The notes under the pieces are model-generated. The model was not told where the DNA came from, did no database searches, and was given only the letters and a program-made list of their open reading frames with translations. From Antrihabitans cavernicola (GTDB lineage: Bacteria > Actinomycetota > Actinomycetes > Mycobacteriales > Mycobacteriaceae), in NCBI RefSeq assembly GCF_008297975.1, contig NZ_VLNY01000005.1:248001-312000 (forward strand): a stretch of 64,000 nt of DNA, in the 5' to 3' direction. How positions within the stretch are numbered: position 1 is the stretch's first letter; every line of letters begins with the position of its first letter. Made by a program: the position numbers and the translations under genes. Positions 1-64,000 of the stretch are shown piece by piece.

Positions 1-2203
1 CATCGACTCCGCCTGGCTGTGGCCGATCCGCGAGACCGTTCGCAAATGCGCGCGGACCTTCTCCAACATGATCGAGCTGATGGACCGCCGTCCCGACTTC
101 CGGTTCGCCTGCTCGTCGGCGCAGCAGTTCGCGTGGATCAAGGAGTTCTACCCCGAGCTGTTCGAGCGGATCAAAGCCAAAGTTGCTGCAGGACAGTTTG
201 TTCCGGTCGGCGGTATGTGGGTGGAATCGGACACCAACATGCCAGGCGGCGAAGCGATGGCTAGACAGTTCGTCGCGGGGAAGCGCTTCTTTTGGGATGA
301 GTTCGGCATCGATACGCCCGAGGCGTGGCTGCCCGACTCGTTCGGGTACTCGGCCGCGCTGCCGCAGATAGTCCGGTCGTCGGGGTCGGATTACTTTCTG
401 ACGCAGAAGATCTCCTGGAACCAGACCAACAAGATGCCGCACCACACCTTCTTGTGGGAGGGCATCGACGGAACCCGCGTATTCACGCATTTTCCGCCTG
501 TCGACAAGTACAACTCGGATCTCAGTGGCTCCGATCTCGCTCACGCCCAAAGCAATTACCGCGAGAAGGGCGCCGGAACCGTATCCCTCGTTCCCTTCGG
601 CTGGGGCGACGGCGGCGGCGGCCCGACACGCGAGATGCTCGCCGTCGCCGATCGGACCAAGTCTCTGGAAGGCTCCCCCACCGTCTCGCTCGGATCGCCC
701 GTCGAGTTCTTCCATCGCGCGCAAGCCGAATATCCCAATCCGCCGGTGTGGTCCGGTGAGTTGTACCTCGAAATTCACCGCGGCACCTACACATCGCAGG
801 CGAACACCAAGCAGGGCAATCGTCGTAGCGAGCATCTGCTGCGTGAGGCCGAACTGTGGGCGGCCACAGCAGCGGTGCGCGGCGATGTGGAGTACCCGTA
901 CGACGACCTGGAACACGTCTGGCGTCTGGTGCTGCTGCAGCAGTTCCACGACATCCTGCCCGGCAGCTCCATCGCCTGGGTGCACCAAGACGCCGAACGC
1001 AACTATGCCGCCGTGTCGAAGCGTCTCGAGGCGGTGATCGGCTCGGCGCTTACCTCCTTGGCAGGAAAGGGCCGGAAAGCGTTGACGTTCAACGCAGGTC
1101 CGTATTTCCGATCGGGTGTTGCAGCGCTCGGGGCCGGCACCGTTACCACCCCCGACAGTTCGGCTCCCAAACCCTATCGTCGCGGCTTCGTGCTCGACAA
1201 CGGACTGCTGCGCGTGCAGATTTCCGCCAAGGGGCTGGTGACATCGATGGTCGATGCGGCCTCGGGTCGAGAGGCGATCGCACCCGGATCGGTCGGCAAT
1301 CTGCTGCAGCTGCACCGGGATACGCCCAACGAATGGGATGCCTGGGACATCGACGAGTTCTACCGTCGTACCGTCACCGATCTCGTCGATCTGGATTCGA
1401 TACTGCCGGAGGGCAACGACGTTGTCGTCACGCGCAGCTTCGGTGAATCCACGATCGTGCAACGACTTTCGCTGCCCGCCGACTCGCATGCGTTGCAGAT
1501 CACCAACGAGATCGACTGGCACGAAACCGAGAAACTGCTCAAGCTGTCCTTTCCGTTGGACGTGCACGCAGATCGCAGCGCATCGGAAACCCAGTTCGGC
1601 CATGTATTTCGGCCGACGCATTCCAACACGTCATGGGATTTCGCGAAGTTCGAGATCTGCGCGCATCGCTGGGTACACGTCGCCGAAACCGGTTACGGCG
1701 TAGCGGTGACCAATGATTCGACATACGGCCACGACATCGGGAGGCAAGCACGCGATGCCGGTGGCACCACAACCACCGTGCGGCTTTCGCTGCTCCGCGC
1801 ACCGCGCTTCCCCGATCCGCACACCGACCAGGGCCGCCATGTGTTGCGGGTTGCTGTTCGGCCCAACGCCACCATCGGCGATGCAGTCGAAGAGGGCTAC
1901 CGGATCAACCTGACGCCGCGCACCGTCAAGGGTGCCGTCGACGCGGTGGAACCGCTGCTGCAGGTGTCCAATCCGGCAGTGGTCGTCGAAGCGGTTAAGC
2001 TCGCGGAGGATCGCAGCGGTGACGTGATCGTGCGGCTGTACGAGTCCCGCGGCGGTCGGGCTCGAACCACCATCACACCCGACTTCGACTATGCGGCAGT
2101 CGAATTCACCGACCTGCTGGAACGACCTGTCGACGGGCCGGCTGATGCCCTGGATTTCGAGCTGCGCGCCTTCCAGTTGGTGACACTGCGCTTCCGGCGT
2201 TAG
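1..2203 (+). CDS. alpha-mannosidase, glycoside hydrolase family 38 (5' truncated by window edge)
   Basis: Hydrolyses terminal alpha-linked mannose from glycans; probably cytoplasmic, because no signal peptide can be judged with the start missing. The visible frame begins at base 2 with IDSAWLWP, so base 1 is the last base of the preceding codon, expected to be the zinc-ligand His of the GH38 HxD motif. The likely catalytic nucleophile Asp sits in AWLPDSFGYS (near bases 335-337). A middle-domain stretch rich in His and Asp (QQFHDILPGSS, near 940-970) and a beta-sandwich C-terminal half follow, as in bacterial and archaeal GH38 enzymes. About 733 residues are present; the N-terminal part lies outside. 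The stop interleaves with that of the convergent gene in the four bases TTAG. The natural substrate cannot be read from sequence. Confidence 0.93.
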   Translation, partial: IDSAWLWPIRETVRKCARTFSNMIELMDRRPDFRFACSSAQQFAWIKEFYPELFERIKAKVAAGQFVPVGGMWVESDTNMPGGEAMARQFVAGKRFFWDEFGIDTPEAWLPDSFGYSAALPQIVRSSGSDYFLTQKISWNQTNKMPHHTFLWEGIDGTRVFTHFPPVDKYNSDLSGSDLAHAQSNYREKGAGTVSLVPFGWGDGGGGPTREMLAVADRTKSLEGSPTVSLGSPVEFFHRAQAEYPNPPVWSGELYLEIHRGTYTSQANTKQGNRRSEHLLREAELWAATAAVRGDVEYPYDDLEHVWRLVLLQQFHDILPGSSIAWVHQDAERNYAAVSKRLEAVIGSALTSLAGKGRKALTFNAGPYFRSGVAALGAGTVTTPDSSAPKPYRRGFVLDNGLLRVQISAKGLVTSMVDAASGREAIAPGSVGNLLQLHRDTPNEWDAWDIDEFYRRTVTDLVDLDSILPEGNDVVVTRSFGESTIVQRLSLPADSHALQITNEIDWHETEKLLKLSFPLDVHADRSASETQFGHVFRPTHSNTSWDFAKFEICAHRWVHVAETGYGVAVTNDSTYGHDIGRQARDAGGTTTTVRLSLLRAPRFPDPHTDQGRHVLRVAVRPNATIGDAVEEGYRINLTPRTVKGAVDAVEPLLQVSNPAVVVEAVKLAEDRSGDVIVRLYESRGGRARTTITPDFDYAAVEFTDLLERPVDGPADALDFELRAFQLVTLRFRR

Positions 2204-2661
2204 TTGGTCGGTAGCCGCTCGATCGAGTTGGCAGCCAACGCCTGCTCCACGTTGACCAGTCCGTCGCGGACCACGGCGCCGTAGGCGTCGTCTCCCAACA
2301 CGTCGACAACGGCGTGCGCGGACGCGAGATGCGCACGTGCGGAATCGAAGTCGCCGACGCGGCGGTAGCAGTCCGCGAGGTTCAAATGCAGCGACGGAAG
2401 AAAGCCGCGCACCGTCAGCGACGGGTGGTACGCCTGCGCGCGTGCGTCGGTGAGTTCGCCGGCGGCAGTCAGCGCCCTCTTGTCCCAGTCGAGCGCATCC
2501 TCAGGCGAGTCCTGCAGGTCGGCCAGATAGTGCGCGAGGGTGACGCGATGCAGCGGATCGCCGTCGTCGCCGATGTGCTCCCACAACGCAGCGAGCCGAT
2601 CGCGGCCGCCCTCCTTGTCGGACACCGCTGCGGTGATATCGGCCATCATCGGATCAGACAT
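2200..2661 (-). CDS. TPR-like small protein coupled to the MerR-clamp gene
   Basis: A 153-residue, soluble, Ala/Asp-rich, mainly helical protein. Helical pairs such as HLNLADCYRRVGDFDSARAHLASA (split across residues about 105-130) look like one or two tetratricopeptide repeats, a fold used for protein-protein contacts. I do not recognise a catalytic motif. Its ATG overlaps the last 8 bases of the upstream MerR-clamp gene, so the two are almost certainly translationally coupled and co-regulated. Its stop overlaps the convergent mannosidase stop. Function is unknown; a partner or modulator of the upstream regulator is only an inference from coupling. Confidence 0.7.
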   Translation of the reverse strand: MSDPMMADITAAVSDKEGGRDRLAALWEHIGDDGDPLHRVTLAHYLADLQDSPEDALDWDKRALTAAGELTDARAQAYHPSLTVRGFLPSLHLNLADCYRRVGDFDSARAHLASAHAVVDVLGDDAYGAVVRDGLVNVEQALAANSIERLPTN

Positions 2662-3640
2662 GTTCCCTTCCTTTCGGCTCTGCCGAACTGCGCCGTGGCA
2701 TCACCAGTGTTGTGAAATCGCCGTCTGTCGCGGATCGGACGACGACAGGTCGATCGGGTGCGCTGATGTCCAGCATCACGTCGGGGCCGATTCCGGCTGT
2801 CAGGGCTCGGCCGAGGGTTTCGGTATCGAAGTGGATCCGGGTGGAACCGTCGGCGGTGAGATCCAACGTGAGAGTTGCCCGACCTTGCATCGACGCCAGC
2901 AGTTCCGCGACAGGGCGCACGATTCGGTAGACGGGTTCGGCCAGCCCGGCGAACACCACTCGGTAGTCCGGGAATTCGCCCTCGATGACGCGACACGGTT
3001 GCCCGTCGACGTGCACGTCGGTGCCGATGGCGATGGTGACGACCTCTCGCTCACCGATCGCGGCGACCAGGTCGGCGGTACCGACAACTGCGGCCGCAGA
3101 GCCGCTGCTGTTCCGGGAGGGCAACGTGCGCGTCGACAGCCGGTATCGATCCGTCGCGGTGAGAATCAGTGCACCATCGCATATTTCGACGAAGACTCCG
3201 GCCAGAATCGGAAACGCCGGATCGGTGCCGATGGCGGCCGCCACCTGCACCACCGCCCGCGCCAACTCGACGCCGGAGACCGATACCGCCGCATCGACGG
3301 CCAGCAACCCGATCGCTCGCTCCGCGAGGTCCTTGGTACGCGCCAACCGGCTCTCCTCGTCGCTGACATGGGCAACGACCAGTTGCTGAGCCTCGCCGGT
3401 ATCGGCGTTCAGCACTCTCTTCACGTCGGCAAGTGGCAGCCCCATGTCGCGGAGGTGGCGAATCAGGATCGCCGCACGGACCTGAGCTGCGCTGTAGTAC
3501 CGATAGCCGCTCGTCGAATCCGTCTCGACAGGAGTCAGCACCCCGCTGTCGCCGTAGAACCGCAACGCACTCGGCGTCATCCCGCTCAGCTGGGCGAACA
3601 CCCCCACTGTCATCAACTCGTCTGCCACGCTCCCCATCAT
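2654..3640 (-). CDS. MerR-type regulator fused to DNA polymerase III beta-clamp-like domains
   Basis: Residues about 9-78 form a MerR winged helix (TVGVFAQLSGMTPSALRFY, then GYRYYS), followed by a short dimerisation-type helix. From about residue 120 to 320 the sequence follows clamp domains 2 and 3 of DnaN: PILAGVFVEI, TATDRYRLSTR, the EFPDYR loop, and near the end APDRPVVVR followed by TLVMPRR. Clamp domain 1 is absent and the MerR part takes its place. DnaN-like domains in MerR proteins occur elsewhere in actinobacteria as far as I recall, but the role is not established. Starts possible at ATG 3640, ATG 3637, GTG 3628 or ATG 3613; a promoter-like element at 3636-3666 would favour GTG 3628. 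The gene overlaps the next one by 8 bases and is divergent from udgB. Confidence 0.85.
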   Translation of the reverse strand: MMGSVADELMTVGVFAQLSGMTPSALRFYGDSGVLTPVETDSTSGYRYYSAAQVRAAILIRHLRDMGLPLADVKRVLNADTGEAQQLVVAHVSDEESRLARTKDLAERAIGLLAVDAAVSVSGVELARAVVQVAAAIGTDPAFPILAGVFVEICDGALILTATDRYRLSTRTLPSRNSSGSAAAVVGTADLVAAIGEREVVTIAIGTDVHVDGQPCRVIEGEFPDYRVVFAGLAEPVYRIVRPVAELLASMQGRATLTLDLTADGSTRIHFDTETLGRALTAGIGPDVMLDISAPDRPVVVRSATDGDFTTLVMPRRSSAEPKGREHV

Positions 3641-3666
3641 CGGGGTTCAGGTAACTGGAAGGTCAA
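3636..3666 (-). promoter_or_regulatory. putative MerR-type promoter with long spacer
   Basis: On the minus strand TTGACC (3661-3666) is followed by a 19-base spacer and GATGAT (3636-3641). A 19-base spacer is the hallmark of promoters activated by MerR proteins. The spacer starts with TTCCAGTTAC, so TTGACCTTCC resembles one half of the classical MerR operator, but the right half-site is not a clean inverted copy. This suggests autoregulation; it is inference from pattern only. Confidence 0.4.
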
Positions 3667-3679
3667 CCCGCGCCGAGCA

Positions 3680-3685
3680 TAGGGT
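3680..3685 (+). promoter_or_regulatory. -10-like TAGGGT of udgB, possible leaderless start
   Basis: TAGGGT lies 6 bases before the ATG of the uracil-DNA glycosylase gene, so transcription would begin at or next to the start codon. No Shine-Dalgarno sequence is visible in front of this ATG. Confidence 0.4.
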
Positions 3686-3691
3686 CGAGAG

Positions 3692-4387
3692 ATGCGCGAT
3701 CTGGCCGCCCTCGATACCGCGGTATCGCAATGCCACGCATGCCCGCGATTGGTTGCGTGGCGTGAGCAGGTGGCACGGGAGAAGCGGGCATCGTTTCGAG
3801 GCGAGACCTATTGGGGTCGAGCGGTTCCCGGGTTCGGTCCTGCTGACGCCCGCATGCTCATCGTCGGCCTGGCCCCCGCCGCGCACGGCGCCAATCGAAC
3901 CGGTCGAATGTTCACCGGCGATCGCAGCGGCGACTTCCTCTACGCCGCACTGCATGCCGTCGGATTGGCGAACCAGCCGACCGCAACGCACATCGGCGAC
4001 GGCCTGCAATTACGTGGAACCCGCATCACCGCACCGGTGCACTGCGCCCCGCCGGACAACAAACCCACACCCGCAGAACGCGATCGCTGCCGCACCTGGC
4101 TGGACGCCGAACTCGACTTGCTGAAACCCACGCTGCGTTCGATCGTGGTGCTCGGCGGATTCGGGTGGCAGGCGTTGTTGCCGACACTCGCCGAGTCAGG
4201 CTGGGCGATTCCCAAGCCGCGACCGAAGTTCGGTCACGGGGCGCACGTCGAACTGCCTGGGCCGCAACCGATTCACCTGTTCGGCAGCTATCACGTGAGC
4301 CAGCAGAACACGTTCACCGGACGGCTCACCCCCGCCATGCTCGAGGACGTTCTACGAACAGCTGCTACCGAAGCAGGGCTCAGCTGA
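3692..4387 (+). CDS. udgB: uracil-DNA glycosylase, family 5 (UdgB-like)
   Basis: Removes uracil and other deaminated bases from DNA as the first step of base-excision repair. The 231-residue protein has the family layout: an N-terminal CHACPRL pair of cysteines plus two further cysteines around HCAPPDNKPTPAERDRC, expected to bind a 4Fe-4S cluster; the motif GLAPAAHGANRTGR for the active-site loop; and the C-terminal HVSQQNTFTGRLT loop that enters the minor groove. This is the arrangement of M. tuberculosis UdgB (Rv1259, from memory) rather than Ung. It stands alone, divergent from the MerR-clamp gene, with a probable leaderless start. A high-GC genome has heavy cytosine-deamination pressure, which fits keeping such an enzyme. 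Confidence 0.9.
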   Translation: MRDLAALDTAVSQCHACPRLVAWREQVAREKRASFRGETYWGRAVPGFGPADARMLIVGLAPAAHGANRTGRMFTGDRSGDFLYAALHAVGLANQPTATHIGDGLQLRGTRITAPVHCAPPDNKPTPAERDRCRTWLDAELDLLKPTLRSIVVLGGFGWQALLPTLAESGWAIPKPRPKFGHGAHVELPGPQPIHLFGSYHVSQQNTFTGRLTPAMLEDVLRTAATEAGLS

Positions 4388-4397
4388 CTCCGGAAAG

Positions 4398-4766
4398 TTA
4401 CGCTGCCCCAATCCTGTTCAACGCTCCGGTGAACAACACCCAGCCTGCGGGTGCAACGCCAAGGACCAGCAGCAATATTGTCGGCCACGACGCAAGCAGC
4501 ATCACGTCACCACCCGGACCGCCGAAGAGGGCAACCATGAAACCCAGCCCCCAGGCCACCAACGGCAGGCTCGCTTCGCCCGTCCGATCGGTGACCGTTC
4601 GCGCCCCGACGACGAGCAGGACGTTGACCAGTGCGGCGACCACGGCGCTCAGCGGGAACGGCCAGCTACCGATGTAGGTGGGGAGAAAGAGTACTTCCAG
4701 GGCAACGGTCAGCAGGCCGTCGAAGATCAGCAGAGCAAGGACGACCCATTTGATACTCGAGGTCAC
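4398..4766 (-). CDS. small integral membrane protein, function unknown
   Basis: A 122-residue protein with about four hydrophobic segments (WVVLALLIFDGLLTVALEVLF; FPLSAVVAALVNVLLVVGA; LPLVAWGLGFMVALFGG; TILLLVLGVAPAGWVLF). The start is GTG 4766, which overlaps the TGA of the preceding 52-residue gene in GTGA; the longer upstream frame to 4946 is out-of-frame sequence of that small gene. No family is recognised with confidence. The coupling to a tiny partner suggests a two-subunit envelope component, but nothing in the sequence gives a substrate. Confidence 0.7.
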   Translation of the reverse strand: MTSSIKWVVLALLIFDGLLTVALEVLFLPTYIGSWPFPLSAVVAALVNVLLVVGARTVTDRTGEASLPLVAWGLGFMVALFGGPGGDVMLLASWPTILLLVLGVAPAGWVLFTGALNRIGAA

Positions 4767-4921
4767 GGCACCGGCGGGTATCCGAGCATTGTCAACAGAT
4801 TGCTCTGCAGGTCGGCGAACCCGTGGAGCACGCTGATGTACAGGTCGTGCTGTGCCTGACCAGATCCTCGCATCGAATCGACGAATGCCGCGATCAGGTT
4901 TTGCAGATCCCAGTTGTACAT
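4763..4921 (-). CDS. 52-residue amphipathic small protein
   Basis: ATG 4921 opens a 52-codon frame beginning MYNWDLQNLIAAFVDSMRG and ending MLGYPPVP. It is preceded by a GGAAGG-type ribosome binding site about 6 bases upstream and its TGA overlaps the GTG of the membrane-protein gene, two good signs that it is real. The middle is amphipathic helix-like with no signal peptide and no cysteine. Its size and helix pattern recall the small PorA/PorH-type channel peptides of corynebacteria, which also lack signal peptides, but there is no sequence identity I can point to. Function unknown. Confidence 0.65.
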   Translation of the reverse strand: MYNWDLQNLIAAFVDSMRGSGQAQHDLYISVLHGFADLQSNLLTMLGYPPVP

Positions 4922-4956
4922 CGTTTTCCTTCCAGATCATTGCCATCTGGAGTGTA

Positions 4957-5832
4957 TTACCCGAGACCCGCGAACAGGTCGTGTTCGCGCCCGTCCGGTC
5001 CGACAGGTCCCGACTCGCCCCGAACCAACACGAAATGTTCCTCCGTCAGGATCGGCTGGGCGATGTTGTTCGACAGCGCGTACACGGTGCCACCGGGCGC
5101 GACCGTGACCTGGGTGGCGTGGGCGGCCAAGGCAGCCCTCTTCGCATCTATCACCGGCGCAATGTCCACCACTGTGGTCACCGATTCGTCTGCCACGCTG
5201 GGCAATTCGCCGGGCTCGGGCAACCGCCAGCCGGCCGGAACGGTGCCGATGCGTGCAAGACCCGCGAGCAAGGCGGCCTGTTCCGTCACCGTCCAGTAGA
5301 ACTTGGCCGGATCCCATGGTTCTCCCGCTTCCGGGAACTGCGCAGATCCCGCGGCGTCGACGGCCGCGGTGATGAAGCGATGTACCTGAATGTGATCCGG
5401 ATGCCCATAGCCGCCGACAGGGTCGTAACCGACAACGACCTGTGGACGCAGTTCTCGGATCAGTGCGACCAGCGCACCGACCGCCTCGTCGGGTTCGGCG
5501 TTGACGAAGGCCCGCGGGTTCGAGGCGGACGGCGTGCCCACCATGCCGGAATCCCGCCACCGACCTGCCCCAACCAAGAATCGCGGTGCTGCGACGCCGA
5601 GCGCGGTCAACGCGCGCGTCAGCTCCAGAATTCGGTAGCCGCCGAGTTGATCGGCTCGATCGGCGACCAGATGAGCCCATTCGTCGCCGATCACCTCGCC
5701 CTCTTCACCGAGGGAGCAGGTCAGCACCACCACGTCGACGCCCTCGCGGACGTAGCGGGCGATGGTCCCGCCGGTGGTGATGGTCTCGTCGTCGGGATGC
5801 GCGTGGACCAGAAGTAGCCGTCGAGCGCTCAC
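4957..5832 (-). CDS. mshB: GlcNAc-Ins deacetylase of mycothiol synthesis
   Basis: MshB removes the acetyl group from N-acetyl-glucosaminyl-inositol, the second committed step to mycothiol, the main low-molecular-weight thiol of actinobacteria; cytoplasmic zinc enzyme. The 291-residue protein has the LmbE/PIG-L fold with the metal site AHPDDE (His12, Asp15) and the second ligand in GYGHPDH; the Asp in HPDD acts as general base. Conserved blocks [20 protein letters not shown] and GRWRDSGM are typical of MshB rather than the related Mca amidase. The start is GTG 5832, which overlaps the lpqW stop in GTGA, so both are in one transcript. The neighbourhood matches the M. tuberculosis lpqW-mshB region. 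Confidence 0.93.
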
Positions 5833-7649
5833 GGCGTGCGTGACCAGCCCGCCGCATCACCGAAGATGCCGGCCTGGATGGCGCCGGTCAGCGAGACGCC
5901 GCCCACCTCAGGTCCGGCAGCGACGACGGTGCTGTCCTGCAGGATCGGCAGAACGGTGGCCAACTGCCAGAGCTTGGGCTCCGCGGTGCTCAGCACGGTC
6001 GCGAAATCCGCCGTGCCGCGCAACAGCGCGTCGATGTCGGGCTGGAGCGACGGATCGCAGATGCCGGACAGGTTGCTCGGGGCGCGCATCGACGGTGACG
6101 CATTCGCCTCGGGCGTCGGCGATGTCGCCGCTGTCGTCGACGCAGCGCCGGTGGTGCCACGCCGGGAATCCGCTGCCGCGGGCGGCGGGCAGCCGAAACG
6201 CGAGGCCATGGCGGTCGCAGGATCGGATCCCGCGCGCGACCAGCCGACTATCGCGTCGACGTTGCCGTCGACCAGGTCGGCGCCGTAGAGGTCGTCGGCC
6301 TTGCGCTCCAACACCGACGACGCGACACCCGCGCTGCGCAGTTGATCGGAGATGGTGTTGGCGACGGCGATCGCGGTGTCGTCGTTCTCCGGTGCCCCGA
6401 TCCGCACAGCCAACCGCTTGCCGTTCTTGGTAATCGGATTCACCGGGTTCGGTGCCGTCGGCGGAGCGGCATTCGGATCCGGATCGGCGGGTCGCTGATA
6501 CCCGGCCTCGGCGAGCAGCGCATAGACCCGATCGCTCGTCAGCCGGGGCGGCGCCGTCGGCGCGTAGCCGGGATCCGATGGCGACAACACCTGCGCGCGA
6601 GCAGGATCCACGTTCGATCCGGTTTCGGCACCGACCATGGCGAGCAGGTCGGGATCGAGCATGTTGAGGATGCCGGTGCGCACGCGCGCATCGCCGAAAT
6701 CGCCGACCCTCCCGTTGAGCGCGAACTGCAGCACTCGCGGTTGCGGGGCAACCCCGGTGCGTACGTTGGGAATTGCGGCGAGTTGACCCTTCAGGGCGGT
6801 GCCACCGTGTACTTCGGTAACCTGCGCGTCGTTGGAACGCATCGAATCCGCAAGCTGCGCAGCGGTTCCGCCGCGTCGCATCAAGATCTGGTCGGGCTTG
6901 GCGGGCTGATCCCAGAACCTGTCGTTGCGCTCCAGCAAAATCTCGTCACGGCCGCGGTCTATCGACTTGATGTGAAAACGCGCGCCGGACACCGGGATGT
7001 TCTCGGCGAGACCACGTGCGAACCCACCCGGCGAATCCTTCACCAGATGCGACGGCAGCAAGTCGGTGAACAGCTCCCGCCAAGCCGGATACGGCGCGTT
7101 CATGGTCACGGTGACGGTCTTGCCGCCGCCGGACGAGCCCACGTCCTGAATCAGGTTGTAGCCGGCCGGATCCACAACGCCGGGCTCGCTGATCATCTGC
7201 TGCCAGAGGTACCGGAAATCTTCGGCAGCGATAGGAGCGCCGTCGGACCACTGAGCCTCGTTGCGCAGCTGATAGGTGATGGTGAACGGATCCTGGTTGG
7301 TGATGTCCGCGGACACCACCATCGAGTTGTCCGGAATCCAGTCCGTGCCGCCGGGGCGCACCGGAGACGGCACCGGACGGAACGGGCTGGGCAACACCAT
7401 CGAGCTCACCGCCGAGTTGGCGGGCGACTGATCGGCGAGCAGATGCGGGTTGAACCCCACTCCGATGTCGTCGATCGCGACCACCACCGCGTTGCGCGTC
7501 GGCTCGGCGGGCGTGGGTTTGGGGCTGTCCGTGCTTTCGATCGGCGGCGGCGGGTCGGCGGTGCACCCGCCGACGGCCAGTGCCAGCACCGACGCCGCAA
7601 CCAAGGATTTCACCAATCCCGCGTGACGGCCCCGACCAGCTAGCACCAC
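5829..7649 (-). CDS. lpqW: lipoprotein LpqW, solute-binding-protein-like regulator of mannolipid synthesis
   Basis: LpqW is a membrane-anchored member of the peptide/nickel-binding protein fold that in mycobacteria controls the split between polar PIMs and lipoarabinomannan, acting at the PimE step. Here a hydrophobic signal ([15 protein letters not shown]) ends in a lipobox with the acylated Cys followed by TADPPPP linker; then the SBP_bac_5 domain with [20 protein letters not shown] low-complexity Ala/Pro/Ser insert lies near codons 490-525. The first GTG is at 7649, but GTG 7613 would give a cleaner Lys-led lipoprotein signal and may be the true start. Overlaps mshB by 4 bases; typA lies upstream on the same strand. 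PimE, its proposed partner, is encoded 3 kb away in this window. Confidence 0.88.
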
Positions 7650-7679
7650 ACCTCCCTCAAAGCCCGAGTCCGCCGAACT

Positions 7680-9575
<1,896 letters not shown>

Positions 9576-9829
9576 GCTGTGGTCTCCTGGGCTGATTCGG
9601 CCGCGCGGAAAAGATCACGCGACTATCGGGCTGCCGCCATACGCATCGTTAATCGACATATGCGCTGCATGCACTGGGTTCGGGCATTGCGGCCACGATC
9701 AGACTACCGCCCCGAAGGCCTCGGGCCTTCCCACAGGCGGAATTGAGGGTACGCTAACCTGTGTTCCGCCGGACGATTCTTCGTGCCCGGAAGAACCCGT
9801 CGGACTAGTGCAAGGAGGCCGTGCCGCGC

Positions 9830-10006
9830 ATGGGCAAGGTGAAGGCAAAGAAGGTTTCGAGCCTCAAACCGAAGAAGAAGTGTTGTCGTAGCAAGACCCG
9901 GTGCATGAAGTGCCCGGTCGTCATCATGCGGATGAAGAAGGCCGAAACCGACGGCGTCACGGGCAAGGATCTACAGAAGGCACTGAAGAAGGCACGCGCA
10001 GCGTAG
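9830..10006 (+). CDS. 58-residue Lys/Cys-rich basic protein
   Basis: A very basic protein (MGKVKAKKV...) with a cysteine cluster CCRSKTRCMKC in its middle and a helical Lys-rich tail ending KALKKARAA. The four cysteines within eleven residues suggest a metal site or redox knuckle; the charge suggests binding to nucleic acid. ATG 9830 has AAGGAGG 11 bases upstream; an in-frame GTG at 9821 is only 2 bases from that site and less likely. The 3' end overlaps the convergent mutT gene by 50 bases. I believe similar short proteins are conserved next to typA in related genera, but I do not know their function. Confidence 0.75.
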   Translation: MGKVKAKKVSSLKPKKKCCRSKTRCMKCPVVIMRMKKAETDGVTGKDLQKALKKARAA

Positions 10007-10382
10007 CCACCAGATCCGCAAGCCACACCCGATCGTTCGGTACCAGATCGACACTCGGCAATTCGTCTGCCGTTACCCAGCGCAATGCCGAATGTTCCAG
10101 TGGGCGCGGCGTTCCCGACACCAGTGTCGCGGCGTAGGCGCGCAGCACCAGGCCGCCTGCCAGCGGTACATCGTCGCCTATTCGCCCGCCTGCGGTGACC
10201 GTCACATCGAGCTCTTCGAGCAATTCGCGTCGCAGTGCTTCGGCCGGCGTCTCCCCCGGGTCGACCTTCCCGCCCGGCAGCTCCCACAGACCCGCGAGCT
10301 CGACCGGTTTGGTGCGCTGCGCCAGCAGGAGAGTGCCGTCCACGACGATCGCCGCAGCGACCACTTCTCGGGCCGGTTCCAT
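9957..10382 (-). CDS. mutT2: NUDIX hydrolase, MutT2-like
   Basis: Probably hydrolyses oxidised or modified nucleoside triphosphates (8-oxo-dGTP, 5-methyl-CTP or dCTP in the mycobacterial MutT2). 141 residues. The Nudix box reads GGKVDPGETPAEALRRELLEEL, kept here as two parts: G-K-V-D-P-G-E, then R-R-E-L-L-E-E; the usual Gly after the last Glu pair is Asp. Start chosen at ATG 10382 because MEPAREVVAAAIV begins the Nudix beta strand; the 49 codons upstream are antisense to phhB. It is divergent from phhB with a 16-base gap, matching the pimE-phhB-mutT2 neighbourhood of mycobacteria. Confidence 0.88.
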   Translation of the reverse strand: MEPAREVVAAAIVVDGTLLLAQRTKPVELAGLWELPGGKVDPGETPAEALRRELLEELDVTVTAGGRIGDDVPLAGGLVLRAYAATLVSGTPRPLEHSALRWVTADELPSVDLVPNDRVWLADLVATLRVPSSVPSVDPCP

Positions 10383-10398
10383 GGCACCATCATGAGGT

Positions 10399-10683
10399 AT
10401 GGCACTGCTCACAGATTCCGAACTTTCCGACGGCCTCGCCGACTTGCCCGACTGGACGCGCTCCGGTGACAGCATCAGCCGCGCGATAGAGGCGCCCACG
10501 TTTCCCGACGCCATCGAGCTGGTTCGCAAGGTGGCCGACGAGGCAGAGACGGCTCAGCACCACCCTGACATCGATATTCGTTGGCGCACGGTGACATTCG
10601 TGCTGTCGACCCACTCCGACGGCGGTCTCACCGCAAAGGATCTGGCGCTGGCTGCGACGATCGATCGGCTCGCCGCGGGTTGA
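10399..10683 (+). CDS. phhB: pterin-4-alpha-carbinolamine dehydratase
   Basis: Dehydrates 4a-hydroxy-tetrahydropterin, recycling pterin cofactor; in bacteria without aromatic hydroxylases the role may lie in molybdopterin or other pterin handling. 94 residues, full length for PCD/DCoH. The signature is EAETAQHHPDIDIRWRTV, with the catalytic His pair and following His/Asp region. Its 3' end overlaps the convergent pimE by 56 bases, so the last residues of both proteins are encoded on opposite strands of the same DNA. Equivalent to Rv1159A by position. Confidence 0.92.
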   Translation: MALLTDSELSDGLADLPDWTRSGDSISRAIEAPTFPDAIELVRKVADEAETAQHHPDIDIRWRTVTFVLSTHSDGGLTAKDLALAATIDRLAAG

Positions 10684-11872
10684 CCCCGCGACCGACGTAG
10701 ATCACCCAGAGATAGAAACCGAGTACGCCGACCACGTACACGGTGCCGAGCCACGCCAACAGGCCTGGACGCGAGATCAACCAGATGGAGTCCTGGAAGA
10801 AACTCAGGATCCACGGCACCCCGACCAGCGTGGTGAGCAACCAATAGCCGGCCAGAATCTTGGTACCGAGCCGATCGCGATGCGGACCGTGCAGCAACCA
10901 GATCGCCATCGGGACCACCCACACCCAGTGGTGCGACCACGAGATCGGCGAAATCAGCAGCCCCAACAGCTGCACGATGACCAGCGTGCCCAACCTGTCG
11001 TCGTGATCGAGCGTCCGCCAGGCCAGCACCGCGAGCGCGGCGAAGATCAGCACGGCGGCGATCAGCAACGGCCCGTTTTCGACGTCATGGCCGACGATTC
11101 GACTCAGCGCCCCGCGCAGCGACTGATTCCACACCGATCCGACCGGCCCGATGCGGCTCGCGTCGCCGAGCAGATGCTCGAAATATTCGCGCGCCTGCGA
11201 ACCGATGATCAGATAACTGATGCCGACGGTGCCTGCGAAGACCACGGCGGACGCGAGTGCGGCCGCGAACCGTCGTCGCGCAAGGAAGTAGAGCCCGGTG
11301 ATCGCAGGCGTGAGCTTGATCCCCGCGATGAAGCCGACCAGAAATCCTGACAGCCACCAACGCGCACTACGGACCGCCACCATCGCGCCCAGGACCAGGA
11401 AGACGTTGACCTGGCCGTAGTCGAGCGTGGTTCGCACCGGCTCCGTCCACGTGCCGAACGCGGTCCACACCATGGCGATCGACCGCCAGCGCGTCGGGTC
11501 CTGCTTCACAACGGGTCCGAGCAGCAACTCGAGGCTGATTTTCACGACCGCATACAGGGCCGCAACGGTGAGCAACTGCCACACGATCCCGACCAGCGTG
11601 AACGGCAGGTAGTGCAGCGGCAGGAACACCAACGCCGCAAACGGCGGGTAGGTGAAGGGAAGCGGGAAGTCGGGCGTTTCCTTCGAGTACGTGTAGCTGT
11701 AGAGATCGCCGCGCAGCAACGATGCCGATCCGTCGACGTAGACGTGCAGGTCCACCAGATTCATGCCGTTGGCGGTCGACAACGACCACACCATTCGAGC
11801 ACCGACCGCCACCAGGAGCAGCAGAGGCGCGAGTCGTGTGAGCCGACTCACTACCGATGACTGCTGCTTCAC
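10628..11872 (-). CDS. pimE: alpha-1,2-mannosyltransferase PimE
   Basis: GT87 (GT-C) polytopic membrane enzyme that adds the fifth mannose to phosphatidylinositol mannosides from polyprenyl-phosphate mannose, on the outer face of the inner membrane. 414 residues with about ten hydrophobic spans. The first periplasmic loop carries NLVDLHVYVDG (Asp41 and Asp47), where PimE has its essential Asp. Later loops have the Tyr/Asp-rich WNQSLRGALSR and SPISWSHHW motifs of this family. The start is GTG. Overlap with phhB and proximity to mutT2 reproduce the mycobacterial locus, which supports the orthology. Confidence 0.92.
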   Translation of the reverse strand: MKQQSSVVSRLTRLAPLLLLVAVGARMVWSLSTANGMNLVDLHVYVDGSASLLRGDLYSYTYSKETPDFPLPFTYPPFAALVFLPLHYLPFTLVGIVWQLLTVAALYAVVKISLELLLGPVVKQDPTRWRSIAMVWTAFGTWTEPVRTTLDYGQVNVFLVLGAMVAVRSARWWLSGFLVGFIAGIKLTPAITGLYFLARRRFAAALASAVVFAGTVGISYLIIGSQAREYFEHLLGDASRIGPVGSVWNQSLRGALSRIVGHDVENGPLLIAAVLIFAALAVLAWRTLDHDDRLGTLVIVQLLGLLISPISWSHHWVWVVPMAIWLLHGPHRDRLGTKILAGYWLLTTLVGVPWILSFFQDSIWLISRPGLLAWLGTVYVVGVLGFYLWVIYVGRGVNPRRADRSSQPAPDPLR

Positions 11873-12186
11873 TGTCTCGCGCTCTCCCGTTGCTTGGTGT
11901 ACGCGGGGCGGACCCGGACGTCGCGAAGAGCCTAACCGTCTCTGACATGCCGCTGGTCATACCCTCGCCGCTGGGGTAACAGTTGTATCAATTTTCACAT
12001 TGATCACTTCTGTAACACGCTATGGTCAGCACACCTGCCCTACTGGGCCGCCGTTTCCACGGATGCGGCACGATAGCTCTCGATTTGGACATCGGCTGGC
12101 TGTACAACGCCGAGGCGCTGTACATAGAGTGACGTCTCGAGTCGGTAACGGCCGGACCTGCTTGACGAACGAAAGATGGGGACACT
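11873..12186. promoter_or_regulatory. divergent intergenic region, pimE / secreted protein
   Basis: 314 bases without a convincing gene. It must carry the promoters of pimE (leftward) and the secreted Ala/Pro-rich protein (rightward). Visible signals: a perfect 6-bp inverted repeat ATCAAT-6-ATTGAT at 11987-12004, flanked by GTAACA at 11976-11981 and 12012-12017. GTAAC-type repeats are the core of MtrA binding sites in related bacteria, so control by MtrAB is possible but untested. Short reading frames here look like chance. Confidence 0.4.
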
Positions 12187-12954
12187 GTGCTTCGCACCCG
12201 AGGAACGCGCAAAGTTGTAACGGCACTTGCGATCGCAGCCGCTGCCGCAATCGTTGCGCCGACTACGGCCGCCGCCGACCAGGCCCCCACTCCGCCACCG
12301 GCTGTCCCGCAGGGCATTCCGGTCGACGCACTCGCTTCGCTGGCGCCCGCGATCATCGGCGCCGTTGCCGGTCCGGCGGACATCGCCGACGGCCCGCAGG
12401 CATCCCTGCTCGATCAGGCCAAGCAGATCCTGGCGACTGCCGACCTGCCGCCGCAGATCAAGACCACACTCGAAAGCGTCATCACGTTCCTGGACGGCAG
12501 CGGCGGCGGTGGCCCCGCATTGCCGAAGAACGGCCCCACGATCGCGCAGTTCCTGTACCCGACGATCGGTAAGGGCTGCATCTCCGACACCGCCGACTCG
12601 GTCGGTACCGCGCTGGCAGTTCCCGGCCCCGGCAAGTTGCCGCCCCCCGGACCGGGCGCAGGCCAGGCCGGCTTCGTCTTCACCGCGCTCGGCACCAAGC
12701 CCGCGACGCCCGATCAGGCCAACCCGATGACGGTGACCTGGTTGAACCTCGACAATCGTCGTTCGGCGACTCAGAACCTCACCGATGCAGCGAAGATCAA
12801 CCCGGACGGCCCGGCCACACTGTCGGCCATCGCAGACACCGGCCCCGGCCGCGTGGTTGCCGTGGTGTCCGGTTCGCTGACCACCGCCGCAGCGGATGCC
12901 GCACCGCGCACCTGCACATTCCTGCCGACGGTCGGGATGTTCGCAGTCGCATGA
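12187..12954 (+). CDS. secreted Ala/Pro-rich protein (Rv1157c/Rv1158c-like by position)
   Basis: 255 residues. A classical signal peptide (RTRGTRKVVTALAIAAAAAIVAPTTAAA, about residues 3-30) is followed by a Pro-rich segment APTPPPAVPQG, a helical middle, a Gly/Pro linker and a beta-rich C-terminal part with the motif TVTWLNLDN. Two cysteines (GKGCIS and PRTCTF) could form one disulfide in the exported protein. The start is GTG. Location next to pimE is that of the Ala/Pro-rich secreted proteins Rv1157c/Rv1158c, which have no known function. The protein at 63697 shares the signal-peptide style and a TWHNLD motif, so the two may be distant paralogues. Confidence 0.75.
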   Translation: MLRTRGTRKVVTALAIAAAAAIVAPTTAAADQAPTPPPAVPQGIPVDALASLAPAIIGAVAGPADIADGPQASLLDQAKQILATADLPPQIKTTLESVITFLDGSGGGGPALPKNGPTIAQFLYPTIGKGCISDTADSVGTALAVPGPGKLPPPGPGAGQAGFVFTALGTKPATPDQANPMTVTWLNLDNRRSATQNLTDAAKINPDGPATLSAIADTGPGRVVAVVSGSLTTAAADAAPRTCTFLPTVGMFAVA

Positions 12955-12965
12955 CGGCGACCGTC

Positions 12966-13631
12966 TCATTCGGCGGTCGGTACCTCGAAACGTTGCAATC
13001 CTGTCGTCAGGAATGACACGAACGCGTCTTCGAGTTCAGGCAGCTCGGCGGTGCGACCGTCGGCGACATAGCGGTAGAACAGTTCCAGACACCCGCCGAC
13101 GAGCGCCAGATAGGTGTTGTCGGTTGCGGGTGGGCTACCACTCATCCGATGCCAGCTGCGCATGGTGGCCGCGAGAGTATCCAAGTACTCGTTCCGCAAT
13201 CGAACTGCGGCCGGCCCTGCTCCGGGCAACTCCAGCGTCCACGCCCTGGTGAATTCGGGCTCGCTCGCCGCAACCCGCAGATACTCGCGCATCGCCGCCC
13301 TGACCACAGCCGACCAGTCGTGCGACGCCGCGCCATCGGCGGCGGTGACGACCTGCCGAAGCACACTGTCGCGGCCCGCGCCGACGGCAGCGAGGAAACA
13401 CGCTTCCTTGGTAGGAAACTGCTCGTAGAACGCCGCGCGCGCCACCCGCGCGCGGGTGACTATGTCGGCGACCGTCGTCGCGGAGTAGCCGACTTCGGCG
13501 ATCGCTGAGATCGCAGCCCGCAACAGTCGTGGACGTTGCGCCTCTCGGACCTGTTCTCGATCGAGCCTGCCGCGCCCGCGCGGTAAACCCGGCGCATCCG
13601 CCGGAAACGTCCCCGCCAGATCGTTGCCCAT
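12966..13631 (-). CDS. TetR-family transcriptional regulator
   Basis: 221 residues. The N-terminal HTH is typical: LRAAISAIAEVGYSATTVADIVTRARVARAAFYEQF at about residues 37-75, with a Tyr/Phe-rich end. A Pro/Gly/Arg-rich leader of 30 residues precedes it; a later start is possible. The C-terminal ligand domain is not assignable to a known effector class. It is divergent from the cytochrome P450 gene, and the gap contains a perfect palindrome (13743-13754), so it probably represses itself and the P450. Confidence 0.88.
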   Translation of the reverse strand: MGNDLAGTFPADAPGLPRGRGRLDREQVREAQRPRLLRAAISAIAEVGYSATTVADIVTRARVARAAFYEQFPTKEACFLAAVGAGRDSVLRQVVTAADGAASHDWSAVVRAAMREYLRVAASEPEFTRAWTLELPGAGPAAVRLRNEYLDTLAATMRSWHRMSGSPPATDNTYLALVGGCLELFYRYVADGRTAELPELEDAFVSFLTTGLQRFEVPTAE

Positions 13632-13742
13632 GCCAACTCACCTTCCGCCGCGCTCTCGCACCCATCTTGGACGATCCGGACGACCTTCTTGCCGCCGGGT
13701 CCTTGACAGCGAGAGGGCGCGCTGACACAGTTCTAACAAAGA

Positions 13743-13754
13743 AACGTATACGTT
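13743..13754. promoter_or_regulatory. putative TetR operator AACGTATACGTT
   Basis: A perfect 12-bp palindrome, with near-symmetric flanks (AAAGAA on the left, TTCTTT on the right), lies 35 bases before the P450 ATG. The central TATACG could also serve as a -10 box with TGACAC (13723-13728) as -35, so a bound repressor would block the P450 promoter. Another TTGACA is at 13703-13708. Confidence 0.5.
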
Positions 13755-13788
13755 CTTTTATAAATTTCTTCCGAGCGAGGGAGCTCTG

Positions 13789-15156
13789 ATGGCCGTGGAA
13801 AGTACCGCCGACAAGACCAAGCCGCGCCAGGCGACAATCCAGTTGCGGGATCTGCCGCGACCACCGATTCATTCCGCTGTCGGATTCGCGGCTTTCTGGG
13901 CTGATCCGGAGTTCGCGCGCAAGCAGTTCGACGTTCGCGGGGATCGGATGGTGGTCGATCTGCCGTTATTGCCGACAATGCTCTTCACCGCGGTTCCCGA
14001 GGACGCGAAAGCGGTCTTCACCCAGGTCGACAGCGGGTTGCGCCTCGGTGAGGCGCTGCGTCGGCTCGCACCGCACGAGATGCTCTTCGGCCGCGAAATG
14101 ATCGACTGGTGGAACGGGGCCAATCACGCCAAGCTGCGCAAGAAAGTGGCGCCGGCTTTCAACGGAGCCGCCCTGCGCGGTTACGAGGAAGCGATGGTCG
14201 ACGCCGCGAAGCGACGCGTGGACGAGTGGCCTGTCGGGGAGCCGGTCCGCTTCACGCGACAGATGAAAACGCTCGCGCGCGACGTGATCATGTCGGTCGT
14301 GTTCGGTGTGACCGAGGGCGATCGGCGGGACCGACTGGAACAGGCATTGATCGACCTCGACCGGGCGATCGCCTCCAACGGAATGCGCACCCGGTACGTA
14401 GCCGCGATTCTCAGCGGCGGCCGGTGGCCCCGCTACACCGCGATGCGAGAGATCAGCGCCCGCATCGACGCGGTGACTTTGGAAGAAATCGCCTTCCGGC
14501 GGGCGAACCCCAGCCCGGTCCAGCGAAAGGACTGCCTGGCGATCTTCCTCGAACTGGCGGAAGACGACCCGGAGAACCTGCTCTCCGATCAGATGATCGC
14601 GGTGTTTCAGCGAATGTTGCTCATCGCCGGCTACGAAACGACAGCGGTCACTCTCGCCTGGGTCGCGGAGCGGCTTGTTCGCCACCCCGAGGTGATGGCC
14701 ACCCTCGACCAGAGCTTGGCAGCCGGTGCTGACGACTACCTCGACGCCGTCATCACCGAGACCATGCGGATACGGCCTGCCCTCCCTGTGACGATGCGCT
14801 ACGCCGAGAAAGACGTCGACATCAACGGCTTACGCGTGCCGAAGGGCACCATCGTGATGCTTTACATCAACGCGATCCAGAAACGCGAGGAGTTCTACCC
14901 GAATCCGGACGAGTTCGATCCCGACCGGTTCCTCGGGGTCCGACCCGACCCCCACCGATGGTTGCCCTTCGGCGGCGGTGCCCATCGCTGCCTCGCCGCG
15001 AACTTCGCGATGTTCGAATCACGAGTCCTGCTGCGCACGATCCTCACGCACCGCCGACTGCTACCCGACGCCGGCGCCGGTGAACGCCAAGATCAACATC
15101 GCAACATCCTGCTCACCCCGCATCGAGGAGCAACCGTCACCTTGGCGCATCGCTGA
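13789..15156 (+). CDS. cytochrome P450
   Basis: Heme-thiolate monooxygenase, 455 residues, soluble bacterial class needing ferredoxin and reductase encoded elsewhere. The I-helix oxygen-activation motif is AGYETT (280-285), the ExxR pair lies in ETMRIRP, and the heme loop is FGGGAHRCLA with Cys401. Substrate is not deducible; the general layout resembles the CYP102-N/CYP110-like clades with a short N-terminus and no membrane anchor. It has its own TetR regulator upstream and no redox partner next to it. The ATG has GAGGGAGC about 5 bases upstream. Confidence 0.92.
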   Translation: MAVESTADKTKPRQATIQLRDLPRPPIHSAVGFAAFWADPEFARKQFDVRGDRMVVDLPLLPTMLFTAVPEDAKAVFTQVDSGLRLGEALRRLAPHEMLFGREMIDWWNGANHAKLRKKVAPAFNGAALRGYEEAMVDAAKRRVDEWPVGEPVRFTRQMKTLARDVIMSVVFGVTEGDRRDRLEQALIDLDRAIASNGMRTRYVAAILSGGRWPRYTAMREISARIDAVTLEEIAFRRANPSPVQRKDCLAIFLELAEDDPENLLSDQMIAVFQRMLLIAGYETTAVTLAWVAERLVRHPEVMATLDQSLAAGADDYLDAVITETMRIRPALPVTMRYAEKDVDINGLRVPKGTIVMLYINAIQKREEFYPNPDEFDPDRFLGVRPDPHRWLPFGGGAHRCLAANFAMFESRVLLRTILTHRRLLPDAGAGERQDQHRNILLTPHRGATVTLAHR

Positions 15157-15236
15157 GAGAGGGCGGTCGCGTCCATCGGTGACGACGAGTCGCGATTTCC
15201 GGCCATCGACTCGGTTGGGCTGTGGTAGACCGAGGA

Positions 15237-15575
15237 ATGGCCGTCAACAGCCGATCGAAAAAGTCCGCGCATTCGCACAGGTCGATATTGTCGATTCGCT
15301 CCGAAGGTTCGATCCTGTCCATCGGATCCGCCTATTCGGTGCTCTCCATCGGCAGTGTCGGATCGGTGCTGTCCATCGGCTCGGTGGGATCCTTCGGGTC
15401 AGCCCTGTCGTCCGCGTCGTTCGCCAGTCTGGGATCCGCGTTCTCCGGAAGGTCGCGCTGGTCGCTGCTGTCGTGGCAGGGCGAAAAGACCGCGCCGCAG
15501 CCCCGTCCGGCGCTGTACGTCGTGCCGGACGAGGCCGAGCCCGACGAAGCCGGGATGTATCACGTCCAGACGTGA
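15237..15575 (+). CDS. protein with serine at every third residue (Ser-x-x repeat)
   Basis: 112 residues. From Ser7 to Ser79 every third residue is serine: 25 serines in strict register, with the two residues between drawn from I, L, V, G and A. Nine-residue units such as SILSIGSAY and SVLSIGSVG are recognisable within this. An acidic tail (VVPDEAEPDEAGMYHVQT) follows. No signal peptide or membrane span is seen. A strict triplet suggests a regular rod: a three-sided solenoid or polyproline-II-type bundle. ATG 15237 is assumed; GTG 15222 is the alternative. The family is not known to me beyond similar unnamed actinobacterial proteins. It converges on the 29-residue ORF and the DUF1906 gene. 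Confidence 0.7.
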   Translation: MAVNSRSKKSAHSHRSILSIRSEGSILSIGSAYSVLSIGSVGSVLSIGSVGSFGSALSSASFASLGSAFSGRSRWSLLSWQGEKTAPQPRPALYVVPDEAEPDEAGMYHVQT

Positions 15576-15582
15576 CGGTGCG

Positions 15583-15672
15583 CTAGAGCGAGCCGTTGCC
15601 CGATGAGCCGGACGAGACGGCGCTGTACACCCAGCCGGTCGCGGCGTAGAAGAGATTGATCAGCAGGTCCAT
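15583..15672 (-). CDS. 29-residue hydrophobic small peptide
   Basis: ATG 15672 opens a 29-codon frame, MDLLINLFYAATGWVYSAVS then a Ser/Gly tail and TAG. It has AAGGAGA 7 bases upstream, the best ribosome binding site in this area, and lies 12 bases after the stop of the Tat-exported DUF1906 gene, so they should share a transcript. The first 19 residues could form one short membrane helix. Nothing else identifies it. Too short for automatic calling, hence likely to be missed. Confidence 0.5.
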   Translation of the reverse strand: MDLLINLFYAATGWVYSAVSSGSSGNGSL

Positions 15673-15684
15673 GTCGGTTCTCCT

Positions 15685-16437
15685 TCACCACTGCCCGTAG
15701 TCGGGCTTCAAGATCACGTTCAGATCGACACCGACGCCGTCGACGCTGTGCTGATCGATCTGGTGCTGATGCAGGTTCGCGTCCGGGTGGACGTAGCCCT
15801 CCGGCGTGCCCCAATCGTGTTGCCAGAAGAACGAACCCAGGCCCGCGAGCCGAGCCAGGTTGATCGTTCCTGAGTTCGCGTAGACACCCAGATTGGTATC
15901 GCCGACCACGCCCTGCCAGCCGAGGAGGTAGGGGGCGATCATGGTGGCGAACTCGATCGTGGTCGGATTGTCGTCGATGGATGCGTAGATCGGCTTGTTG
16001 TCCGGCCCGCCCGCAGCGCGGTGCAGTTCCAGCCCGCGAGCGGCGTGCTTCTTGCCCGCCTCCAGCCCACCGCGCCAGTCGGCGGTCGGCCCCTTGCCGT
16101 ACTGGTAGCAGGAGACCACGGACAGACCGGCGGCCTGCAGTGCTTCCGCCTCACCCGCGAGCATCGGTTTTCCGGTCATCCATTCCGCGCCCTTGCGGCG
16201 GTCCGAAACGTACCGAATGGCGCCGGCGTATCCGGCGTCCTTGATCGCAGCTGCCGATGGAACGCCACCCGCGTAGTCGATCAGCGTCCCGAGATCCGAA
16301 TCTGCTTGCGCAACAACCGACCTGGAGCCGATCGCACTCAAGCCCAACGCGCACGAGCCTGCCGCCGCGTACCTGAACAAGCTTCGCCGGGATACCTGCA
16401 CGTGCAACCTCGCATCGCTGTCGGTTGGTCGACACAC
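15685..16437 (-). CDS. Tat-exported DUF1906 glycoside-hydrolase-like protein (Rv2525c-like)
   Basis: 250 residues. A twin-arginine signal SRRSLFRYAAAG leads into a hydrophobic stretch and an AQA cleavage region. The mature part is the DUF1906 TIM-barrel domain, GTLIDYAGGVPSAAAIKDAG at its start, with IRYVSDRRKGAEW, SCYQYGK and YASIDDNP as acidic-rich strand ends that may form the active site. Family members act, or are thought to act, on the cell wall outside the membrane; the M. tuberculosis homologue Rv2525c is a Tat substrate. Starts: GTG 16437 with GGAAGG 7 bases upstream, or GTG 16401 with GAGG 6 bases upstream. GTAACA boxes upstream hint at MtrA-type control. Confidence 0.85.
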   Translation of the reverse strand: MCRPTDSDARLHVQVSRRSLFRYAAAGSCALGLSAIGSRSVVAQADSDLGTLIDYAGGVPSAAAIKDAGYAGAIRYVSDRRKGAEWMTGKPMLAGEAEALQAAGLSVVSCYQYGKGPTADWRGGLEAGKKHAARGLELHRAAGGPDNKPIYASIDDNPTTIEFATMIAPYLLGWQGVVGDTNLGVYANSGTINLARLAGLGSFFWQHDWGTPEGYVHPDANLHQHQIDQHSVDGVGVDLNVILKPDYGQW

Positions 16438-16645
16438 CGGCGCGCCTTCCCCAAGGCAGTGCCACTCGCCGGTATCGTCGTTTGTTTACATATTTCATCA
16501 CATTCACTCTGGTGTCGCTAGCCGCTTGCGTAACACCAGTCACTTCAGTGTGATTTCGACGGCCCAATACGGAGGGACGTAACAAACCAGGCATACCTCG
16601 CGGTATCCACTCCGATCACAGTCGTGACGAGTCCTGGGGGCCCAC

Positions 16646-17002
16646 ATGCCGTATGCCGTATTTGCACTGCTCACTCTGGTGCTCTGGATCTACTGTCTGG
16701 TCGACGTGATCACGTGCCCCGAATCCGAAGTGCGCAATCTGCCCAAGATCATGTGGCTGCTGATCGTCCTGTTCGTCCCGACCATCGGCTCGATCATCTG
16801 GCTGGTCGCGGGTCGGCCGGAAGGTGCTCGACGCGCCTTCTCCGGACCCGCCGCAGCAGCGGGCTACACCGAATACGACCGCCCCGGACGTCACATCGCA
16901 CAACGCCCCGAGGACGACGAAGAGTTTCTGCGGCGCTGCCGTGAACGGGCCGAGCAACAGCGTCGTGAGGCGAAGCGTCAGCGCGAGGCCGACGAAAGTT
17001 GA
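16646..17002 (+). CDS. PLDc_N-domain small membrane protein
   Basis: 118 residues with two transmembrane helices (AVFALLTLVLWIYCLVDVI and KIMWLLIVLFVPTIGSIIWLVAG) joined by a short loop containing CPESEVRNLPK, the pattern of the phospholipase D-nuclease N-terminal domain (PF13396). No phospholipase catalytic HKD motif is present. The cytoplasmic tail is Arg/Glu-rich and helical (EEFLRRCRERAEQQRREAKRQ). Stops 3 bases before the convergent duplicated-domain gene. Precise function unknown. Confidence 0.82.
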   Translation: MPYAVFALLTLVLWIYCLVDVITCPESEVRNLPKIMWLLIVLFVPTIGSIIWLVAGRPEGARRAFSGPAAAAGYTEYDRPGRHIAQRPEDDEEFLRRCRERAEQQRREAKRQREADES

Positions 17003-17005
17003 CCG

Positions 17006-18139
17006 CTAGGCGCTGGCGATGCGCGCAGCGACATCCACCGTTCGCGAAGAGCGGTCTCTGGTCTGATTGTTGACCTCCGCGGCGACCTGCTCGCGAATCT
17101 GCTTCTTCACGCCGCCGATCAACCCCAGCACCGACGCGCTCAGCCCCTTGGACTTCAGCTCCACGTCGACGTCGTCCGGATCCACCTGGGCAACGTCGAC
17201 CACGATCTGCAGCGGCTCGGCGGCGCGAGCGGTCAGCACCAACGGAATCGCAATATCGGCCTTGTAGTTGTTGTCGCGGGCAATCGAGATGACCAGATCG
17301 AGGTCGAGGGGAACGGTCAGGTCGAACTCGACCGGGTTGTCCGACCGAGGGTCGGTACGCGGCGCGCGAACGGCGCCGTCGGCGCTCACCGACGCCATGT
17401 CTCCCGGCCCGGTTTTGAGTGGACCGATCTCGATTTTGCGACCTGCGAGATCCTTCGCACCTTCGGAAATGCGAGCTTGCGTCACCGCATGCTGGAAGAA
17501 CCGAGTGCCGAACTCCTCGTAGGTGATCCAGTCGAAGGTGGTGTTGGTGGAGCGCTGTTCACCGTTGTCGTCGATTCTCGCTCCGATATCGAACACTCGG
17601 CCGCGTACGGACGCGGGATCGGACAGCATCGCGTTCAACCGGTTGGCAACCTCGAAGCGCACGATCCGCCCGATCGGTTCGAGCAACCATTCCCACGCCG
17701 CGCCCAACGCTTCGGCACGGACCACCAACTTCACGTCGTCGTGCGTCACCTTCGGAATGTCGATGACGATCAGCAACGGCGCCGCGGCCCGCGCGGACAG
17801 CTCGAGGTTTATCTCCACGCTGGCTTCGATGCGGACCTGCTGACCGAAGCGCAGCGACAACACCAGCGACGCCGGAACCATCAGATCGAACCGGACGTCG
17901 TCACCGTCACGCCGCGAGATCGTCGGCTTCCCGATAGTGCCCTCGGCGACGATCCCCGCGATGCCACCGGGCCCGATCTTGGACGGCCCGATCTTCATGC
18001 CCTTACCGGCCATACCGGCGACCGCTGCCGCGATGCGGTCGGTAGTCACCGCTTCGACGAAGAACCGTCGACCGAAATCCTCGTAGCTGATCCAGGTCAG
18101 CTCACTCGGTTGATCCTCGACGACGTTCGATTCGGTCAT
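17006..18139 (-). CDS. internally duplicated beta-rich protein, function unknown
   Basis: 377 residues built from two similar halves, about 16-190 and 204-377. Matching blocks: WISYEDFGRRFF / WITYEEFGTRFF, IGPSKIGPGGIAG / IGPLKTGPGDMAS, FDLMVPASLVLSL / FDLTVPLDLDLVI, and ARAAAPLLIVIDIPKV / ARAAEPLQIVVDVAQV. The alternation of long beta strands with a terminal amphipathic helix resembles lipid-binding TULIP/SMP modules, but that is inference. No signal peptide or membrane span. ATG 18139 is chosen because MTESNVVEDQ precedes the first repeat; the 12 upstream codons have no support. Nearest neighbours give no pathway. Confidence 0.7.
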   Translation of the reverse strand: MTESNVVEDQPSELTWISYEDFGRRFFVEAVTTDRIAAAVAGMAGKGMKIGPSKIGPGGIAGIVAEGTIGKPTISRRDGDDVRFDLMVPASLVLSLRFGQQVRIEASVEINLELSARAAAPLLIVIDIPKVTHDDVKLVVRAEALGAAWEWLLEPIGRIVRFEVANRLNAMLSDPASVRGRVFDIGARIDDNGEQRSTNTTFDWITYEEFGTRFFQHAVTQARISEGAKDLAGRKIEIGPLKTGPGDMASVSADGAVRAPRTDPRSDNPVEFDLTVPLDLDLVISIARDNNYKADIAIPLVLTARAAEPLQIVVDVAQVDPDDVDVELKSKGLSASVLGLIGGVKKQIREQVAAEVNNQTRDRSSRTVDVAARIASA

Positions 18140-18306
18140 GGTCGGCCACGGCCCCTTTACCCTGCGACGATGCAAGCGGCTCTACCATACGCGGCGCCCA
18201 CCGCCAGCCCGCCGAAAGCGCACTTGCTGTCGCAAACATCGAGTGGAATCGCAACAAGTGCGCACTCGACGAATGACGGAGGACCTCGGAAGCAGTTGAG
18301 CCCGGA

Positions 18307-19470
18307 TCAGCCCTTCAACAGTGCCCGCGACATGACGACCCGCTGAATCTGATTGGTGCCCTCGTAGATCTGCGTGATCTTGGCGTCGCGCATCATGCGC
18401 TCGACCGGGAAGTCGGTGGTGTAGCCGGCGCCACCGAAGAGCTGAACGGCGTCGGTGGTGACCTCCATGGCCACGTCGGAGGCGAAGCACTTGGCCGCCG
18501 CCGAGATGAAGCCCAAGTTCTTCTCGCCACGCTCTGCGCGTGCGGCCGACGTGTAGACCATCAGGCGCGCTGCCTCGATCTTCATCGCCATATCGGCGAG
18601 CATGAACTGCACCGCCTGGTTGTCGGCGATCGCTTTGCCGAACTGCTTGCGGTCCTTCGTGTATGCCAGGGCGGCATCGAATGCACCCTGGGCAAGGCCG
18701 ACTGCCTGCGCGCCGATGGTCGGGCGCGTGTGGTCGAGGGTTTCCAGCGCGGTCTTGAAGCCGGTGCCGGGATCGCCGATGATGCGGTCGCCCGGGATCT
18801 TGCAGTTCTCGAAGGCGAGCTCGGCGGTCGGCGAACCCTTGATGCCGAGCTTGTGCTCGTAGCCGGTGACCGAGAAGCCGGGATCGTCCTTGTGGACGAT
18901 GAACGAGCTGATGCCGTTGGCACCCTTGTCGGGATCGGTCACGGCCATCACCGTGTACCAGGTGGACTTACCGCCGTTGGTGATCCAACACTTGGAGCCG
19001 TTGAGGATCCAGTCGTCGCCGTCCTGCTTCGCACGGGTCCGCATGGCGGCCGCGTCGGAGCCCGCCTCCCGCTCGGACAGCGCGTACGACGCCATCAGAC
19101 CGTCGTTGGCGAGCGTCGGAAGGACCTGCTTCTTGAGCTCTTCGGAGCCCTTGAGGATCAGGCCCATGGTGCCGAGCTTGTTGACCGCCGGAATCAGCGA
19201 GGACGAGCCGCACACGCGGGCGACTTCCTCGATCACGATGCAGGTGGCAACCGAGTCCGCACCCTGGCCGTCGTAGGCCTCGGGGACGTGGACCGCGTTG
19301 AAGCCGGATGCGTTGAGAGCGGTGAGTGCCTCTTCCGGAAAACGTGACTCGCCGTCGACGTCCTTTGCGTACGGCGCGATCTCCTTCTCCGACAGCGCGC
19401 GGATCGCGGACCTCAGCTCGTCGTGCTCCTCTGCCAGCTTGAACAGATCGAAATCCGGGTTTCCAGCCAT
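18307..19470 (-). CDS. fadE25: acyl-CoA dehydrogenase FadE25
   Basis: FAD enzyme that oxidises acyl-CoA to trans-2-enoyl-CoA in beta-oxidation. 387 residues. Flavin and substrate signatures are complete: ASYALSEREAGSDAA, WITNGG, DRKQFGKAI and the catalytic base Glu370 in QIYEGTNQIQR. The sequence tracks closely what I recall of M. tuberculosis FadE25 (Rv3274c), including the N-terminal NPDFDLFKL. ATG 19470 has GAGGGAGC 5 bases upstream; the longer frame to 19518 lacks this. The TetR gene lies just upstream on the same strand, and its presumed operators sit in the promoter. Confidence 0.95.
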   Translation of the reverse strand: MAGNPDFDLFKLAEEHDELRSAIRALSEKEIAPYAKDVDGESRFPEEALTALNASGFNAVHVPEAYDGQGADSVATCIVIEEVARVCGSSSLIPAVNKLGTMGLILKGSEELKKQVLPTLANDGLMASYALSEREAGSDAAAMRTRAKQDGDDWILNGSKCWITNGGKSTWYTVMAVTDPDKGANGISSFIVHKDDPGFSVTGYEHKLGIKGSPTAELAFENCKIPGDRIIGDPGTGFKTALETLDHTRPTIGAQAVGLAQGAFDAALAYTKDRKQFGKAIADNQAVQFMLADMAMKIEAARLMVYTSAARAERGEKNLGFISAAAKCFASDVAMEVTTDAVQLFGGAGYTTDFPVERMMRDAKITQIYEGTNQIQRVVMSRALLKG

Positions 19471-19503
19471 CAACAGCTCCCTCGAATGTAGGAAAGATTG
19501 CGC

Positions 19504-19579
19504 GGCACTGAGTGCCATCCAATCGGACTATACCGCACGAAACTTCGTCGTTCAGTGCCAATGTTGGACACTGAGTGCC
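19504..19579 (-). promoter_or_regulatory. fadE25 promoter with repeated palindromic operators
   Basis: GGCACTGAGTGCC (19504-19516) is a perfect odd palindrome. A near copy GACACTGAGTGCC lies at 19567-19579 with one change, and a half-site AGTGCC at 19554-19559. Between them the minus strand has TATAGT (19527-19532) as -10, placing the downstream operator right at the transcription start. This is a convincing repressor site, most simply for the TetR protein encoded next door. Confidence 0.65.
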
Positions 19580-19598
19580 AGTTCACTCGATGTCCATG

Positions 19599-20255
19599 TC
19601 ACTGCGCGTCCAGTTTCCGCTGTACCAACTCGGCAACGCGCCGCGACGACATGTCTCTCGGAAAGACCGCTACCACCATGTTGTCGTCGGAGGCGGTACG
19701 CCAACCATGACCGATACTGCCCAACACGTCTCGCAACTCGCGTGTCGTCGTCCGGCTGCCATCGCGCGCCATCCGGCGCAGCAGGTAGTTGTGGGTGGCC
19801 GTCACCGTCGCCGCGAACTGAACGAGAACAAGATCGGGCTCATCGGGAAGAGATCGACGCAGATAGTCGGTGAACAGGCGCTCGTAGCGAAAGATCGTCA
19901 CGATCTCGCGGTCGCGCAACGCGGGAACCTCGTGCACGACGCCGTAGCGGCGCTGTGTGATGTCCCGCCAGTTCGAGAAGCCATCGAAGATCAGCACCGC
20001 GGCTTCGCGAACGGCATCCCACGGATCGTCGTGCTCGCCCGCGAGAAAATCGGCCGCTTGCGACAAGAGAATTTCGTGATCGGCGAAAACGACGTCTTCC
20101 TTCGCGCGGAACTGTCGAAAGAAGGTGCGTCTCGAGATTCCCGCCGCCTCGGCGATCTCGTCGACGGATGTCGCCTCGTACCCCTTCTCCGCGAACAGCC
20201 GGAGCGCCTCCGCAACGACGACGAGCCGAAAGCGGGCGGACGCGTCGGTGGGCAC
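19599..20255 (-). CDS. TetR-family regulator upstream of fadE25
   Basis: 218 residues starting at GTG 20255, two bases after the purE stop, so it is the last-but-one gene of the purK-purE-tetR-fadE25 run. HTH: LRLFAEKGYEATSVDEIAEAAGISRRTFFRQF (about 17-48), the SRRTFFRQF ending being common in actinobacterial fatty-acid TetR proteins. The C-terminal domain has YGVVHEVPALRDREIV and a Tyr/Arg-rich helix. Position and the GGCACTGAGTGCC sites before fadE25 suggest it controls acyl-CoA dehydrogenase expression, with an acyl-CoA as possible ligand. Confidence 0.88.
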   Translation of the reverse strand: MPTDASARFRLVVVAEALRLFAEKGYEATSVDEIAEAAGISRRTFFRQFRAKEDVVFADHEILLSQAADFLAGEHDDPWDAVREAAVLIFDGFSNWRDITQRRYGVVHEVPALRDREIVTIFRYERLFTDYLRRSLPDEPDLVLVQFAATVTATHNYLLRRMARDGSRTTTRELRDVLGSIGHGWRTASDDNMVVAVFPRDMSSRRVAELVQRKLDAQ

Positions 20256-20257
20256 GG

Positions 20258-20803
20258 TCAGCCCAGCAGCTTGTTGCGCAGCGCCGCGTCCTTCTCCAGC
20301 ACCATGGTTTCCAGGCCCGCCTGGAACTGCTCCATTCGCGCGCGAAGGGCGTCGTCGGACGAGCCGAGAATTCGTGCGGCGAGCAGCCCTGCGTTGCGAG
20401 CCCCGCCGATCGATACCGTCGCGACCGGAACACCCGCGGGCATCTGCACGATCGACAGCAGCGAATCCATGCCGTCCAGGTACTCGAGCGGAACCGGAAC
20501 CCCGATCACCGGCAGTGGTGTTGCCGACGCGACCATGCCGGGCAGGTGGGCAGCACCACCGGCACCGGCGATGATGACCCGCAGGCCGCGCCCGGCGGCG
20601 TCGCGGGCGTAGTCGAGCATCCGCTGCGGCGTGCGGTGCGCCGAGACGACGCCGACCTCGAACCGAATTTCGAACTCCGCCAACGCTTCCGCAGCGGCTT
20701 CCATCGTCGGCCAGTCGGAGTCGCTGCCCATGATCAGGCCTACCTGCACTGCGGTCCCAGAAACGTCGGTCCCAGAAACGTCGGTCCCAGAAACGTCGGT
20801 CAT
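20258..20803 (-). CDS. purE: N5-carboxyaminoimidazole ribonucleotide mutase PurE
   Basis: Class I PurE: converts N5-CAIR to CAIR in purine synthesis, using the product of PurK. 181 residues. Core motifs are [17 protein letters not shown] (with the active-site His), [11 protein letters not shown] and [12 protein letters not shown]. The N-terminus carries three tandem DVSGT pentapeptides encoded by a 15-bp DNA repeat (20753-20797), an addition outside the enzyme fold. ATG 20803 overlaps the purK stop as ATGA, so translation is coupled. An in-frame ATG at 20818 is also possible. Confidence 0.95.
20753..20797. repeat. three perfect 15-bp tandem repeats in the 5' end of purE
   Basis: GGTCCCAGAAACGTC occurs three times without mismatch, followed by a partial fourth unit. 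On the coding strand it encodes DVSGT three times. Unit length is a multiple of three, so copy-number change leaves purE in frame. Confidence 0.95.
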
Positions 20804-22074
20804 GAATGTATGTCCCATCCGTCGGTCCATTCGGCGTGTGACAACCAATGGGCCGCACGCTCGGCTTTTTCGCGCACCACTGCGACGTCGTCGCCGAGCA
20901 CGTTGACATGCCCGATCTTGCGCGCGGGGCGTTCGCCCTTGCCGTACAGGTGCACCTTGGCATCGGGCATTCGGGCAAACAGGTGATGGACTCGCTCGTC
21001 CATGCTCATCGTCGGCGCATGTGGAGCGCCGAGCACGTTCGCCATCACCGTGACCGGGGCAAGGGGCGACGTGTCGCCGAGCGGGTAGTCGAGCACGGCC
21101 CGCAGATGCTGCTCGAACTGCGACGTTCGCGCGCCGTCCATTCCCCAGTGACCGGAGTTGTGCGGGCGCATCGCAAGCTCGTTGATCAAGATCTCGCCCG
21201 TGGTCGTCTCGAACAGCTCGACCGCCATCGCCCCGACCACACCCAGTTCGCCTGCCAGCCGCAGCGCCAGATTCTCGGCCTCTGCCGATACGTCTTCGGA
21301 CAGATCCGGCGCGGGAGCAATCACGACAGCGCACTGGCCGTCGCGTTGGACCGTCTCGACGACCGGCCACGCCGCACCCTGCCCGAACGGTGACCGCGCC
21401 ACCATCGCAGACAACTCGCGTCGCAGCGCAACCTTGACTTCGACGACCAGCGGCACGTCCTTGGCCAGCTGCTCCTCGACGATCTTCTCGGCTTCCCACT
21501 GGTCGGCAGGCATCCAGACACCACGACCGTCGTAGCCACCGCGAATCGCCTTCACCACCACCGGCCAGCCGTGATCGTCTGCGAAACGGGTGACGTCACC
21601 CAGCTCGGTGACCTCGGCATAGGGCGGGATGGGCAGGCCGAGTTGCTCCAACTTGCGCCGCATCGCCAATTTGTCCTGCGCGAAGATCAACGCTTCCGGT
21701 GGCGGAGCTACGTTCACGCCTTCGGCGACCAAGATGTCGAGGTGCTCGGTGGGCACGTGCTCGTGATCGAAGGTGAACGCATTGGACCCGACTGCCGCTC
21801 GACGCAGCGCATCCAGATCCGTATGCGATCCGATCACCACATCGCGGCACACCTGAGCAGCCGGCTCGTCGGCACCGGCGGACAGCACTCGCAGACTTTG
21901 GCCGAGCGCGATCGCGGCCTGATGCGTCATCCGTGCGAGCTGCCCGCCGCCGACCATCGTGACCACCGGCATCGATGCATCCAACTCGCGTGGTGTGCTG
22001 GGGCGGGGCGCCGACCCGTCGAGTTTTTCGAGATCCGCAGCTGAAGTTCCATCCACGGCTGACAATGTTGTCAT
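20800..22074 (-). CDS. purK: N5-carboxyaminoimidazole ribonucleotide synthase PurK
   Basis: ATP-grasp ligase that carboxylates AIR with bicarbonate to N5-CAIR. 424 residues; PurK core with [14 protein letters not shown] for the N-terminal Rossmann part, [13 protein letters not shown], the grasp loop [13 protein letters not shown] and metal-binding [12 protein letters not shown]. An extra 30-residue leader ([17 protein letters not shown]...) precedes the core; ATG 22074 is the best start, though without a clear ribosome binding site. It heads the purK-purE-tetR-fadE25 run. Confidence 0.95.
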
Positions 22075-22179
22075 GTTCGGTCGACCACGACGGTTGCACG
22101 TGTGAAGTTCCGTATGGATTGACCCCAATATGCGCGTCGAGTCGGCAACAGTTCGTTGCCTTTCGTACACTTCTTCGTT

Positions 22180-22713
22180 GTGTCCCTAGTCGATAACGCG
22201 GTAGGTCGCGTTCCCCAGCCCTACCGGGACATGCTGCTTCGGCACAGCGAGTTGATCAAATTTGCAATCGTCGGCGGAACCACCATGGTTTTCGATTTGG
22301 CGATCTTCTACTCCCTGAGCCTGACGGTTCTCGAAGAGAAGCCGGTGGTCGCCAAGATCATCTCGGGCGTGCTCGCAACGATCCTCAGCTACATCCTCAA
22401 TCGCGAGTGGGCATTCCGGAATCGTGGCGGTCGGGAACGCCACCACGAGGCGCTGCTGTTCTTCGCGATCAGCGGAATCGGTGTGCTGCTTGCCGCCGCA
22501 CCGTTGTGGATCGCGAACAACATCTTCGACATCCGCGAGACGACGGAGAGCCTGACGACGCGGCTGATCGTCGATTTCGTCCTGAACTACATCATCGGCA
22601 ACCTGCTGCAGATGGTCTTCCGGTTCTGGGCGCTGCGCCGATTCGCGTTCCCGGACGAAGACGTGAACGCGGTCGATTACGACGAGGCCGAGGAAGAGTT
22701 CGGCCACTCGTAG
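22180..22713 (+). CDS. GtrA-family membrane protein
   Basis: 177 residues, four transmembrane helices (LIKFAIVGGTTMVFDLAIFYSL; VVAKIISGVLATILSYILNREWAF; ALLFFAISGIGVLLAAAPLWIA; LIVDFVLNYIIGNLLQMVFRFWALRRFAF). GtrA/DPMS3-type proteins are thought to flip or assist polyprenyl-phosphate sugars; in this group of bacteria they support arabinan or mannan assembly. Same position as Rv3277. GTG 22180 is the likely start; TACACT (22166-22171) ends 8 bases before it and could be the -10 of a leaderless transcript. Its stop abuts the stop of the convergent histidine kinase. Confidence 0.88.
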   Translation: MSLVDNAVGRVPQPYRDMLLRHSELIKFAIVGGTTMVFDLAIFYSLSLTVLEEKPVVAKIISGVLATILSYILNREWAFRNRGGRERHHEALLFFAISGIGVLLAAAPLWIANNIFDIRETTESLTTRLIVDFVLNYIIGNLLQMVFRFWALRRFAFPDEDVNAVDYDEAEEEFGHS

Positions 22714-24021
22714 CTAGCGCGGTTCACCCACGGTCGGCAGCGCCGGAACGGTTGCTCGTGCCGATGCCAGGAACAGTGCGAACAATGCGGGACGCCGGCG
22801 CTGCAACTCCAGCCGTCCGCCATCGGCCTCGACCAGTGCACGCGCGAGCGCAAGGCCGACGCCGGTAGATCCGGCACCGGAGAAGCCGCGGTCGAAGATG
22901 TGCGGAGCGAGGTCGTTGCTCACGCCTGCGCCCTCGTCGGCCACTTCCACACAGACACTCGGTTGATCGCCGAGACCGTGCGCCATGCGCACCGTCACCG
23001 TGCAGGCGCCGTCGCCGTGCACGAGCGCGTTGTCGACGAGTACCGATACCGCCTCACGCAGACGTGAACCGGTGATCGGGGCGCGCAGCGACGCATCACC
23101 ACCCAGCACCAGGCTGCGACCCGCATCCACGAACGGACGTTGCCAATCGGCGACCACGCCCGACAACTCCGCGACGACCGGCACCGGTCGCCCACCGGCC
23201 GCACCGTCGATGCGCGACGACCGAACCAGGTCGTCGATCGCGACGGTCAGCCGATCCACCTGGGCCATTGCTTCTTCGGCTTCGTCGACCACCGCGGGAT
23301 CGTCGTGGACGGAGAGCTCGTCCAGTCGTAGGCGGACGGCGGTGAGCCTGCTGCGGAGCTGATGGGACACATCTGCGACCAACGTCCGCTCGCGCTGCAG
23401 TCGACCGGAGATTTCGACGGTCGCCGAGTCCAGAACATCGGACACCCGGTCCAGTTCGGCGATGCCGTGCCTGCGCGGATCGGGCCGGAAGTCGCCCTCG
23501 GCAAGCCGAGCCGCACGGGCTGCGACATCCCGCAGCGGGTCGGCGAGGCGTCGCGCGGTCACGACGGCGACTCCGGTACCCGCAGCCATCGAAGCCAGCA
23601 CGACCAGCGCGACCGTCGCGACGGCCTGTCGCTGCAACACTCGCATCTCGTCGGACGGCACTTCCAGTCGCAACGACCCCGATGTGCCCATCGACAGCGA
23701 TTCGACCAGCGGGTTCCGGACGGATTCGCTGCCGATGTCGATACGGGACGCGCTGTCCACGGGGGTCGGATAGACCACGACAAGCTTGCCGCCGTTGGGG
23801 ATCAGCAGACGTACGGCGCTTGCGTCGAGCGGTCCGTCGACCAGCCCCTCGTCACCCTCCTGCGAGATGATCTCCGCTGCCATCCGATCGAGACGGGTCT
23901 GCAGGTCGTTGCGGGTGATGTCTTCGACCCACAACCAGGCCGTGTACATCAAGGGCAGGCCGAGGACCAGTGTGGTCAACAGAACCACCGCGAGGACCGA
24001 CAGCAGAATTCGGCGGCGCAT
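22714..24021 (-). CDS. two-component sensor histidine kinase
   Basis: 435 residues. Helix 1 (about 4-28), an extracellular sensor loop of about 100 residues, helix 2 (about 132-152), HAMP (RRLADPLRDVAARAARLAEGDF), H-box DVSHQLRSRLTAVRLRL with the phosphorylated His, and an HATPase_c domain with VLVDNALVHG (N), VADEGAGV (G1) and GSTGVGLALARALVEADGG (G2). In the kinase H-box the usual Pro after the His-x-Leu-Arg is replaced by Ser, as in some actinobacterial kinases. The response regulator lies 12 bases upstream on the same strand. Signal not known. Confidence 0.92.
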   Translation of the reverse strand: MRRRILLSVLAVVLLTTLVLGLPLMYTAWLWVEDITRNDLQTRLDRMAAEIISQEGDEGLVDGPLDASAVRLLIPNGGKLVVVYPTPVDSASRIDIGSESVRNPLVESLSMGTSGSLRLEVPSDEMRVLQRQAVATVALVVLASMAAGTGVAVVTARRLADPLRDVAARAARLAEGDFRPDPRRHGIAELDRVSDVLDSATVEISGRLQRERTLVADVSHQLRSRLTAVRLRLDELSVHDDPAVVDEAEEAMAQVDRLTVAIDDLVRSSRIDGAAGGRPVPVVAELSGVVADWQRPFVDAGRSLVLGGDASLRAPITGSRLREAVSVLVDNALVHGDGACTVTVRMAHGLGDQPSVCVEVADEGAGVSNDLAPHIFDRGFSGAGSTGVGLALARALVEADGGRLELQRRRPALFALFLASARATVPALPTVGEPR

Positions 24022-24033
24022 GCGTTGGCGAAG

Positions 24034-24714
24034 CTAGTCGGTGTTCAGCCGGAATCCGACACCGCGCACCGTCGCGATGCGCCGTTCCGCCACCGACCCC
24101 TCGTCGCCGATCTTTCGGCGCAACCAGGACATGTGCATGTCGAGGGTCTTCGATCCGCGCAGCTCGGCATCGCCCCACACCTCGCGCAGGATGGTGTCTC
24201 GCGAGACCACCTGCCCAGCACGGTCGATGAGTACCTTGAGCAGCTCGTACTCCTTGTTCGCGAGACCGATCTCGCTGCCGTTGACAAGAACGCGTCTCGC
24301 CGCGGGCTCGAGCCGAATGCCGCCGACCTCCACCACTGCGTCCTCGGAGCCGGTGCTGCGACGCAGCAGCGCACGCACGCGGGCCATCAGCTCGGCGAGA
24401 CGGAACGGCTTGCCGACGTAATCGTCGGCGCCTGCGTCGAGCCCGACCACGAAATCGACCTCGTCGGTCCGTGCCGTCAGCATGAGGACAGCCAGGTCGG
24501 AGCGGTGCGCGCGCACCTGGCGGCACACCTCCAGGCCGTCCATCCCGGGCAGACCGAGATCGAGAATCAGCAGGTCGTGGCTGCCTTCGAGAGCTGATTT
24601 GAGGGCAGCTGGGCCGGAATGCTCGATCGTTACGGAGTATCCCTCCCTGCCGAGAGCACGGGAAAGCGGAGCGGCGATGGCCTCGTCATCTTCGGCCAGG
24701 AGTACGGCAGTCAC
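24034..24714 (-). CDS. OmpR-family response regulator
   Basis: 226 residues. Receiver domain with acidic pocket AEDD (7-10), phosphoacceptor Asp52 in LILDLGLPG and Lys in VGKPFR; C-terminal winged helix with RVLVNGSEIGLANKEYELLKVL and ETLDMHMSWLRRKIG-type recognition region. GTG 24714 is the start, 4 bases after the bPH2 gene stop, so kinase, regulator, bPH2 protein and birA form one leftward run. The pair is not in the corresponding M. tuberculosis locus as I remember it, so it may be a lineage insertion between gtrA and the bPH2 gene. Confidence 0.92.
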   Translation of the reverse strand: MTAVLLAEDDEAIAAPLSRALGREGYSVTIEHSGPAALKSALEGSHDLLILDLGLPGMDGLEVCRQVRAHRSDLAVLMLTARTDEVDFVVGLDAGADDYVGKPFRLAELMARVRALLRRSTGSEDAVVEVGGIRLEPAARRVLVNGSEIGLANKEYELLKVLIDRAGQVVSRDTILREVWGDAELRGSKTLDMHMSWLRRKIGDEGSVAERRIATVRGVGFRLNTD

Positions 24715-24718
24715 GAAT

Positions 24719-25297
24719 TCAGCGTACGGACCTGCCGCGATGCCCGTCGGGATCGTCGGGATCTTGCCCGAATTCGTCGCCTCGATCGCGGTCACGGTCG
24801 AGATCCATCGCATCGAACACCTGGTGATAGAGCAGCGAGTGGACCCGCTCCACCTGCGGCACCTCGTCGAACTCCAGCGGATCCTCCGATGCCGACCCGA
24901 TGATCAGGGTGCCGGTACCCAGCATGCGGTCGAACAGTCCGTGCCGAAACTGAACGTTGGAGATCCGCCCCATCGGAATGTCGATGCCGGTGTGGGTGAG
25001 CACACCTTTGCGAATAAGGACTCGCCGATCCGTCACGATGAAATGTGTTGCCTTCCAACGGATCAGCGGAACCAGGCAGCGCCACGCGACCACGATCGCC
25101 CACAGCACCGCCACCGCGATCAGCAGAATCGATCGACTGTTCCCGTCGATCCGTGCCTGCACGACGCCGAGTAGAAAGCCTGCAATCGCAGTCGCGACGA
25201 TGAAGACGAGTGCGGGGACGAACAGCATCTTCCAGTGCGGATGCCGATGCAGCAGCAGCTCTTCGTCGTCCGCGAGAGCATCTTCCGGATATCCCAT
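24719..25297 (-). CDS. bPH2-domain membrane protein (Rv3278c-like)
   Basis: 192 residues: two membrane helices (LFVPALVFIVATAIAGFLLGVVQA; SILLIAVAVLWAIVVAWRCL) and then a YdbS-type bacterial PH domain (PF03703): THFIVTDRRVLIRKGVLTHTGIDIPMGRISNVQFRHGLFDRMLGTG, shown here only to place the conserved strand-helix order. An acidic Asp/Arg-rich tail ends the protein. ATG 25297 is chosen because MGYPEDALADDEELLLHRHPHWKM is the usual N-terminus of this group. Role unknown; position between birA and purK/gtrA is conserved in mycobacteria. Confidence 0.85.
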   Translation of the reverse strand: MGYPEDALADDEELLLHRHPHWKMLFVPALVFIVATAIAGFLLGVVQARIDGNSRSILLIAVAVLWAIVVAWRCLVPLIRWKATHFIVTDRRVLIRKGVLTHTGIDIPMGRISNVQFRHGLFDRMLGTGTLIIGSASEDPLEFDEVPQVERVHSLLYHQVFDAMDLDRDRDRGDEFGQDPDDPDGHRGRSVR

Positions 25298-25314
25298 TTC
25301 TTGTCGAACCCTGT

Positions 25315-26118
25315 CTATGCCGGTCGCAGGTGGGTCACGTCGCCGGCCGAAACCGAACGGACGCCGGCACCGGTGTCGATCGAAAGCCTGCCTTGGGCAT
25401 CGACATCGGTCGCGGTGCCGGTGACCGCCTCGCCGCCGGGCAGGTCCGCGCGAACCGACGCGCCGATCGTCGAGCAGCGTTCGCGGTAGACCGCGGCCAA
25501 GTCGGCGGTGGACCACCCCACCCTCTCCCATGCGGTCAGCCGCGCTGCCAGTTCTCGAAGCAGGGCGCGAACCAAGGTGGTGCGGTCGGTGATGTCGGCC
25601 CCCGCGAGCAGCAAGGACGTCGCCTCCGGCGCGGGCAGCTCGTCTTCGCGCAGACTCACGTTGAGGCCGATCCCGATCACCACGACGGGCTCCGGTGCGG
25701 TCTCCCCCACCTCGGCGAGGATGCCTGCCACCTTCTTGCCGTCGATCTGAACATCGTTGGGCCACTTCAGCTTTGCGTCGACCTTTGCTGCCGCACGCAA
25801 AGCGTCTACGGCGGCGATGCCGGTCAGCAACGGCAACCACCCCAAATCGGCGGGCGGTATTCCGGGTAGCCGCAGCAGCACCGACATCGAGATCTGCGCC
25901 TGTGGCGGACTGATCCAGGTGCGGGAATGCCTGCCGCGGCCGGTCTCCTGGAACTCCGCGATCAACACGCTCCGATCGGCGTCGCGGTCGCCTGCGCGCG
26001 CCAACAAGTCGGCGTTGGTGGAACCCGTGCTGTCGACGACGTCGAGAGCGGAAAAATACTCGAGCCCTCGCCGCAACTCGGCGGCGTTGAGCGGAGGTCG
26101 GCTGAGATCGCTGAACAT
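25315..26118 (-). CDS. birA: biotin protein ligase BirA
   Basis: Attaches biotin to the AMKM lysine of biotin carboxyl carrier domains via biotinyl-AMP. 267 residues, with no N-terminal HTH, so a ligase without repressor function (class I). The biotin/ATP loop is GRGRHSRTW (60-68), followed by [19 protein letters not shown] with the catalytic Lys. Substrates encoded in the window include AccA3. It is divergent from accD5 with a 91-base gap. ATG 26118 begins [11 protein letters not shown]. Confidence 0.94.
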
Positions 26119-26173
26119 ACGAGTAGCGTACGGCCGCTTCGGCTTTCTACTGACGAGTAGCTCCCCTCGCCAT

Positions 26174-26201
26174 TTGTCACGGAGTTTCCGCTCGTTAGGC
26201 T
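26174..26201 (+). promoter_or_regulatory. accD5 promoter, probable leaderless transcript
   Basis: TTGTCA (26174-26179) and TAGGCT (26196-26201) are separated by 16 bases, and the ATG of accD5 begins 8 bases after the -10. No Shine-Dalgarno is present, so transcription probably starts at or just before the ATG. Confidence 0.55.
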
Positions 26202-26209
26202 GTCTCTTC

Positions 26210-27850
26210 ATGACCAGTGTTGCGTCGTCGACTCCGACCGAGAAGACATCTGCCCCAGACATCCACACCACCGCAGGAAAGCTCGCGGACCTGCGGAATC
26301 GTCTGGACGAAGCCAAGCTGCCCACCGGCGAAGCCGCCGTGGAGAAGGTGCACGCGAAGGGCAAACTGACCGCCCGCGAGCGCATCACCGCACTGCTCGA
26401 CGAAGGTTCGTTCGTCGAACTCGATGCACTCGCGCGCCACCGCAGTGTGAACTTCGGCTTGGCCGAGAACCGGCCGCTCGGCGACGGTGTGGTCACCGGC
26501 TACGGCACCATCGACGGTCGCGACGTCTGCGTCTTCAGCCAGGACGTCACGGTCTTCGGCGGCAGCCTCGGCGAGGTGTACGGCGAGAAGATCGTGAAGG
26601 TCATGGACCTCGCACTCCGCACCGGTCGACCGCTGATCGGGATCAACGAGGGTGCCGGTGCACGCATCCAGGAAGGCGTGGTCTCGCTCGGCCTCTACGG
26701 CGAGATCTTCCACCGCAACGTGCAGGCATCCGGTGTCATCCCGCAGATCTCGCTGATCATGGGCGCCGCCGCGGGTGGGCACGTCTACTCCCCCGCACTC
26801 ACCGACTTCACCGTGATGGTCGACCAGACGTCGCAGATGTTCGTCACGGGACCCGACGTGATCAAGTCGGTGACCGGCGAAGAGGTCACGATGGAGGATC
26901 TCGGCGGAGCACACACGCACATGGTGAAGTCCGGTGTCGCGCACTACGTTGCGTCCGGCGAGCAGGATGCCCTCGACTACGTCAAGGATCTGCTGAGCTA
27001 CCTGCCGAGCAACAACCGCGGCGAAGCACCCCGCATGATCCCGACCGATCCGATCGACGGCTCGTTCGAGGACTCGCTGACGGCCGAGGACATCGAACTC
27101 GACACGCTGATCCCGGACTCCTCGAATCAGCCGTACGACATGCACGAAGTCATTCGACGCATCCTCGACGACGACGAATTCCTCGAGGTGCAGGCCGAAC
27201 GCGCGATGAACATCGTCGTCGGCTTCGGTCGTGTCGACGGCCGCAGCGTCGGCATCGTCGCAAACCAGCCGATGCAGTTCGCGGGCTGTCTCGACATCGA
27301 CGCCTCCGAGAAGGCCGCGCGTTTCGTCCGTACCTGCGATGCGTTCAACGTCCCGATCATCACCCTCGTCGACGTGCCGGGGTTCCTGCCCGGTACCGAT
27401 CAGGAATACAACGGCATCATCCGCCGCGGAGCCAAGCTGCTCTACGCCTACGGAGAGGCGACGGTCGGCAAGATCACCGTCATCACGCGCAAGGCATACG
27501 GCGGCGCGTACGACGTGATGGGCTCCAAGCACATGGGCGCCGACGTGAACCTGGCCTGGCCGACCGCGCAGATCGCCGTGATGGGCGCTTCCGGCGCTGT
27601 CGGATTCGTCTACCGCAAGCAGTTGCTCGACGCCGCAAAGAACGGTGAAGACGTCGATGCCTTGCGCTTGAAGCTCCAGACCGAGTACGAAGACACGCTG
27701 GTGAACCCGTACGTCGCCGCTGAGCGCGGCTATGTCGACGCGGTCATCCCGCCGTCGCACACACGTGGTCAGATCGTCGCCGCACTGCGTTTGTTGGAAC
27801 GCAAGATGGTGACGTTGCCGCCGAAGAAGCACGGAAACATCCCGCTGTGA
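26210..27850 (+). CDS. accD5: acyl-CoA carboxylase beta subunit AccD5
   Basis: Carboxyltransferase subunit of the propionyl/acetyl-CoA carboxylase that supplies methylmalonyl-CoA for branched lipids. 546 residues with both crotonase-like halves: [17 protein letters not shown] and [17 protein letters not shown] in the N-terminal half, and [29 protein letters not shown] and [15 protein letters not shown] in the C-terminal half, forming the oxyanion holes. ATG 26210 is set by the promoter and the family N-terminus; the frame open to 25757 is antisense to birA. Forms an operon with accE5 and maf. Partner AccA3 is at 31035. Confidence 0.96.
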
Positions 27851-28125
27851 GCGGCGGAGCGAGCCATGACACTGTGAGCCATGAAGCTGTGAATACCGAA
27901 GAGACCAAGCCTGCCGAGCCGGCTTTCTCGGTCGTGAAGGGATCGCCCACCGACGACGAGGTGGCAGCGCTGGTCGCCGTGCTGAGCGCGGCGGCCGCCG
28001 ACGCAGCGCAGACGCCCGAGTCGACGCGTCCACCCGAGCTGTGGGGAGCGCCGGTGTCGATGCATCGAGGCGACTCGCCGTTCTCGCCGTACTCGTTCGT
28101 CCACCTGTCGGTTCCGCGCGCTTGA
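27847..28125 (+). CDS. accE5: acyl-CoA carboxylase epsilon subunit AccE5
   Basis: Small subunit that binds AccD5 and AccA3 and stimulates the carboxylase. 92 residues. The conserved core is [22 protein letters not shown] and the C-terminal WGAPVSMHR; the Ala-rich N-terminus includes the duplicated [10 protein letters not shown] pentapeptide. GTG 27847 overlaps the accD5 stop as GTGA; start codons inside the repeats cannot be excluded. Its stop overlaps the TTG start of maf. Confidence 0.9.
27861..27890. repeat. 15-bp imperfect tandem duplication in accE5 5' end
   Basis: GAGCCATGACACTGT is followed directly by GAGCCATGAAGCTGT (two differences). It encodes SHDTV then SHEAV and keeps the frame. 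Confidence 0.85.
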
Positions 28126-28781
28126 CCCGACTGGTTCTCGCCTCGGCATCGCCCGCCCGACTGTCCGTGCTGCGGTCGGCAGGAGTGGAACCCGTCGTTC
28201 GGGTGTCGAACGTCGACGAGGACGCTGTCGCCGCGACGCTGCCCGCCGACACCTCCCCCGCAGATGTCGTGATCGCGCTCGCCCAGGCGAAGGCGCAATC
28301 GGTGGCGTCGGAACTGACCGCGGGATTGGACGGCGTGTGCTGGCTCGACGGCGCCGACGCGTTGGACTGCGTGATCGTCGGCTGCGATTCGATGCTGCAC
28401 ATCGACGGCGAATTGCAGGGCAAGCCACACTCCGTCGACGTAGCGCGCGAGCGCTGGTCGCAAATGGCGGGTCGTAGTGGTGACCTGCTGACGGGGCACA
28501 GCGTGCTGCGATTGATCGACGGCAAGATCACCGCACGCTCGGGCGCCACCAGCACGACCACTGTGCATTTCGGAACGCCTGCCGCCGCCGATCTGGAGGC
28601 CTATCTGGCAACCGGCGAACCGTTGCAGGTTGCGGGCGCGTTCACCCTCGACGGACTCGGCGGCTGGTTCGTGGAGAAGATCGACGGTGATCCGTCGAGC
28701 GTCATCGGGATCGGACTGCCGCTGGTCCGCAAGCTGCTCAACGATGTCGGTGTCGGTGTGGCCCAGCTGTGGTCGGCCTGA
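28122..28781 (+). CDS. maf: Maf-family nucleoside triphosphate pyrophosphatase
   Basis: Hydrolyses non-canonical or excess NTPs (dTTP/UTP or modified bases in the Maf family), a house-cleaning enzyme linked to septum control. 219 residues. N-terminal [18 protein letters not shown] is the family signature, with the catalytic Asp in VGCDSML and the QGKP loop. The start is TTG 28122, overlapping the accE5 stop as TTGA, so translation is coupled. Same order accD5-accE5-maf as in mycobacteria. Confidence 0.92.
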
Positions 28782-29426
28782 TCAGGCGCGAGCCAACCGG
28801 GCGAGGCAGACGTCGGGTTCGACGAATGGATGCAGACTCGCGTTGATCTCGCCGCGGGCGCCCGCCCTGTCCAGCATCTCCCGGAGCAGGCCGAGGTGTA
28901 CACCGCACACCACGTCCGGATTGGTACGGGCCAGAGCGCGCAACGGGCACGCGGTGAGTCGGATCGACACCGGCGTGCCGTCGTTTTCCGCATCGGCATT
29001 CGTCCGCTCGGGCACCGGCGCGAACCCCAACTGCGACTGCGCCGTCGTGACTGCCCGCTTCGCGTCGTCGAGTGTGTCGACCGACTGCACGGAATCGTCG
29101 ATCTTGGCGGCCCACGCTCGCCCTGCGGTGACGGCCGCATCGAGACGGTGAGTCCTGTCGACGCCGAGCTGATCCGCGAGCACCCTGGCCAACTCCTGAT
29201 AGCCGGCCGAACGCTGCACCACGGAGTACCCGGTCGACGGCCGTCCCCGGCCCTGCGGTGCCAGCTGTACCGGCCGGACAGCCGAGTTCTTGGTCAGCAC
29301 CTCGAGATGAAAACGGACAGTCGTCACGTGCTGCCCGGTCCGTTCGGACAGCGTGCGTGCGTCGAGCGGACGATCGGCGTCGCGCAGTATCTTCAGTAGC
29401 CGACGGCGCGGCCATGACTCCAACAT
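28782..29426 (-). CDS. HTH regulator with C-terminal cysteines (SufR-like)
   Basis: 214 residues. N-terminal winged helix of ArsR/DeoR type: [37 protein letters not shown], with the wing at GRGRPSTGY. The C-terminal part has three cysteines, [28 protein letters not shown] and VCLARL, in a spacing like that of SufR-type regulators, which hold an iron-sulfur cluster there. The gene is divergent from sseA-sufE-like genes for sulfur transfer, and a perfect inverted repeat lies before sseA, so a sulfur- or redox-sensing repressor of that operon is a reasonable inference. It stops exactly at the end of maf. Confidence 0.8.
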
Positions 29427-29488
29427 GTGAAATCCCCCTGTTTCCCCGTACTCGACCTTAACCGACCGAGTGTTCCGTTATCGAAGAA

Positions 29489-29502
29489 CTACCATCGGGT
29501 AG
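29489..29502. promoter_or_regulatory. putative operator CTACC-ATCG-GGTAG before sseA
   Basis: A perfect 5-bp inverted repeat with a 4-base centre. It includes TACCAT (29490-29495), a possible -10 box, so a protein bound here would control sseA. The HTH protein encoded on the other side is the obvious candidate. Confidence 0.45.
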
Positions 29503-29567
29503 ACCGTGCCGTGACGCACTGGTTGCCGACTGCCGAGAAGCCGCTTGTTCGAGAAGGAGCCCCCGCC

Positions 29568-30461
29568 GTGCCCGTTGCGTCCGATCCGAATCCCGCTTTC
29601 GCGAAGTACGCCCACCCCGATCGGCTGGTATCGACGGAATGGTTGTCGTCGAAGATCGGTGACCGCGGCGTGAAGATCGTCGAGTCCGACGAAGACGTGC
29701 TGCTCTACGACGTCGGCCACATCCCTGGCGCCGTCAAGGTCGACTGGCATGTCGATCTGAACGATCCGGTGACTCGCGACTACATCGACGGCAAGCAGTT
29801 CGCACAGCTGATGAGCCGCAAGGGAATTGGGCGCGAGGACACCGTCGTCATCTACGGCGACAAGAGCAATTGGTGGGCCGCGTACGCGTTGTGGGTGTTC
29901 ACGTTGTTCGGACACAAGGACGTGCGACTCCTCGACGGCGGTCGTGACGCGTGGCTGTCCGAGGCGCGTGAGACGACCCTGGACGTGCCGAACGACGCAC
30001 CGACCGATTACCCGGTCGTCGAGCGTGACGACGCCGCCATTCGCGCGTTCAAGGACGATGTGCTCGGTCATCTGGGCAAGGGCCCGCTGATCGACGTTCG
30101 GTCGCCGCAGGAGTACACGGGCGAGCGCACCCACATGCCCGACTACCCGGAGGAGGGTGCGCTGCGCGGCGGCCACATCCCCACTGCGGCAAGCATTCCC
30201 TGGGCAAAAGCCGCGGCACCCGACGGTCGGTTCAAGTCGTTGGCGGAGTTGCAGGAGGTCTACGGCGACTTCAATGCCGGCGACGATGTCATCGCGTACT
30301 GCCGCATCGGCGAACGCTCCAGCCACACCTGGTTCGTCCTGACCCACCTGCTGGGCTTCGACAAGGTCCGCAACTACGACGGGTCGTGGACGGAATGGGG
30401 GAACACCGTTCGGGTCCCGATCGCCAAGGGCGACGAACCAGGCGAGGTTGCCGCACAGTGA
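29568..30461 (+). CDS. sseA: sulfurtransferase SseA (tandem rhodanese)
   Basis: Transfers sulfane sulfur from thiosulfate or 3-mercaptopyruvate to an acceptor; cytoplasmic. 297 residues with two rhodanese domains; the catalytic loop CRIGERS (Cys245) lies in the second, and the first lacks the cysteine, as usual. GTG 29568 has AAGGAG 8 bases upstream. The stop overlaps the GTG of the SufE-like gene as GTGA, an arrangement shared with Rv3283-Rv3284, and the paired proteins likely form a sulfur relay. Confidence 0.94.
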
Positions 30462-30871
30462 CAGGTCTGCCTGCTGCACTGGCGGAGATAGTCGACGACT
30501 TCGCCGCCGTCGACGGTCAGGACAAGCTGCAATTGCTGCTCGAGTTCAGCCGCGAACTCCCTCCGCTGCCCGCGGAATTGGCCGAGGACGCCATGGAACC
30601 GGTCCCGGAATGCCAGTCGCCGCTGTTCCTGTCGGTCGATGCCGCCGATCCAGCCAAGGTTCGGCTGTACTTCAGTGCGCCGCCGGAGGCGCCGACCACC
30701 CGCGGTTTCGCGTCGATCCTGGCTCAGGGACTCGATGGGTTGAGTGCGCAGGAGATATTGGACGTGCCCGACGACTTCTACGTGAACCTGGGGTTGGCCG
30801 ATGCGGTCAGTCCACTTCGGCTGCGCGGGATCTCGGCGATGCTGGCCAGAATCAAACGGCACCTGCGATAA
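30458..30871 (+). CDS. SufE-like sulfur acceptor protein
   Basis: 137 residues of the SufE fold. The reactive Cys52 is in [10 protein letters not shown], on the loop that accepts persulfide sulfur. C-terminal helices [30 protein letters not shown] and [19 protein letters not shown] match the family. Coupled to sseA (GTGA overlap), so it may receive sulfur from SseA rather than from the SufS cysteine desulfurase; that is inference from gene order. GTG 30458 is used because it gives the usual SufE N-terminus. Confidence 0.92.
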
Positions 30872-30963
30872 CCGGAACGCTACTGATCAGTAGCGATTCG
30901 GATGGGTGCCGCGCATACTCCGGTCCATGTCGATCCGGTTACAGTGTCAGACGGATTGTTGCT

Positions 30964-30969
30964 TAGGCT
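30964..30969 (+). promoter_or_regulatory. -10-like TAGGCT of accA3
   Basis: TAGGCT lies about 66 bases before the GTG of accA3; the transcript would have a 5' leader of roughly 60 bases ending in AGGAGG. No strong -35 box is seen at 16-18 bases upstream. The same hexamer precedes accD5, so the carboxylase genes may share a promoter class. Confidence 0.4.
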
Positions 30970-31034
30970 CCGATAGAGCGACAGTAAGACGATCGGCTGA
31001 CCTCGGCCGATGAGATGCGAACACAGGAGGCTCA

Positions 31035-32819
31035 GTGCCCAGTCATGCCAGCGCGCAGATCACCAAGGTCCTCGTAGCGAACCGTGGAGAGATCGCGGTT
31101 CGTGTGATCAGGGCGGCGGCGGATGCCGGGCTCGCCAGCGTGGCGGTGTACGCGGAGCCGGACGCCGATGCCCCGCACGTACACCTTGCCGACGAGGCGT
31201 TCGCGTTGGGTGGCCAGACGTCGGCGGAGTCGTATCTGGTGTTCGACAAGATCCTCGACGCGGCGAAGAAGTCCGGCGCCGACGCGATCCACCCCGGCTA
31301 CGGGTTCCTCTCGGAGAACGCCGACTTCGCGCAAGCCGTGATCGATGCCGGCCTGATCTGGATCGGACCGTCGCCGCAGTCGATCCGCGATCTGGGTGAC
31401 AAGGTCACCGCCCGCCACATCGCCGAAAAGGCGAAGGCTCCGATGGCGGCAGGCACCAGGGATCCGGTGAAGAACGCCGACGAGGTCGTCGCGTTCGCCA
31501 AGGAATACGGCGTTCCGGTCGCGATCAAGGCAGCGTTCGGCGGCGGTGGTCGCGGTATGAAGGTCGCGCAGACCATCGAAGAGATCCCCGAGTTGTTCGA
31601 ATCCGCCACCCGCGAGGCCGTCGCCGCGTTCGGTCGTGGCGAGTGTTTCGTCGAGCAGTACCTGGACAAGGCCCGCCACGTCGAGGCCCAGGTCATCGCC
31701 GATCAGCACGGCAACGTCATTGTCGCCGGTACCCGCGACTGCTCGCTGCAACGCCGGTTCCAGAAGTTGGTCGAGGAGGCCCCGGCCCCCTTCCTGACCG
31801 ACGAGCAGCGCGCGAAGATTCACGCCTCGGCGAAGGCGATCTGCAAGGAAGCGCACTACTACGGTGCGGGCACCGTCGAATACCTGGTCCAGGGCGACAC
31901 GGTGTCGTTCCTCGAGGTCAACACCCGCCTGCAGGTCGAGCACCCCGTCACCGAGGAAACCTCCGGTATCGATCTGGTGCGTCAGCAGTTCGCGATCGCG
32001 AACGGCGAAAAGCTGGCGATCACCGAGGACCCGACCCCGCGCGGGCACTCCTTCGAGTTCCGCATCAACGGTGAAGACGCCGGCCGTGGCTTCCTGCCTG
32101 CACCCGGACCGGTCATCAAGTTCGACGCGCCGTCCGGCCCCGGCGTCCGCGTCGATTCCGGTGTGGTCTCCGGATCCGTGATCGGTGGCCAGTTCGATTC
32201 GATGCTCGCGAAGCTGATCGTCACCGGCGCCACCCGACAGGAAGCGTTGGAGCGGTCGCGTCGGGCGTTGGCAGAATTCACCATCGAAGGTCTCGCAACG
32301 GTCATCCCGTTCCACCGTGCGGTCATCGAGGATCCGGCGTTCGTCGGTGACGAGAACGGGTTCGACATCTACACCAAGTGGATCGAAACCGATTGGGTCA
32401 ACACGGTGGAGCCGTTCACCGCCGGTGAACCTGCCGAGGACGACGGTCTGCCGCGGCAGAAGGTGGTCGTCGAGGTCGGCGGTCGTCGCGTCGAGGTGTC
32501 ACTGCCCGGCCAGTTCAGCCTCGGCACCGGTGGTGGCGGCAACGGTGTGGTGCGCAAGAAGCCGACCCCTCGCAAGCGTGGCGGTGCAGGTGGCGGCGCA
32601 GCCTCCGGTGATGCCGTGACCGCCCCGATGCAGGGCACCGTCGTCAAGGTCGCTGTCGAAGAAGGCCAGGAAGTCGCAGCCGGTGATCTGATCGTCGTAC
32701 TCGAAGCCATGAAGATGGAAAACCCGGTCAACGCCCACAAGGCCGGTGTGGTCACCGGCCTGACGGTGCAGGCCGGCGCTGCCATCACTCAGGGAACGGT
32801 CCTCGCCGAGCTCAAGTAG
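31035..32819 (+). CDS. accA3: acyl-CoA carboxylase alpha subunit AccA3 (biotin carboxylase-BCCP)
   Basis: Carries biotin and carboxylates it with ATP and bicarbonate, then passes CO2 to AccD subunits. 594 residues: biotin carboxylase N-terminal domain ([18 protein letters not shown]), ATP-grasp with the glycine loop [13 protein letters not shown]-terminal domain with [15 protein letters not shown], a Gly/Lys-rich linker, and the biotinyl domain with EAMKMEN, Lys560 being the biotin site. AGGAGG stands 4 bases before GTG 31035. It closes the block sseA-sufE-accA3; BirA at 25315 is its likely modifier. Confidence 0.97.
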
Positions 32820-32823
32820 CGGC

Positions 32824-34230
32824 TCACGGTTCGCCGACTACCGCGCCGATGATGCGCGCGGCGTCGGCGAACCGATCCGGACTCTCGCCCGCGTAGTTCA
32901 GACGCACGTAGGGTCCTGACGCCTCGGCCGGAAACCACTCGGTGCCCGGCGCGATGATCAGGCCTCGCAATTCGCATGCCGCGACGACGCGATCGACGAC
33001 GCTGCCGTCGGGCAGCCTCGCCCAGAGGTTCAGTCCCCCAGCAGGAACGGTATTCACTGTCACCGCAGGTGCGTGTTCGCGTACGGCAGCGAGCAGGATG
33101 TCGCGTCGGGACCGCAATTGTGCGCGAACGCTGCGTAGGTGTGCGCTCCATCCCGGCTGGGTCACGACGTCCAAGGCGGCGGCCTGCAATAGTCCGCTGA
33201 CGTACATGGATTCGGCAGCGCGGTCCGCGAGGATTCGTTCGCGTGCCGGACCGCGGACGATGACGGCGGCAACCCGCACCGCGGGCGAGACGCTCTTGGT
33301 CAGCGACCGCAGGTAGATCACGTGCCCGTCGTCGTCGAGTGCCGCAATGGGTCGCGGATCGGCGTCGATCGCAAGGTCGTGCGCCCAGTCGTCCTCGATC
33401 AGGAACGCACCGTGCTTGCGAACGATGTCGAGGATCGCCTGACCCGTGGCAGGCGGCCATTGAGTGCCGGTCGGATTCGCGAAGGTGGGTTGTGCGTAGA
33501 ACGCACGAGCCCCCGTGCGCGCGAAAGCGCGTTCCACCTCGTCGGGGTCGGGGCCGTCCGGTCCGACGGGAATCGGAACGAGTACCACACCGGTTTGCGC
33601 CGCCGCGAGTATCGCTCCCCAGTAGGTCGGCGACTCGATCAACACCGGCCGTCCCGCCCCGACGACAGCACGGAAGATCGAACTCAGCCCACTTTGACTG
33701 CCCGCGATGATCAAGGCGTCGCGGGCTGCCGCTGGAGTCACACCTGCCGGTGCGACGGCGGCCAACTCACTTGCAAACCATTCCTGCAGGCCGGGCATGC
33801 CCGCCGCAGGTGAGCGGGTCGTCGCGGCATCCGACTTCGCGACCCGCGCCAGCGATTGCCGAACGAGGCGCTCCGGCAACAGGTCTCGCGCCGGATAACC
33901 GGAATGCAGACCGATCGCATCCGGTGCGACGATTCGCTGAGTCGACGACATGGCACCCATCCGCGACAGCGGGGCACCGAGCGGCGCGGTCTGCCAGCCG
34001 TAGTCCACCGGCTTAGCCGTGCGCACAGCGCGGACGAACGTGCCGACGCCGGGACGTGACTCCACCAACCCTGATGTCGAGAGCTGTCGCATCGCCTTCT
34101 GCACCGTCACCGGACTCGCACCGTACTGCGCAACCAGAGCTCGGTTCGAGGGCACCCGCGCCCCTGGCGCAGCCGTAGCGATCCATTGGCGCAGTCCGGC
34201 GACGATCCGTTCGGTGCTATCGTCGTACAT
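32824..34230 (-). CDS. MocR-type (GntR HTH-aminotransferase) regulator
   Basis: 468 residues. GntR winged helix at about 8-70 (YDDSTERIVAGLRQWIA, VPSNRALVAQYGASPVTVQKAMRQLSTSGLVESRPGVGTFV), then a class I aminotransferase domain with IAGSQSGLSSIFRAV, SPTYWGAI, QPTFANPTGTQWP and the PLP-binding Lys in LRSLTKSVSPAVRVA. MocR proteins use PLP-bound effectors to control transport or amino-acid genes. It is divergent from an EamA exporter, and both ATG codons share the same CATG. The frame extends to 34377 but only ATG 34230 fits the HTH. Confidence 0.92.
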   Translation of the reverse strand: MYDDSTERIVAGLRQWIATAAPGARVPSNRALVAQYGASPVTVQKAMRQLSTSGLVESRPGVGTFVRAVRTAKPVDYGWQTAPLGAPLSRMGAMSSTQRIVAPDAIGLHSGYPARDLLPERLVRQSLARVAKSDAATTRSPAAGMPGLQEWFASELAAVAPAGVTPAAARDALIIAGSQSGLSSIFRAVVGAGRPVLIESPTYWGAILAAAQTGVVLVPIPVGPDGPDPDEVERAFARTGARAFYAQPTFANPTGTQWPPATGQAILDIVRKHGAFLIEDDWAHDLAIDADPRPIAALDDDGHVIYLRSLTKSVSPAVRVAAVIVRGPARERILADRAAESMYVSGLLQAAALDVVTQPGWSAHLRSVRAQLRSRRDILLAAVREHAPAVTVNTVPAGGLNLWARLPDGSVVDRVVAACELRGLIIAPGTEWFPAEASGPYVRLNYAGESPDRFADAARIIGAVVGEP

Positions 34231-34244
34231 GAGAGAACAGAGTA
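34218..34244. promoter_or_regulatory. overlapping divergent leaderless promoters, EamA/MocR
   Basis: Rightward: TATCGT (34218-34223), 5 bases before the EamA ATG at 34229. Leftward: TACTCT on the minus strand (34239-34244), 8 bases before the MocR ATG at 34230. Each -10 lies inside the other gene, and CATG (34228-34231) supplies both start codons. Confidence 0.55.
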
Positions 34245-35203
34245 GCGTTATCGCCTCGCAAGCAACACCGTTATCCATACGCGCCGGACTCGGTTGGGGT
34301 TTGTTGGGCACCCTCGCGTTCTCGTTCACCGTTCCGTTCACCCGCGTGGCCGTCGACGGACTCTCGCCGCTGTTCATCGGCTCGGGCCGGGCAGTGGTCG
34401 CCGCTGCGTTGGCGGCCGTGGCGCTTGCCGTGACACACCAACTCCGACCGACGACGAATCAGTGGCTGCGGTTGGGTGTGGTCGCAGGTGGTGTGGTGAT
34501 CGGGTTCCCGTTTCTGACGTCGTTCGCCTTGGCCACTGCGCCGGCAAGTCACGGTGCCGTCGTCATCGGCCTGCTGCCTGCAGCGACCGCAGTGACCGCG
34601 GTAGTTCGCGGGAAGGAAATCCCCGCGCGGTCGTTCTGGGTGTTCGCCGGTCTCGGCGCACTCGCCGCCGTCGCCTTCGCCTCGTTGCAGAACGGCGGCT
34701 TGGGCGAGCTGCACTGGTCGGATCTACTGCTGTTCGGCGCGGTCGTCGCGGCGGCGATCGGTTACGCCGAAGGCGGTTTGCTCGCAAGAGAGCTCGGCGC
34801 ATGGCAGACCGTGTCGTGGGCGCTGGTCCTTGCCGCACCGTTGATGATCGCGTTGGCTGGCTTCTCTGTGATCACTCGACCGCCCTCCGCCAGCGGCACC
34901 GAGTGGTTGGCATTCGCCTACCTCGCGGTGGTGAGCATGTACCTCGGCTTCTTCGCCTGGTACCGCGGTCTCGCGATCGGCCCGATGGCTCAGGTGAGTC
35001 AGGTCCAGCTCGCCCAACCGGTGCTCACGATTGCGTGGGCATGGCTGATCCTGCGCGAACAGATCGGCTGGACAACGGTTTTCGGCGGAGTCGCCGTCAT
35101 CGCCTGCGCCGCCCTCGCCGTCCGCACCCGCCTTCGGGAGGCTGCTACTTCAGAAGTCCAATCACCGGAGCAAAAGATTCCATCGCGTCTTCGAGCACCG
35201 TGA
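34229..35203 (+). CDS. EamA-family (DMT) transporter
   Basis: 324 residues, ten predicted transmembrane helices in two EamA repeats, of the RhaT/RarD drug-metabolite transporter group; exports or imports small metabolites such as amino acids. Motifs: GTLAFSFTVPFTRVAVDGL at the first helix and VSQVQLAQPVLTIAWAWLILREQI in the last repeat. ATG 34229 is the only credible start. MocR-type regulators often control adjacent EamA exporters, so these two should be one module. The last 59 bases overlap the convergent LLM gene, so both C-termini are coded in opposite strands of the same DNA. Confidence 0.9.
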   Translation: MREQSSVIASQATPLSIRAGLGWGLLGTLAFSFTVPFTRVAVDGLSPLFIGSGRAVVAAALAAVALAVTHQLRPTTNQWLRLGVVAGGVVIGFPFLTSFALATAPASHGAVVIGLLPAATAVTAVVRGKEIPARSFWVFAGLGALAAVAFASLQNGGLGELHWSDLLLFGAVVAAAIGYAEGGLLARELGAWQTVSWALVLAAPLMIALAGFSVITRPPSASGTEWLAFAYLAVVSMYLGFFAWYRGLAIGPMAQVSQVQLAQPVLTIAWAWLILREQIGWTTVFGGVAVIACAALAVRTRLREAATSEVQSPEQKIPSRLRAP

Positions 35204-36035
35204 CGTAGCTGAATCCGAAGCGGTCGCGTCGTTCCCGCAGCCGCTCGGCCATGACTGTCGGCGACCCGACCAGGACCGTCGGAATATCGTCGACCGCGGC
35301 TGCCGCCTCCGCAGTGACGAACGGCGTGATCTCGTCGACCAGGGCAGCGCGATCTGCTTCGCCAGCAACCTTCTGAATCAGGACGTTCAGCTCGACAGAA
35401 TCCGTGCGCCCCGCCAGCAGCGTACGGACGTACCGAACCCGCTCGTCGACGTCGTTGCCGCTGCCCAGCGTCGGCGATCCGCCGTCCTTGCCCGCGGCGG
35501 CACCGGTGAAGCCGATGACGTCGGCGTGCCGGGCGGCCAACGCCAGCACCCGATCGCCACGGCCGGCCAGCAGCAGCGGTGGCCCCGGTTGCTGCAGCGG
35601 CGAGGGCTGGAAATCGGGGTCGGCGAAGGCTTTCGTCAGCACTTCGACTGTGTGTTCCAAATGGTCGACGCGGGCGCGCGCCGCGGGAAACGGCATCTCG
35701 GCGGCGTCGAATTCGGCTTTGACGTAGCCGGCACCGAGCCCGATCTCGAGCCTGCCGTCTGTGAAGCGGTCCGTGGTCGTGAGATCGCGAGCCAGGAGCA
35801 GCGGGTTGTAGAACGCGGTGTTGAGCACGAAGGTGTTCAGTCGCACTCGCTCGGTTGCCTCGGCAGCGAGCACCAGCGACGGAAACGGCGCGGGCAGGCC
35901 GAGATGATCGGCTACACCGATCACGTCGTATCCGAGCTCTTCGGCCCGTCGAGCCCGCCCGACCCATTCGTCGCGCGATGACGGGGCAAGCATGTTGACG
36001 CCGAAGCGAAATGGACGTTGCGAAGGAATAGTCAC
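35145..36035 (-). CDS. LLM-class F420-dependent oxidoreductase
   Basis: 296-residue luciferase-like monooxygenase fold. FRFGVNMLAPSSRDEWVGRARRAEELGYDVIGVADH is the typical N-terminus of the mycobacterial F420-dependent LLM group (TIGR03621-like), with RLEIGLGAGYVKAEFDAA and PLLLAGRGDRVLALAARHADVIGF as later landmarks. It should reduce or oxidise an unknown substrate with F420. The start is GTG 36035. No F420 synthesis gene is next to it; the neighbours are a transporter on each side. Confidence 0.88.
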   Translation of the reverse strand: MTIPSQRPFRFGVNMLAPSSRDEWVGRARRAEELGYDVIGVADHLGLPAPFPSLVLAAEATERVRLNTFVLNTAFYNPLLLARDLTTTDRFTDGRLEIGLGAGYVKAEFDAAEMPFPAARARVDHLEHTVEVLTKAFADPDFQPSPLQQPGPPLLLAGRGDRVLALAARHADVIGFTGAAAGKDGGSPTLGSGNDVDERVRYVRTLLAGRTDSVELNVLIQKVAGEADRAALVDEITPFVTAEAAAAVDDIPTVLVGSPTVMAERLRERRDRFGFSYVTVLEDAMESFAPVIGLLK

Positions 36036-36144
36036 GCCACCACGCTAGCCAGCAGCACCGACAAGTGGGCGAACGGCACTTTCGTTGCGTTGGGCCGAAC
36101 GAGCGTGCCGTTCACTCCACGGGAAAGGGGGCGGATTCGGCGGA

Positions 36145-36150
36145 TATCAT
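36145..36150 (+). promoter_or_regulatory. -10-like TATCAT of the transporter gene, possible leaderless start
   Basis: TATCAT ends 7 bases before GTG 36158, with no Shine-Dalgarno between. Confidence 0.4.
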
Positions 36151-36157
36151 TACCCGA

Positions 36158-37141
36158 GTGAACTTGTTGCGGAAGGCTCGGCTCGACAGCTTTGTGGTCG
36201 GCATCGTTGCCGTCGCCGCGTTGGCGAGTCTCTTCCCTGCGACCGGCGTCGGCGAGACCATCCTGAACTGGGCCACCAAGATCGCGATCGCGCTGCTGTT
36301 CCTGATCTACGGTGCCCGACTCGCGCCGCGTGAGGCCTGGGAAGGCGTCAAGCACTGGCGCCTGCATTCGGTGGTGCTTGCCTCGACGTATTTGTTGTTC
36401 CCGCTGATCGGGCTGGCATTGCGATTCCTCGCGCCGAGCGTCCTCAGCGACGACCTCTATACCGGCGTGCTCTACCTGTGCCTGGTCCCGTCGACCGTGC
36501 AGTCGTCGATCGCGTTCACATCCATCGCCAAGGGCAACGTTGCGGGTGCCGTGGTGAGCGCGTCGTTCTCCAACATCGTCGGCGTTTTCGTGACGCCGAT
36601 CCTGGTGATACTGCTCGTGCATACGACCGGCGACACCAGGGTCGACGCGTCCTCGATCCTGAACATCGTCGCCCAACTCCTCGTGCCGTTCCTGATCGGG
36701 CAGTTGATCAGGCCCCTCGTCATCGGGTGGCTGACCCGAAATGCCAAGCCCACCAAGATCGTCGACCGCGGATCGATCCTGCTGGTCGTCTATTCGGCAT
36801 TCAGCGAGAGCATGAATCAGCATGTGTGGTCGTCGATCTCGTTGTGGCGCATAGTCGCCGTCGCCGTGGTGTGTGCCGCCATCCTTGCGGTTGTGCTGGT
36901 GGCGACCACGATGGTCGGCAAGGCGTTGAAGTTCCCGATTGCCGACCGCATCGTGATCGTCTTCTGCGGCTCCAAGAAGAGTCTAGCGAGCGGCCTGCCG
37001 ATGGCGTCGGTGTTGTTCGCCGGTCACCCGATCGGGCTGATCGTGCTGCCGCTGTTGCTCTTTCACCAGATTCAGCTGATCGTGTGCGCAATCCTCGCAC
37101 CCCGATATGCCCGACGACGCGACGAGTTAGTCGCTACCTGA
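36158..37141 (+). CDS. bile acid:sodium symporter family protein
   Basis: 327 residues and nine or ten helices of the SBF_like (PF13593) group. Helix repeats carry polar breaks such as LVPSTVQSSIAFTSIAKGNVAGAVVSASFSN and FCGSKKSLASGLPMASVLF, the crossed discontinuous helices that bind sodium in this fold. Substrate unknown; bacterial members move organic anions. GTG 36158 begins VNLLRKARLDSFVVG. The end overlaps the convergent WYL gene by 15 bases. Confidence 0.88.
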   Translation: MNLLRKARLDSFVVGIVAVAALASLFPATGVGETILNWATKIAIALLFLIYGARLAPREAWEGVKHWRLHSVVLASTYLLFPLIGLALRFLAPSVLSDDLYTGVLYLCLVPSTVQSSIAFTSIAKGNVAGAVVSASFSNIVGVFVTPILVILLVHTTGDTRVDASSILNIVAQLLVPFLIGQLIRPLVIGWLTRNAKPTKIVDRGSILLVVYSAFSESMNQHVWSSISLWRIVAVAVVCAAILAVVLVATTMVGKALKFPIADRIVIVFCGSKKSLASGLPMASVLFAGHPIGLIVLPLLLFHQIQLIVCAILAPRYARRRDELVAT

Positions 37142-38128
37142 CACGATCGCGTTCGCATACCGCTGACCGATCAGCCGCAGGTGCTCGATCAGCTTGGGCG
37201 GACCGGTGACGCGAAAGTCCAAACCGAGCATGCCGATGTAGACGGCGACCACCTCGAGACTGTCCGCTCCCGTGACGAGAACGCAGGTGGACTCGTCGAT
37301 CGACTCGACGATGCCGACGGCGGCATGAATGCGCGAGAGGACTTCTTCGGCGGAGGCGAGCACTGTGATCCGGGCATGCACCTTCCATCCCGTGGACGCG
37401 ACGGTACGCAGGACGAAGGTGGTGTAGTCCTCGCCGGGCAGCGGCTGCGGCCGGTAGCGGCGGCCGGTCGGCATACGCAAGTCGATCCAATCGACGCGGT
37501 AGGTGCGCCATTGCCCCTGCTCGTCACGCCCGACGAGATACCAGTACCGAACCCAACTCACCAGTCGATACGGCTCGACCAGAATCGGCAACGGATCGGC
37601 CTCACCGTCGGGCACCAGGTAGCCGAATCGCAGGTAGTGCTCGTCGCGAATCGCGGCGGCGATGGCGGACAGCACCTCGGGTGCGATCTCGGGATCCTCG
37701 ACGTTGCTGTCGGTGTTGTCCGGCCCCTTCGACATGGTCGATCCGATCGCGTTGACCTGCCTGCGAAGTCGGTGCGGGAGCACCTGTTCCAGCTTGGCGA
37801 GTGCGCGGGCGCTGCTCTCCGCCATGCCGCTCACGCCTGCGCCGGTTTTCAATCCGACAGCGACGGCGACCGCCTCTTCGTCGTCGAGCAGCAACGGTGG
37901 CAGCTTCGCACCGACGCCGAGCCGGTAGTGGCCTGCCGCACCACGGGTGGCATCGACGGGATAACCGAGCTCGCGCAGACGATCGATGTCGTTGCGAATC
38001 GTCCGTGTACTCACGCCGAGTCGCTCCGCCAATTCGGAGCCGGGCCACTCCGGTCGTGACTGCATCAAGGCAAGCAACGAGAGCAATCGAGACGACGTTT
38101 CGCGCACGTGGAAAATCATCCCACACAT
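37127..38128 (-). CDS. WYL-domain transcriptional regulator (YafY-like)
   Basis: 333 residues: HTH_11 winged helix (SRLLSLLALMQSRPEWPGSELAERLGVSTRTIRNDIDRLRELG, about 12-55), linker, WYL domain (about 165-245, with EPYRLVSWVRYWYLVGRD) and WCX C-terminal domain. WYL proteins bind ligands or nucleic acid and regulate adjacent genes. ATG 38128 or ATG 38119 are the possible starts. It is divergent from an epoxide hydrolase gene across 40 bases that contain an inverted repeat touching its own start. Confidence 0.92.
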   Translation of the reverse strand: MCGMIFHVRETSSRLLSLLALMQSRPEWPGSELAERLGVSTRTIRNDIDRLRELGYPVDATRGAAGHYRLGVGAKLPPLLLDDEEAVAVAVGLKTGAGVSGMAESSARALAKLEQVLPHRLRRQVNAIGSTMSKGPDNTDSNVEDPEIAPEVLSAIAAAIRDEHYLRFGYLVPDGEADPLPILVEPYRLVSWVRYWYLVGRDEQGQWRTYRVDWIDLRMPTGRRYRPQPLPGEDYTTFVLRTVASTGWKVHARITVLASAEEVLSRIHAAVGIVESIDESTCVLVTGADSLEVVAVYIGMLGLDFRVTGPPKLIEHLRLIGQRYANAIVSGSD

Positions 38129-38147
38129 TAGGAATCTATCGTTCCTA
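38129..38147. promoter_or_regulatory. inverted repeat TAGGAA-7-TTCCTA between WYL and epoxide hydrolase genes
   Basis: A perfect 6-bp inverted repeat begins one base upstream of the WYL start codon. To the right are three CGTTC copies (38140, 38152 and 38160). On the minus strand TAGATT and on the plus strand TACCGT (38157-38162) lie 4-6 bases from the respective ATG codons, suggesting leaderless divergent transcripts controlled from this site. Confidence 0.5.
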
Positions 38148-38168
38148 TATGCGTTCTACCGTTCTTTT

Positions 38169-39299
38169 ATGACCACAAACAAGAACGACTCGACCATTCG
38201 CCCCTTCACCGTCTCCGTCGCCCAGGCCGACCTCGACGACCTGCGTGCCCGGCTCGCCAACACTCGCCTCCCCAAAGCCGCACCCGGCGACGACTGGGAA
38301 CTCGGCACCCCCAACAGCTACCTCGCCGACATGGTCGACACCTGGCAACACGAATTCGACTGGCGCGCACAGGAAGCCCGGATGAACGAGTTCCCGCACC
38401 ACCTCACCGACATCGACGGCCAGACGATTCACTTCATCCACGTACCGTCCGCCGAGGCGAACGCCACACCGCTCCTGCTGATTCACACCTACCCAGGTTC
38501 GTTCGTCGACTTCCTCGACATGATCGGCCCGTTGACCGACCCGGTCGCTCACGGCGGCAAGGCGGAAGACGCTTTCTCCGTGGTGGTTCCGTCGATTCCG
38601 GGCTTCGGTTTCAGCACGCTCGACGAGCGTGGTTGGACCATGGCTCGCGTGGCACGCGCGTTCGACACACTGATGCGCAGGCTCGGGTACTCGTCGTACG
38701 GCTCGCACGGCAGTGACGGCGGCGCGATGATCTCCCGCGAGCTGGGCCTGTTGAACCCGGAAGGATTTCTCGGTCTGCATGTGCTGCAGCTGTTCTCGTT
38801 CCCGTCCGGCGATCCGACGGAGTTCGAGAAGTTCACTCCGAAGGACTACGCCGCGCTGGAGCACATGCAGTGGTTCCAGTCGGTCGGCGGATACAACGCC
38901 ATCAACTCGACGCGCCCGCAGACAGTATCCGTCGGCATCTCCGATTCGCCGGTCGGCCAGCTGGCGTGGAACGAACTGTTCAACAACTTCGGCAACGGCA
39001 CCAGCCTGGTCAGCAAGGAACAGATCCTGACCGAGGTGTCGCTGTACTGGTTCACCAATTCGTCTGCAGCAGCGGGGCGCTACCACTACGAGGAAGCCCA
39101 TGCAGTCACCGAACCCGCGATCAACTCGGCCCGCACCGGTGTGGCCGTCTTCGCCGACGACTTCAAGTCGATCCGGTCCCTGGCCGATCGAGACAACGAC
39201 AACATCGTGGCATGGAGCGAATTCGACAAGGGCGGCCACTTCGCTTCGCTCGAACGCCCCGACGACGTGACCGCCGACCTGCGAAAGTTCTTCGCGTAG
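38169..39299 (+). CDS. epoxide hydrolase (EHN-type alpha/beta hydrolase)
   Basis: Hydrolyses epoxides to diols. 376 residues; N-terminal EHN domain (IRPFTVSVAQADLDDLRARLANTRLP), then the alpha/beta-hydrolase fold with oxyanion motif HTYPGSF, nucleophile Asp in SHGSDGGAMIS and terminal catalytic His in FDKGGHFASLERP. The usual EHN nucleophile motif is HGGDWG-like; here Trp is Gly. Substrate unknown. It is presumably the main target of the WYL regulator. ATG 38169. Confidence 0.9.
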   Translation: MTTNKNDSTIRPFTVSVAQADLDDLRARLANTRLPKAAPGDDWELGTPNSYLADMVDTWQHEFDWRAQEARMNEFPHHLTDIDGQTIHFIHVPSAEANATPLLLIHTYPGSFVDFLDMIGPLTDPVAHGGKAEDAFSVVVPSIPGFGFSTLDERGWTMARVARAFDTLMRRLGYSSYGSHGSDGGAMISRELGLLNPEGFLGLHVLQLFSFPSGDPTEFEKFTPKDYAALEHMQWFQSVGGYNAINSTRPQTVSVGISDSPVGQLAWNELFNNFGNGTSLVSKEQILTEVSLYWFTNSSAAAGRYHYEEAHAVTEPAINSARTGVAVFADDFKSIRSLADRDNDNIVAWSEFDKGGHFASLERPDDVTADLRKFFA

Positions 39300-39305
39300 C
39301 GCCCG

Positions 39306-40361
39306 TTACGGCTTGACCAGGATCTTCACGTTCTCCTCTTTGTTGTTCACCAGTTCGTCGAAGCCCTTCTTCACGATGTCGTCGAGGTCGATCCGTCCAG
39401 TGATGAACTGGTACGGATCGACCTTGCCGTCTGCGATCATCGCGATGGTGGCCGGATGGTCGTCGGCATAGGCCAGGCTGCCGAGCACGTTGACCTCACG
39501 GAAAACCAAGTCGTTCATCGCAACTGCCGCCTCGTGGCCCCAGATGGCGACGTTGACACAGGTGCCGCCCGCTCTGGTCGACTGAATCGCCGACTTCAAC
39601 ACCGCGTCGATTCCCGCGCACTCGAACGACACATCGGCACCGCGGCCGCCGGTCGCCTCCAGCACCTGTTCGACGACGTTGCCCTCCGTCGGGTCGATCA
39701 CATGATCGGCTCCGGCGATGGGCGCCTTGGCCTTTCGGACATCGGCAGGCTCGACGACGATGATCTGCTCGACGCCCGCGGCCCGCAGCGCCGCCGTCGT
39801 CACCAGCCCGATCGGACCCGCCCCGAACACCAGCGCCGAATGACTCGGCTGCGCCTTCGACAACCGCACGGCGTGGTAGGCGACAGCCAGCGGCTCCACC
39901 AGCGCACCGACGTCGGTACCCAGCTCACCGAGCTTGTGGATCCATTTTCGCTCGGCGACGACGTACTGCGAGAACCCGCCGCCGTAACCGGACAGACCGA
40001 CGAAACCCAAGGTCTGACAGACGTTGTACCTACCCTGCGTGCACGCGTCGCATCTGCCGCAGATGATGTACGGCTCGACCACCACACGCTCACCGACCCG
40101 GACGTCGTCGACTCCCGCCCCCACCTCGGCAACCACTCCGGCGAACTCGTGGCCGAGGGTGATCGGCACCGTCTCGCCGGTGATCGGATGGGGCGCGTCG
40201 GCAGGCGGCGCGAAGATCGGGCCGTCGAGATACTCGTGCAGATCGGTGCCGCAGATGCCGCACCACTCCACCTCCACCTTGACGGTGCCGGGCCGCGTTG
40301 CCGGCTCGGGGATGTCGTCGATCCGGATGTCGTGCGGACCGTAGAAACGTGCTGCCTTCAT
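39306..40361 (-). CDS. zinc alcohol dehydrogenase, butanediol dehydrogenase-like
   Basis: 351-residue medium-chain dehydrogenase. Catalytic zinc ligands in EWCGICGTDLHEY and GHEFAG; structural zinc cysteines in CGRCDACTQGRYNVC; Rossmann glycine motif VFGAGPIGLVTTAAL. The sequence style (DGPIFAPPADAPHPITGE) is that of (R,R)-2,3-butanediol dehydrogenases. ATG 40361 has AGGAG 6 bases upstream, better than TTG 40367. It lies 44 bases after the flavin monooxygenase gene on the same strand, so it may oxidise an alcohol or diol in the same pathway. Confidence 0.9.
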   Translation of the reverse strand: MKAARFYGPHDIRIDDIPEPATRPGTVKVEVEWCGICGTDLHEYLDGPIFAPPADAPHPITGETVPITLGHEFAGVVAEVGAGVDDVRVGERVVVEPYIICGRCDACTQGRYNVCQTLGFVGLSGYGGGFSQYVVAERKWIHKLGELGTDVGALVEPLAVAYHAVRLSKAQPSHSALVFGAGPIGLVTTAALRAAGVEQIIVVEPADVRKAKAPIAGADHVIDPTEGNVVEQVLEATGGRGADVSFECAGIDAVLKSAIQSTRAGGTCVNVAIWGHEAAVAMNDLVFREVNVLGSLAYADDHPATIAMIADGKVDPYQFITGRIDLDDIVKKGFDELVNNKEENVKILVKP

Positions 40362-40405
40362 GCTCAACTCCTGCCTTCATGCACAACTGCTGGCTGGATG
40401 CTCGG

Positions 40406-42250
40406 CTACGACAGGTGATGGACTTCCTGAAGTCCGTAGACCGGCGTGGGAATCCCCTCGTACCTGGCCTTCAGCTGCAGCGCGAGGTAGAGCGAATAGT
40501 GCCGCGACTGATGGAGATTGCCGCCGTGGAACCACAACGCCTCCTGCTGCGTCGGCTTCCACATGTTTCGCTGCTCGCCCTCCCACGGGCCGGGATCCTT
40601 GGTGGTATCGGACCCCAGGCCCCAACATTTTCCGACCTTGTCCGCGATCTCTTGCCCCATCAGATCGGCGGCCCAACCGTTCATCGAGCCGTATCCGGTG
40701 GCGTAGACGACCACGTCGGCGGGCAACTCGGTGCCGTCGTCGAGGATCACACTGTTCTCGGTGAGTTCTCGAATTCCGCCGTGCGCCAATTTGATATCGC
40801 CGTTCGCGACCAGATCCGCCGCACCGACGTCGATGTAGTAGCCCGACCCGCGGCGCAGGTACTTCATGAACAACCCCGACCCGTCGTCACCCCAGTCGTG
40901 CTGGAAGCCTGCCTTCTCGAGACGGTCGTAGAACTCGGCGTCGCGTTCGCGGATCGCGTCGTACACCGGGATCTGGAACTCGTGCATGATCCGGTACGGC
41001 AGCGACGCGAACGTGAGATCCGCTTTCTGCGTTGTCATTCCGGCCGCGAGGGCGCGTTCGGAATAGAGGTCACCGAGACCGAGATCCATCAACGACGCCG
41101 ATTTCACGATGTGCGTGGACGAGCGCTGCACCATCGTCACATCCGCGCCGACCTCCCACAGCGCGCCGCAGATGTCGTGCGACGAGTTGTTGGCGCCGAT
41201 CACCACCACCTTCTTGTCTGCGTAGGCATCCGGCCCCGGATGTTGGCTGGAGTGGTGCTGTTCGCCGCGAAAGATGTCCTGGCCCTTGAATGTCGGCACG
41301 TTCGCCTTGCCCGACATGCCGGTCGCGAGAACCAACTGCTTCGGCCGCAGCGTCACTTCCTCGCCGTCGCGATCGACGACGACCGTCCACTCCTTCGTCG
41401 CCTCGTCGAACGCCGCGGACTTACAGGTGGTGGAGCTCCAGTAGGGCACCTCCATGACGCGCGTGTACATCTCGAGCCAGTCGGCGATCTTGTCCTTGGG
41501 CGCGAACACCGGCCAGTTCTCCGGAAACGGCATGTAGGGCAGGTGGTCGTACCAGACGGGATCGTGCAGGCACAGCGACTTGTAGCGGCTACGCCACTGA
41601 TCGCCGGGCCGGGCGTACCGATCGACGACGATCGCGGGCACACCGAGTTGCCGCATCCGCGCACCGAGGGCGATACCGCCCTGCCCCCCGCCCACGATCA
41701 CCACATAGGGCTGGCGGGTGTAGCCGAGCTCTTTCTCGTCGGCCTGACGCTGCTCGGACCAGGTGACGCGGTTGGGGTCGGCGCCGTGCTTGACGCCCAT
41801 CGGACGATGCTCGCCCTTCCCTTCCTCGTAGCCCTTAAGCTCTCGCAACGTGGTCAGCAGCGTCCACGCCACAGTGCGATCTTCCCCCGGTCGCTCCGCT
41901 CCTGCCCGCCGATCCTCCTTCAGGCGCAGATGGCCCATCCCCCGGCCCACCGCGGTGTCGAACTCGATCCACGCCGAGGTCACGCCATCTGCTTCGTCGG
42001 GCGTCTCGGTGGTACGGAAGCCGGACGGGTCGACGTCGTCGAGCCGGGCACCCAACATGTCGGCAACGCCGTCGCGACCCTCGACCGTCTTGATGTTCCA
42101 GGTGAACGCGACCAGATCGCGCCAAAAGCTGTCGGTGGCGAACATTGCGGCCGCCGCCTCGACATCGCGTGCGGCGAGCGCTGCCTCGAATGCCGCAAGC
42201 CAACTGTCGACCCGTTCCTGCGGCAGCGTCCGCTGCAGTGTCTGTGTCAT
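40406..42250 (-). CDS. NTF2-like/flavin-containing monooxygenase fusion
   Basis: 614 residues. Residues about 10-130 form an NTF2/SnoaL-like alpha-beta barrel (LAAFEAALAARDVEAAAAMFATDSFWRDLVAFTWNIKTVEGRD). From about 175 a flavoprotein monooxygenase follows: FAD motif VVIVGGGQGGIALGARM, the FMO-type FRGEQHHSSQHPG sequence, NADPH motif VVVIGANNSSHDI, and late VVYATGYGSMN. YUCCA/FMO-like enzymes add oxygen to carbonyl, amine or sulfur compounds; the substrate is unknown. ATG 42250 is the family start. It is divergent from a GAF regulator and followed by an alcohol dehydrogenase, a likely catabolic unit. Confidence 0.88.
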   Translation of the reverse strand: MTQTLQRTLPQERVDSWLAAFEAALAARDVEAAAAMFATDSFWRDLVAFTWNIKTVEGRDGVADMLGARLDDVDPSGFRTTETPDEADGVTSAWIEFDTAVGRGMGHLRLKEDRRAGAERPGEDRTVAWTLLTTLRELKGYEEGKGEHRPMGVKHGADPNRVTWSEQRQADEKELGYTRQPYVVIVGGGQGGIALGARMRQLGVPAIVVDRYARPGDQWRSRYKSLCLHDPVWYDHLPYMPFPENWPVFAPKDKIADWLEMYTRVMEVPYWSSTTCKSAAFDEATKEWTVVVDRDGEEVTLRPKQLVLATGMSGKANVPTFKGQDIFRGEQHHSSQHPGPDAYADKKVVVIGANNSSHDICGALWEVGADVTMVQRSSTHIVKSASLMDLGLGDLYSERALAAGMTTQKADLTFASLPYRIMHEFQIPVYDAIRERDAEFYDRLEKAGFQHDWGDDGSGLFMKYLRRGSGYYIDVGAADLVANGDIKLAHGGIRELTENSVILDDGTELPADVVVYATGYGSMNGWAADLMGQEIADKVGKCWGLGSDTTKDPGPWEGEQRNMWKPTQQEALWFHGGNLHQSRHYSLYLALQLKARYEGIPTPVYGLQEVHHLS

Positions 42251-42301
42251 CGAAACTCCCTTATGGTGGTGTGACACAGAGCACACGCCCTTCTGGGGAC
42301 C

Positions 42302-42318
42302 GCAACAAGGGTTGCAAC
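42302..42318. promoter_or_regulatory. palindromic operator candidate between FMO and GAF genes
   Basis: GCAAC-AAGG-GTTGC (42302-42315) is a perfect inverted repeat and overlaps GTTGCAAC (42311-42318), a perfect 8-bp palindrome. A further TTGCA follows at 42322. Located between the divergent starts at 42250 and 42344, it is a natural site for the GAF-domain regulator. Confidence 0.45.
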
Positions 42319-42343
42319 GGATTGCACGAAAGAGAACACGACG

Positions 42344-43537
42344 GTGAGTAGCTTCAGCGCGATCAGCCCGGGCACCGACCTGCCCCGACACGCGCGTGAC
42401 CTGCTACGTATGCACGACGCGGTGATCGGTGGCGGCACGCCGCCGATGCGTCCCCGCGATGTGGTTGCCCGGTCCTGGACCCGAGTGCTCGACGCCGGCC
42501 TGACTCCGGACGGCACCAATACCCGCGCACCGCTCGGCATCGACGAAGTGGAGCGACGCCGTCGCGCATCGCCGCTGTCGACAGTGATCGGCGAACTGGA
42601 TCAGGTGATCGCGGCCGTCGCCGACGCGTCGCAGATGTTGCTGGTGGTCACCGACGCCGACGGCATCATTCTGTGGCGCGCCGGATCCTCGGCCGTGCGC
42701 CACGTCGCGGACAAGCTCGGCTTCGGCGAGGGCGCCGAGTGGACCGAATCCATGGTGGGCACCAACGCGATCGGCACCGCTCTCGCGGAAGCCGCACCGG
42801 TGCAACTGTTTTCGGCCGAGCATTTCGAGCAGACCCAGCATCCCTGGTACTGCACTGCCGCCCCGATCCACGATCCGCGAACGGGTGAGCTGCTGGGCAT
42901 CGTCGATGTCAGCGGACCCGCGCTCACCTTGCATCCCACCATCACGGCGCTGGTGGAAACCGCTGTGCGCCTTGCCGAATCGCAGCTGTGGCGTCACCAC
43001 GAGAGCAGGCTGGAACGGCTGCGCGCCGCATCCGCACCGCTGCTCGCCTCGATCAAGGGACCACTGCTGATCGTCGACGAACACGGCTGGGTCGCCCATA
43101 CGTCCGGCGTGGCTGTTCGCGACCGGATCGCGGCTCCACGCAGCGACCGCGCACTGACGATTCCCGGGCTCGGCCTGTGCCTCCCGGAGCAGATCACCGA
43201 CGGTTGGTTGGTGCGGCCCTCCGGTCACGAGACGCGGTTTCGCATCGTCCTCGACCTCACGGCAGCGCCTGCGGTGGAGGTGACCGGCTCCGAGAGCTCG
43301 TGGCGCAGCAGCCTCACCTCGCGCCACGCCGAGATCTTGCAACTGCTGGATCACAGCGGCAGGACCGGGTTGACCGCTGCCGCGTTGAGCCAGGCGATCT
43401 ACGGCGATCCCGACCACGTCGTCACCGTGCGCGCCGAAGTGTCGCGGCTGCGTCGAGCGCTCGGATCGGTGGTCGAGACCAAGCCGTACCGGCTGGCGTC
43501 GTCGGTCGAGCTGACGATTCACCGAACAGAGCACTGA
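42344..43537 (+). CDS. GAF-domain transcriptional regulator (AcoR N-terminus-like)
   Basis: 397 residues. The N-terminus (RPRDVVARSWTRVLDAGL) and GAF domain (about 85-215, with TDADGIILWRAGSS, GTNAIGTAL, HPWYCTAAPIHDPRTGELLGIVDVSG) are as in AcoR-type activators, but there is no sigma-54 AAA+ module and no Fis HTH. The C-terminal region, LTSRHAEILQLLDHSGRTGLTAAALSQAIYG and VSRLRRALG, forms a winged helix instead. It should sense a small molecule and control the divergent monooxygenase-dehydrogenase genes. The start is GTG 42344. Confidence 0.85.
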   Translation: MSSFSAISPGTDLPRHARDLLRMHDAVIGGGTPPMRPRDVVARSWTRVLDAGLTPDGTNTRAPLGIDEVERRRRASPLSTVIGELDQVIAAVADASQMLLVVTDADGIILWRAGSSAVRHVADKLGFGEGAEWTESMVGTNAIGTALAEAAPVQLFSAEHFEQTQHPWYCTAAPIHDPRTGELLGIVDVSGPALTLHPTITALVETAVRLAESQLWRHHESRLERLRAASAPLLASIKGPLLIVDEHGWVAHTSGVAVRDRIAAPRSDRALTIPGLGLCLPEQITDGWLVRPSGHETRFRIVLDLTAAPAVEVTGSESSWRSSLTSRHAEILQLLDHSGRTGLTAAALSQAIYGDPDHVVTVRAEVSRLRRALGSVVETKPYRLASSVELTIHRTEH

Positions 43538-43540
43538 CGC

Positions 43541-43546
43541 TAGGCT
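43541..43546 (+). promoter_or_regulatory. -10-like TAGGCT of the DUF1707 gene
   Basis: TAGGCT lies 3 bases before ATG 43550 and 6 bases before ATG 43553; the usual 6-7-base spacing makes a leaderless start at 43553 likely. Confidence 0.45.
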
Positions 43547-43552
43547 CGAATG

Positions 43553-43984
43553 ATGGCGGAACCACCCGAGATTCGAATCGGCACGCTCGATCGAGAGCAA
43601 GCGCTGCATCTACTCGGCGAGCATTTCAGCGCAGGCAGGCTGAGTGTCGCCGAGTTCGACGAGCGCAGCGGCCAGATCACCACGGCAGCGACTCGTGGCG
43701 AGCTGGATCGCGTGTTCGACGACTTGCCTGCGAGCACCGCCCAGAACTTCGGCCGCGCACCGGCCGAACCGAAACCGACGCCGGTCGAGCGACACGGATT
43801 CCACCCCGACTGGACCGGTCGCATCATCGCCGTCATCCCAATTCTCGCCGTCATACTGTTCTTCGTCACCGGTAGCTGGCTGTGGTTCCTCGCCATCCCG
43901 GCTGCAGGAGTCCTGTTGTTCGGCACCAATCACGAACGGCACGGGCGCCGGGACCGGCGCGACCGGCGTCGCGGTCGCAACTAG
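43553..43984 (+). CDS. DUF1707 (SHOCT-like) membrane protein
   Basis: 143 residues. N-terminal DUF1707 domain: IRIGTLDREQALHLLGEHFSAGRLSVAEFDERSGQITTAATRGELDRVFDDLP, a helical SHOCT-related module; then a Pro-rich linker, two short transmembrane helices (RIIAVIPILAVILFFVTG; WLWFLAIPAAGVLLFG) and an Arg/His-rich tail. These proteins are common in actinobacteria and have no established role. ATG 43553 preferred over 43550. The stop overlaps the next gene by one base (TAGTG). Confidence 0.85.
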   Translation: MAEPPEIRIGTLDREQALHLLGEHFSAGRLSVAEFDERSGQITTAATRGELDRVFDDLPASTAQNFGRAPAEPKPTPVERHGFHPDWTGRIIAVIPILAVILFFVTGSWLWFLAIPAAGVLLFGTNHERHGRRDRRDRRRGRN

Positions 43985-44331
43985 TGGAGCCCGTCGAGGT
44001 GAACGCGGGCGCCTGGTACCTCCGGGCACTGCGCAGCGACGACCGCGTCGACGACACGCCCGCACTCGCCGAAGGTGGCATCACCGATCCGTACTACGTT
44101 GCGACCCGCACCGTGCAGTGGACCACCGATCGGCACTATTCCTGGGCGGTCTGTCAGCCCAACACCGGTGAACTGCTCGCCGAAGTAGGCATCACTCCCG
44201 GGAACGACGGCACCGCCGCACTCACCGGATGGGCGCGCAGCGATCACGACGACGCACTGGCAACCGCATCCGATGCCGTCCGCAGATTCGCGGAAGGTGC
44301 ACTGGGAGTTACGGTTACACCACCGAGCTGA
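43984..44331 (+). CDS. GNAT-like small protein, possibly degenerate acetyltransferase
   Basis: 115 residues from GTG 43984. WYLRALRSDDRVDDTPALAEG and YSWAVCQPNTGELLAEVGI look like the first strands of a RimJ-type GNAT acetyltransferase (the substrate-binding half, followed by the TGELLGEVG turn), but the acetyl-CoA-binding Q/RxxGxG/A loop is not visible and the protein ends early with a helix. It overlaps the DUF1707 gene by one base and lat by 17 bases at its end. It may be a shortened relative with a binding role; no function can be given. Confidence 0.6.
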   Translation: MEPVEVNAGAWYLRALRSDDRVDDTPALAEGGITDPYYVATRTVQWTTDRHYSWAVCQPNTGELLAEVGITPGNDGTAALTGWARSDHDDALATASDAVRRFAEGALGVTVTPPS

Positions 44332-45649
44332 GGACCCGATCGAGCGCGTCGACCGCAGCATCCAACTCGTCCGTCGTGACCGTCAGTGCCGCCCGGAAGC
44401 GAATACCCCGTGCGCCCGTTCCCAGGATCAGCACATGCTCACGCTCGCGCAACGCGGTCACGACTTCGTCGCGAAGGGTGGCCGATTCCAGCGTCACGGC
44501 ACACATCAACCCGCGGCCGCGAGGTTCCGTGACGGACGGATGCCGCGATGCCAACCACTCGAGCCTGTGTAGTAGGTACTCCCCCAGATCGTGTGCTCGC
44601 TCGATCAACCCGTCGCTCTCGATCACCTCGAGGATGCGACGCGACCGGACCATGTCGGTCAAGTTGCCGCCCCACGTCGAGTTGATCCGTGAACTCACGG
44701 CGAACACGTTCTCGGGCACCTCGTCGACCCGACCGCCTGCCATCACGCCACACACCTGGGTCTTCTTACCGAACGCGACGACGTCGGGTTCCAGACCGAG
44801 TTGCTGGAATGCCCACGCGGTGCCCGTCAGGCCGACCCCGGTCTGCACCTCGTCGAGGACGAACAGTGCGTCGTTGTCGTGACACAGACGCTGCATTGCC
44901 TGCAGGAACTGCGGACGGAAGTGGTGATCGCCACCCTCGCCTTGGATCGGCTCGGCGATGAAGCACGCGATGTCGTCCGGGTTGTCCGCGAAAGCTCGTC
45001 GCGCCTGCTCCAGCGCGTGCGCTTCCGCGGCGTCGACGTCGCGGCCGTCGGCAAGGTACGGGGAGTCGATGCGAGGCCAGTCGAACTTCGGAAACCGAGC
45101 CACCTTGTTGGGATCGGTGTTGGTCAACGACATCGTATAGCCACTGCGCCCATGGAACGCCTCGGTCAGATGCAACACCTTCGTGCCCAGTTCGGGATCG
45201 TGTCCGTGCGCCTCGTTGAACCGTGACTTCCAGTCGAACGCCACCTTCAGCGCGTTCTCCACCGCGAGCGCGCCGCCATCGACGAAAAACAAGTGCGGCA
45301 GTCGACGGTCGCCGAGCACTCGCGCGAACGTGTCGACGAACCGCGCCATCGGCACCGTGTAGATGTCGGAGTTGCTCGGCTTGTTGGCTGCTACCTGCGC
45401 GAGTTCCCGCGCGAACGCCGGATCGTCGGCGACGGCGGGGTGGTTCATTCCCAGCGCCGACGACGCGAAGAAACCGAACATGTCCAGGTAGCCGGTGCCG
45501 TCACGCTGATCCACCAAGGTGAGACCGCGCGATCGTTCCAGATCCAGGACCAGATCGAAACCGTCCGCCAGCATGTGCGCGCGAAGGACGTCGCGAACGG
45601 TGTCGGCGGTGATGTCGGGCCTGATTCGAGGTGGAAGTACTGTGGTCAT
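44315..45649 (-). CDS. lat: L-lysine 6-transaminase
   Basis: Moves the epsilon-amino group of lysine to 2-oxoglutarate, giving allysine/piperideine-6-carboxylate and glutamate. 444 residues, class III aminotransferase. Landmarks: LFFVDGGALAVENALK, LTEAFHGRSGYTMSLT, LDEVQTGVGLTG and VVAFGKKTQVCG with the PLP Lys at 295/296. It is the orthologue by sequence and place of M. tuberculosis Lat (Rv3290c), which with lrpA, the Rv3292-like gene and pcd makes a cluster here. Shares its 3' end with the GNAT-like gene. Confidence 0.95.
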   Translation of the reverse strand: MTTVLPPRIRPDITADTVRDVLRAHMLADGFDLVLDLERSRGLTLVDQRDGTGYLDMFGFFASSALGMNHPAVADDPAFARELAQVAANKPSNSDIYTVPMARFVDTFARVLGDRRLPHLFFVDGGALAVENALKVAFDWKSRFNEAHGHDPELGTKVLHLTEAFHGRSGYTMSLTNTDPNKVARFPKFDWPRIDSPYLADGRDVDAAEAHALEQARRAFADNPDDIACFIAEPIQGEGGDHHFRPQFLQAMQRLCHDNDALFVLDEVQTGVGLTGTAWAFQQLGLEPDVVAFGKKTQVCGVMAGGRVDEVPENVFAVSSRINSTWGGNLTDMVRSRRILEVIESDGLIERAHDLGEYLLHRLEWLASRHPSVTEPRGRGLMCAVTLESATLRDEVVTALREREHVLILGTGARGIRFRAALTVTTDELDAAVDALDRVLSSVV

Positions 45650-45717
45650 GTCAACAGGCTACGACACAAATTAACGGTTTGCCACGTTCTTTCCAGGAAG
45701 AATTACACTCAAGCCGA

Positions 45718-46206
45718 CTATCTGTCGTAAAATGTTTGCAAGATGATGGTGCTACGGGTGTTCACGTTGGCTGTCGACCTGATCTCGTGGAGCAGCTGTT
45801 CCAGGTGGCGCGGCGACGCGACGCGCACGAGGAGGACATAGCTCTCCTCACCCGCCACCGAATGACAGGACTCGATGGCGGTGATGTGTTGCAACCGTGC
45901 GGGTGCGTCGTCGGGCTGCGAAGGATCGAGAGGAGTGATGGCAACGAATGCCGAGAGCAACTGACCCAGCGCTTCCGGATCTACGTTCGCGGTATAGCTG
46001 CGAATCACACCGCGAGCCTCCAGCCGCCGAACACGTGACTGCACAGCGGAGACGGACAAACTCGCCTTCTCGGCGAGATTCGACAACGTTGCTCGACCGT
46101 CGGCCACCAGTTCCCGAATCAGCAGTCGATCGATATCGTCGAGGGCGAGCTTGGCAGCCTCCGCTCGCCCCGTCGACCCCGCTGTTTGCTTCGAAATTTC
46201 CACCAC
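45718..46206 (-). CDS. lrpA: Lrp/AsnC-family regulator LrpA
   Basis: 162 residues. HTH: LDDIDRLLIRELVADGRATLSNLAEKASLSVSAVQSRVRRLEARGVI, about 22-70; RAM/AsnC ligand domain from about 75, with VAGEESYVLLVRVASPRHLEQLL. It lies between lat (downstream, same strand) and the divergent DUF1338 gene; LrpA of M. tuberculosis controls lat. GTG 46206 with the minus-strand box TAGCCT (46213-46218) 6 bases away suggests a leaderless transcript. Lysine or another amino acid is the likely effector. Confidence 0.93.
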   Translation of the reverse strand: MVEISKQTAGSTGRAEAAKLALDDIDRLLIRELVADGRATLSNLAEKASLSVSAVQSRVRRLEARGVIRSYTANVDPEALGQLLSAFVAITPLDPSQPDDAPARLQHITAIESCHSVAGEESYVLLVRVASPRHLEQLLHEIRSTANVNTRSTIILQTFYDR

Positions 46207-46212
46207 CAGCGA

Positions 46213-46222
46213 AGGCTAGCTC
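46213..46222. promoter_or_regulatory. overlapping divergent -10 boxes, lrpA / DUF1338 gene
   Basis: Minus strand TAGCCT (46213-46218) is 6 bases from the lrpA start. Plus strand TAGCTC (46217-46222) lies 15 bases before ATG 46238, with GAGGTGGGA as ribosome binding site. The start-to-start gap is only 31 bases. Confidence 0.4.
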
Positions 46223-46237
46223 AGAGGTGGGACTCCA

Positions 46238-47563
46238 ATGACTGAAATATGGGAGCTACGCTCCCGCTTCGCTTCGGCGCTCTCGCTGATGTACGGCCGC
46301 GAAGTACCCGAATACACCACATTGGTGTCGGTCGCCGAGCAAGTCAACGCCGATGTGGCGGCCCGCGATCCGCATGCCGATCGGCTCGGCAGCCTTGCCC
46401 GCGTGACCGCGGAGCGCCACGGCGCCATCCGGGTGGGCACACCTGCCGAGCTGCGAGATGTCGCCACCGTCTTCGCAGCCTTCGGCATGTATCCGGTGGG
46501 TTTCTACGACCTGCGCGACGCACCGGTGCCGGTTCCCGTGGTCTCGACGGCGTTTCGTCCGATCGACGCCGATCAACTGGCGCGTAACCCGTTCCGGGTG
46601 TTCACCTCGATGCTCGCGGTCCACGATCGGCGGTTCTTCGACGCCGAGCTGGCGCAGCGACTGCACCGGTTCCTCGATCGACGCACACTGTTTGCACCGG
46701 AGTTGCTCGACCTCGCCAGGCAGGCCGCGGCAGACTGCGGTCTGGACGAGCCGGAGGCGACACGCCTGATCAGCTTGGCGACGGCCGTCTTCGCACTCTC
46801 GGACGATCCGATCGACGCGGCCTGGTACGAGGAGCTGAGCCAGGTCTCCGCTGTCGCCGCGGATATCGGCGGCGTCTCCAGCACCCACATCAATCATCTG
46901 ACGCCGCGCGTGCTCGACATCGACGAGCTCTACCGCCGCATGTCCGAACGCGGCATCACCATGATCGACGAGATTCAAGGGCCACCCGCGTGGTCGGGAC
47001 CCGACGTCCTGCTGCGGCAGACATCGTTTCGGGCGCTTGCCGAGCCGCGCAGGTTCCTCGCCGCGGACGGGACCAGCTACGACGGTGCCTTGCGCGTGCG
47101 CTTCGGCGAGGTGGAGGCACGCGGAATCGCGCTCACGCCGGCAGGCCGGGAACACTACGACGCGCTGATGGATCGCAATGCGCCCGCCGCCGACTGGGAT
47201 CGCGAGTTCCCGAACACGGAGGCGCAGCTCGAGTCGGACGGACTCGCCTACTTCGAATACCGGGTGGACGAGGGCGCGATGGTGGGCGATCCGATCGTCT
47301 ACGAAGATTTTCTGCCCCGGTCGGCGGCAGGCATATTCGCCTCGAATCTGGCGGACGTCAATCTCGCGAACGACACAGCGCTGGGCATTTCCGCAGCGGA
47401 TTCGGGGTACCAGAACTACGACATCGCGTGGCTGTCCAATGCCATCGGTGTCGATGTGCACGATCCATACGACCTGTATCGGACGCAGCAGGAAAGGTCG
47501 CGAGCACACGCGCTCGCGCAATTGGGAAGGAGCGGAAATGTCGACACTCGAGGGGCGCGCTGA
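46238..47563 (+). CDS. DUF1338 protein, 2-oxoadipate dioxygenase/decarboxylase-like (HglS type)
   Basis: 441 residues of the DUF1338 vicinal-oxygen-chelate family. HglS enzymes convert 2-oxoadipate to 2-hydroxyglutarate with Fe(II) and O2. Expected metal ligands are visible: His61 in TAERHGAIRVGT, a His in STHINHLTPR (217 or 220), and a Glu in VRFGEVEARGIALT (291 or 293). The genes around it (lat, pcd) make 2-aminoadipate, which transamination turns into 2-oxoadipate, so the assignment fits pathway logic. Equivalent to Rv3292 by position. Its last 26 bases overlap pcd. The start ATG has GGTGGGA upstream. Confidence 0.85.
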   Translation: MTEIWELRSRFASALSLMYGREVPEYTTLVSVAEQVNADVAARDPHADRLGSLARVTAERHGAIRVGTPAELRDVATVFAAFGMYPVGFYDLRDAPVPVPVVSTAFRPIDADQLARNPFRVFTSMLAVHDRRFFDAELAQRLHRFLDRRTLFAPELLDLARQAAADCGLDEPEATRLISLATAVFALSDDPIDAAWYEELSQVSAVAADIGGVSSTHINHLTPRVLDIDELYRRMSERGITMIDEIQGPPAWSGPDVLLRQTSFRALAEPRRFLAADGTSYDGALRVRFGEVEARGIALTPAGREHYDALMDRNAPAADWDREFPNTEAQLESDGLAYFEYRVDEGAMVGDPIVYEDFLPRSAAGIFASNLADVNLANDTALGISAADSGYQNYDIAWLSNAIGVDVHDPYDLYRTQQERSRAHALAQLGRSGNVDTRGAR

Positions 47564-49040
47564 CGAAGCCCTACGCAGGATCGGCGTCCACTTGGACGAT
47601 CCGGCGGACGGCACGCTGGTCGCTCGAACGCCGATCACCGGCGAGGAGATCGGCCGGTTGCGCCCCAGCACCGCCGACGAGGTCGACGCTGCACTGACAT
47701 CGGCGCACAAGGCGTTCCAGAGCTGGCGCTCGGTTCCAGCACCCGTTCGCGGCGGCGTGGTTCGGCAACTGGGAATTCTGTTGACCCAGCACAAGGACGA
47801 TCTCGCGGAGTTGGTCACGCTGGAAGCGGGCAAGATCCCCAGCGAGGCACTCGGCGAAGTGCAGGAAATGATCGACATCTGCGAGTTCGCTGTCGGGCTG
47901 TCCCGCCAGCTCTACGGCAAGACGATGGCATCGGAGCGGCCCGGCCACCGGCTGATGGAGACGTGGCACCCCCTCGGCGTGGTCGGCGTCATCTCGGCCT
48001 TCAACTTCCCGGTCGCCGTGTGGTCGTGGAACACGGCAATCGCCCTGGTGTGCGGCGACACGGTGGTGTGGAAGCCCTCCGAAGCGACACCGCTTACCGC
48101 AATCGCGTGCGATGCCCTGCTGAAGCGTGCGTGCATCGATGTCGGCGCGGATCCAGAGATTCATCAGCTGATCCAGGGACCGGCCGCAGTCGGCGAACAA
48201 CTGGTGTCCGATTCGCGGGTCGCCCTGCTCAGCGCGACCGGTTCGGTGCGGATGGGACGAACGGTCGCACCCGTCGTCGCCGCCCGATTCGGACGCGTTC
48301 TCCTGGAACTCGGTGGCAACAACGGTGCGATCGTCGCGCCGTCGGCGGATCTGGATCTCGCGGTGCGCGGCATCGTCTTCTCCGCGGCGGGCACCGCGGG
48401 CCAGCGCTGTACCAGCCTGCGCCGGGTGATCGTCCACGAGTCGATTGCGGACGAGTTGGTCCGCCGCATCGCGGACGCCTACGGCCAACTCGAGGTGGGC
48501 GATCCGTTCGACGACGGCGTGCTGGTGGGACCGTTGATCAACGAAGCATCCTTCACCGCGATGGCCACGGCCATCGACAAGGCTCGCGCCGACGGCGGTG
48601 AAGTGGTGTGCGGCGGCGACAGGGTTGGCGATGGCGAATCGTATTACGCCTCCCCCGCGATCGTCCGGATGCCGGAGCAGACGTCGGTGGTGCGCGACGA
48701 GACCTTTGCGCCGATTCTCTACGTGCTGACCTATTCCACCTTCGACGAGGCGATCGAACTGCACAACGCTGTGCCGCAGGGGCTTTCGTCGGCGATCTTC
48801 ACCACAGACCAGCGCGAGGCCGAGAGCTTCCTCGGACCGGAGGGCTCCGACTGCGGTATCGCCAACGTCAACATCGGCACGTCGGGCGCCGAGATCGGCG
48901 GCGCGTTCGGTGGCGAGAAAGAGACCGGCGGCGGGCGTGAATCCGGTTCGGACGCATGGCAGACCTACATGCGACGCGCCACCAACACGGTCAACTACTC
49001 CGACCAGCTTCCGCTGGCGCAAGGAGTCGACTTCGGTTAG
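47538..49040 (+). CDS. pcd: piperideine-6-carboxylate (aminoadipate semialdehyde) dehydrogenase
   Basis: NAD-dependent oxidation of the Lat product to 2-aminoadipate. 500 residues, ALDH7-like. Catalytic Glu in LLELGGNN, catalytic Cys in AGQRCTSLRR, NAD loop ATGSVRMGRTV, substrate-binding EIGGAFGGEKETGGGRESGSDAWQ at the end. ATG 47538 has AAGGAG 6 bases upstream and lies inside the end of the DUF1338 gene, so the two are translated together. Same order as Rv3292-Rv3293. Its stop interleaves with that of the convergent phosphatase-like gene (TTAG). Confidence 0.94.
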   Translation: MSTLEGRADEALRRIGVHLDDPADGTLVARTPITGEEIGRLRPSTADEVDAALTSAHKAFQSWRSVPAPVRGGVVRQLGILLTQHKDDLAELVTLEAGKIPSEALGEVQEMIDICEFAVGLSRQLYGKTMASERPGHRLMETWHPLGVVGVISAFNFPVAVWSWNTAIALVCGDTVVWKPSEATPLTAIACDALLKRACIDVGADPEIHQLIQGPAAVGEQLVSDSRVALLSATGSVRMGRTVAPVVAARFGRVLLELGGNNGAIVAPSADLDLAVRGIVFSAAGTAGQRCTSLRRVIVHESIADELVRRIADAYGQLEVGDPFDDGVLVGPLINEASFTAMATAIDKARADGGEVVCGGDRVGDGESYYASPAIVRMPEQTSVVRDETFAPILYVLTYSTFDEAIELHNAVPQGLSSAIFTTDQREAESFLGPEGSDCGIANVNIGTSGAEIGGAFGGEKETGGGRESGSDAWQTYMRRATNTVNYSDQLPLAQGVDFG

Positions 49041-49603
49041 TGCGGCTCCGGCCCGAAACTGGTCGATCGCAGGGTCCACGCGCCGCGGTGGTGCAGCCGG
49101 GTGATGCACAACGGCGCTATGTCCATGCGCCAGAACGCATCCGGCGGGGCGTCCAAGGTGACGATCACCGCGGCGCGGACCACCGCGGGGTGGGTTACGG
49201 CGATGGTCTCGGTCTCCGTATCGGCAACTCGATCGAGCCAGGTCCGCACTCGTTCGATCACGTCGACGATCGACTCGCCGCCGTGCCCGGCGAAGGTCGG
49301 ATCGGACAGCCACGTGGCGACGTCGTCCGGTGGCAGATCTTGCATCGACAGCCCGCGCCACGAGCCGTGGTCCACGTCGGCCAGCGCCGAATCCGTTGTG
49401 GCACCCAGTAACCCGAGCGCTTCAGCTGTCTGGATGGTCCGCAATTCCGGCGCGGTGACGATCCGAGCCGCCGCCATTCGTGCGGCTTTGCGACATTCGC
49501 GTCTACCGACCTCGTTGAGCGATTCGTCGATCGGAAATCGAACGAGGCGTAGGGCATCGGTGGCCGCGTGACTCACCAGCGACAGGCGGACGACGGAACT
49601 CAT
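49037..49603 (-). CDS. histidine-phosphatase-like protein with altered RHG motif
   Basis: 188 residues of the phosphoglycerate-mutase-like fold. The signature normally reads (L)VRHG(Q/E)T; here it is LVSHAATDALR, so the Arg before the catalytic His is Ser and the Gly is Ala. The second His survives in VTHPAVVRA, and DHGSWRG and GGESIVDVIERV occupy the family positions. Loss of Arg should weaken phosphate binding, so the enzyme may act on another ligand or be non-catalytic; variants of this kind are known in actinobacteria. GTG or ATG at 49603. Downstream of nothing in its own direction; SDR operon follows to the right on the same strand. Confidence 0.8.
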   Translation of the reverse strand: MSSVVRLSLVSHAATDALRLVRFPIDESLNEVGRRECRKAARMAAARIVTAPELRTIQTAEALGLLGATTDSALADVDHGSWRGLSMQDLPPDDVATWLSDPTFAGHGGESIVDVIERVRTWLDRVADTETETIAVTHPAVVRAAVIVTLDAPPDAFWRMDIAPLCITRLHHRGAWTLRSTSFGPEPH

Positions 49604-49613
49604 CCGTCAGACC

Positions 49614-50465
49614 CTACTGCTCGATCGAGACTTCCTTGACGCGCTGTGCGTACTCCGCCCGGGCACCACGATCGACGCCCACGAGCGCGCGATCTCCGCC
49701 GGCGGCACGCCGCACCAGGTTCAGCACCCGTTCCGGAGTCACGGCAAGGCCGAGGTCGAGCGCCGAAAGATAGCCCGGGACCGGCACTTCGGCCCGACGC
49801 GACTTGCAGGTTTCCAGAATGGCCGCGGCGATGTCTTCCGGGTCGACCGTCGGCATGCCGTGCCCGAGCTGCAGTCCCGACGTGAGCCCGGTACGCACTG
49901 CCGACGGCAGCACGCCCGAGACACTCACCCCGTGCGGCGCGAACTCCAGGCGCGTTGCCTGGGTGAGCCCGACCGCGCCGAACTTGCTGGCGTTGTAGAT
50001 CGCAAGCCCCGGTATCGGCAGCTTTCCCGCAAGCGAGCACACGTTCACCACATGGCCGAAACCACGATCGATCATGGCGGGCACCACGGCTCGCATCCCG
50101 TGCACAAGGCCGAGCACGTTGATGCCCATCGTCGCGTCGATGACATCGTCGGATTCCTCCAGGAACGACGCGATGGGCATGATCCCCGCGTTGTTGACGA
50201 GTACATCGACTCGCCCCAGATCGGCGACCACTTTGTCCCACGACACCCGAGAGCGGACGTCCAAGGTGTATGCGGTTGCAGCAGAACCGATCTCGGTTGC
50301 GGCCTGGTCGACAGCAGTTCGATCCACATCGGCGAGAGCGACGCGGGCGCCCGTGGCAGCGAACGCCGCCGCGGTTGCCTTGCCGATGCCGCGACCGGCG
50401 CCGGTGATCAAGACAGTCGCGGACGCGAGGTCGATCCGGGGATAGTTGTTGCCGAGAACGTTCAT
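49614..50465 (-). CDS. short-chain dehydrogenase/reductase
   Basis: 283 residues. NAD(P) motif GAGRGIGKATA, Asp after strand 2 (LADVD) suggesting NAD preference, NNAG, and catalytic Ser...Tyr-x-x-x-Lys in CSLAG and YNASKFG. ATG 50465 overlaps the monooxygenase stop by one base (TGATG), so it is third gene of the patatin-BVMO-SDR operon. It likely oxidises or reduces an alcohol/ketone linked to the Baeyer-Villiger step. A short gap of 10 bases separates it from the phosphatase-like gene. Confidence 0.9.
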   Translation of the reverse strand: MNVLGNNYPRIDLASATVLITGAGRGIGKATAAAFAATGARVALADVDRTAVDQAATEIGSAATAYTLDVRSRVSWDKVVADLGRVDVLVNNAGIMPIASFLEESDDVIDATMGINVLGLVHGMRAVVPAMIDRGFGHVVNVCSLAGKLPIPGLAIYNASKFGAVGLTQATRLEFAPHGVSVSGVLPSAVRTGLTSGLQLGHGMPTVDPEDIAAAILETCKSRRAEVPVPGYLSALDLGLAVTPERVLNLVRRAAGGDRALVGVDRGARAEYAQRVKEVSIEQ

Positions 50466-51934
50466 CAGTGCACCGTTTCCATCGTCTCGTAGGCTGCGGC
50501 GTCGAATACGCCGAGCCGGTCCCGCATCCGGTCCGTGGACCACGGCCAGTTGAAACTGTTACGCCCGTTCACATCCAGGAAATAGCTCTGGCAGCCGCCC
50601 GCGTTGTACACGGTGCCCTGCAGGGCTTCTTGGACCTCTGCGTTGAACGCTTCCTGCACTTCGCGCCGGGGCGACATCGGGGACCAGTCGTTGGCACGCG
50701 CGTAGTCGACGGCTTTCGCGAGATAGTCGAGTTGGGCCTCGAGGATCATGAACGCAGAAGTGTGACCGGTTCCCAACGCGGGCCCGAGCAGCACGAAGGC
50801 ATTGGGAAAGCCTGCGATCGCAGTGCCGAGATACGCCTTGGGGCTGCCTTTCCAATGGTCGTCGAGGCTTCGACCCTGCCCGTCGAAGACGGTAGCGCCG
50901 ATGGGCATGTCCAGAACGTGGAATCCGGTGCCGAAGATGATGGCATCGACTTCGCGACGTTGGCCGTCGGCCCCGATCACGGTATTGCCGTCGACCCGTG
51001 CAACCGCATTCGGGTGCACCTCGACATTCGGCTTCGTCAACGCCGGGTAGTAGGTATTCGACATCAGGAGGCGCTTGCAACCGAGCGTGTAGTCGGGTGT
51101 CAACGCCTTGCGCAGCTTGGGATCTCGGACCGTGGCGAGCAGATGCGCGCGCCCGATCTGCTGAACCGTTCGCAGCAGCCACGGATTCCGGAACCCGAAT
51201 CCGAGCCCTTCCATGATCGAGTATTCGATCGCTCGCAGAGCCTTGTGCGCGCCGGGGATGCTTCGCATCACCCACTTCTCGGCCCCCGGTACCGGATGAT
51301 CCGGTTTCGGCAGCACCCATTGCGCGGTTCGCTGATACAGGTGGAGCCGGCCGACCTTCGGTTGGATCGCAGGAACGAACTGCACGGCGGACGCACCGGT
51401 TCCGACAACGGCGACGCGCTTGCCGCGCAGGTCGAAATCGTGGTTCCACTGCGAAGAATGAAAGACCTCGCCCGGGAAGGTGTTCAGCCCGGGGATATCA
51501 GGAGTCAGGGGCTCGTTCCACGGACCGGCGGCCGCGATCACGGCGTTGGCAGTGAAGGTTCCCTTCGTTGTGTCGATGGTCCATCGCGAGGCCGTCGGGT
51601 TCCACTGCGACCGCAGCACCTCGGTGCCGAAACTCACGCGCTCCGGAACCCTGTGCGCAGCAGCGGTTTTCTCGATGTAAGCCCGAATCTCGGCCTGTCC
51701 GGCGAATAGGCGGGACCAGTCGGGGTTGGGTGCGAACGAGAACGAATAGAGGCCGGACGGTACGTCGCACGCGCATCCCGGATAAGTGTTGTCCCGCCAG
51801 GTTCCGCCGAGTTCGGTGCCTCTGTCCAGAATCGCGACATCGGTCACGCCGATCCGATCCAGCGCGATCGCGGCGCCGATCCCGGAGATTCCCGCACCGA
51901 CGACGACGATCTCGTAGTGCCCGGGCGCGATCAT
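50465..51934 (-). CDS. type I Baeyer-Villiger monooxygenase-like flavoprotein
   Basis: 489 residues. FAD motif VVVGAGISGIGAAI (11-24), GGTWRDNTYPGCACDVPSGLYSFSF, the fingerprint FPGEVFHSSQWNHD matching FxGxxxHxxxW, NADPH motif VAVVGTGASAVQFVP, and GTGFHVLD. These enzymes insert oxygen next to a ketone to give an ester or lactone. Together with the SDR (alcohol to ketone) and the patatin-type lipase (ester hydrolysis) a three-step alcohol degradation is plausible. ATG 51934 overlaps the patatin stop (ATGA). The mycobacterial mymA operon has a similar mix, but orthology is not claimed. Confidence 0.92.
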   Translation of the reverse strand: MIAPGHYEIVVVGAGISGIGAAIALDRIGVTDVAILDRGTELGGTWRDNTYPGCACDVPSGLYSFSFAPNPDWSRLFAGQAEIRAYIEKTAAAHRVPERVSFGTEVLRSQWNPTASRWTIDTTKGTFTANAVIAAAGPWNEPLTPDIPGLNTFPGEVFHSSQWNHDFDLRGKRVAVVGTGASAVQFVPAIQPKVGRLHLYQRTAQWVLPKPDHPVPGAEKWVMRSIPGAHKALRAIEYSIMEGLGFGFRNPWLLRTVQQIGRAHLLATVRDPKLRKALTPDYTLGCKRLLMSNTYYPALTKPNVEVHPNAVARVDGNTVIGADGQRREVDAIIFGTGFHVLDMPIGATVFDGQGRSLDDHWKGSPKAYLGTAIAGFPNAFVLLGPALGTGHTSAFMILEAQLDYLAKAVDYARANDWSPMSPRREVQEAFNAEVQEALQGTVYNAGGCQSYFLDVNGRNSFNWPWSTDRMRDRLGVFDAAAYETMETVH

Positions 51935-52866
51935 GCGAGGGCTCCTGCCACGCGTCGAACAGCGACGCGGGTGCTGCGCAGCGAATGTTCGAGGGTCGCG
52001 AGTCGGCGACGGTCGTCCATGAAGTTGGGCCCCATGACGGCCAGGTCGGCATCGGTGGCGTCGATTCGCACGACGCGGGTGCCCGACTTCTCGAGTGCCG
52101 CCACCTCGCCGTCGAGTCCGGTACTCATGTGGCCACGGAGCAATCGTTCGATCCTGGCCGGACCGCTGGCGGGAATTCTCGACGCAGAAGCCATGGGAGC
52201 CAACACGATCACCTCGTCCAGGTGCAGCGGCAACGCGAGGTCGACCGACGCGGTGGAGGCAACTCCGCCGTCCACGTAGCGGCGGCCCGCAATGTCGACC
52301 GGCGGGAACCAACCGGGAATCCCCCACGACGCGCGTAATGCTTGCGAGATGGTCGCCTGCGGGGCACCGGGCGAGCCGAACGCAACTCGCCGACCGCTGT
52401 CGTAGTCCATCGCCACCAGCCAGGTCGCAGGATGCGATACCCATTCACTGCCCGGGTTCAGCTGTGTTGCAAGACGATCCAACCACGCGGCGTCACCGGA
52501 CCCGATGGGGAGGAGCCCGGCAGCCGATCGCACACCGGCCAGCTTGGCGGCCAGTCGCGGTGATCCCGGCCAAGGCTTCGGCAGGGGCGGAAAGCGTCCG
52601 GGCGCATCCGCAAGGTGGCCGACGAGAGCGGGTTCCGTTGCGGTGCCGAGTTGCATGGCCAGAATCTCTTCGACTCGGATGCCACTACCCAACATGGTTA
52701 CCAATTCGGCTCCTGCCGAGGTTCCGATCAGCAGATCGGCCTCACGGGGATCCCATCCGAGCTCGTCCTCGAGATTGCTCAGCGCTGCCACTGTCCAGGC
52801 CGCACCCAGGGTGCCACCGCATCCGATCACGAGTCCGCGCCGCGGTTGTCTGTTACTCGAATCCAT
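51931..52866 (-). CDS. patatin-like phospholipase/esterase
   Basis: 311 residues of the patatin fold. Oxyanion motif GCGGTLGAAW (15-24), nucleophile Ser50 in LIGTSAGAEL, catalytic Asp in RRYVDGGVAS. No signal peptide. First gene of the operon with the BVMO and SDR. Probably hydrolyses esters or lipids produced by, or used before, the monooxygenase. ATG 52866; the palindromic operators at 52881-52903 lie right upstream. Confidence 0.9.
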   Translation of the reverse strand: MDSSNRQPRRGLVIGCGGTLGAAWTVAALSNLEDELGWDPREADLLIGTSAGAELVTMLGSGIRVEEILAMQLGTATEPALVGHLADAPGRFPPLPKPWPGSPRLAAKLAGVRSAAGLLPIGSGDAAWLDRLATQLNPGSEWVSHPATWLVAMDYDSGRRVAFGSPGAPQATISQALRASWGIPGWFPPVDIAGRRYVDGGVASTASVDLALPLHLDEVIVLAPMASASRIPASGPARIERLLRGHMSTGLDGEVAALEKSGTRVVRIDATDADLAVMGPNFMDDRRRLATLEHSLRSTRVAVRRVAGALA

Positions 52867-52880
52867 AGACAGATGCTAAC

Positions 52881-52903
52881 AGTATTCAGATACTATTGGT
52901 ATC
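52881..52903. promoter_or_regulatory. overlapping inverted repeats, TetR operator candidate
   Basis: AGTAT-TCAG-ATACT (52881-52894) and GATAC-TATTG-GTATC (52889-52903) overlap. Both are perfect 5-bp inverted repeats between the patatin gene (start 52866) and the divergent TetR gene (start 52928). GCTAAC to the left may be part of the leftward promoter. Confidence 0.55.
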
Positions 52904-52927
52904 CCGAATACGCAGAGAGCAGCAACG

Positions 52928-53539
52928 GTGGTTCGCCTGACCCGACCGGAAAGCCAAGCCCGCACCCATGCCGACCTCGTTGCGACCGCACGGGACCTGT
53001 TCTTGACGGACGGGTTCGCCAATACCTCGTTGGAGCGAGTCGCGGAGACTGCGGGCTACTCCAAGGGCGCGGTGTACTCGAACTTCGCCAACAAGAATCA
53101 GCTGTGCCTCGAGGCTCTGGAGCTGATTCGGACCACGAAGATCGGCGAAGTCGCAGGGCTGCTCGGAACGTCGGAAACGCTTGATGGCCGACTGTCGGCA
53201 TTTCAGGAGTGGGCGGAGAAGACCCTGGGCGATGTCGGCTGGACCATGCTCGAATTCGAGTTCATGGTCGCGTCGCGCGACGATCCCGACATGCGTGCAT
53301 CGCTTGTCGCCAGCCTGTCCACCGTCCGCGGCGTCGTCGCGACCATGCTCACGTCCCTTGCCGATTCACTCGATCTCACGCTCCCGCTACCCGCTGACGA
53401 CGCTGCGAGCAGCCTGCTCAGTCTCGGCATCGGCCTCGGCATCCAGCGCGCGGTGGATCCCACGATCTCCGCACAGCTGGTCACCGACGGTCTGCGCATG
53501 TTTCTGACGCTGGCGGGAGCCCCGACATCCGTTGTCTGA
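52928..53539 (+). CDS. TetR-family regulator of the patatin-BVMO-SDR operon
   Basis: 203 residues. HTH: LVATARDLFLTDGFANTSLERVAETAGYSKGAVYSNFANKNQL (about 18-60), the SKGAVYSNF ending being classical. The C-terminal domain is a normal TetR_C; MVASRDDPDMRASL is a common feature of this subgroup. The start is GTG. It is divergent from the three-gene operon with only 61 bases between, so it almost surely represses it and itself. Confidence 0.92.
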   Translation: MVRLTRPESQARTHADLVATARDLFLTDGFANTSLERVAETAGYSKGAVYSNFANKNQLCLEALELIRTTKIGEVAGLLGTSETLDGRLSAFQEWAEKTLGDVGWTMLEFEFMVASRDDPDMRASLVASLSTVRGVVATMLTSLADSLDLTLPLPADDAASSLLSLGIGLGIQRAVDPTISAQLVTDGLRMFLTLAGAPTSVV

Positions 53540-53568
53540 GTATGCGGTCGCGGTGGTGAGATAGGCGG

Positions 53569-54324
53569 GTGACGTACGGGTACCTGCTCGCCGGTGTGAT
53601 CGTGCTTCTCGGCCTCACCACGGCGACCATGACGTGGGGCGGCGTCGACGCGCGATTCATGCCGTGGTGGGCGATCGTCCGGGCCGCAGGGCAGTTGACG
53701 CTGATCAGTCTCGCGTTGCGAGGCGTCCTGGTGCATCCTGCTCTGGTCGCCGTCGCTCTTTCGGTCATGTTCGCGGCGGCGGTCTGGACAGCAGGGCGCA
53801 GGCTCCACGATCTGCCCGGTGCGGCGACAGGGGTCGTCGTAGCGTGCGGGCTTGGCGCGGGCATTACCCTCACGATCGCATTTCTGCTGTCGATGTTGCA
53901 GTTCGACAGCCGCTACGTAGTGGCCCTCGGTGGCATCGTCATCGGATCCACCATGACGGCCGGCACGCTGGCCGGACGAAATTTTCGCCGAGCTGCGATC
54001 GCCCAACGTCCGGAGATCGAGGGCTGGCTGGCGATCGGTGCATCGCCGAGCCAGTCAGTGGCCGATGTCGGACGGGAGGCCGCCCACGACGCATTGGTGC
54101 CGGTCATCGATCAAACGCGCACCACCGGACTGGTCACATTGCCCGGCGCGTTCGTCGGCGCGTTGATGGGTGGGGCGTCCCCGGTGGATGCGGGCCGATT
54201 CCAGTTGGTGGTGCTGGTGACGCTGATAACGGCGCAGACCATCACATCGGTGGTGTTGGTGCGCATCCTGGGACGCTCGCCGGTCCTGCCCGTGTCGGTG
54301 GCGCGGGGCAGTATGAACGGATGA
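53569..54324 (+). CDS. FetB/YbbM-family ABC permease-like membrane protein
   Basis: 251 residues, seven hydrophobic helices, UPF0014 family (iron export FetB in Escherichia coli). Landmarks: RAAGQLTLISLALRGVLV near the N-terminus, VALGGIVIGSTMTAGTLAGRNF, and TTGLVTLPGAFVGALMGGASPVDAGRFQLVVLVTLITAQTI. The usual partner ATPase FetA is not next to it. GTG 53569 is the start; its TGA overlaps the ATG of lhr (ATGA), so the two are co-translated. Substrate in actinobacteria is unproven. Confidence 0.85.
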   Translation: MTYGYLLAGVIVLLGLTTATMTWGGVDARFMPWWAIVRAAGQLTLISLALRGVLVHPALVAVALSVMFAAAVWTAGRRLHDLPGAATGVVVACGLGAGITLTIAFLLSMLQFDSRYVVALGGIVIGSTMTAGTLAGRNFRRAAIAQRPEIEGWLAIGASPSQSVADVGREAAHDALVPVIDQTRTTGLVTLPGAFVGALMGGASPVDAGRFQLVVLVTLITAQTITSVVLVRILGRSPVLPVSVARGSMNG

Positions 54325-57300
54325 AGTTCTCCGCCCCGACGCAGCAGTGGTTCGACGGCGCATTCGCTGCGCCGACGTCCGCGCAGCTCGGGGCATGGGA
54401 TGCGATCTCCGCAGGCAAGCACACGCTGGTGGTGGCACCTACCGGTTCGGGCAAAACCCTGTCTGCGTTCCTGTGGGCGATCGACCAGCTCGCGGTCCGC
54501 ACCGAAGCCAGCGCGGGCACCAAGGTCCTCTACATTTCACCGCTCAAGGCGCTGGCGGTCGACGTGGAGCGCAACCTGCGTTCACCTCTGGTCGGCATCA
54601 CGCAGACCGCGAAACGGCTCGGGCTGGAGCCACCGGAGATCTCCGTCGGAGTTCGCTCCGGCGATACCAGTCCAGCGGACCGTCGTTTGCTTGTTCGTAA
54701 GCCACCGGACATCCTGATCACCACTCCGGAGTCGCTCTTCCTGATGCTGACGTCGTCGGCACGAGAGTCGCTCGTCGACGTCGACACGGTGATCATCGAC
54801 GAAGTGCACGCCGTAGCAGGCACGAAGCGCGGCAGCCACCTGGCACTGTCCCTGGAACGACTCGACAACCAGCTGACCAAGCCGGCCCAGCGAATCGGAT
54901 TGTCCGCGACAGTCCGTCCGCACGAGGAAGTCGGCAGATTCCTCACCGGCACCGCACCGATCACCATCGTCGCCCCACCCGCGCCCAAGACGTTCGACCT
55001 GTCGGTCCGCGTTCCCGTCGAGGACATGACGAACCTGGGCGACGAGGAATCGGCGGGATCCATCTGGCCGCACGTGGACGCACAGATCGTCGATCTTGTT
55101 CTCGAGCACAAGTCGTCCATCGTGTTCGCGAACTCGCGGCGGCTGGCTGAACGGCTGACCGCGCGGCTCAACGAGGTCTACACCGAACGCCTGGGCGAGG
55201 GTGTCGCGACGGAGCACCAGATGCCATCGCAACTCGGTACGCCCCGCGAGGTCAATCACGGAGCCGAGCCGCTGTTGGCCCGTGCGCATCACGGTTCGGT
55301 GAGCAAGGATCAGCGCGCGATCATCGAGGACGATCTCAAGAGTGGCCGTTTGCGGTGCGTCGTCGCGACCAGCAGCCTGGAACTCGGAATCGACATGGGC
55401 GCAGTAGATCTGGTGGTCCAGGTCGAGGCGCCACCGTCGGTGGCGAGCGGGCTGCAACGTGTCGGGCGCGCCGGTCACCAGGTCGGCGAGATATCTCGTG
55501 GCGTGCTGTTCCCCAAGCATCGCACCGATGTGATCCATTGTGCCGTCACATCGATGCGGATGACGGCGGGCGAGATCGAAGCGCTGCAGGTGCTCACCAA
55601 TCCGCTCGACATCCTGGCCCAGCAGACGGTCGCCGCTTCCGCGCTGGAACCGATCGATGCCGACGAGTGGTTCGATACCGTCCGTCGCACAGGCAGTTTC
55701 GCGACGCTGCCCCGGTCGGCATACGAGTCCACCCTCGATCTACTGGCCGGCCGTTACCCATCCGACGAGTTCGCCGAGCTGCGGCCACGGCTCGTATGGG
55801 ATCGCGACGCAGGCACGCTGACCGGTCGGCCTGGATCGCAGCGTCTCGCCGTCACCTCTGGCGGTGCGATCCCCGATCGCGGCCTGTTCGCCGTCTTCAT
55901 GGTGGGCGGCCGTGACACTGGTCGCTCCGCAGGCTCCGCTCCTGGGTCCCGGGTCGGCGAACTAGACGAAGAAATGGTCTACGAATCTCGCGTCGGCGAC
56001 GTGTTCGCCCTCGGCGCCACCAGCTGGCGAATCGAGGAGATCACTCACGACCGCGTTCTGGTCAGCCCGGCGTATGGGATACCTGGCAGGCTGCCGTTCT
56101 GGCACGGTGACGGGCTCGGCCGCCCAGCCGAACTGGGCGAGGCACTCGGCGCGTTTCTGCGCACGGAGCGCAACGCCATGGAAGCGCGTTGTGTCGACGC
56201 CGGACTCGACGTCAATGCCACCACCAACCTGCTGGCGTTGGTCGACGAACAGAAACAGTCGACCGGACAGGTCCCCAACGACAAAACCCTTGTGGTGGAA
56301 CGGTTCCGCGACGAGTTGGGCGATTGGCGGCTGGTGCTGCATTCGCCTTACGGGCAACCCGTGCATGCACCGTGGGCGCTGGCCATCGGCGCGCGGCTCC
56401 AGCAGCGGTTCGGTATCGATTCCTCCCCCACCGCCTCCGACGACGGCATCATCGTCCGACTTCCCGACACCGAAGACCAGCCGCCGGGTGCCGAACTGTT
56501 CGTCTTCACCCACGACGAGATCGACGACATCGTCACCGAGCAGGTCGGCAATTCGGCGCTGTTCGCCTCCCGATTTCGCGAGTGCGCGGCGCGCGCACTG
56601 CTGTTGCCGCGGCGCAACCCCGGTAAGCGGGCACCCCTGTGGCAACAGCGGCAGCGTTCGGCACAGTTGCTCGACGTCGCTCGCAAATACCCCACGTTTC
56701 CGATCCTGTTGGAGACCGTGCGCGAGTGTCTGCAGGACGTCTACGACCTGCCCGCGCTTCGAGATCTGTTCGGCCGCATAGGGCGTCGGCAGATTCGGCT
56801 GATCGAGGTGGAGACCGCGACGCCGTCGCCGTTCGCGAATGCACTGCTCTTCGACTACGTCGGCGCGTTCATGTACGAGGGCGACAGCCCACTCGCGGAA
56901 CGCCGTGCGGCCGCGTTGTCACTGGATTCGACGCTGCTCGCCGAGCTGCTCGGGCGAGTGGAGTTGCGCGAACTGCTCGACGCCACGGTCATCGCCGACA
57001 CCGAGGCGGAGCTGCAGCGTCTGGCCCCGGACCGGCAAGCGCGTGACGTCGAAGGCGTTGCCGACCTCTTGCGGCTGCTCGGGCCGATGACCGCCGCCGA
57101 GGTGGCCGCACGATCCACCGGTCCGGCCGCCGACTGGTTGGCTGAGCTCGCCGACGCGCGTCGCGCGCTGGAGGTGTCGTTCGCCGGTAGCGACTGGTGG
57201 ATTGCCATCGAAGACGCCAGCCGCATGCGCGATGCGCTCGGCGTCCCGCTGCCGATCGGAACGCCGACCGCATTCGTCGAACCTGTCGCCGATCCACTGG

Positions 57301-58808
57301 GTGATCTGATCGCTCGGTACGCGCGCACACATGGCCCGTTCACCACCGCCGATGCGGCAGGCCGCTTCTCGATCGGTACGGCCGTTGCGGGAACGGTTCT
57401 CCGCAAGCTCGCACTGGAGAAGCGCGTCGTCGAAGGCGAATTCCGGCCCGGTGCAACAGGTTCCGAATGGTGCGATACCGAGGTGCTACGACGCCTGCGT
57501 AGGCGGTCGCTCGCGGCGGCACGCCAGGATGTGGAGCCCGTCAGCACGGCAGCACTCGGCCGATTCCTGCCCAGCTGGCAGCATGTCGGCGGCACGCTCC
57601 GCGGGATCGACGGCGTCGCCGTCGTGATCGAACAGCTTGCCGGAGTGCCGATTCCGGCGTCGGCATGGGAATCGCTCGTCCTGTCGTCGCGGGTGTCGGA
57701 CTACTCACCCGCGATGCTCGACGAACTGATGTCCACCGGTGAGGTGGTGTGGGCGGGCCACGGCCAGATCACCGCGAAGGACGGCTGGGTGTGTCTGTCG
57801 CCCGCCGATCAGGCGCCGTACACGCTGCCGCCGGCCATCGACATCGATCTCACCGAATTGCAGACGCACATCCTCGCCACCCTGAGCGGCGGCGGAGCGT
57901 ATTTCTTCCGGCAACTCTCCGACGCGATCGGCGCCGCCAACGGCACCGTCGACGACACTGCCCTGTCGACCGCACTGTGGGAATTGGTATGGGCGGGGCT
58001 GATCGGGAACGACACGTTCGCGCCGTTACGGGCATTGATGTCCGGAACCAGTCGCACGAGCACCAGCCACCGCGCGCCCCGACGGATGCCGCGATCGCGA
58101 ACCTATCGAGTCGCGCGTCCGACGCTGCCGACCCGAACCGGGCCGCCGACGGCTGCTGGGCGATGGTCGTTGCTACCGGAACCGGAGCCGGATCCCACGG
58201 TTCGAGCGCACGCCACCGCCGACCAACTGCTCGAACGCTACGGCGTGGTTACCAGGGGATCGGTGGTGAGCGAGGGCGTTCCGGGCGGCTTCGCGTTGAT
58301 GTACAAGGTCTTGACGACGTTCGAGGACACCGGTCGTGCGCGGCGCGGGTACTTCGTCAACACCCTCGGCGGCGCACAGTTCTCCAACTCCGACGTCGTC
58401 GATCGGCTGCGCGCCGAGTACGACCGGCAGACATCGCGTGCTGCCGTCGCGCTCGCCGCTGCCGACCCGGCCAACCCGTACGGTGCCGCGCTGCCCTGGC
58501 CACCCGGTGTCGACGGCACCGGGCATCGTCCGGGCCGTAAAGCCGGTGCTCTCGTCGTGCTGGTCGACGGCGAGCTGGTGCTCTACATCGAGCGGGGCGG
58601 TAAAACCGTGCTCACGTTCACCAGCGACGACGAGCAGCTGTCGGCCGCCGCCGGAGCGCTGGCCGCTCTGGTGAAGCAACGAAAGGTCGACCGCGTGGTG
58701 ATCGAAGTGGTCAACGGCGAATCGATTCACGGCCATGCCCTCTCACCCACCCTCGTCGACGCCGGCTTCGCGGCCACGCCGCGGGGCTTGCGCCTGCGAA
58801 GTACGTGA
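54321..58808 (+). CDS. lhr: large helicase-related protein Lhr
   Basis: 1495-residue superfamily 2 DNA helicase that translocates on single-stranded DNA and unwinds RNA:DNA hybrids; involved in DNA repair. Walker A APTGSGKT (39-46), motif II IIDEVHA with Asp160, SAT motif GLSATVRP, motif IV-VI with SIVFANSRRLAERLTARL, TSSLELGIDMG and QRVGRAGH. The Lhr core (about 1-850) is followed by the long Lhr-CTD, with a Pro/Arg-rich linker near codons 1240-1290. Length matches mycobacterial Lhr (about 1,510). ATG 54321 is set by the family start. Nei is downstream with 9 bases between, the same pairing as Rv3296-Rv3297. Confidence 0.96.
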   Translation: MKFSAPTQQWFDGAFAAPTSAQLGAWDAISAGKHTLVVAPTGSGKTLSAFLWAIDQLAVRTEASAGTKVLYISPLKALAVDVERNLRSPLVGITQTAKRLGLEPPEISVGVRSGDTSPADRRLLVRKPPDILITTPESLFLMLTSSARESLVDVDTVIIDEVHAVAGTKRGSHLALSLERLDNQLTKPAQRIGLSATVRPHEEVGRFLTGTAPITIVAPPAPKTFDLSVRVPVEDMTNLGDEESAGSIWPHVDAQIVDLVLEHKSSIVFANSRRLAERLTARLNEVYTERLGEGVATEHQMPSQLGTPREVNHGAEPLLARAHHGSVSKDQRAIIEDDLKSGRLRCVVATSSLELGIDMGAVDLVVQVEAPPSVASGLQRVGRAGHQVGEISRGVLFPKHRTDVIHCAVTSMRMTAGEIEALQVLTNPLDILAQQTVAASALEPIDADEWFDTVRRTGSFATLPRSAYESTLDLLAGRYPSDEFAELRPRLVWDRDAGTLTGRPGSQRLAVTSGGAIPDRGLFAVFMVGGRDTGRSAGSAPGSRVGELDEEMVYESRVGDVFALGATSWRIEEITHDRVLVSPAYGIPGRLPFWHGDGLGRPAELGEALGAFLRTERNAMEARCVDAGLDVNATTNLLALVDEQKQSTGQVPNDKTLVVERFRDELGDWRLVLHSPYGQPVHAPWALAIGARLQQRFGIDSSPTASDDGIIVRLPDTEDQPPGAELFVFTHDEIDDIVTEQVGNSALFASRFRECAARALLLPRRNPGKRAPLWQQRQRSAQLLDVARKYPTFPILLETVRECLQDVYDLPALRDLFGRIGRRQIRLIEVETATPSPFANALLFDYVGAFMYEGDSPLAERRAAALSLDSTLLAELLGRVELRELLDATVIADTEAELQRLAPDRQARDVEGVADLLRLLGPMTAAEVAARSTGPAADWLAELADARRALEVSFAGSDWWIAIEDASRMRDALGVPLPIGTPTAFVEPVADPLGDLIARYARTHGPFTTADAAGRFSIGTAVAGTVLRKLALEKRVVEGEFRPGATGSEWCDTEVLRRLRRRSLAAARQDVEPVSTAALGRFLPSWQHVGGTLRGIDGVAVVIEQLAGVPIPASAWESLVLSSRVSDYSPAMLDELMSTGEVVWAGHGQITAKDGWVCLSPADQAPYTLPPAIDIDLTELQTHILATLSGGGAYFFRQLSDAIGAANGTVDDTALSTALWELVWAGLIGNDTFAPLRALMSGTSRTSTSHRAPRRMPRSRTYRVARPTLPTRTGPPTAAGRWSLLPEPEPDPTVRAHATADQLLERYGVVTRGSVVSEGVPGGFALMYKVLTTFEDTGRARRGYFVNTLGGAQFSNSDVVDRLRAEYDRQTSRAAVALAAADPANPYGAALPWPPGVDGTGHRPGRKAGALVVLVDGELVLYIERGGKTVLTFTSDDEQLSAAAGALAALVKQRKVDRVVIEVVNGESIHGHALSPTLVDAGFAATPRGLRLRST

Positions 58809-58817
58809 GCTTCACCG

Positions 58818-59588
58818 ATGCCCGAGGGTGACACCGTCTTTCATGCGGCCGAACGGCTGCGCACCGCATTGGTCGGTAAACCGTTGACCCGGTGCGATAT
58901 TCGCGTTCCGCGCTTCGCAACAGTCGACCTCAGCGGGCGTGCGGTGGACCAGGTGGTGCCGCGCGGCAAGCATCTGTTCATCCGGGTCGGCGATGCCTCG
59001 ATCCACACCCATCTCAAGATGGAAGGCATCTGGCAAGTGCTCCCACGAGGCGGGCGCTGGCGTCGACCGGCATTCAAGGCGCGAATCGTCCTCGCCAACG
59101 ACACGTCCGAGGCAGTCGGGTTCGAGATGGGCGTCGTCGAGGTGTTGTCGGCACAGGAGGCCGAGCGTGCGGTGGCGCACCTTGGCCCTGACCTGCTCGG
59201 TCCGGATTGGGATGCGAACGAGGCCGTCGAGCGTCTGGCTCGGCACGCCGACATCCCGATCAGCGTCGCCCTGCTCGACCAACGCAATCTCGCGGGTGTC
59301 GGAAACGTCTTCGCGAGTGAGACGTGCTTTCAGGCGCGTGTCGACCCACGCACCCACGTGTCCGAGGTTGCGAATCTGGCCGAAGTGGTCGACGTGGCGC
59401 ACAAACTGCTAACCCTGGCCGCCGCGAAGCCGCCTAGGCAGGAGTTGGTCTACGGCAAGGCCGGGCGGCCGTGTCCACGCTGCGCAACACCGATCATCAG
59501 AATCCAGCACGGAGTGGGCGTGTCCGCGGAACGCAACGTCTACCTGTGCCCGCGCTGCCAGTCCGGTCAGCCGACGACTACGACGTAG
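58818..59588 (+). CDS. nei: Fpg/Nei-family DNA glycosylase
   Basis: 256 residues. MPEGD start with catalytic Pro2 and Glu3 after Met removal; Lys in VPRGKHLFI; helix-two-turn-helix; C-terminal zinc finger CPRC...CPRC (two CxxC pairs) with the arginine finger region IIRIQHGV. It excises oxidised pyrimidines, with lyase activity. It is the partner of lhr in one operon. Terminal TTTT tail is encoded by the first unit of the 59578-59630 duplication. Converges on glpD. Confidence 0.94.
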   Translation: MPEGDTVFHAAERLRTALVGKPLTRCDIRVPRFATVDLSGRAVDQVVPRGKHLFIRVGDASIHTHLKMEGIWQVLPRGGRWRRPAFKARIVLANDTSEAVGFEMGVVEVLSAQEAERAVAHLGPDLLGPDWDANEAVERLARHADIPISVALLDQRNLAGVGNVFASETCFQARVDPRTHVSEVANLAEVVDVAHKLLTLAAAKPPRQELVYGKAGRPCPRCATPIIRIQHGVGVSAERNVYLCPRCQSGQPTTTT

Positions 59589-59630
59589 TCTCAGCGGTAC
59601 CGCCTACGACGTAGTCGTCAGCGGTACCGG
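59578..59630. repeat. imperfect 26-bp tandem duplication at the nei/glpD convergence
   Basis: Unit 1 at 59578-59603 and unit 2 at 59604-59630 are nearly identical. Each begins CTACGACGTAG (a palindrome around its central base) and ends in GCGGTACCG; unit 1 has the perfect palindrome GCGGTACCGC (59594-59603). Unit 2 has one extra base (TCGTCAG against TCTCAG). The nei stop falls in unit 1 and the glpD stop at the first bases of unit 2. The palindromes could act as a bidirectional terminator. Confidence 0.8.
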
Positions 59631-61343
59631 CTCCAGGATGTGGCTCCTCGATTCTGGTGCCGCAACGCGCAATTCGTCTGCCGACTGGTCGTCGGGCTGA
59701 GTCTGGGACCGAACCTCGGCGTCCACTCGTGCGTTGTACGTGGAGATCTCGCGCTCGATGTCCGCTTCGTCCCAACCGAGAATCGGTGCGACCAACCGCG
59801 CCACCTGCTCCGCGCATCGAGTACCTCGGTGGGCGTACTCGATGGATATTCGGGTTCGCCGAGCCAGTATGTCCTCGAGATGGAGCGCACCCTCTGCAGT
59901 CGCCGCGTAGACCACTTCCATCTGCAGGTAGGACGGTGCGTCGGTGAGCGGTTGCAGTAGCTCCGGCTGAGTCTTCGCCAACTCCACCACTTCGTCGATA
60001 AGCGAACCGTAGCGATCCAGCAGGTGCTTCACACGGTACGGATGCAGGCCGTAGATCTCGCCGAGATGCAGGGTTTGGTTGACCAGCGCGAAGTAGCCCT
60101 CCGCGCCGATCAGCGGCACCTTCCCGGTGATCGACGGCGACACGCGTGCCGGAATGTCTTCGGCCGCAAGGTCTACGGCGTCTTCAGCCATCACGCGGTA
60201 GGTGGTGTACTTGCCGCCTGCGATCGCAACCAGACCGGGCGCAACGCGCGCGACGGCGTGCTCGCGCGAGAGCTTCGACGTTTCGTCGCTCTCCCCCGCC
60301 AGCAGCGGCCGCAACCCGGCGTACACGCCGTCGATGTCGTCGTGGGTCAGCGGTGTGACAAGGACGTCGTTGACCGTGTCGAGGATGTAGTCGATGTCCG
60401 CCTTGGTGGCGGCGGGGTGAGCGAGGTCGAGATTCCAGTCGGTATCGGTGGTGCCGATGATCCAGTGCGTACCCCAGGGAATGACGAAGAGAACCGAGCT
60501 TGCGGTGCGCAGGATGATGGCGGCCTCGCTGACGATCCGATCGCGCGGCACCACGATATGCACGCCTTTCGACGCCCGAACCCGGAAGCGACCGCGCTGG
60601 TGCGACAGCGCCTGAATTTCGTCGGTCCACACCCCGGTCGCGTTGATCACGACGTTGCTGCGGATCTCGGTGGTGTTGCCGGTCTCCGAATCCTGCACTC
60701 GGACACCGGAAACCCGGTCGGCTTCGCGGAGAAACCCGACCACCTGTGTCGAAGTCCGCACCACGGCGCCGTAGAAGGCCGCCGTCCGCGCAACGGACAT
60801 GGTGTGCCGGGCGTCGTCGACCACGGTGTCGTAGTAGCGAATTCCACCGATCAAGGAGTTGCGCTTCATGCCCGGTGCAAGGCGTAATGCACCCGCTCGT
60901 GTCAGATGTTTCTGCGCCGGAACCGATTTCGCGCCGCCGAGCTGGTCGTAGAGCAGCATGCCCGCCGCAATGTACGGGCGCTCCCAGCCGCGATGGGTCA
61001 ACGGGCACAAGAATTGTTGCGGGCGCACCAGGTGTGGGGCGAGCGTGGTCAGCGACAGCTCGCGCTCGCGCAAGGCTTCTCTGACCAGTCCGAACTCGAG
61101 CTGCTCGAGATAGCGCAGGCCGCCGTGGAACATCTTCGACGATCGGCTGGACGTGCCCGACGCGAAATCGCGTGCTTCGACGAGGGCCACCTTGAGCCCG
61201 CGGGTCGCGGCGTCGAGCGCAACTCCTGCACCGACGACCCCGCCACCGATCACCACGACGTCGAACTGCTCGGACTTCAGCTGATCCCAGGCCCGGTCAC
61301 GCTGCTCCGGCCCCAAAAACTGTGACCCTGGCTGTTTCGTCAA
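59604..61343 (-). CDS. glpD: glycerol-3-phosphate dehydrogenase GlpD
   Basis: FAD enzyme that oxidises glycerol-3-phosphate to dihydroxyacetone phosphate and passes electrons to quinone; peripheral membrane. About 579 residues. FAD motif [53 protein letters not shown] region and C-terminal GlpO domain match M. tuberculosis GlpD2 (Rv3302c). TTG 61343 is preferred: AGGAGC lies 7 bases upstream and a TAGCCT box (61382-61387) would start the transcript near 61375; ATG 61397 is the alternative but lies upstream of that point. Divergent from glpK, its functional partner. Confidence 0.92.
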
Positions 61344-61381
61344 AGCGCCAGCTCCTGTCAGTTGTCTACGGGTGCGGTTCC

Positions 61382-61394
61382 AGGCTAGTAGGTT
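61382..61394. promoter_or_regulatory. overlapping divergent -10 boxes, glpD / glpK
   Basis: AGGCTAGTAGGTT contains TAGCCT on the minus strand (61382-61387, for glpD) and TAGGTT on the plus strand (61389-61394, for glpK). Each gives a leader of about 32 bases ending in a ribosome binding site. Back-to-back use would tie the two glycerol genes to one regulator; no clear operator is seen. Confidence 0.45.
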
Positions 61395-61432
61395 CATGTC
61401 GGAGGCGAGCGAGGCGACGGGAGATCTGCACG

Positions 61433-62944
61433 GTGACCAGCCAGTACATTGCCGCGATCGATCAGGGCACCACGTCGAGCCGGTGCATGATCTTCGATCA
61501 CGACGGCCGCGTCGTCGGCACCGGCCAACGGGAGCACGAGCAGATTCTCCCCAGGGCAGGCTGGGTGGAACACGATGCCGAAACCCTGTGGCGCAACACC
61601 AGTGCCGTGATCGGCGAGGCGCTGGAGGCGACCGGGCTGGGAGCTGCCGACATCGCTGCTGTCGGCATCACCAATCAGCGCGAAACCACTGTCGTCTGGG
61701 ATCGAAAAACCGGAAAGCCCGTGTACAACGCGATCGTCTGGCAGGACACCCGGACCGACCGAATCTGCGAAGAATTGGCGGGCGAACACGGCGCGTCGCG
61801 CTACCAGAAAACCACCGGGTTGCCACTGTCCACCTACTTCGCAGGTCCCAAGGCCCGATGGATCCTCGACAACGTCGAGGGTGCTCGGCAGCGGGCCGAA
61901 GCCGGCGAGCTCTGCTTCGGCACCGTCGACAGCTGGGTGCTGTGGAACCTGACAGGTGGAAAGGCACACGTCACCGACGTCACCAACGCATCACGAACCA
62001 TGTTGATGGATCTCCGGACGCTGCAGTGGGACAAGCAGATCTGCGCCGACTTCGGCATTCCGACGTCCATGCTTCCGGAGATCCGGAGTAGCTCGGAGGT
62101 CTACGGCGAGATCGTGGACGGCCCGCTTGCCGGCGTCTCCGTCGCAGGCATCCTCGGCGACCAGCAGGCCGCAACCTTCGGCCAGGCGTGCCTCTCCCCC
62201 GGTGAGGCCAAAAACACCTACGGCACAGGTAATTTCCTGTTGCTCAACACCGGGACGACGCCGGTGGCGAGCGAGCACGGGCTGCTCACCACCGTCTGCT
62301 ATCGCATCGGCGAGGCCGACGCCGTGTACGCGCTGGAGGGGTCTGTTGCCGTCACCGGATCGCTGGTGCAGTGGCTACGCGACAATCTGGGCCTCATCTC
62401 CGATGCGGACGAGGTCGAGCCGCTCGCGTTGACAGTCGAGGACAACGGCGGCGCCTACTTCGTCCCCGCCTTCTCCGGGCTGTTCGCACCGCGGTGGCGC
62501 CCGGACGCGCGCGGAGCGATCGTGGGCCTGACGCGCTTCGTCAACAAAGGCCACCTCGCCCGAGCCGCCTTGGAGGCCACAGCTTTTCAGACGCGCGAGG
62601 TGATCGAGGCGATGAACGCCGACTCCGACGTCGACCTCACCACGCTCAAGGTGGACGGCGGCATGGTCGTCAACGAGACGCTGATGCAATTCCAGTCCGA
62701 CATCCTCGATGTCCCCGTCGTGCGGCCTGTGGTCAACGAGACGACTGCGCTGGGAGCGGCTTACGCAGCCGGACTTGCGGTGGGCTATTGGGCGAGCGAA
62801 GACGACATCCGCAACAACTGGGCCGAAGACAAGCGTTGGCAACCACAGATGGCGGCGCAGGAACGAGCCCGACGTTTCGGCGAGTGGAACAAGGCCGTCG
62901 AACGCACCTACGACTGGGCGTCGACGGATTCTGGTTCGACGTAG
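61433..62944 (+). CDS. glpK: glycerol kinase
   Basis: Phosphorylates glycerol to glycerol-3-phosphate. 503 residues, FGGY family. N-terminal [37 protein letters not shown]-type phosphate loop [10 protein letters not shown] and C-terminal [16 protein letters not shown] with DGGMVVN. GTG 61433 has GGGAGA 8 bases upstream. Divergent from glpD, making a complete glycerol-to-DHAP step with the facilitator missing here. The 3' end overlaps the Phd-SRPBCC gene by 37 bases. Confidence 0.96.
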
Positions 62945-63453
62945 CGTTTCAGCGCTGCGAGTCGCTCGATCCAGAACTCGGCGTCCATCGAGTGCGAGAC
63001 AGCGACGCGTGTCGATCCGTCGACGTCGCTGAGACGGATTGTCACGTCACCTTTGCGATCGCTCCACGACGCCCGGAGCAGCTCAGCGGGAACGACCGCA
63101 ACCACCTCGCCGCCGTCGCGACTCCATTCGTGGCACAGGTAGCCACCTTCATAGACATCCATCGTGAGCGCCGGCCACCAATCCGAGCGCGCTCGAAAGT
63201 TCGTCAGCGCGCGCCACACCGCCGGCCTGTCAGCGGCGATCTCGATCGCGTGCTCCGCCGAAGGCGCCTCGGTTGTGCTGAGTGCGCGCAACTTCTCCAG
63301 ATCGGCGATCGACACCAGCGCTGCCCCTGGCCTGCCGTTGCGAGTCAGGATGATTCGCTCGCTGCCGTAGGACACACGCGAACACAGTTGGGCCAGCTCG
63401 GCCCTCGCTTTGACGAAGGGAACGGTTGTCGAGACGATCGGTGTGCTGGTCAT
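62908..63453 (-). CDS. Phd/YefM antitoxin-like domain fused to SRPBCC (START-like) domain
   Basis: 181 residues. Residues about 10-60 read as a Phd/YefM antitoxin DNA-binding domain: [46 protein letters not shown], with the typical NGRPxAxLVS strand. From about 68, [48 protein letters not shown] and later [19 protein letters not shown] form a polyketide-cyclase/AHSA1-type SRPBCC fold that binds a hydrophobic ligand. No toxin gene is next to it. It may be a ligand-responsive repressor made from an antitoxin. The tandem palindromes at 63539-63570 lie 86 bases upstream. Confidence 0.8.
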
Positions 63454-63538
63454 GGACGGACGCTAGCGGCGCCCCCCGACATGTCCTCGGCCGTTGCCTG
63501 CGCACCTCTCTCCAGGGTCTCTCCACTCGTCACCTCGA

Positions 63539-63570
63539 AATCGGTACCGATTGTGCAATCGGTACCGATT
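63539..63570. promoter_or_regulatory. two perfect 14-bp palindromes in tandem, operator candidate
   Basis: AATCGGTACCGATT occurs at 63539-63552 and again at 63557-63570, separated by GTGC. Each copy is perfectly palindromic and centre-to-centre distance is 18 bp, nearly two helical turns. The site is between the Phd-SRPBCC gene (start 63453) and the secreted protein gene (start 63697). Such pairing is expected of cooperative dimeric repressors; the regulator is not known. Confidence 0.7.
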
Positions 63571-63696
63571 TTCGGCACGCGACCGGCTACTTCCAGACCG
63601 AACAGCGACCAAAACTACTTGCAATAAGTAACGTTGTCACAATTGCGTCCGAAGTCCCATGCAGCAACGACGACGCACAACAAGGGGGAAGTAAAC

Positions 63697-64000
63697 ATGT
63701 CCGCACGCACGAAGTTCGCCGCCCGGACCATGGTCATCGGCGCGGTGGCTGCTGCATCAGCAATTGCGGCGAGCGCGACCGCAGCAGCCGCGACGCCCGT
63801 TCCGCTGTCACCGATCTACACGATCGGGCACGGCGCTCCGAGCGGTCCCGGCATCTGCGCCGGATCGATAGACGCGACCGCGTATGCGGACACGCCGTCC
63901 GAGTACGGCACCAACTCCGTCTCGCTGATAACGCACTTCTTCAGCCTCACACCGATCTGCCTGATCGAGGGAACGCTGACGTGGCACAACCTCGATACCG
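63697..64000 (+). CDS. secreted protein, 3' truncated by window edge
   Basis: At least 101 residues. ATG 63697 has AGGGGGAA 6 bases upstream. The N-terminus is a signal peptide (KFAARTMVIGAVAAASAIAASATAAAA, cleavage near residue 30). Mature sequence holds two cysteines (GICAGS and PICLIE) and ends in view with TLTWHNLDT, close to the TVTWLNLDN of the secreted protein at 12187. A GTAACG-TT-GTCACA element lies at 63628-63641. The remainder is outside the window; no function assigned. Confidence 0.75.
   Translation, partial: MSARTKFAARTMVIGAVAAASAIAASATAAAATPVPLSPIYTIGHGAPSGPGICAGSIDATAYADTPSEYGTNSVSLITHFFSLTPICLIEGTLTWHNLDT

Follow-up and report, generated by a model that had tools for sequence, protein, structure and literature searches.

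The open reading frame at positions 15237-15575 (+) of the window, by which we mean the whole stretch of 64,000 nucleotides of Antrihabitans cavernicola DNA analysed here, is a real gene. It starts with ATG, encodes 112 residues plus a stop and has homologues in other genomes; its core, with Ser at every third residue, is under strong purifying selection, as judged from the aligned coding sequences. The earlier note on this DNA, which had singled out the Ser spacing, is partly supported, but it overlooked the nine-residue unit into which the Ser triplets are organized. We propose, with a probability of about 0.38, that the product is a small structural protein, probably translated from a leaderless mRNA, which is not exported and associates with itself at the cytoplasmic side of the cell membrane.

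All 25 register positions from Ser7 to Ser79, in steps of three, are indeed Ser, as had been claimed, and two extra Ser (residues 5 and 59) lie outside the register. The longest every-third Ser run in 20,000 shuffles of the residues was 9, versus 25 in the real protein, and a scan of all frames of the window revealed no second run of at least six in-register Ser. The protein is built in blocks, all on the + strand: a basic, fast-evolving head (residues 1-15, 15237-15281), the Ser-x-x repeat core (residues 16-79, 15282-15473), a W-S-L-L-S-W motif (residues 75-80, 15459-15476) and an acidic tail ending in HVQT (residues 81-112, 15477-15572). The same layout, with a nearly charge-free core of about 48 residues followed by W-S-x-x-S-W, is found in 42 aligned Nocardiaceae rows, where the median net charges are +5 (head, before the SEGS motif), 0 (core) and -4 (tail). 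D, E, K, R and H are absent from 37/42 of these cores and occur once in the other five; the core of the window protein has one such residue. The motif [WF]-S-x-x-[SATK]-W is present in 42/42 rows and a C-terminal H-x-Q-[T/S] in 40/42. The acidic tail noticed earlier is present in the window protein, with a net charge of -4 past the last Trp. The description of the pairs between the Ser as small or aliphatic holds for the middle of the repeat; it fails at the start (KK, AH, HR) and for IR, EG, AY, GR and RW. Inspection of the window protein by eye revealed no signal peptide.

The pairs between the Ser cycle as IL, IG and VG, so that the unit is the nonapeptide S-h-L-S-h-G-S-h-G. Identity of the residue preceding Ser at a lag of three triplets is 0.43 versus 0.23 in shuffled sequences for the 42 Nocardiaceae, and 0.62 versus 0.30 for 18 others; at a lag of two triplets it is 0.25 versus 0.22. 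Furthermore, the register is preserved through length changes in 70/70 distinct cores, with Ser at 1362/1366 register positions. The true length changes are -9 residues in 13 cores and +6 in one, the single 68-residue core being an anchor match that lies further upstream and not an insertion. A Nocardia subgroup (L049, L050, L051, L060 and others) has cores shorter by exactly nine residues, which make up 13 distinct cores, and a longer, Ser-rich basic head. In a sister group (L015, L016 and L017) the repeats are more regular, of the GSI/GSA type, and the proteins share a C-terminal FGxVFGxPVA, which is the part that AlphaFold2 begins to fold in L015.

The residue chosen at the register positions is nearly invariant. 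In 114 distinct proteins, a set from which those with long plain SVG/SAG/GSV repeats were left out, 2179 of 2204 flanked register positions are Ser. The 25 others are Ala (12), Cys (6), Gly (4), Leu (2) and Asn (1), and these exceptions are not independent, as 8 of the 12 Ala correspond to one site in the basic head. Since the relatives were found through Ser-rich peptide patterns, Ser is favoured in the two stretches covered by these patterns. A single base change would turn any TCN codon into a Thr codon, yet Thr occupies none of the exceptional positions. Likewise, the relatives from the genus g54 (probably Streptomyces) have 513 flanked Ser against 2 Cys and 2 Gly, in a count that overlaps the 114-protein set in two genomes. 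Replacement of Ser by Ala, Cys or Gly, and never by Thr, points to a tight packing role of the register in these sequences, and not to glycosylation, phosphorylation or ice binding. The binding of ice, glycan or phosphate and the heavy phosphorylation or glycosylation suggested in the earlier note are thus disfavoured, both by this absence of Thr and by that of a visible signal peptide.

Selection acts on the protein repeat. In the 42 Nocardiaceae rows the median dN/dS is 0.15 for the repeat, 0.74 for the head and 0.50 for the tail (medians restricted to pairs with dS of 0.05-1.5: 431, 853 and 608 of 861). The earlier note had stated that a frame not conserved in homologues, or a spacing due to a codon or DNA repeat, would speak against its reading. 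The frame is open in 42/42 rows and the five other frames in 7-30/42; two of the latter are frequently open (30/42 and 15/42). Both Ser codon families, TCN and AGY, are used in 7 of the 21 columns in which Ser reaches 90% or more. A chance or DNA-repeat origin was rejected from the shuffles, the codon mix and the dN/dS, and a phage or plasmid origin because no match was found.

A search for such proteins in related genomes, which had been recommended, revealed homologues across the Nocardiaceae and beyond. Matches were obtained in 18/61 genomes; at the family level in 137/401, some of them weak; and at the phylum level in 38/396, where many of the matches are weak or represent simple repeats. 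G024 belongs to a genus, probably Nocardia, in which 73/78 genomes match and 5/78 do not; in g54 the corresponding numbers are 30/81 and 51/81. Two of the three other genomes of the window's own genus carry the gene; the third has no match at the threshold used. A scan of named genomes yielded 345 relatives, and the best 80 were retained; these come from Nocardia, Rhodococcus, Prescottella, Aldersonia, Skermania and Antrihabitans. Some relatives come from species growing at body temperature.

The g54 relatives differ at their C-terminus. Among the best 25 of the 30 matches (the five weakest were left out), the hydropathy of the C-terminal 17 residues exceeds 1.55 in 24, a line lowered from 1.6 after a value of 1.59 appeared (23/25 at 1.6), whereas the 42 Nocardiaceae proteins reach at most 0.54. 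The Nocardiaceae proteins thus have an acidic tail where the g54 relatives carry a hydrophobic segment. The one exception among the 25 contains a withheld stretch. The last 12 residues are net basic in 21/25 and the Trp motif is present in 14/25.

The window protein passes no family cut-off in Pfam, NCBIfam, PHROGs or PADLOC. A single-sequence search of the PDB gave weak matches (best E 0.085), and a profile search hit (E 0.0004 and weaker) artificial linkers of the TGS type and low-complexity stretches, which we take as chance. A literature search on the repeat idea and its peptides found no paper on the window protein.

Five nucleotides before the ATG lies an extended -10-like box, TGTGGTAGACC (15221-15231, +). 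A TGNGNTANANY box is located 5-7 nt upstream of an in-frame start in 67/84 distinct Nocardiaceae loci, with the exact TGTGGTAGACC in 56 of these 67. The extended -10 element of corynebacteria resembles this box. Because of this resemblance and of its proximity to the ATG, the mRNA of the repeat gene is probably leaderless, as far as can be read from the sequence. Each of six genomes contains one copy of the box followed by a start, which lies at the repeat gene in 5/6, and a reversed control pattern was found 0 to 2 times per genome in these six; a regulon with a common promoter box was rejected on these counts. A leader peptide sensing Ser or branched-chain amino acids was rejected by argument, as the protein is too long, its tail is conserved and the downstream neighbour is on the opposite strand.

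The genes around the repeat gene are conserved in the Nocardiaceae. When the ORFs of five reference loci were compared by blastp with the 80 loci, counting matches anywhere in a locus, some loci being cut by contig ends, an Rv1157c-family ORF was found in 80/80, an Rv2525c-like ORF in 78/80, a 94-residue ORF, which we take to be a pterin dehydratase, in 78/80, a GT87 mannosyltransferase in 76/80 and a 388-residue ORF without family in 62/80. The window carries part of this set: a PimE-like gene (10628-11872, -), the Rv1157c-family gene upstream (12187-12954, +; NF050168, 191 bits for a cut-off of 70; 72% identical to the L022 neighbour), the Rv2525c-like gene downstream, which encodes a glycoside-hydrolase-like protein (15685-16437, -; PF08924, E 7.8e-43; 76% identical to the L041 neighbour), and, further downstream, the gene of a 389-residue protein (17006-18175, -), the counterpart of the 388-residue ORF, which matches nothing in NCBIfam and no Pfam family above its cut-off. 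In the window, the Rv1157c-family gene and the repeat gene are separated by a TetR gene (-) and a P450 gene (+), at 12966-15156; in L022 (A. stalactiti) 50 bases lie between them. No shared neighbour was seen, by eye, for the relatives outside the Nocardiaceae in the gene lists of 17 regions, two of which are from Nocardiaceae. Elsewhere in the window, one ORF (2654-3640, -) combines MerR-type HTH and DNA polymerase III beta-clamp-like domains (PF13411, PF02767, PF00712).

Structure prediction gave poor models. For the window protein (57 sequences) AlphaFold2 reached a mean pLDDT of 47.5 and a pTM of 0.12 and predicted no helix; for L015, the more regular relative (3 sequences), the values were 36.6 and 0.15, with one C-terminal helix. 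The repeats of both proteins were left without secondary structure, and the triangular solenoid or polyproline-II bundle that had been predicted from the Ser spacing is unsupported by these models. They give no confident picture of stacked beta-strand coils. Such models suggest that the repeat on its own is disordered, or else that it folds only within an assembly beyond the reach of the method, and the failure is compatible with an oligomeric fold. Three hydropathy scales disagree on the core: membrane insertion is unfavourable on one (best value of the window protein +4.1), favourable around the Trp motif on a second (-1.7 for the window protein) and borderline on a third (1.57); on a 45-residue aggregation score, 8 of the 56 predicted genes of the window exceed the repeat protein.

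How could such a protein work? In the structural protein that we propose, Ser would serve as a small packing residue, its face lying against neighbouring chains or coils, and the beta-branched residues and Leu would line the outside, where they could touch lipid or make lateral contacts. In the Nocardiaceae form, attachment to the membrane may be provided by the basic head together with the Trp motif, and the tail may present a recognition peptide to a partner. We infer assembly of the repeat protein; the link to the membrane is drawn because of the hydrophobic anchor of the g54 relatives and of the envelope type of the neighbours (PimE-like mannosyltransferase, Rv1157c family, Rv2525c-like), which count in favour of a location at the membrane surface. 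The absence of an AlphaFold2 structure, the split between hydropathy scales, the lack of a shared neighbour outside the Nocardiaceae and the fact that the gene is not universal count against our proposal. More tentatively still, the Ser-nonapeptide core could be a new kind of assembly, in which coils or chains with a pitch of three residues pack through Ser faces that leave no room for Thr, point their aliphatic faces outward and build up oligomers or fibrils along the inner face of the membrane in actinobacteria; one lineage would fix them there with a tail anchor, another with the basic head and Trp motif.

Several other explanations have to be weighed. The repeat could have neither fold nor assembly and act as a flexible spacer, disordered and of low complexity, that connects the basic head with the acidic tail. 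The low pLDDT of both models, the lack of secondary structure and the Ser/Gly-rich composition are what such a spacer would give. However, spacers of this kind rarely keep a register, here kept in every distinct core, their core would not be expected to be so much more constrained than both ends, and the aliphatic core is unlike usual disordered segments; we regard this explanation as doubtful. It is scarcely credible that the protein is an artefact, a translated DNA repeat or a wrong frame: two other frames are often open and some phylum-level matches are plainly simple repeats, but the low dN/dS of the core, the mixed Ser codons and the conservation of start, box and neighbours all speak against it.

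The 25 Ser in register could also form a substrate for dense modification, by phosphorylation, O-glycosylation or maturase crosslinking as in the His-Xaa-Ser and TVGG systems, and L015 is weakly similar to NF038313 (E 1.4e-7, 32.3 bits for a cut-off of 55), being the best relative scanned; the window protein scores 13.5 bits. This is improbable, as Ser is never replaced by Thr, no gene for a radical-SAM enzyme was noticed among the conserved neighbours, and an HxsB-type enzyme (TIGR03978) passed the cut-off in 0/14 genomes, with no match in G000, in a search confined to HxsB in which the 14 controls gave none over the cut-off either. To a folded, Ser-faced solenoid binding ice, glycan or phosphate, as the earlier note proposed, we give little credence. 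Its strict short period and nine-residue superperiod would suit it, but AlphaFold2 gives no confident fold, Thr, which is usual on ice-binding faces, is missing from the register, no signal peptide was seen by eye and some relatives come from species growing at body temperature.

If the core folds or assembles, none of the families searched describes its design, a short-period repeat in which Ser occupies the site taken by Gly in collagen, and the strictness with which Ser is preferred to Thr allows the idea to be tested directly by mutation. A core that does not fold would be an uncommon example of a segment that looks disordered and whose register selection keeps perfect. In both cases, it belongs to a conserved protein encoded near envelope genes in Nocardia and Rhodococcus.

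Membership of the WXG100, collagen, RTX and Hxs groups was rejected. WxG is present in 36/42 Nocardiaceae proteins, followed by YxxxD/E in only 2/42, and no helix is predicted. The regularity is collagen-like, as had been noted, in its strict three-residue period and in nothing beyond it: Ser holds the fixed place, Gly occupies 38% of the positions before Ser in the 42 Nocardiaceae, and PF01391 touches only L015, below cut-off. Left-handed beta-helix hexapeptide proteins differ in their six-residue period, which is missing here. RTX nonapeptide proteins, of consensus GGxGxDxUx, likewise repeat every nine residues and combine Gly with one larger aliphatic residue; unlike them, the repeat core has no Asp, hence no RTX calcium-binding consensus, and the protein shows no sign of export. 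The His-Xaa-Ser protein HxsA4 (NF038313) also has Ser in a tripeptide repeat, together with the weak profile similarity, but the window protein has no His between residues 15 and 108. TvgA (PMC9062424) is a TVGG-repeat peptide modified by a radical-SAM enzyme; it shares a short-period repeat of small and beta-branched residues, and differs by this enzyme, of which no equivalent was noticed beside the repeat gene. Finally, the acidic tail of the window protein and the low C-terminal hydropathy of its Nocardiaceae relatives are unlike small tail-anchored membrane proteins, which the g54 relatives, with their hydrophobic C-terminal segment and basic end, do resemble.
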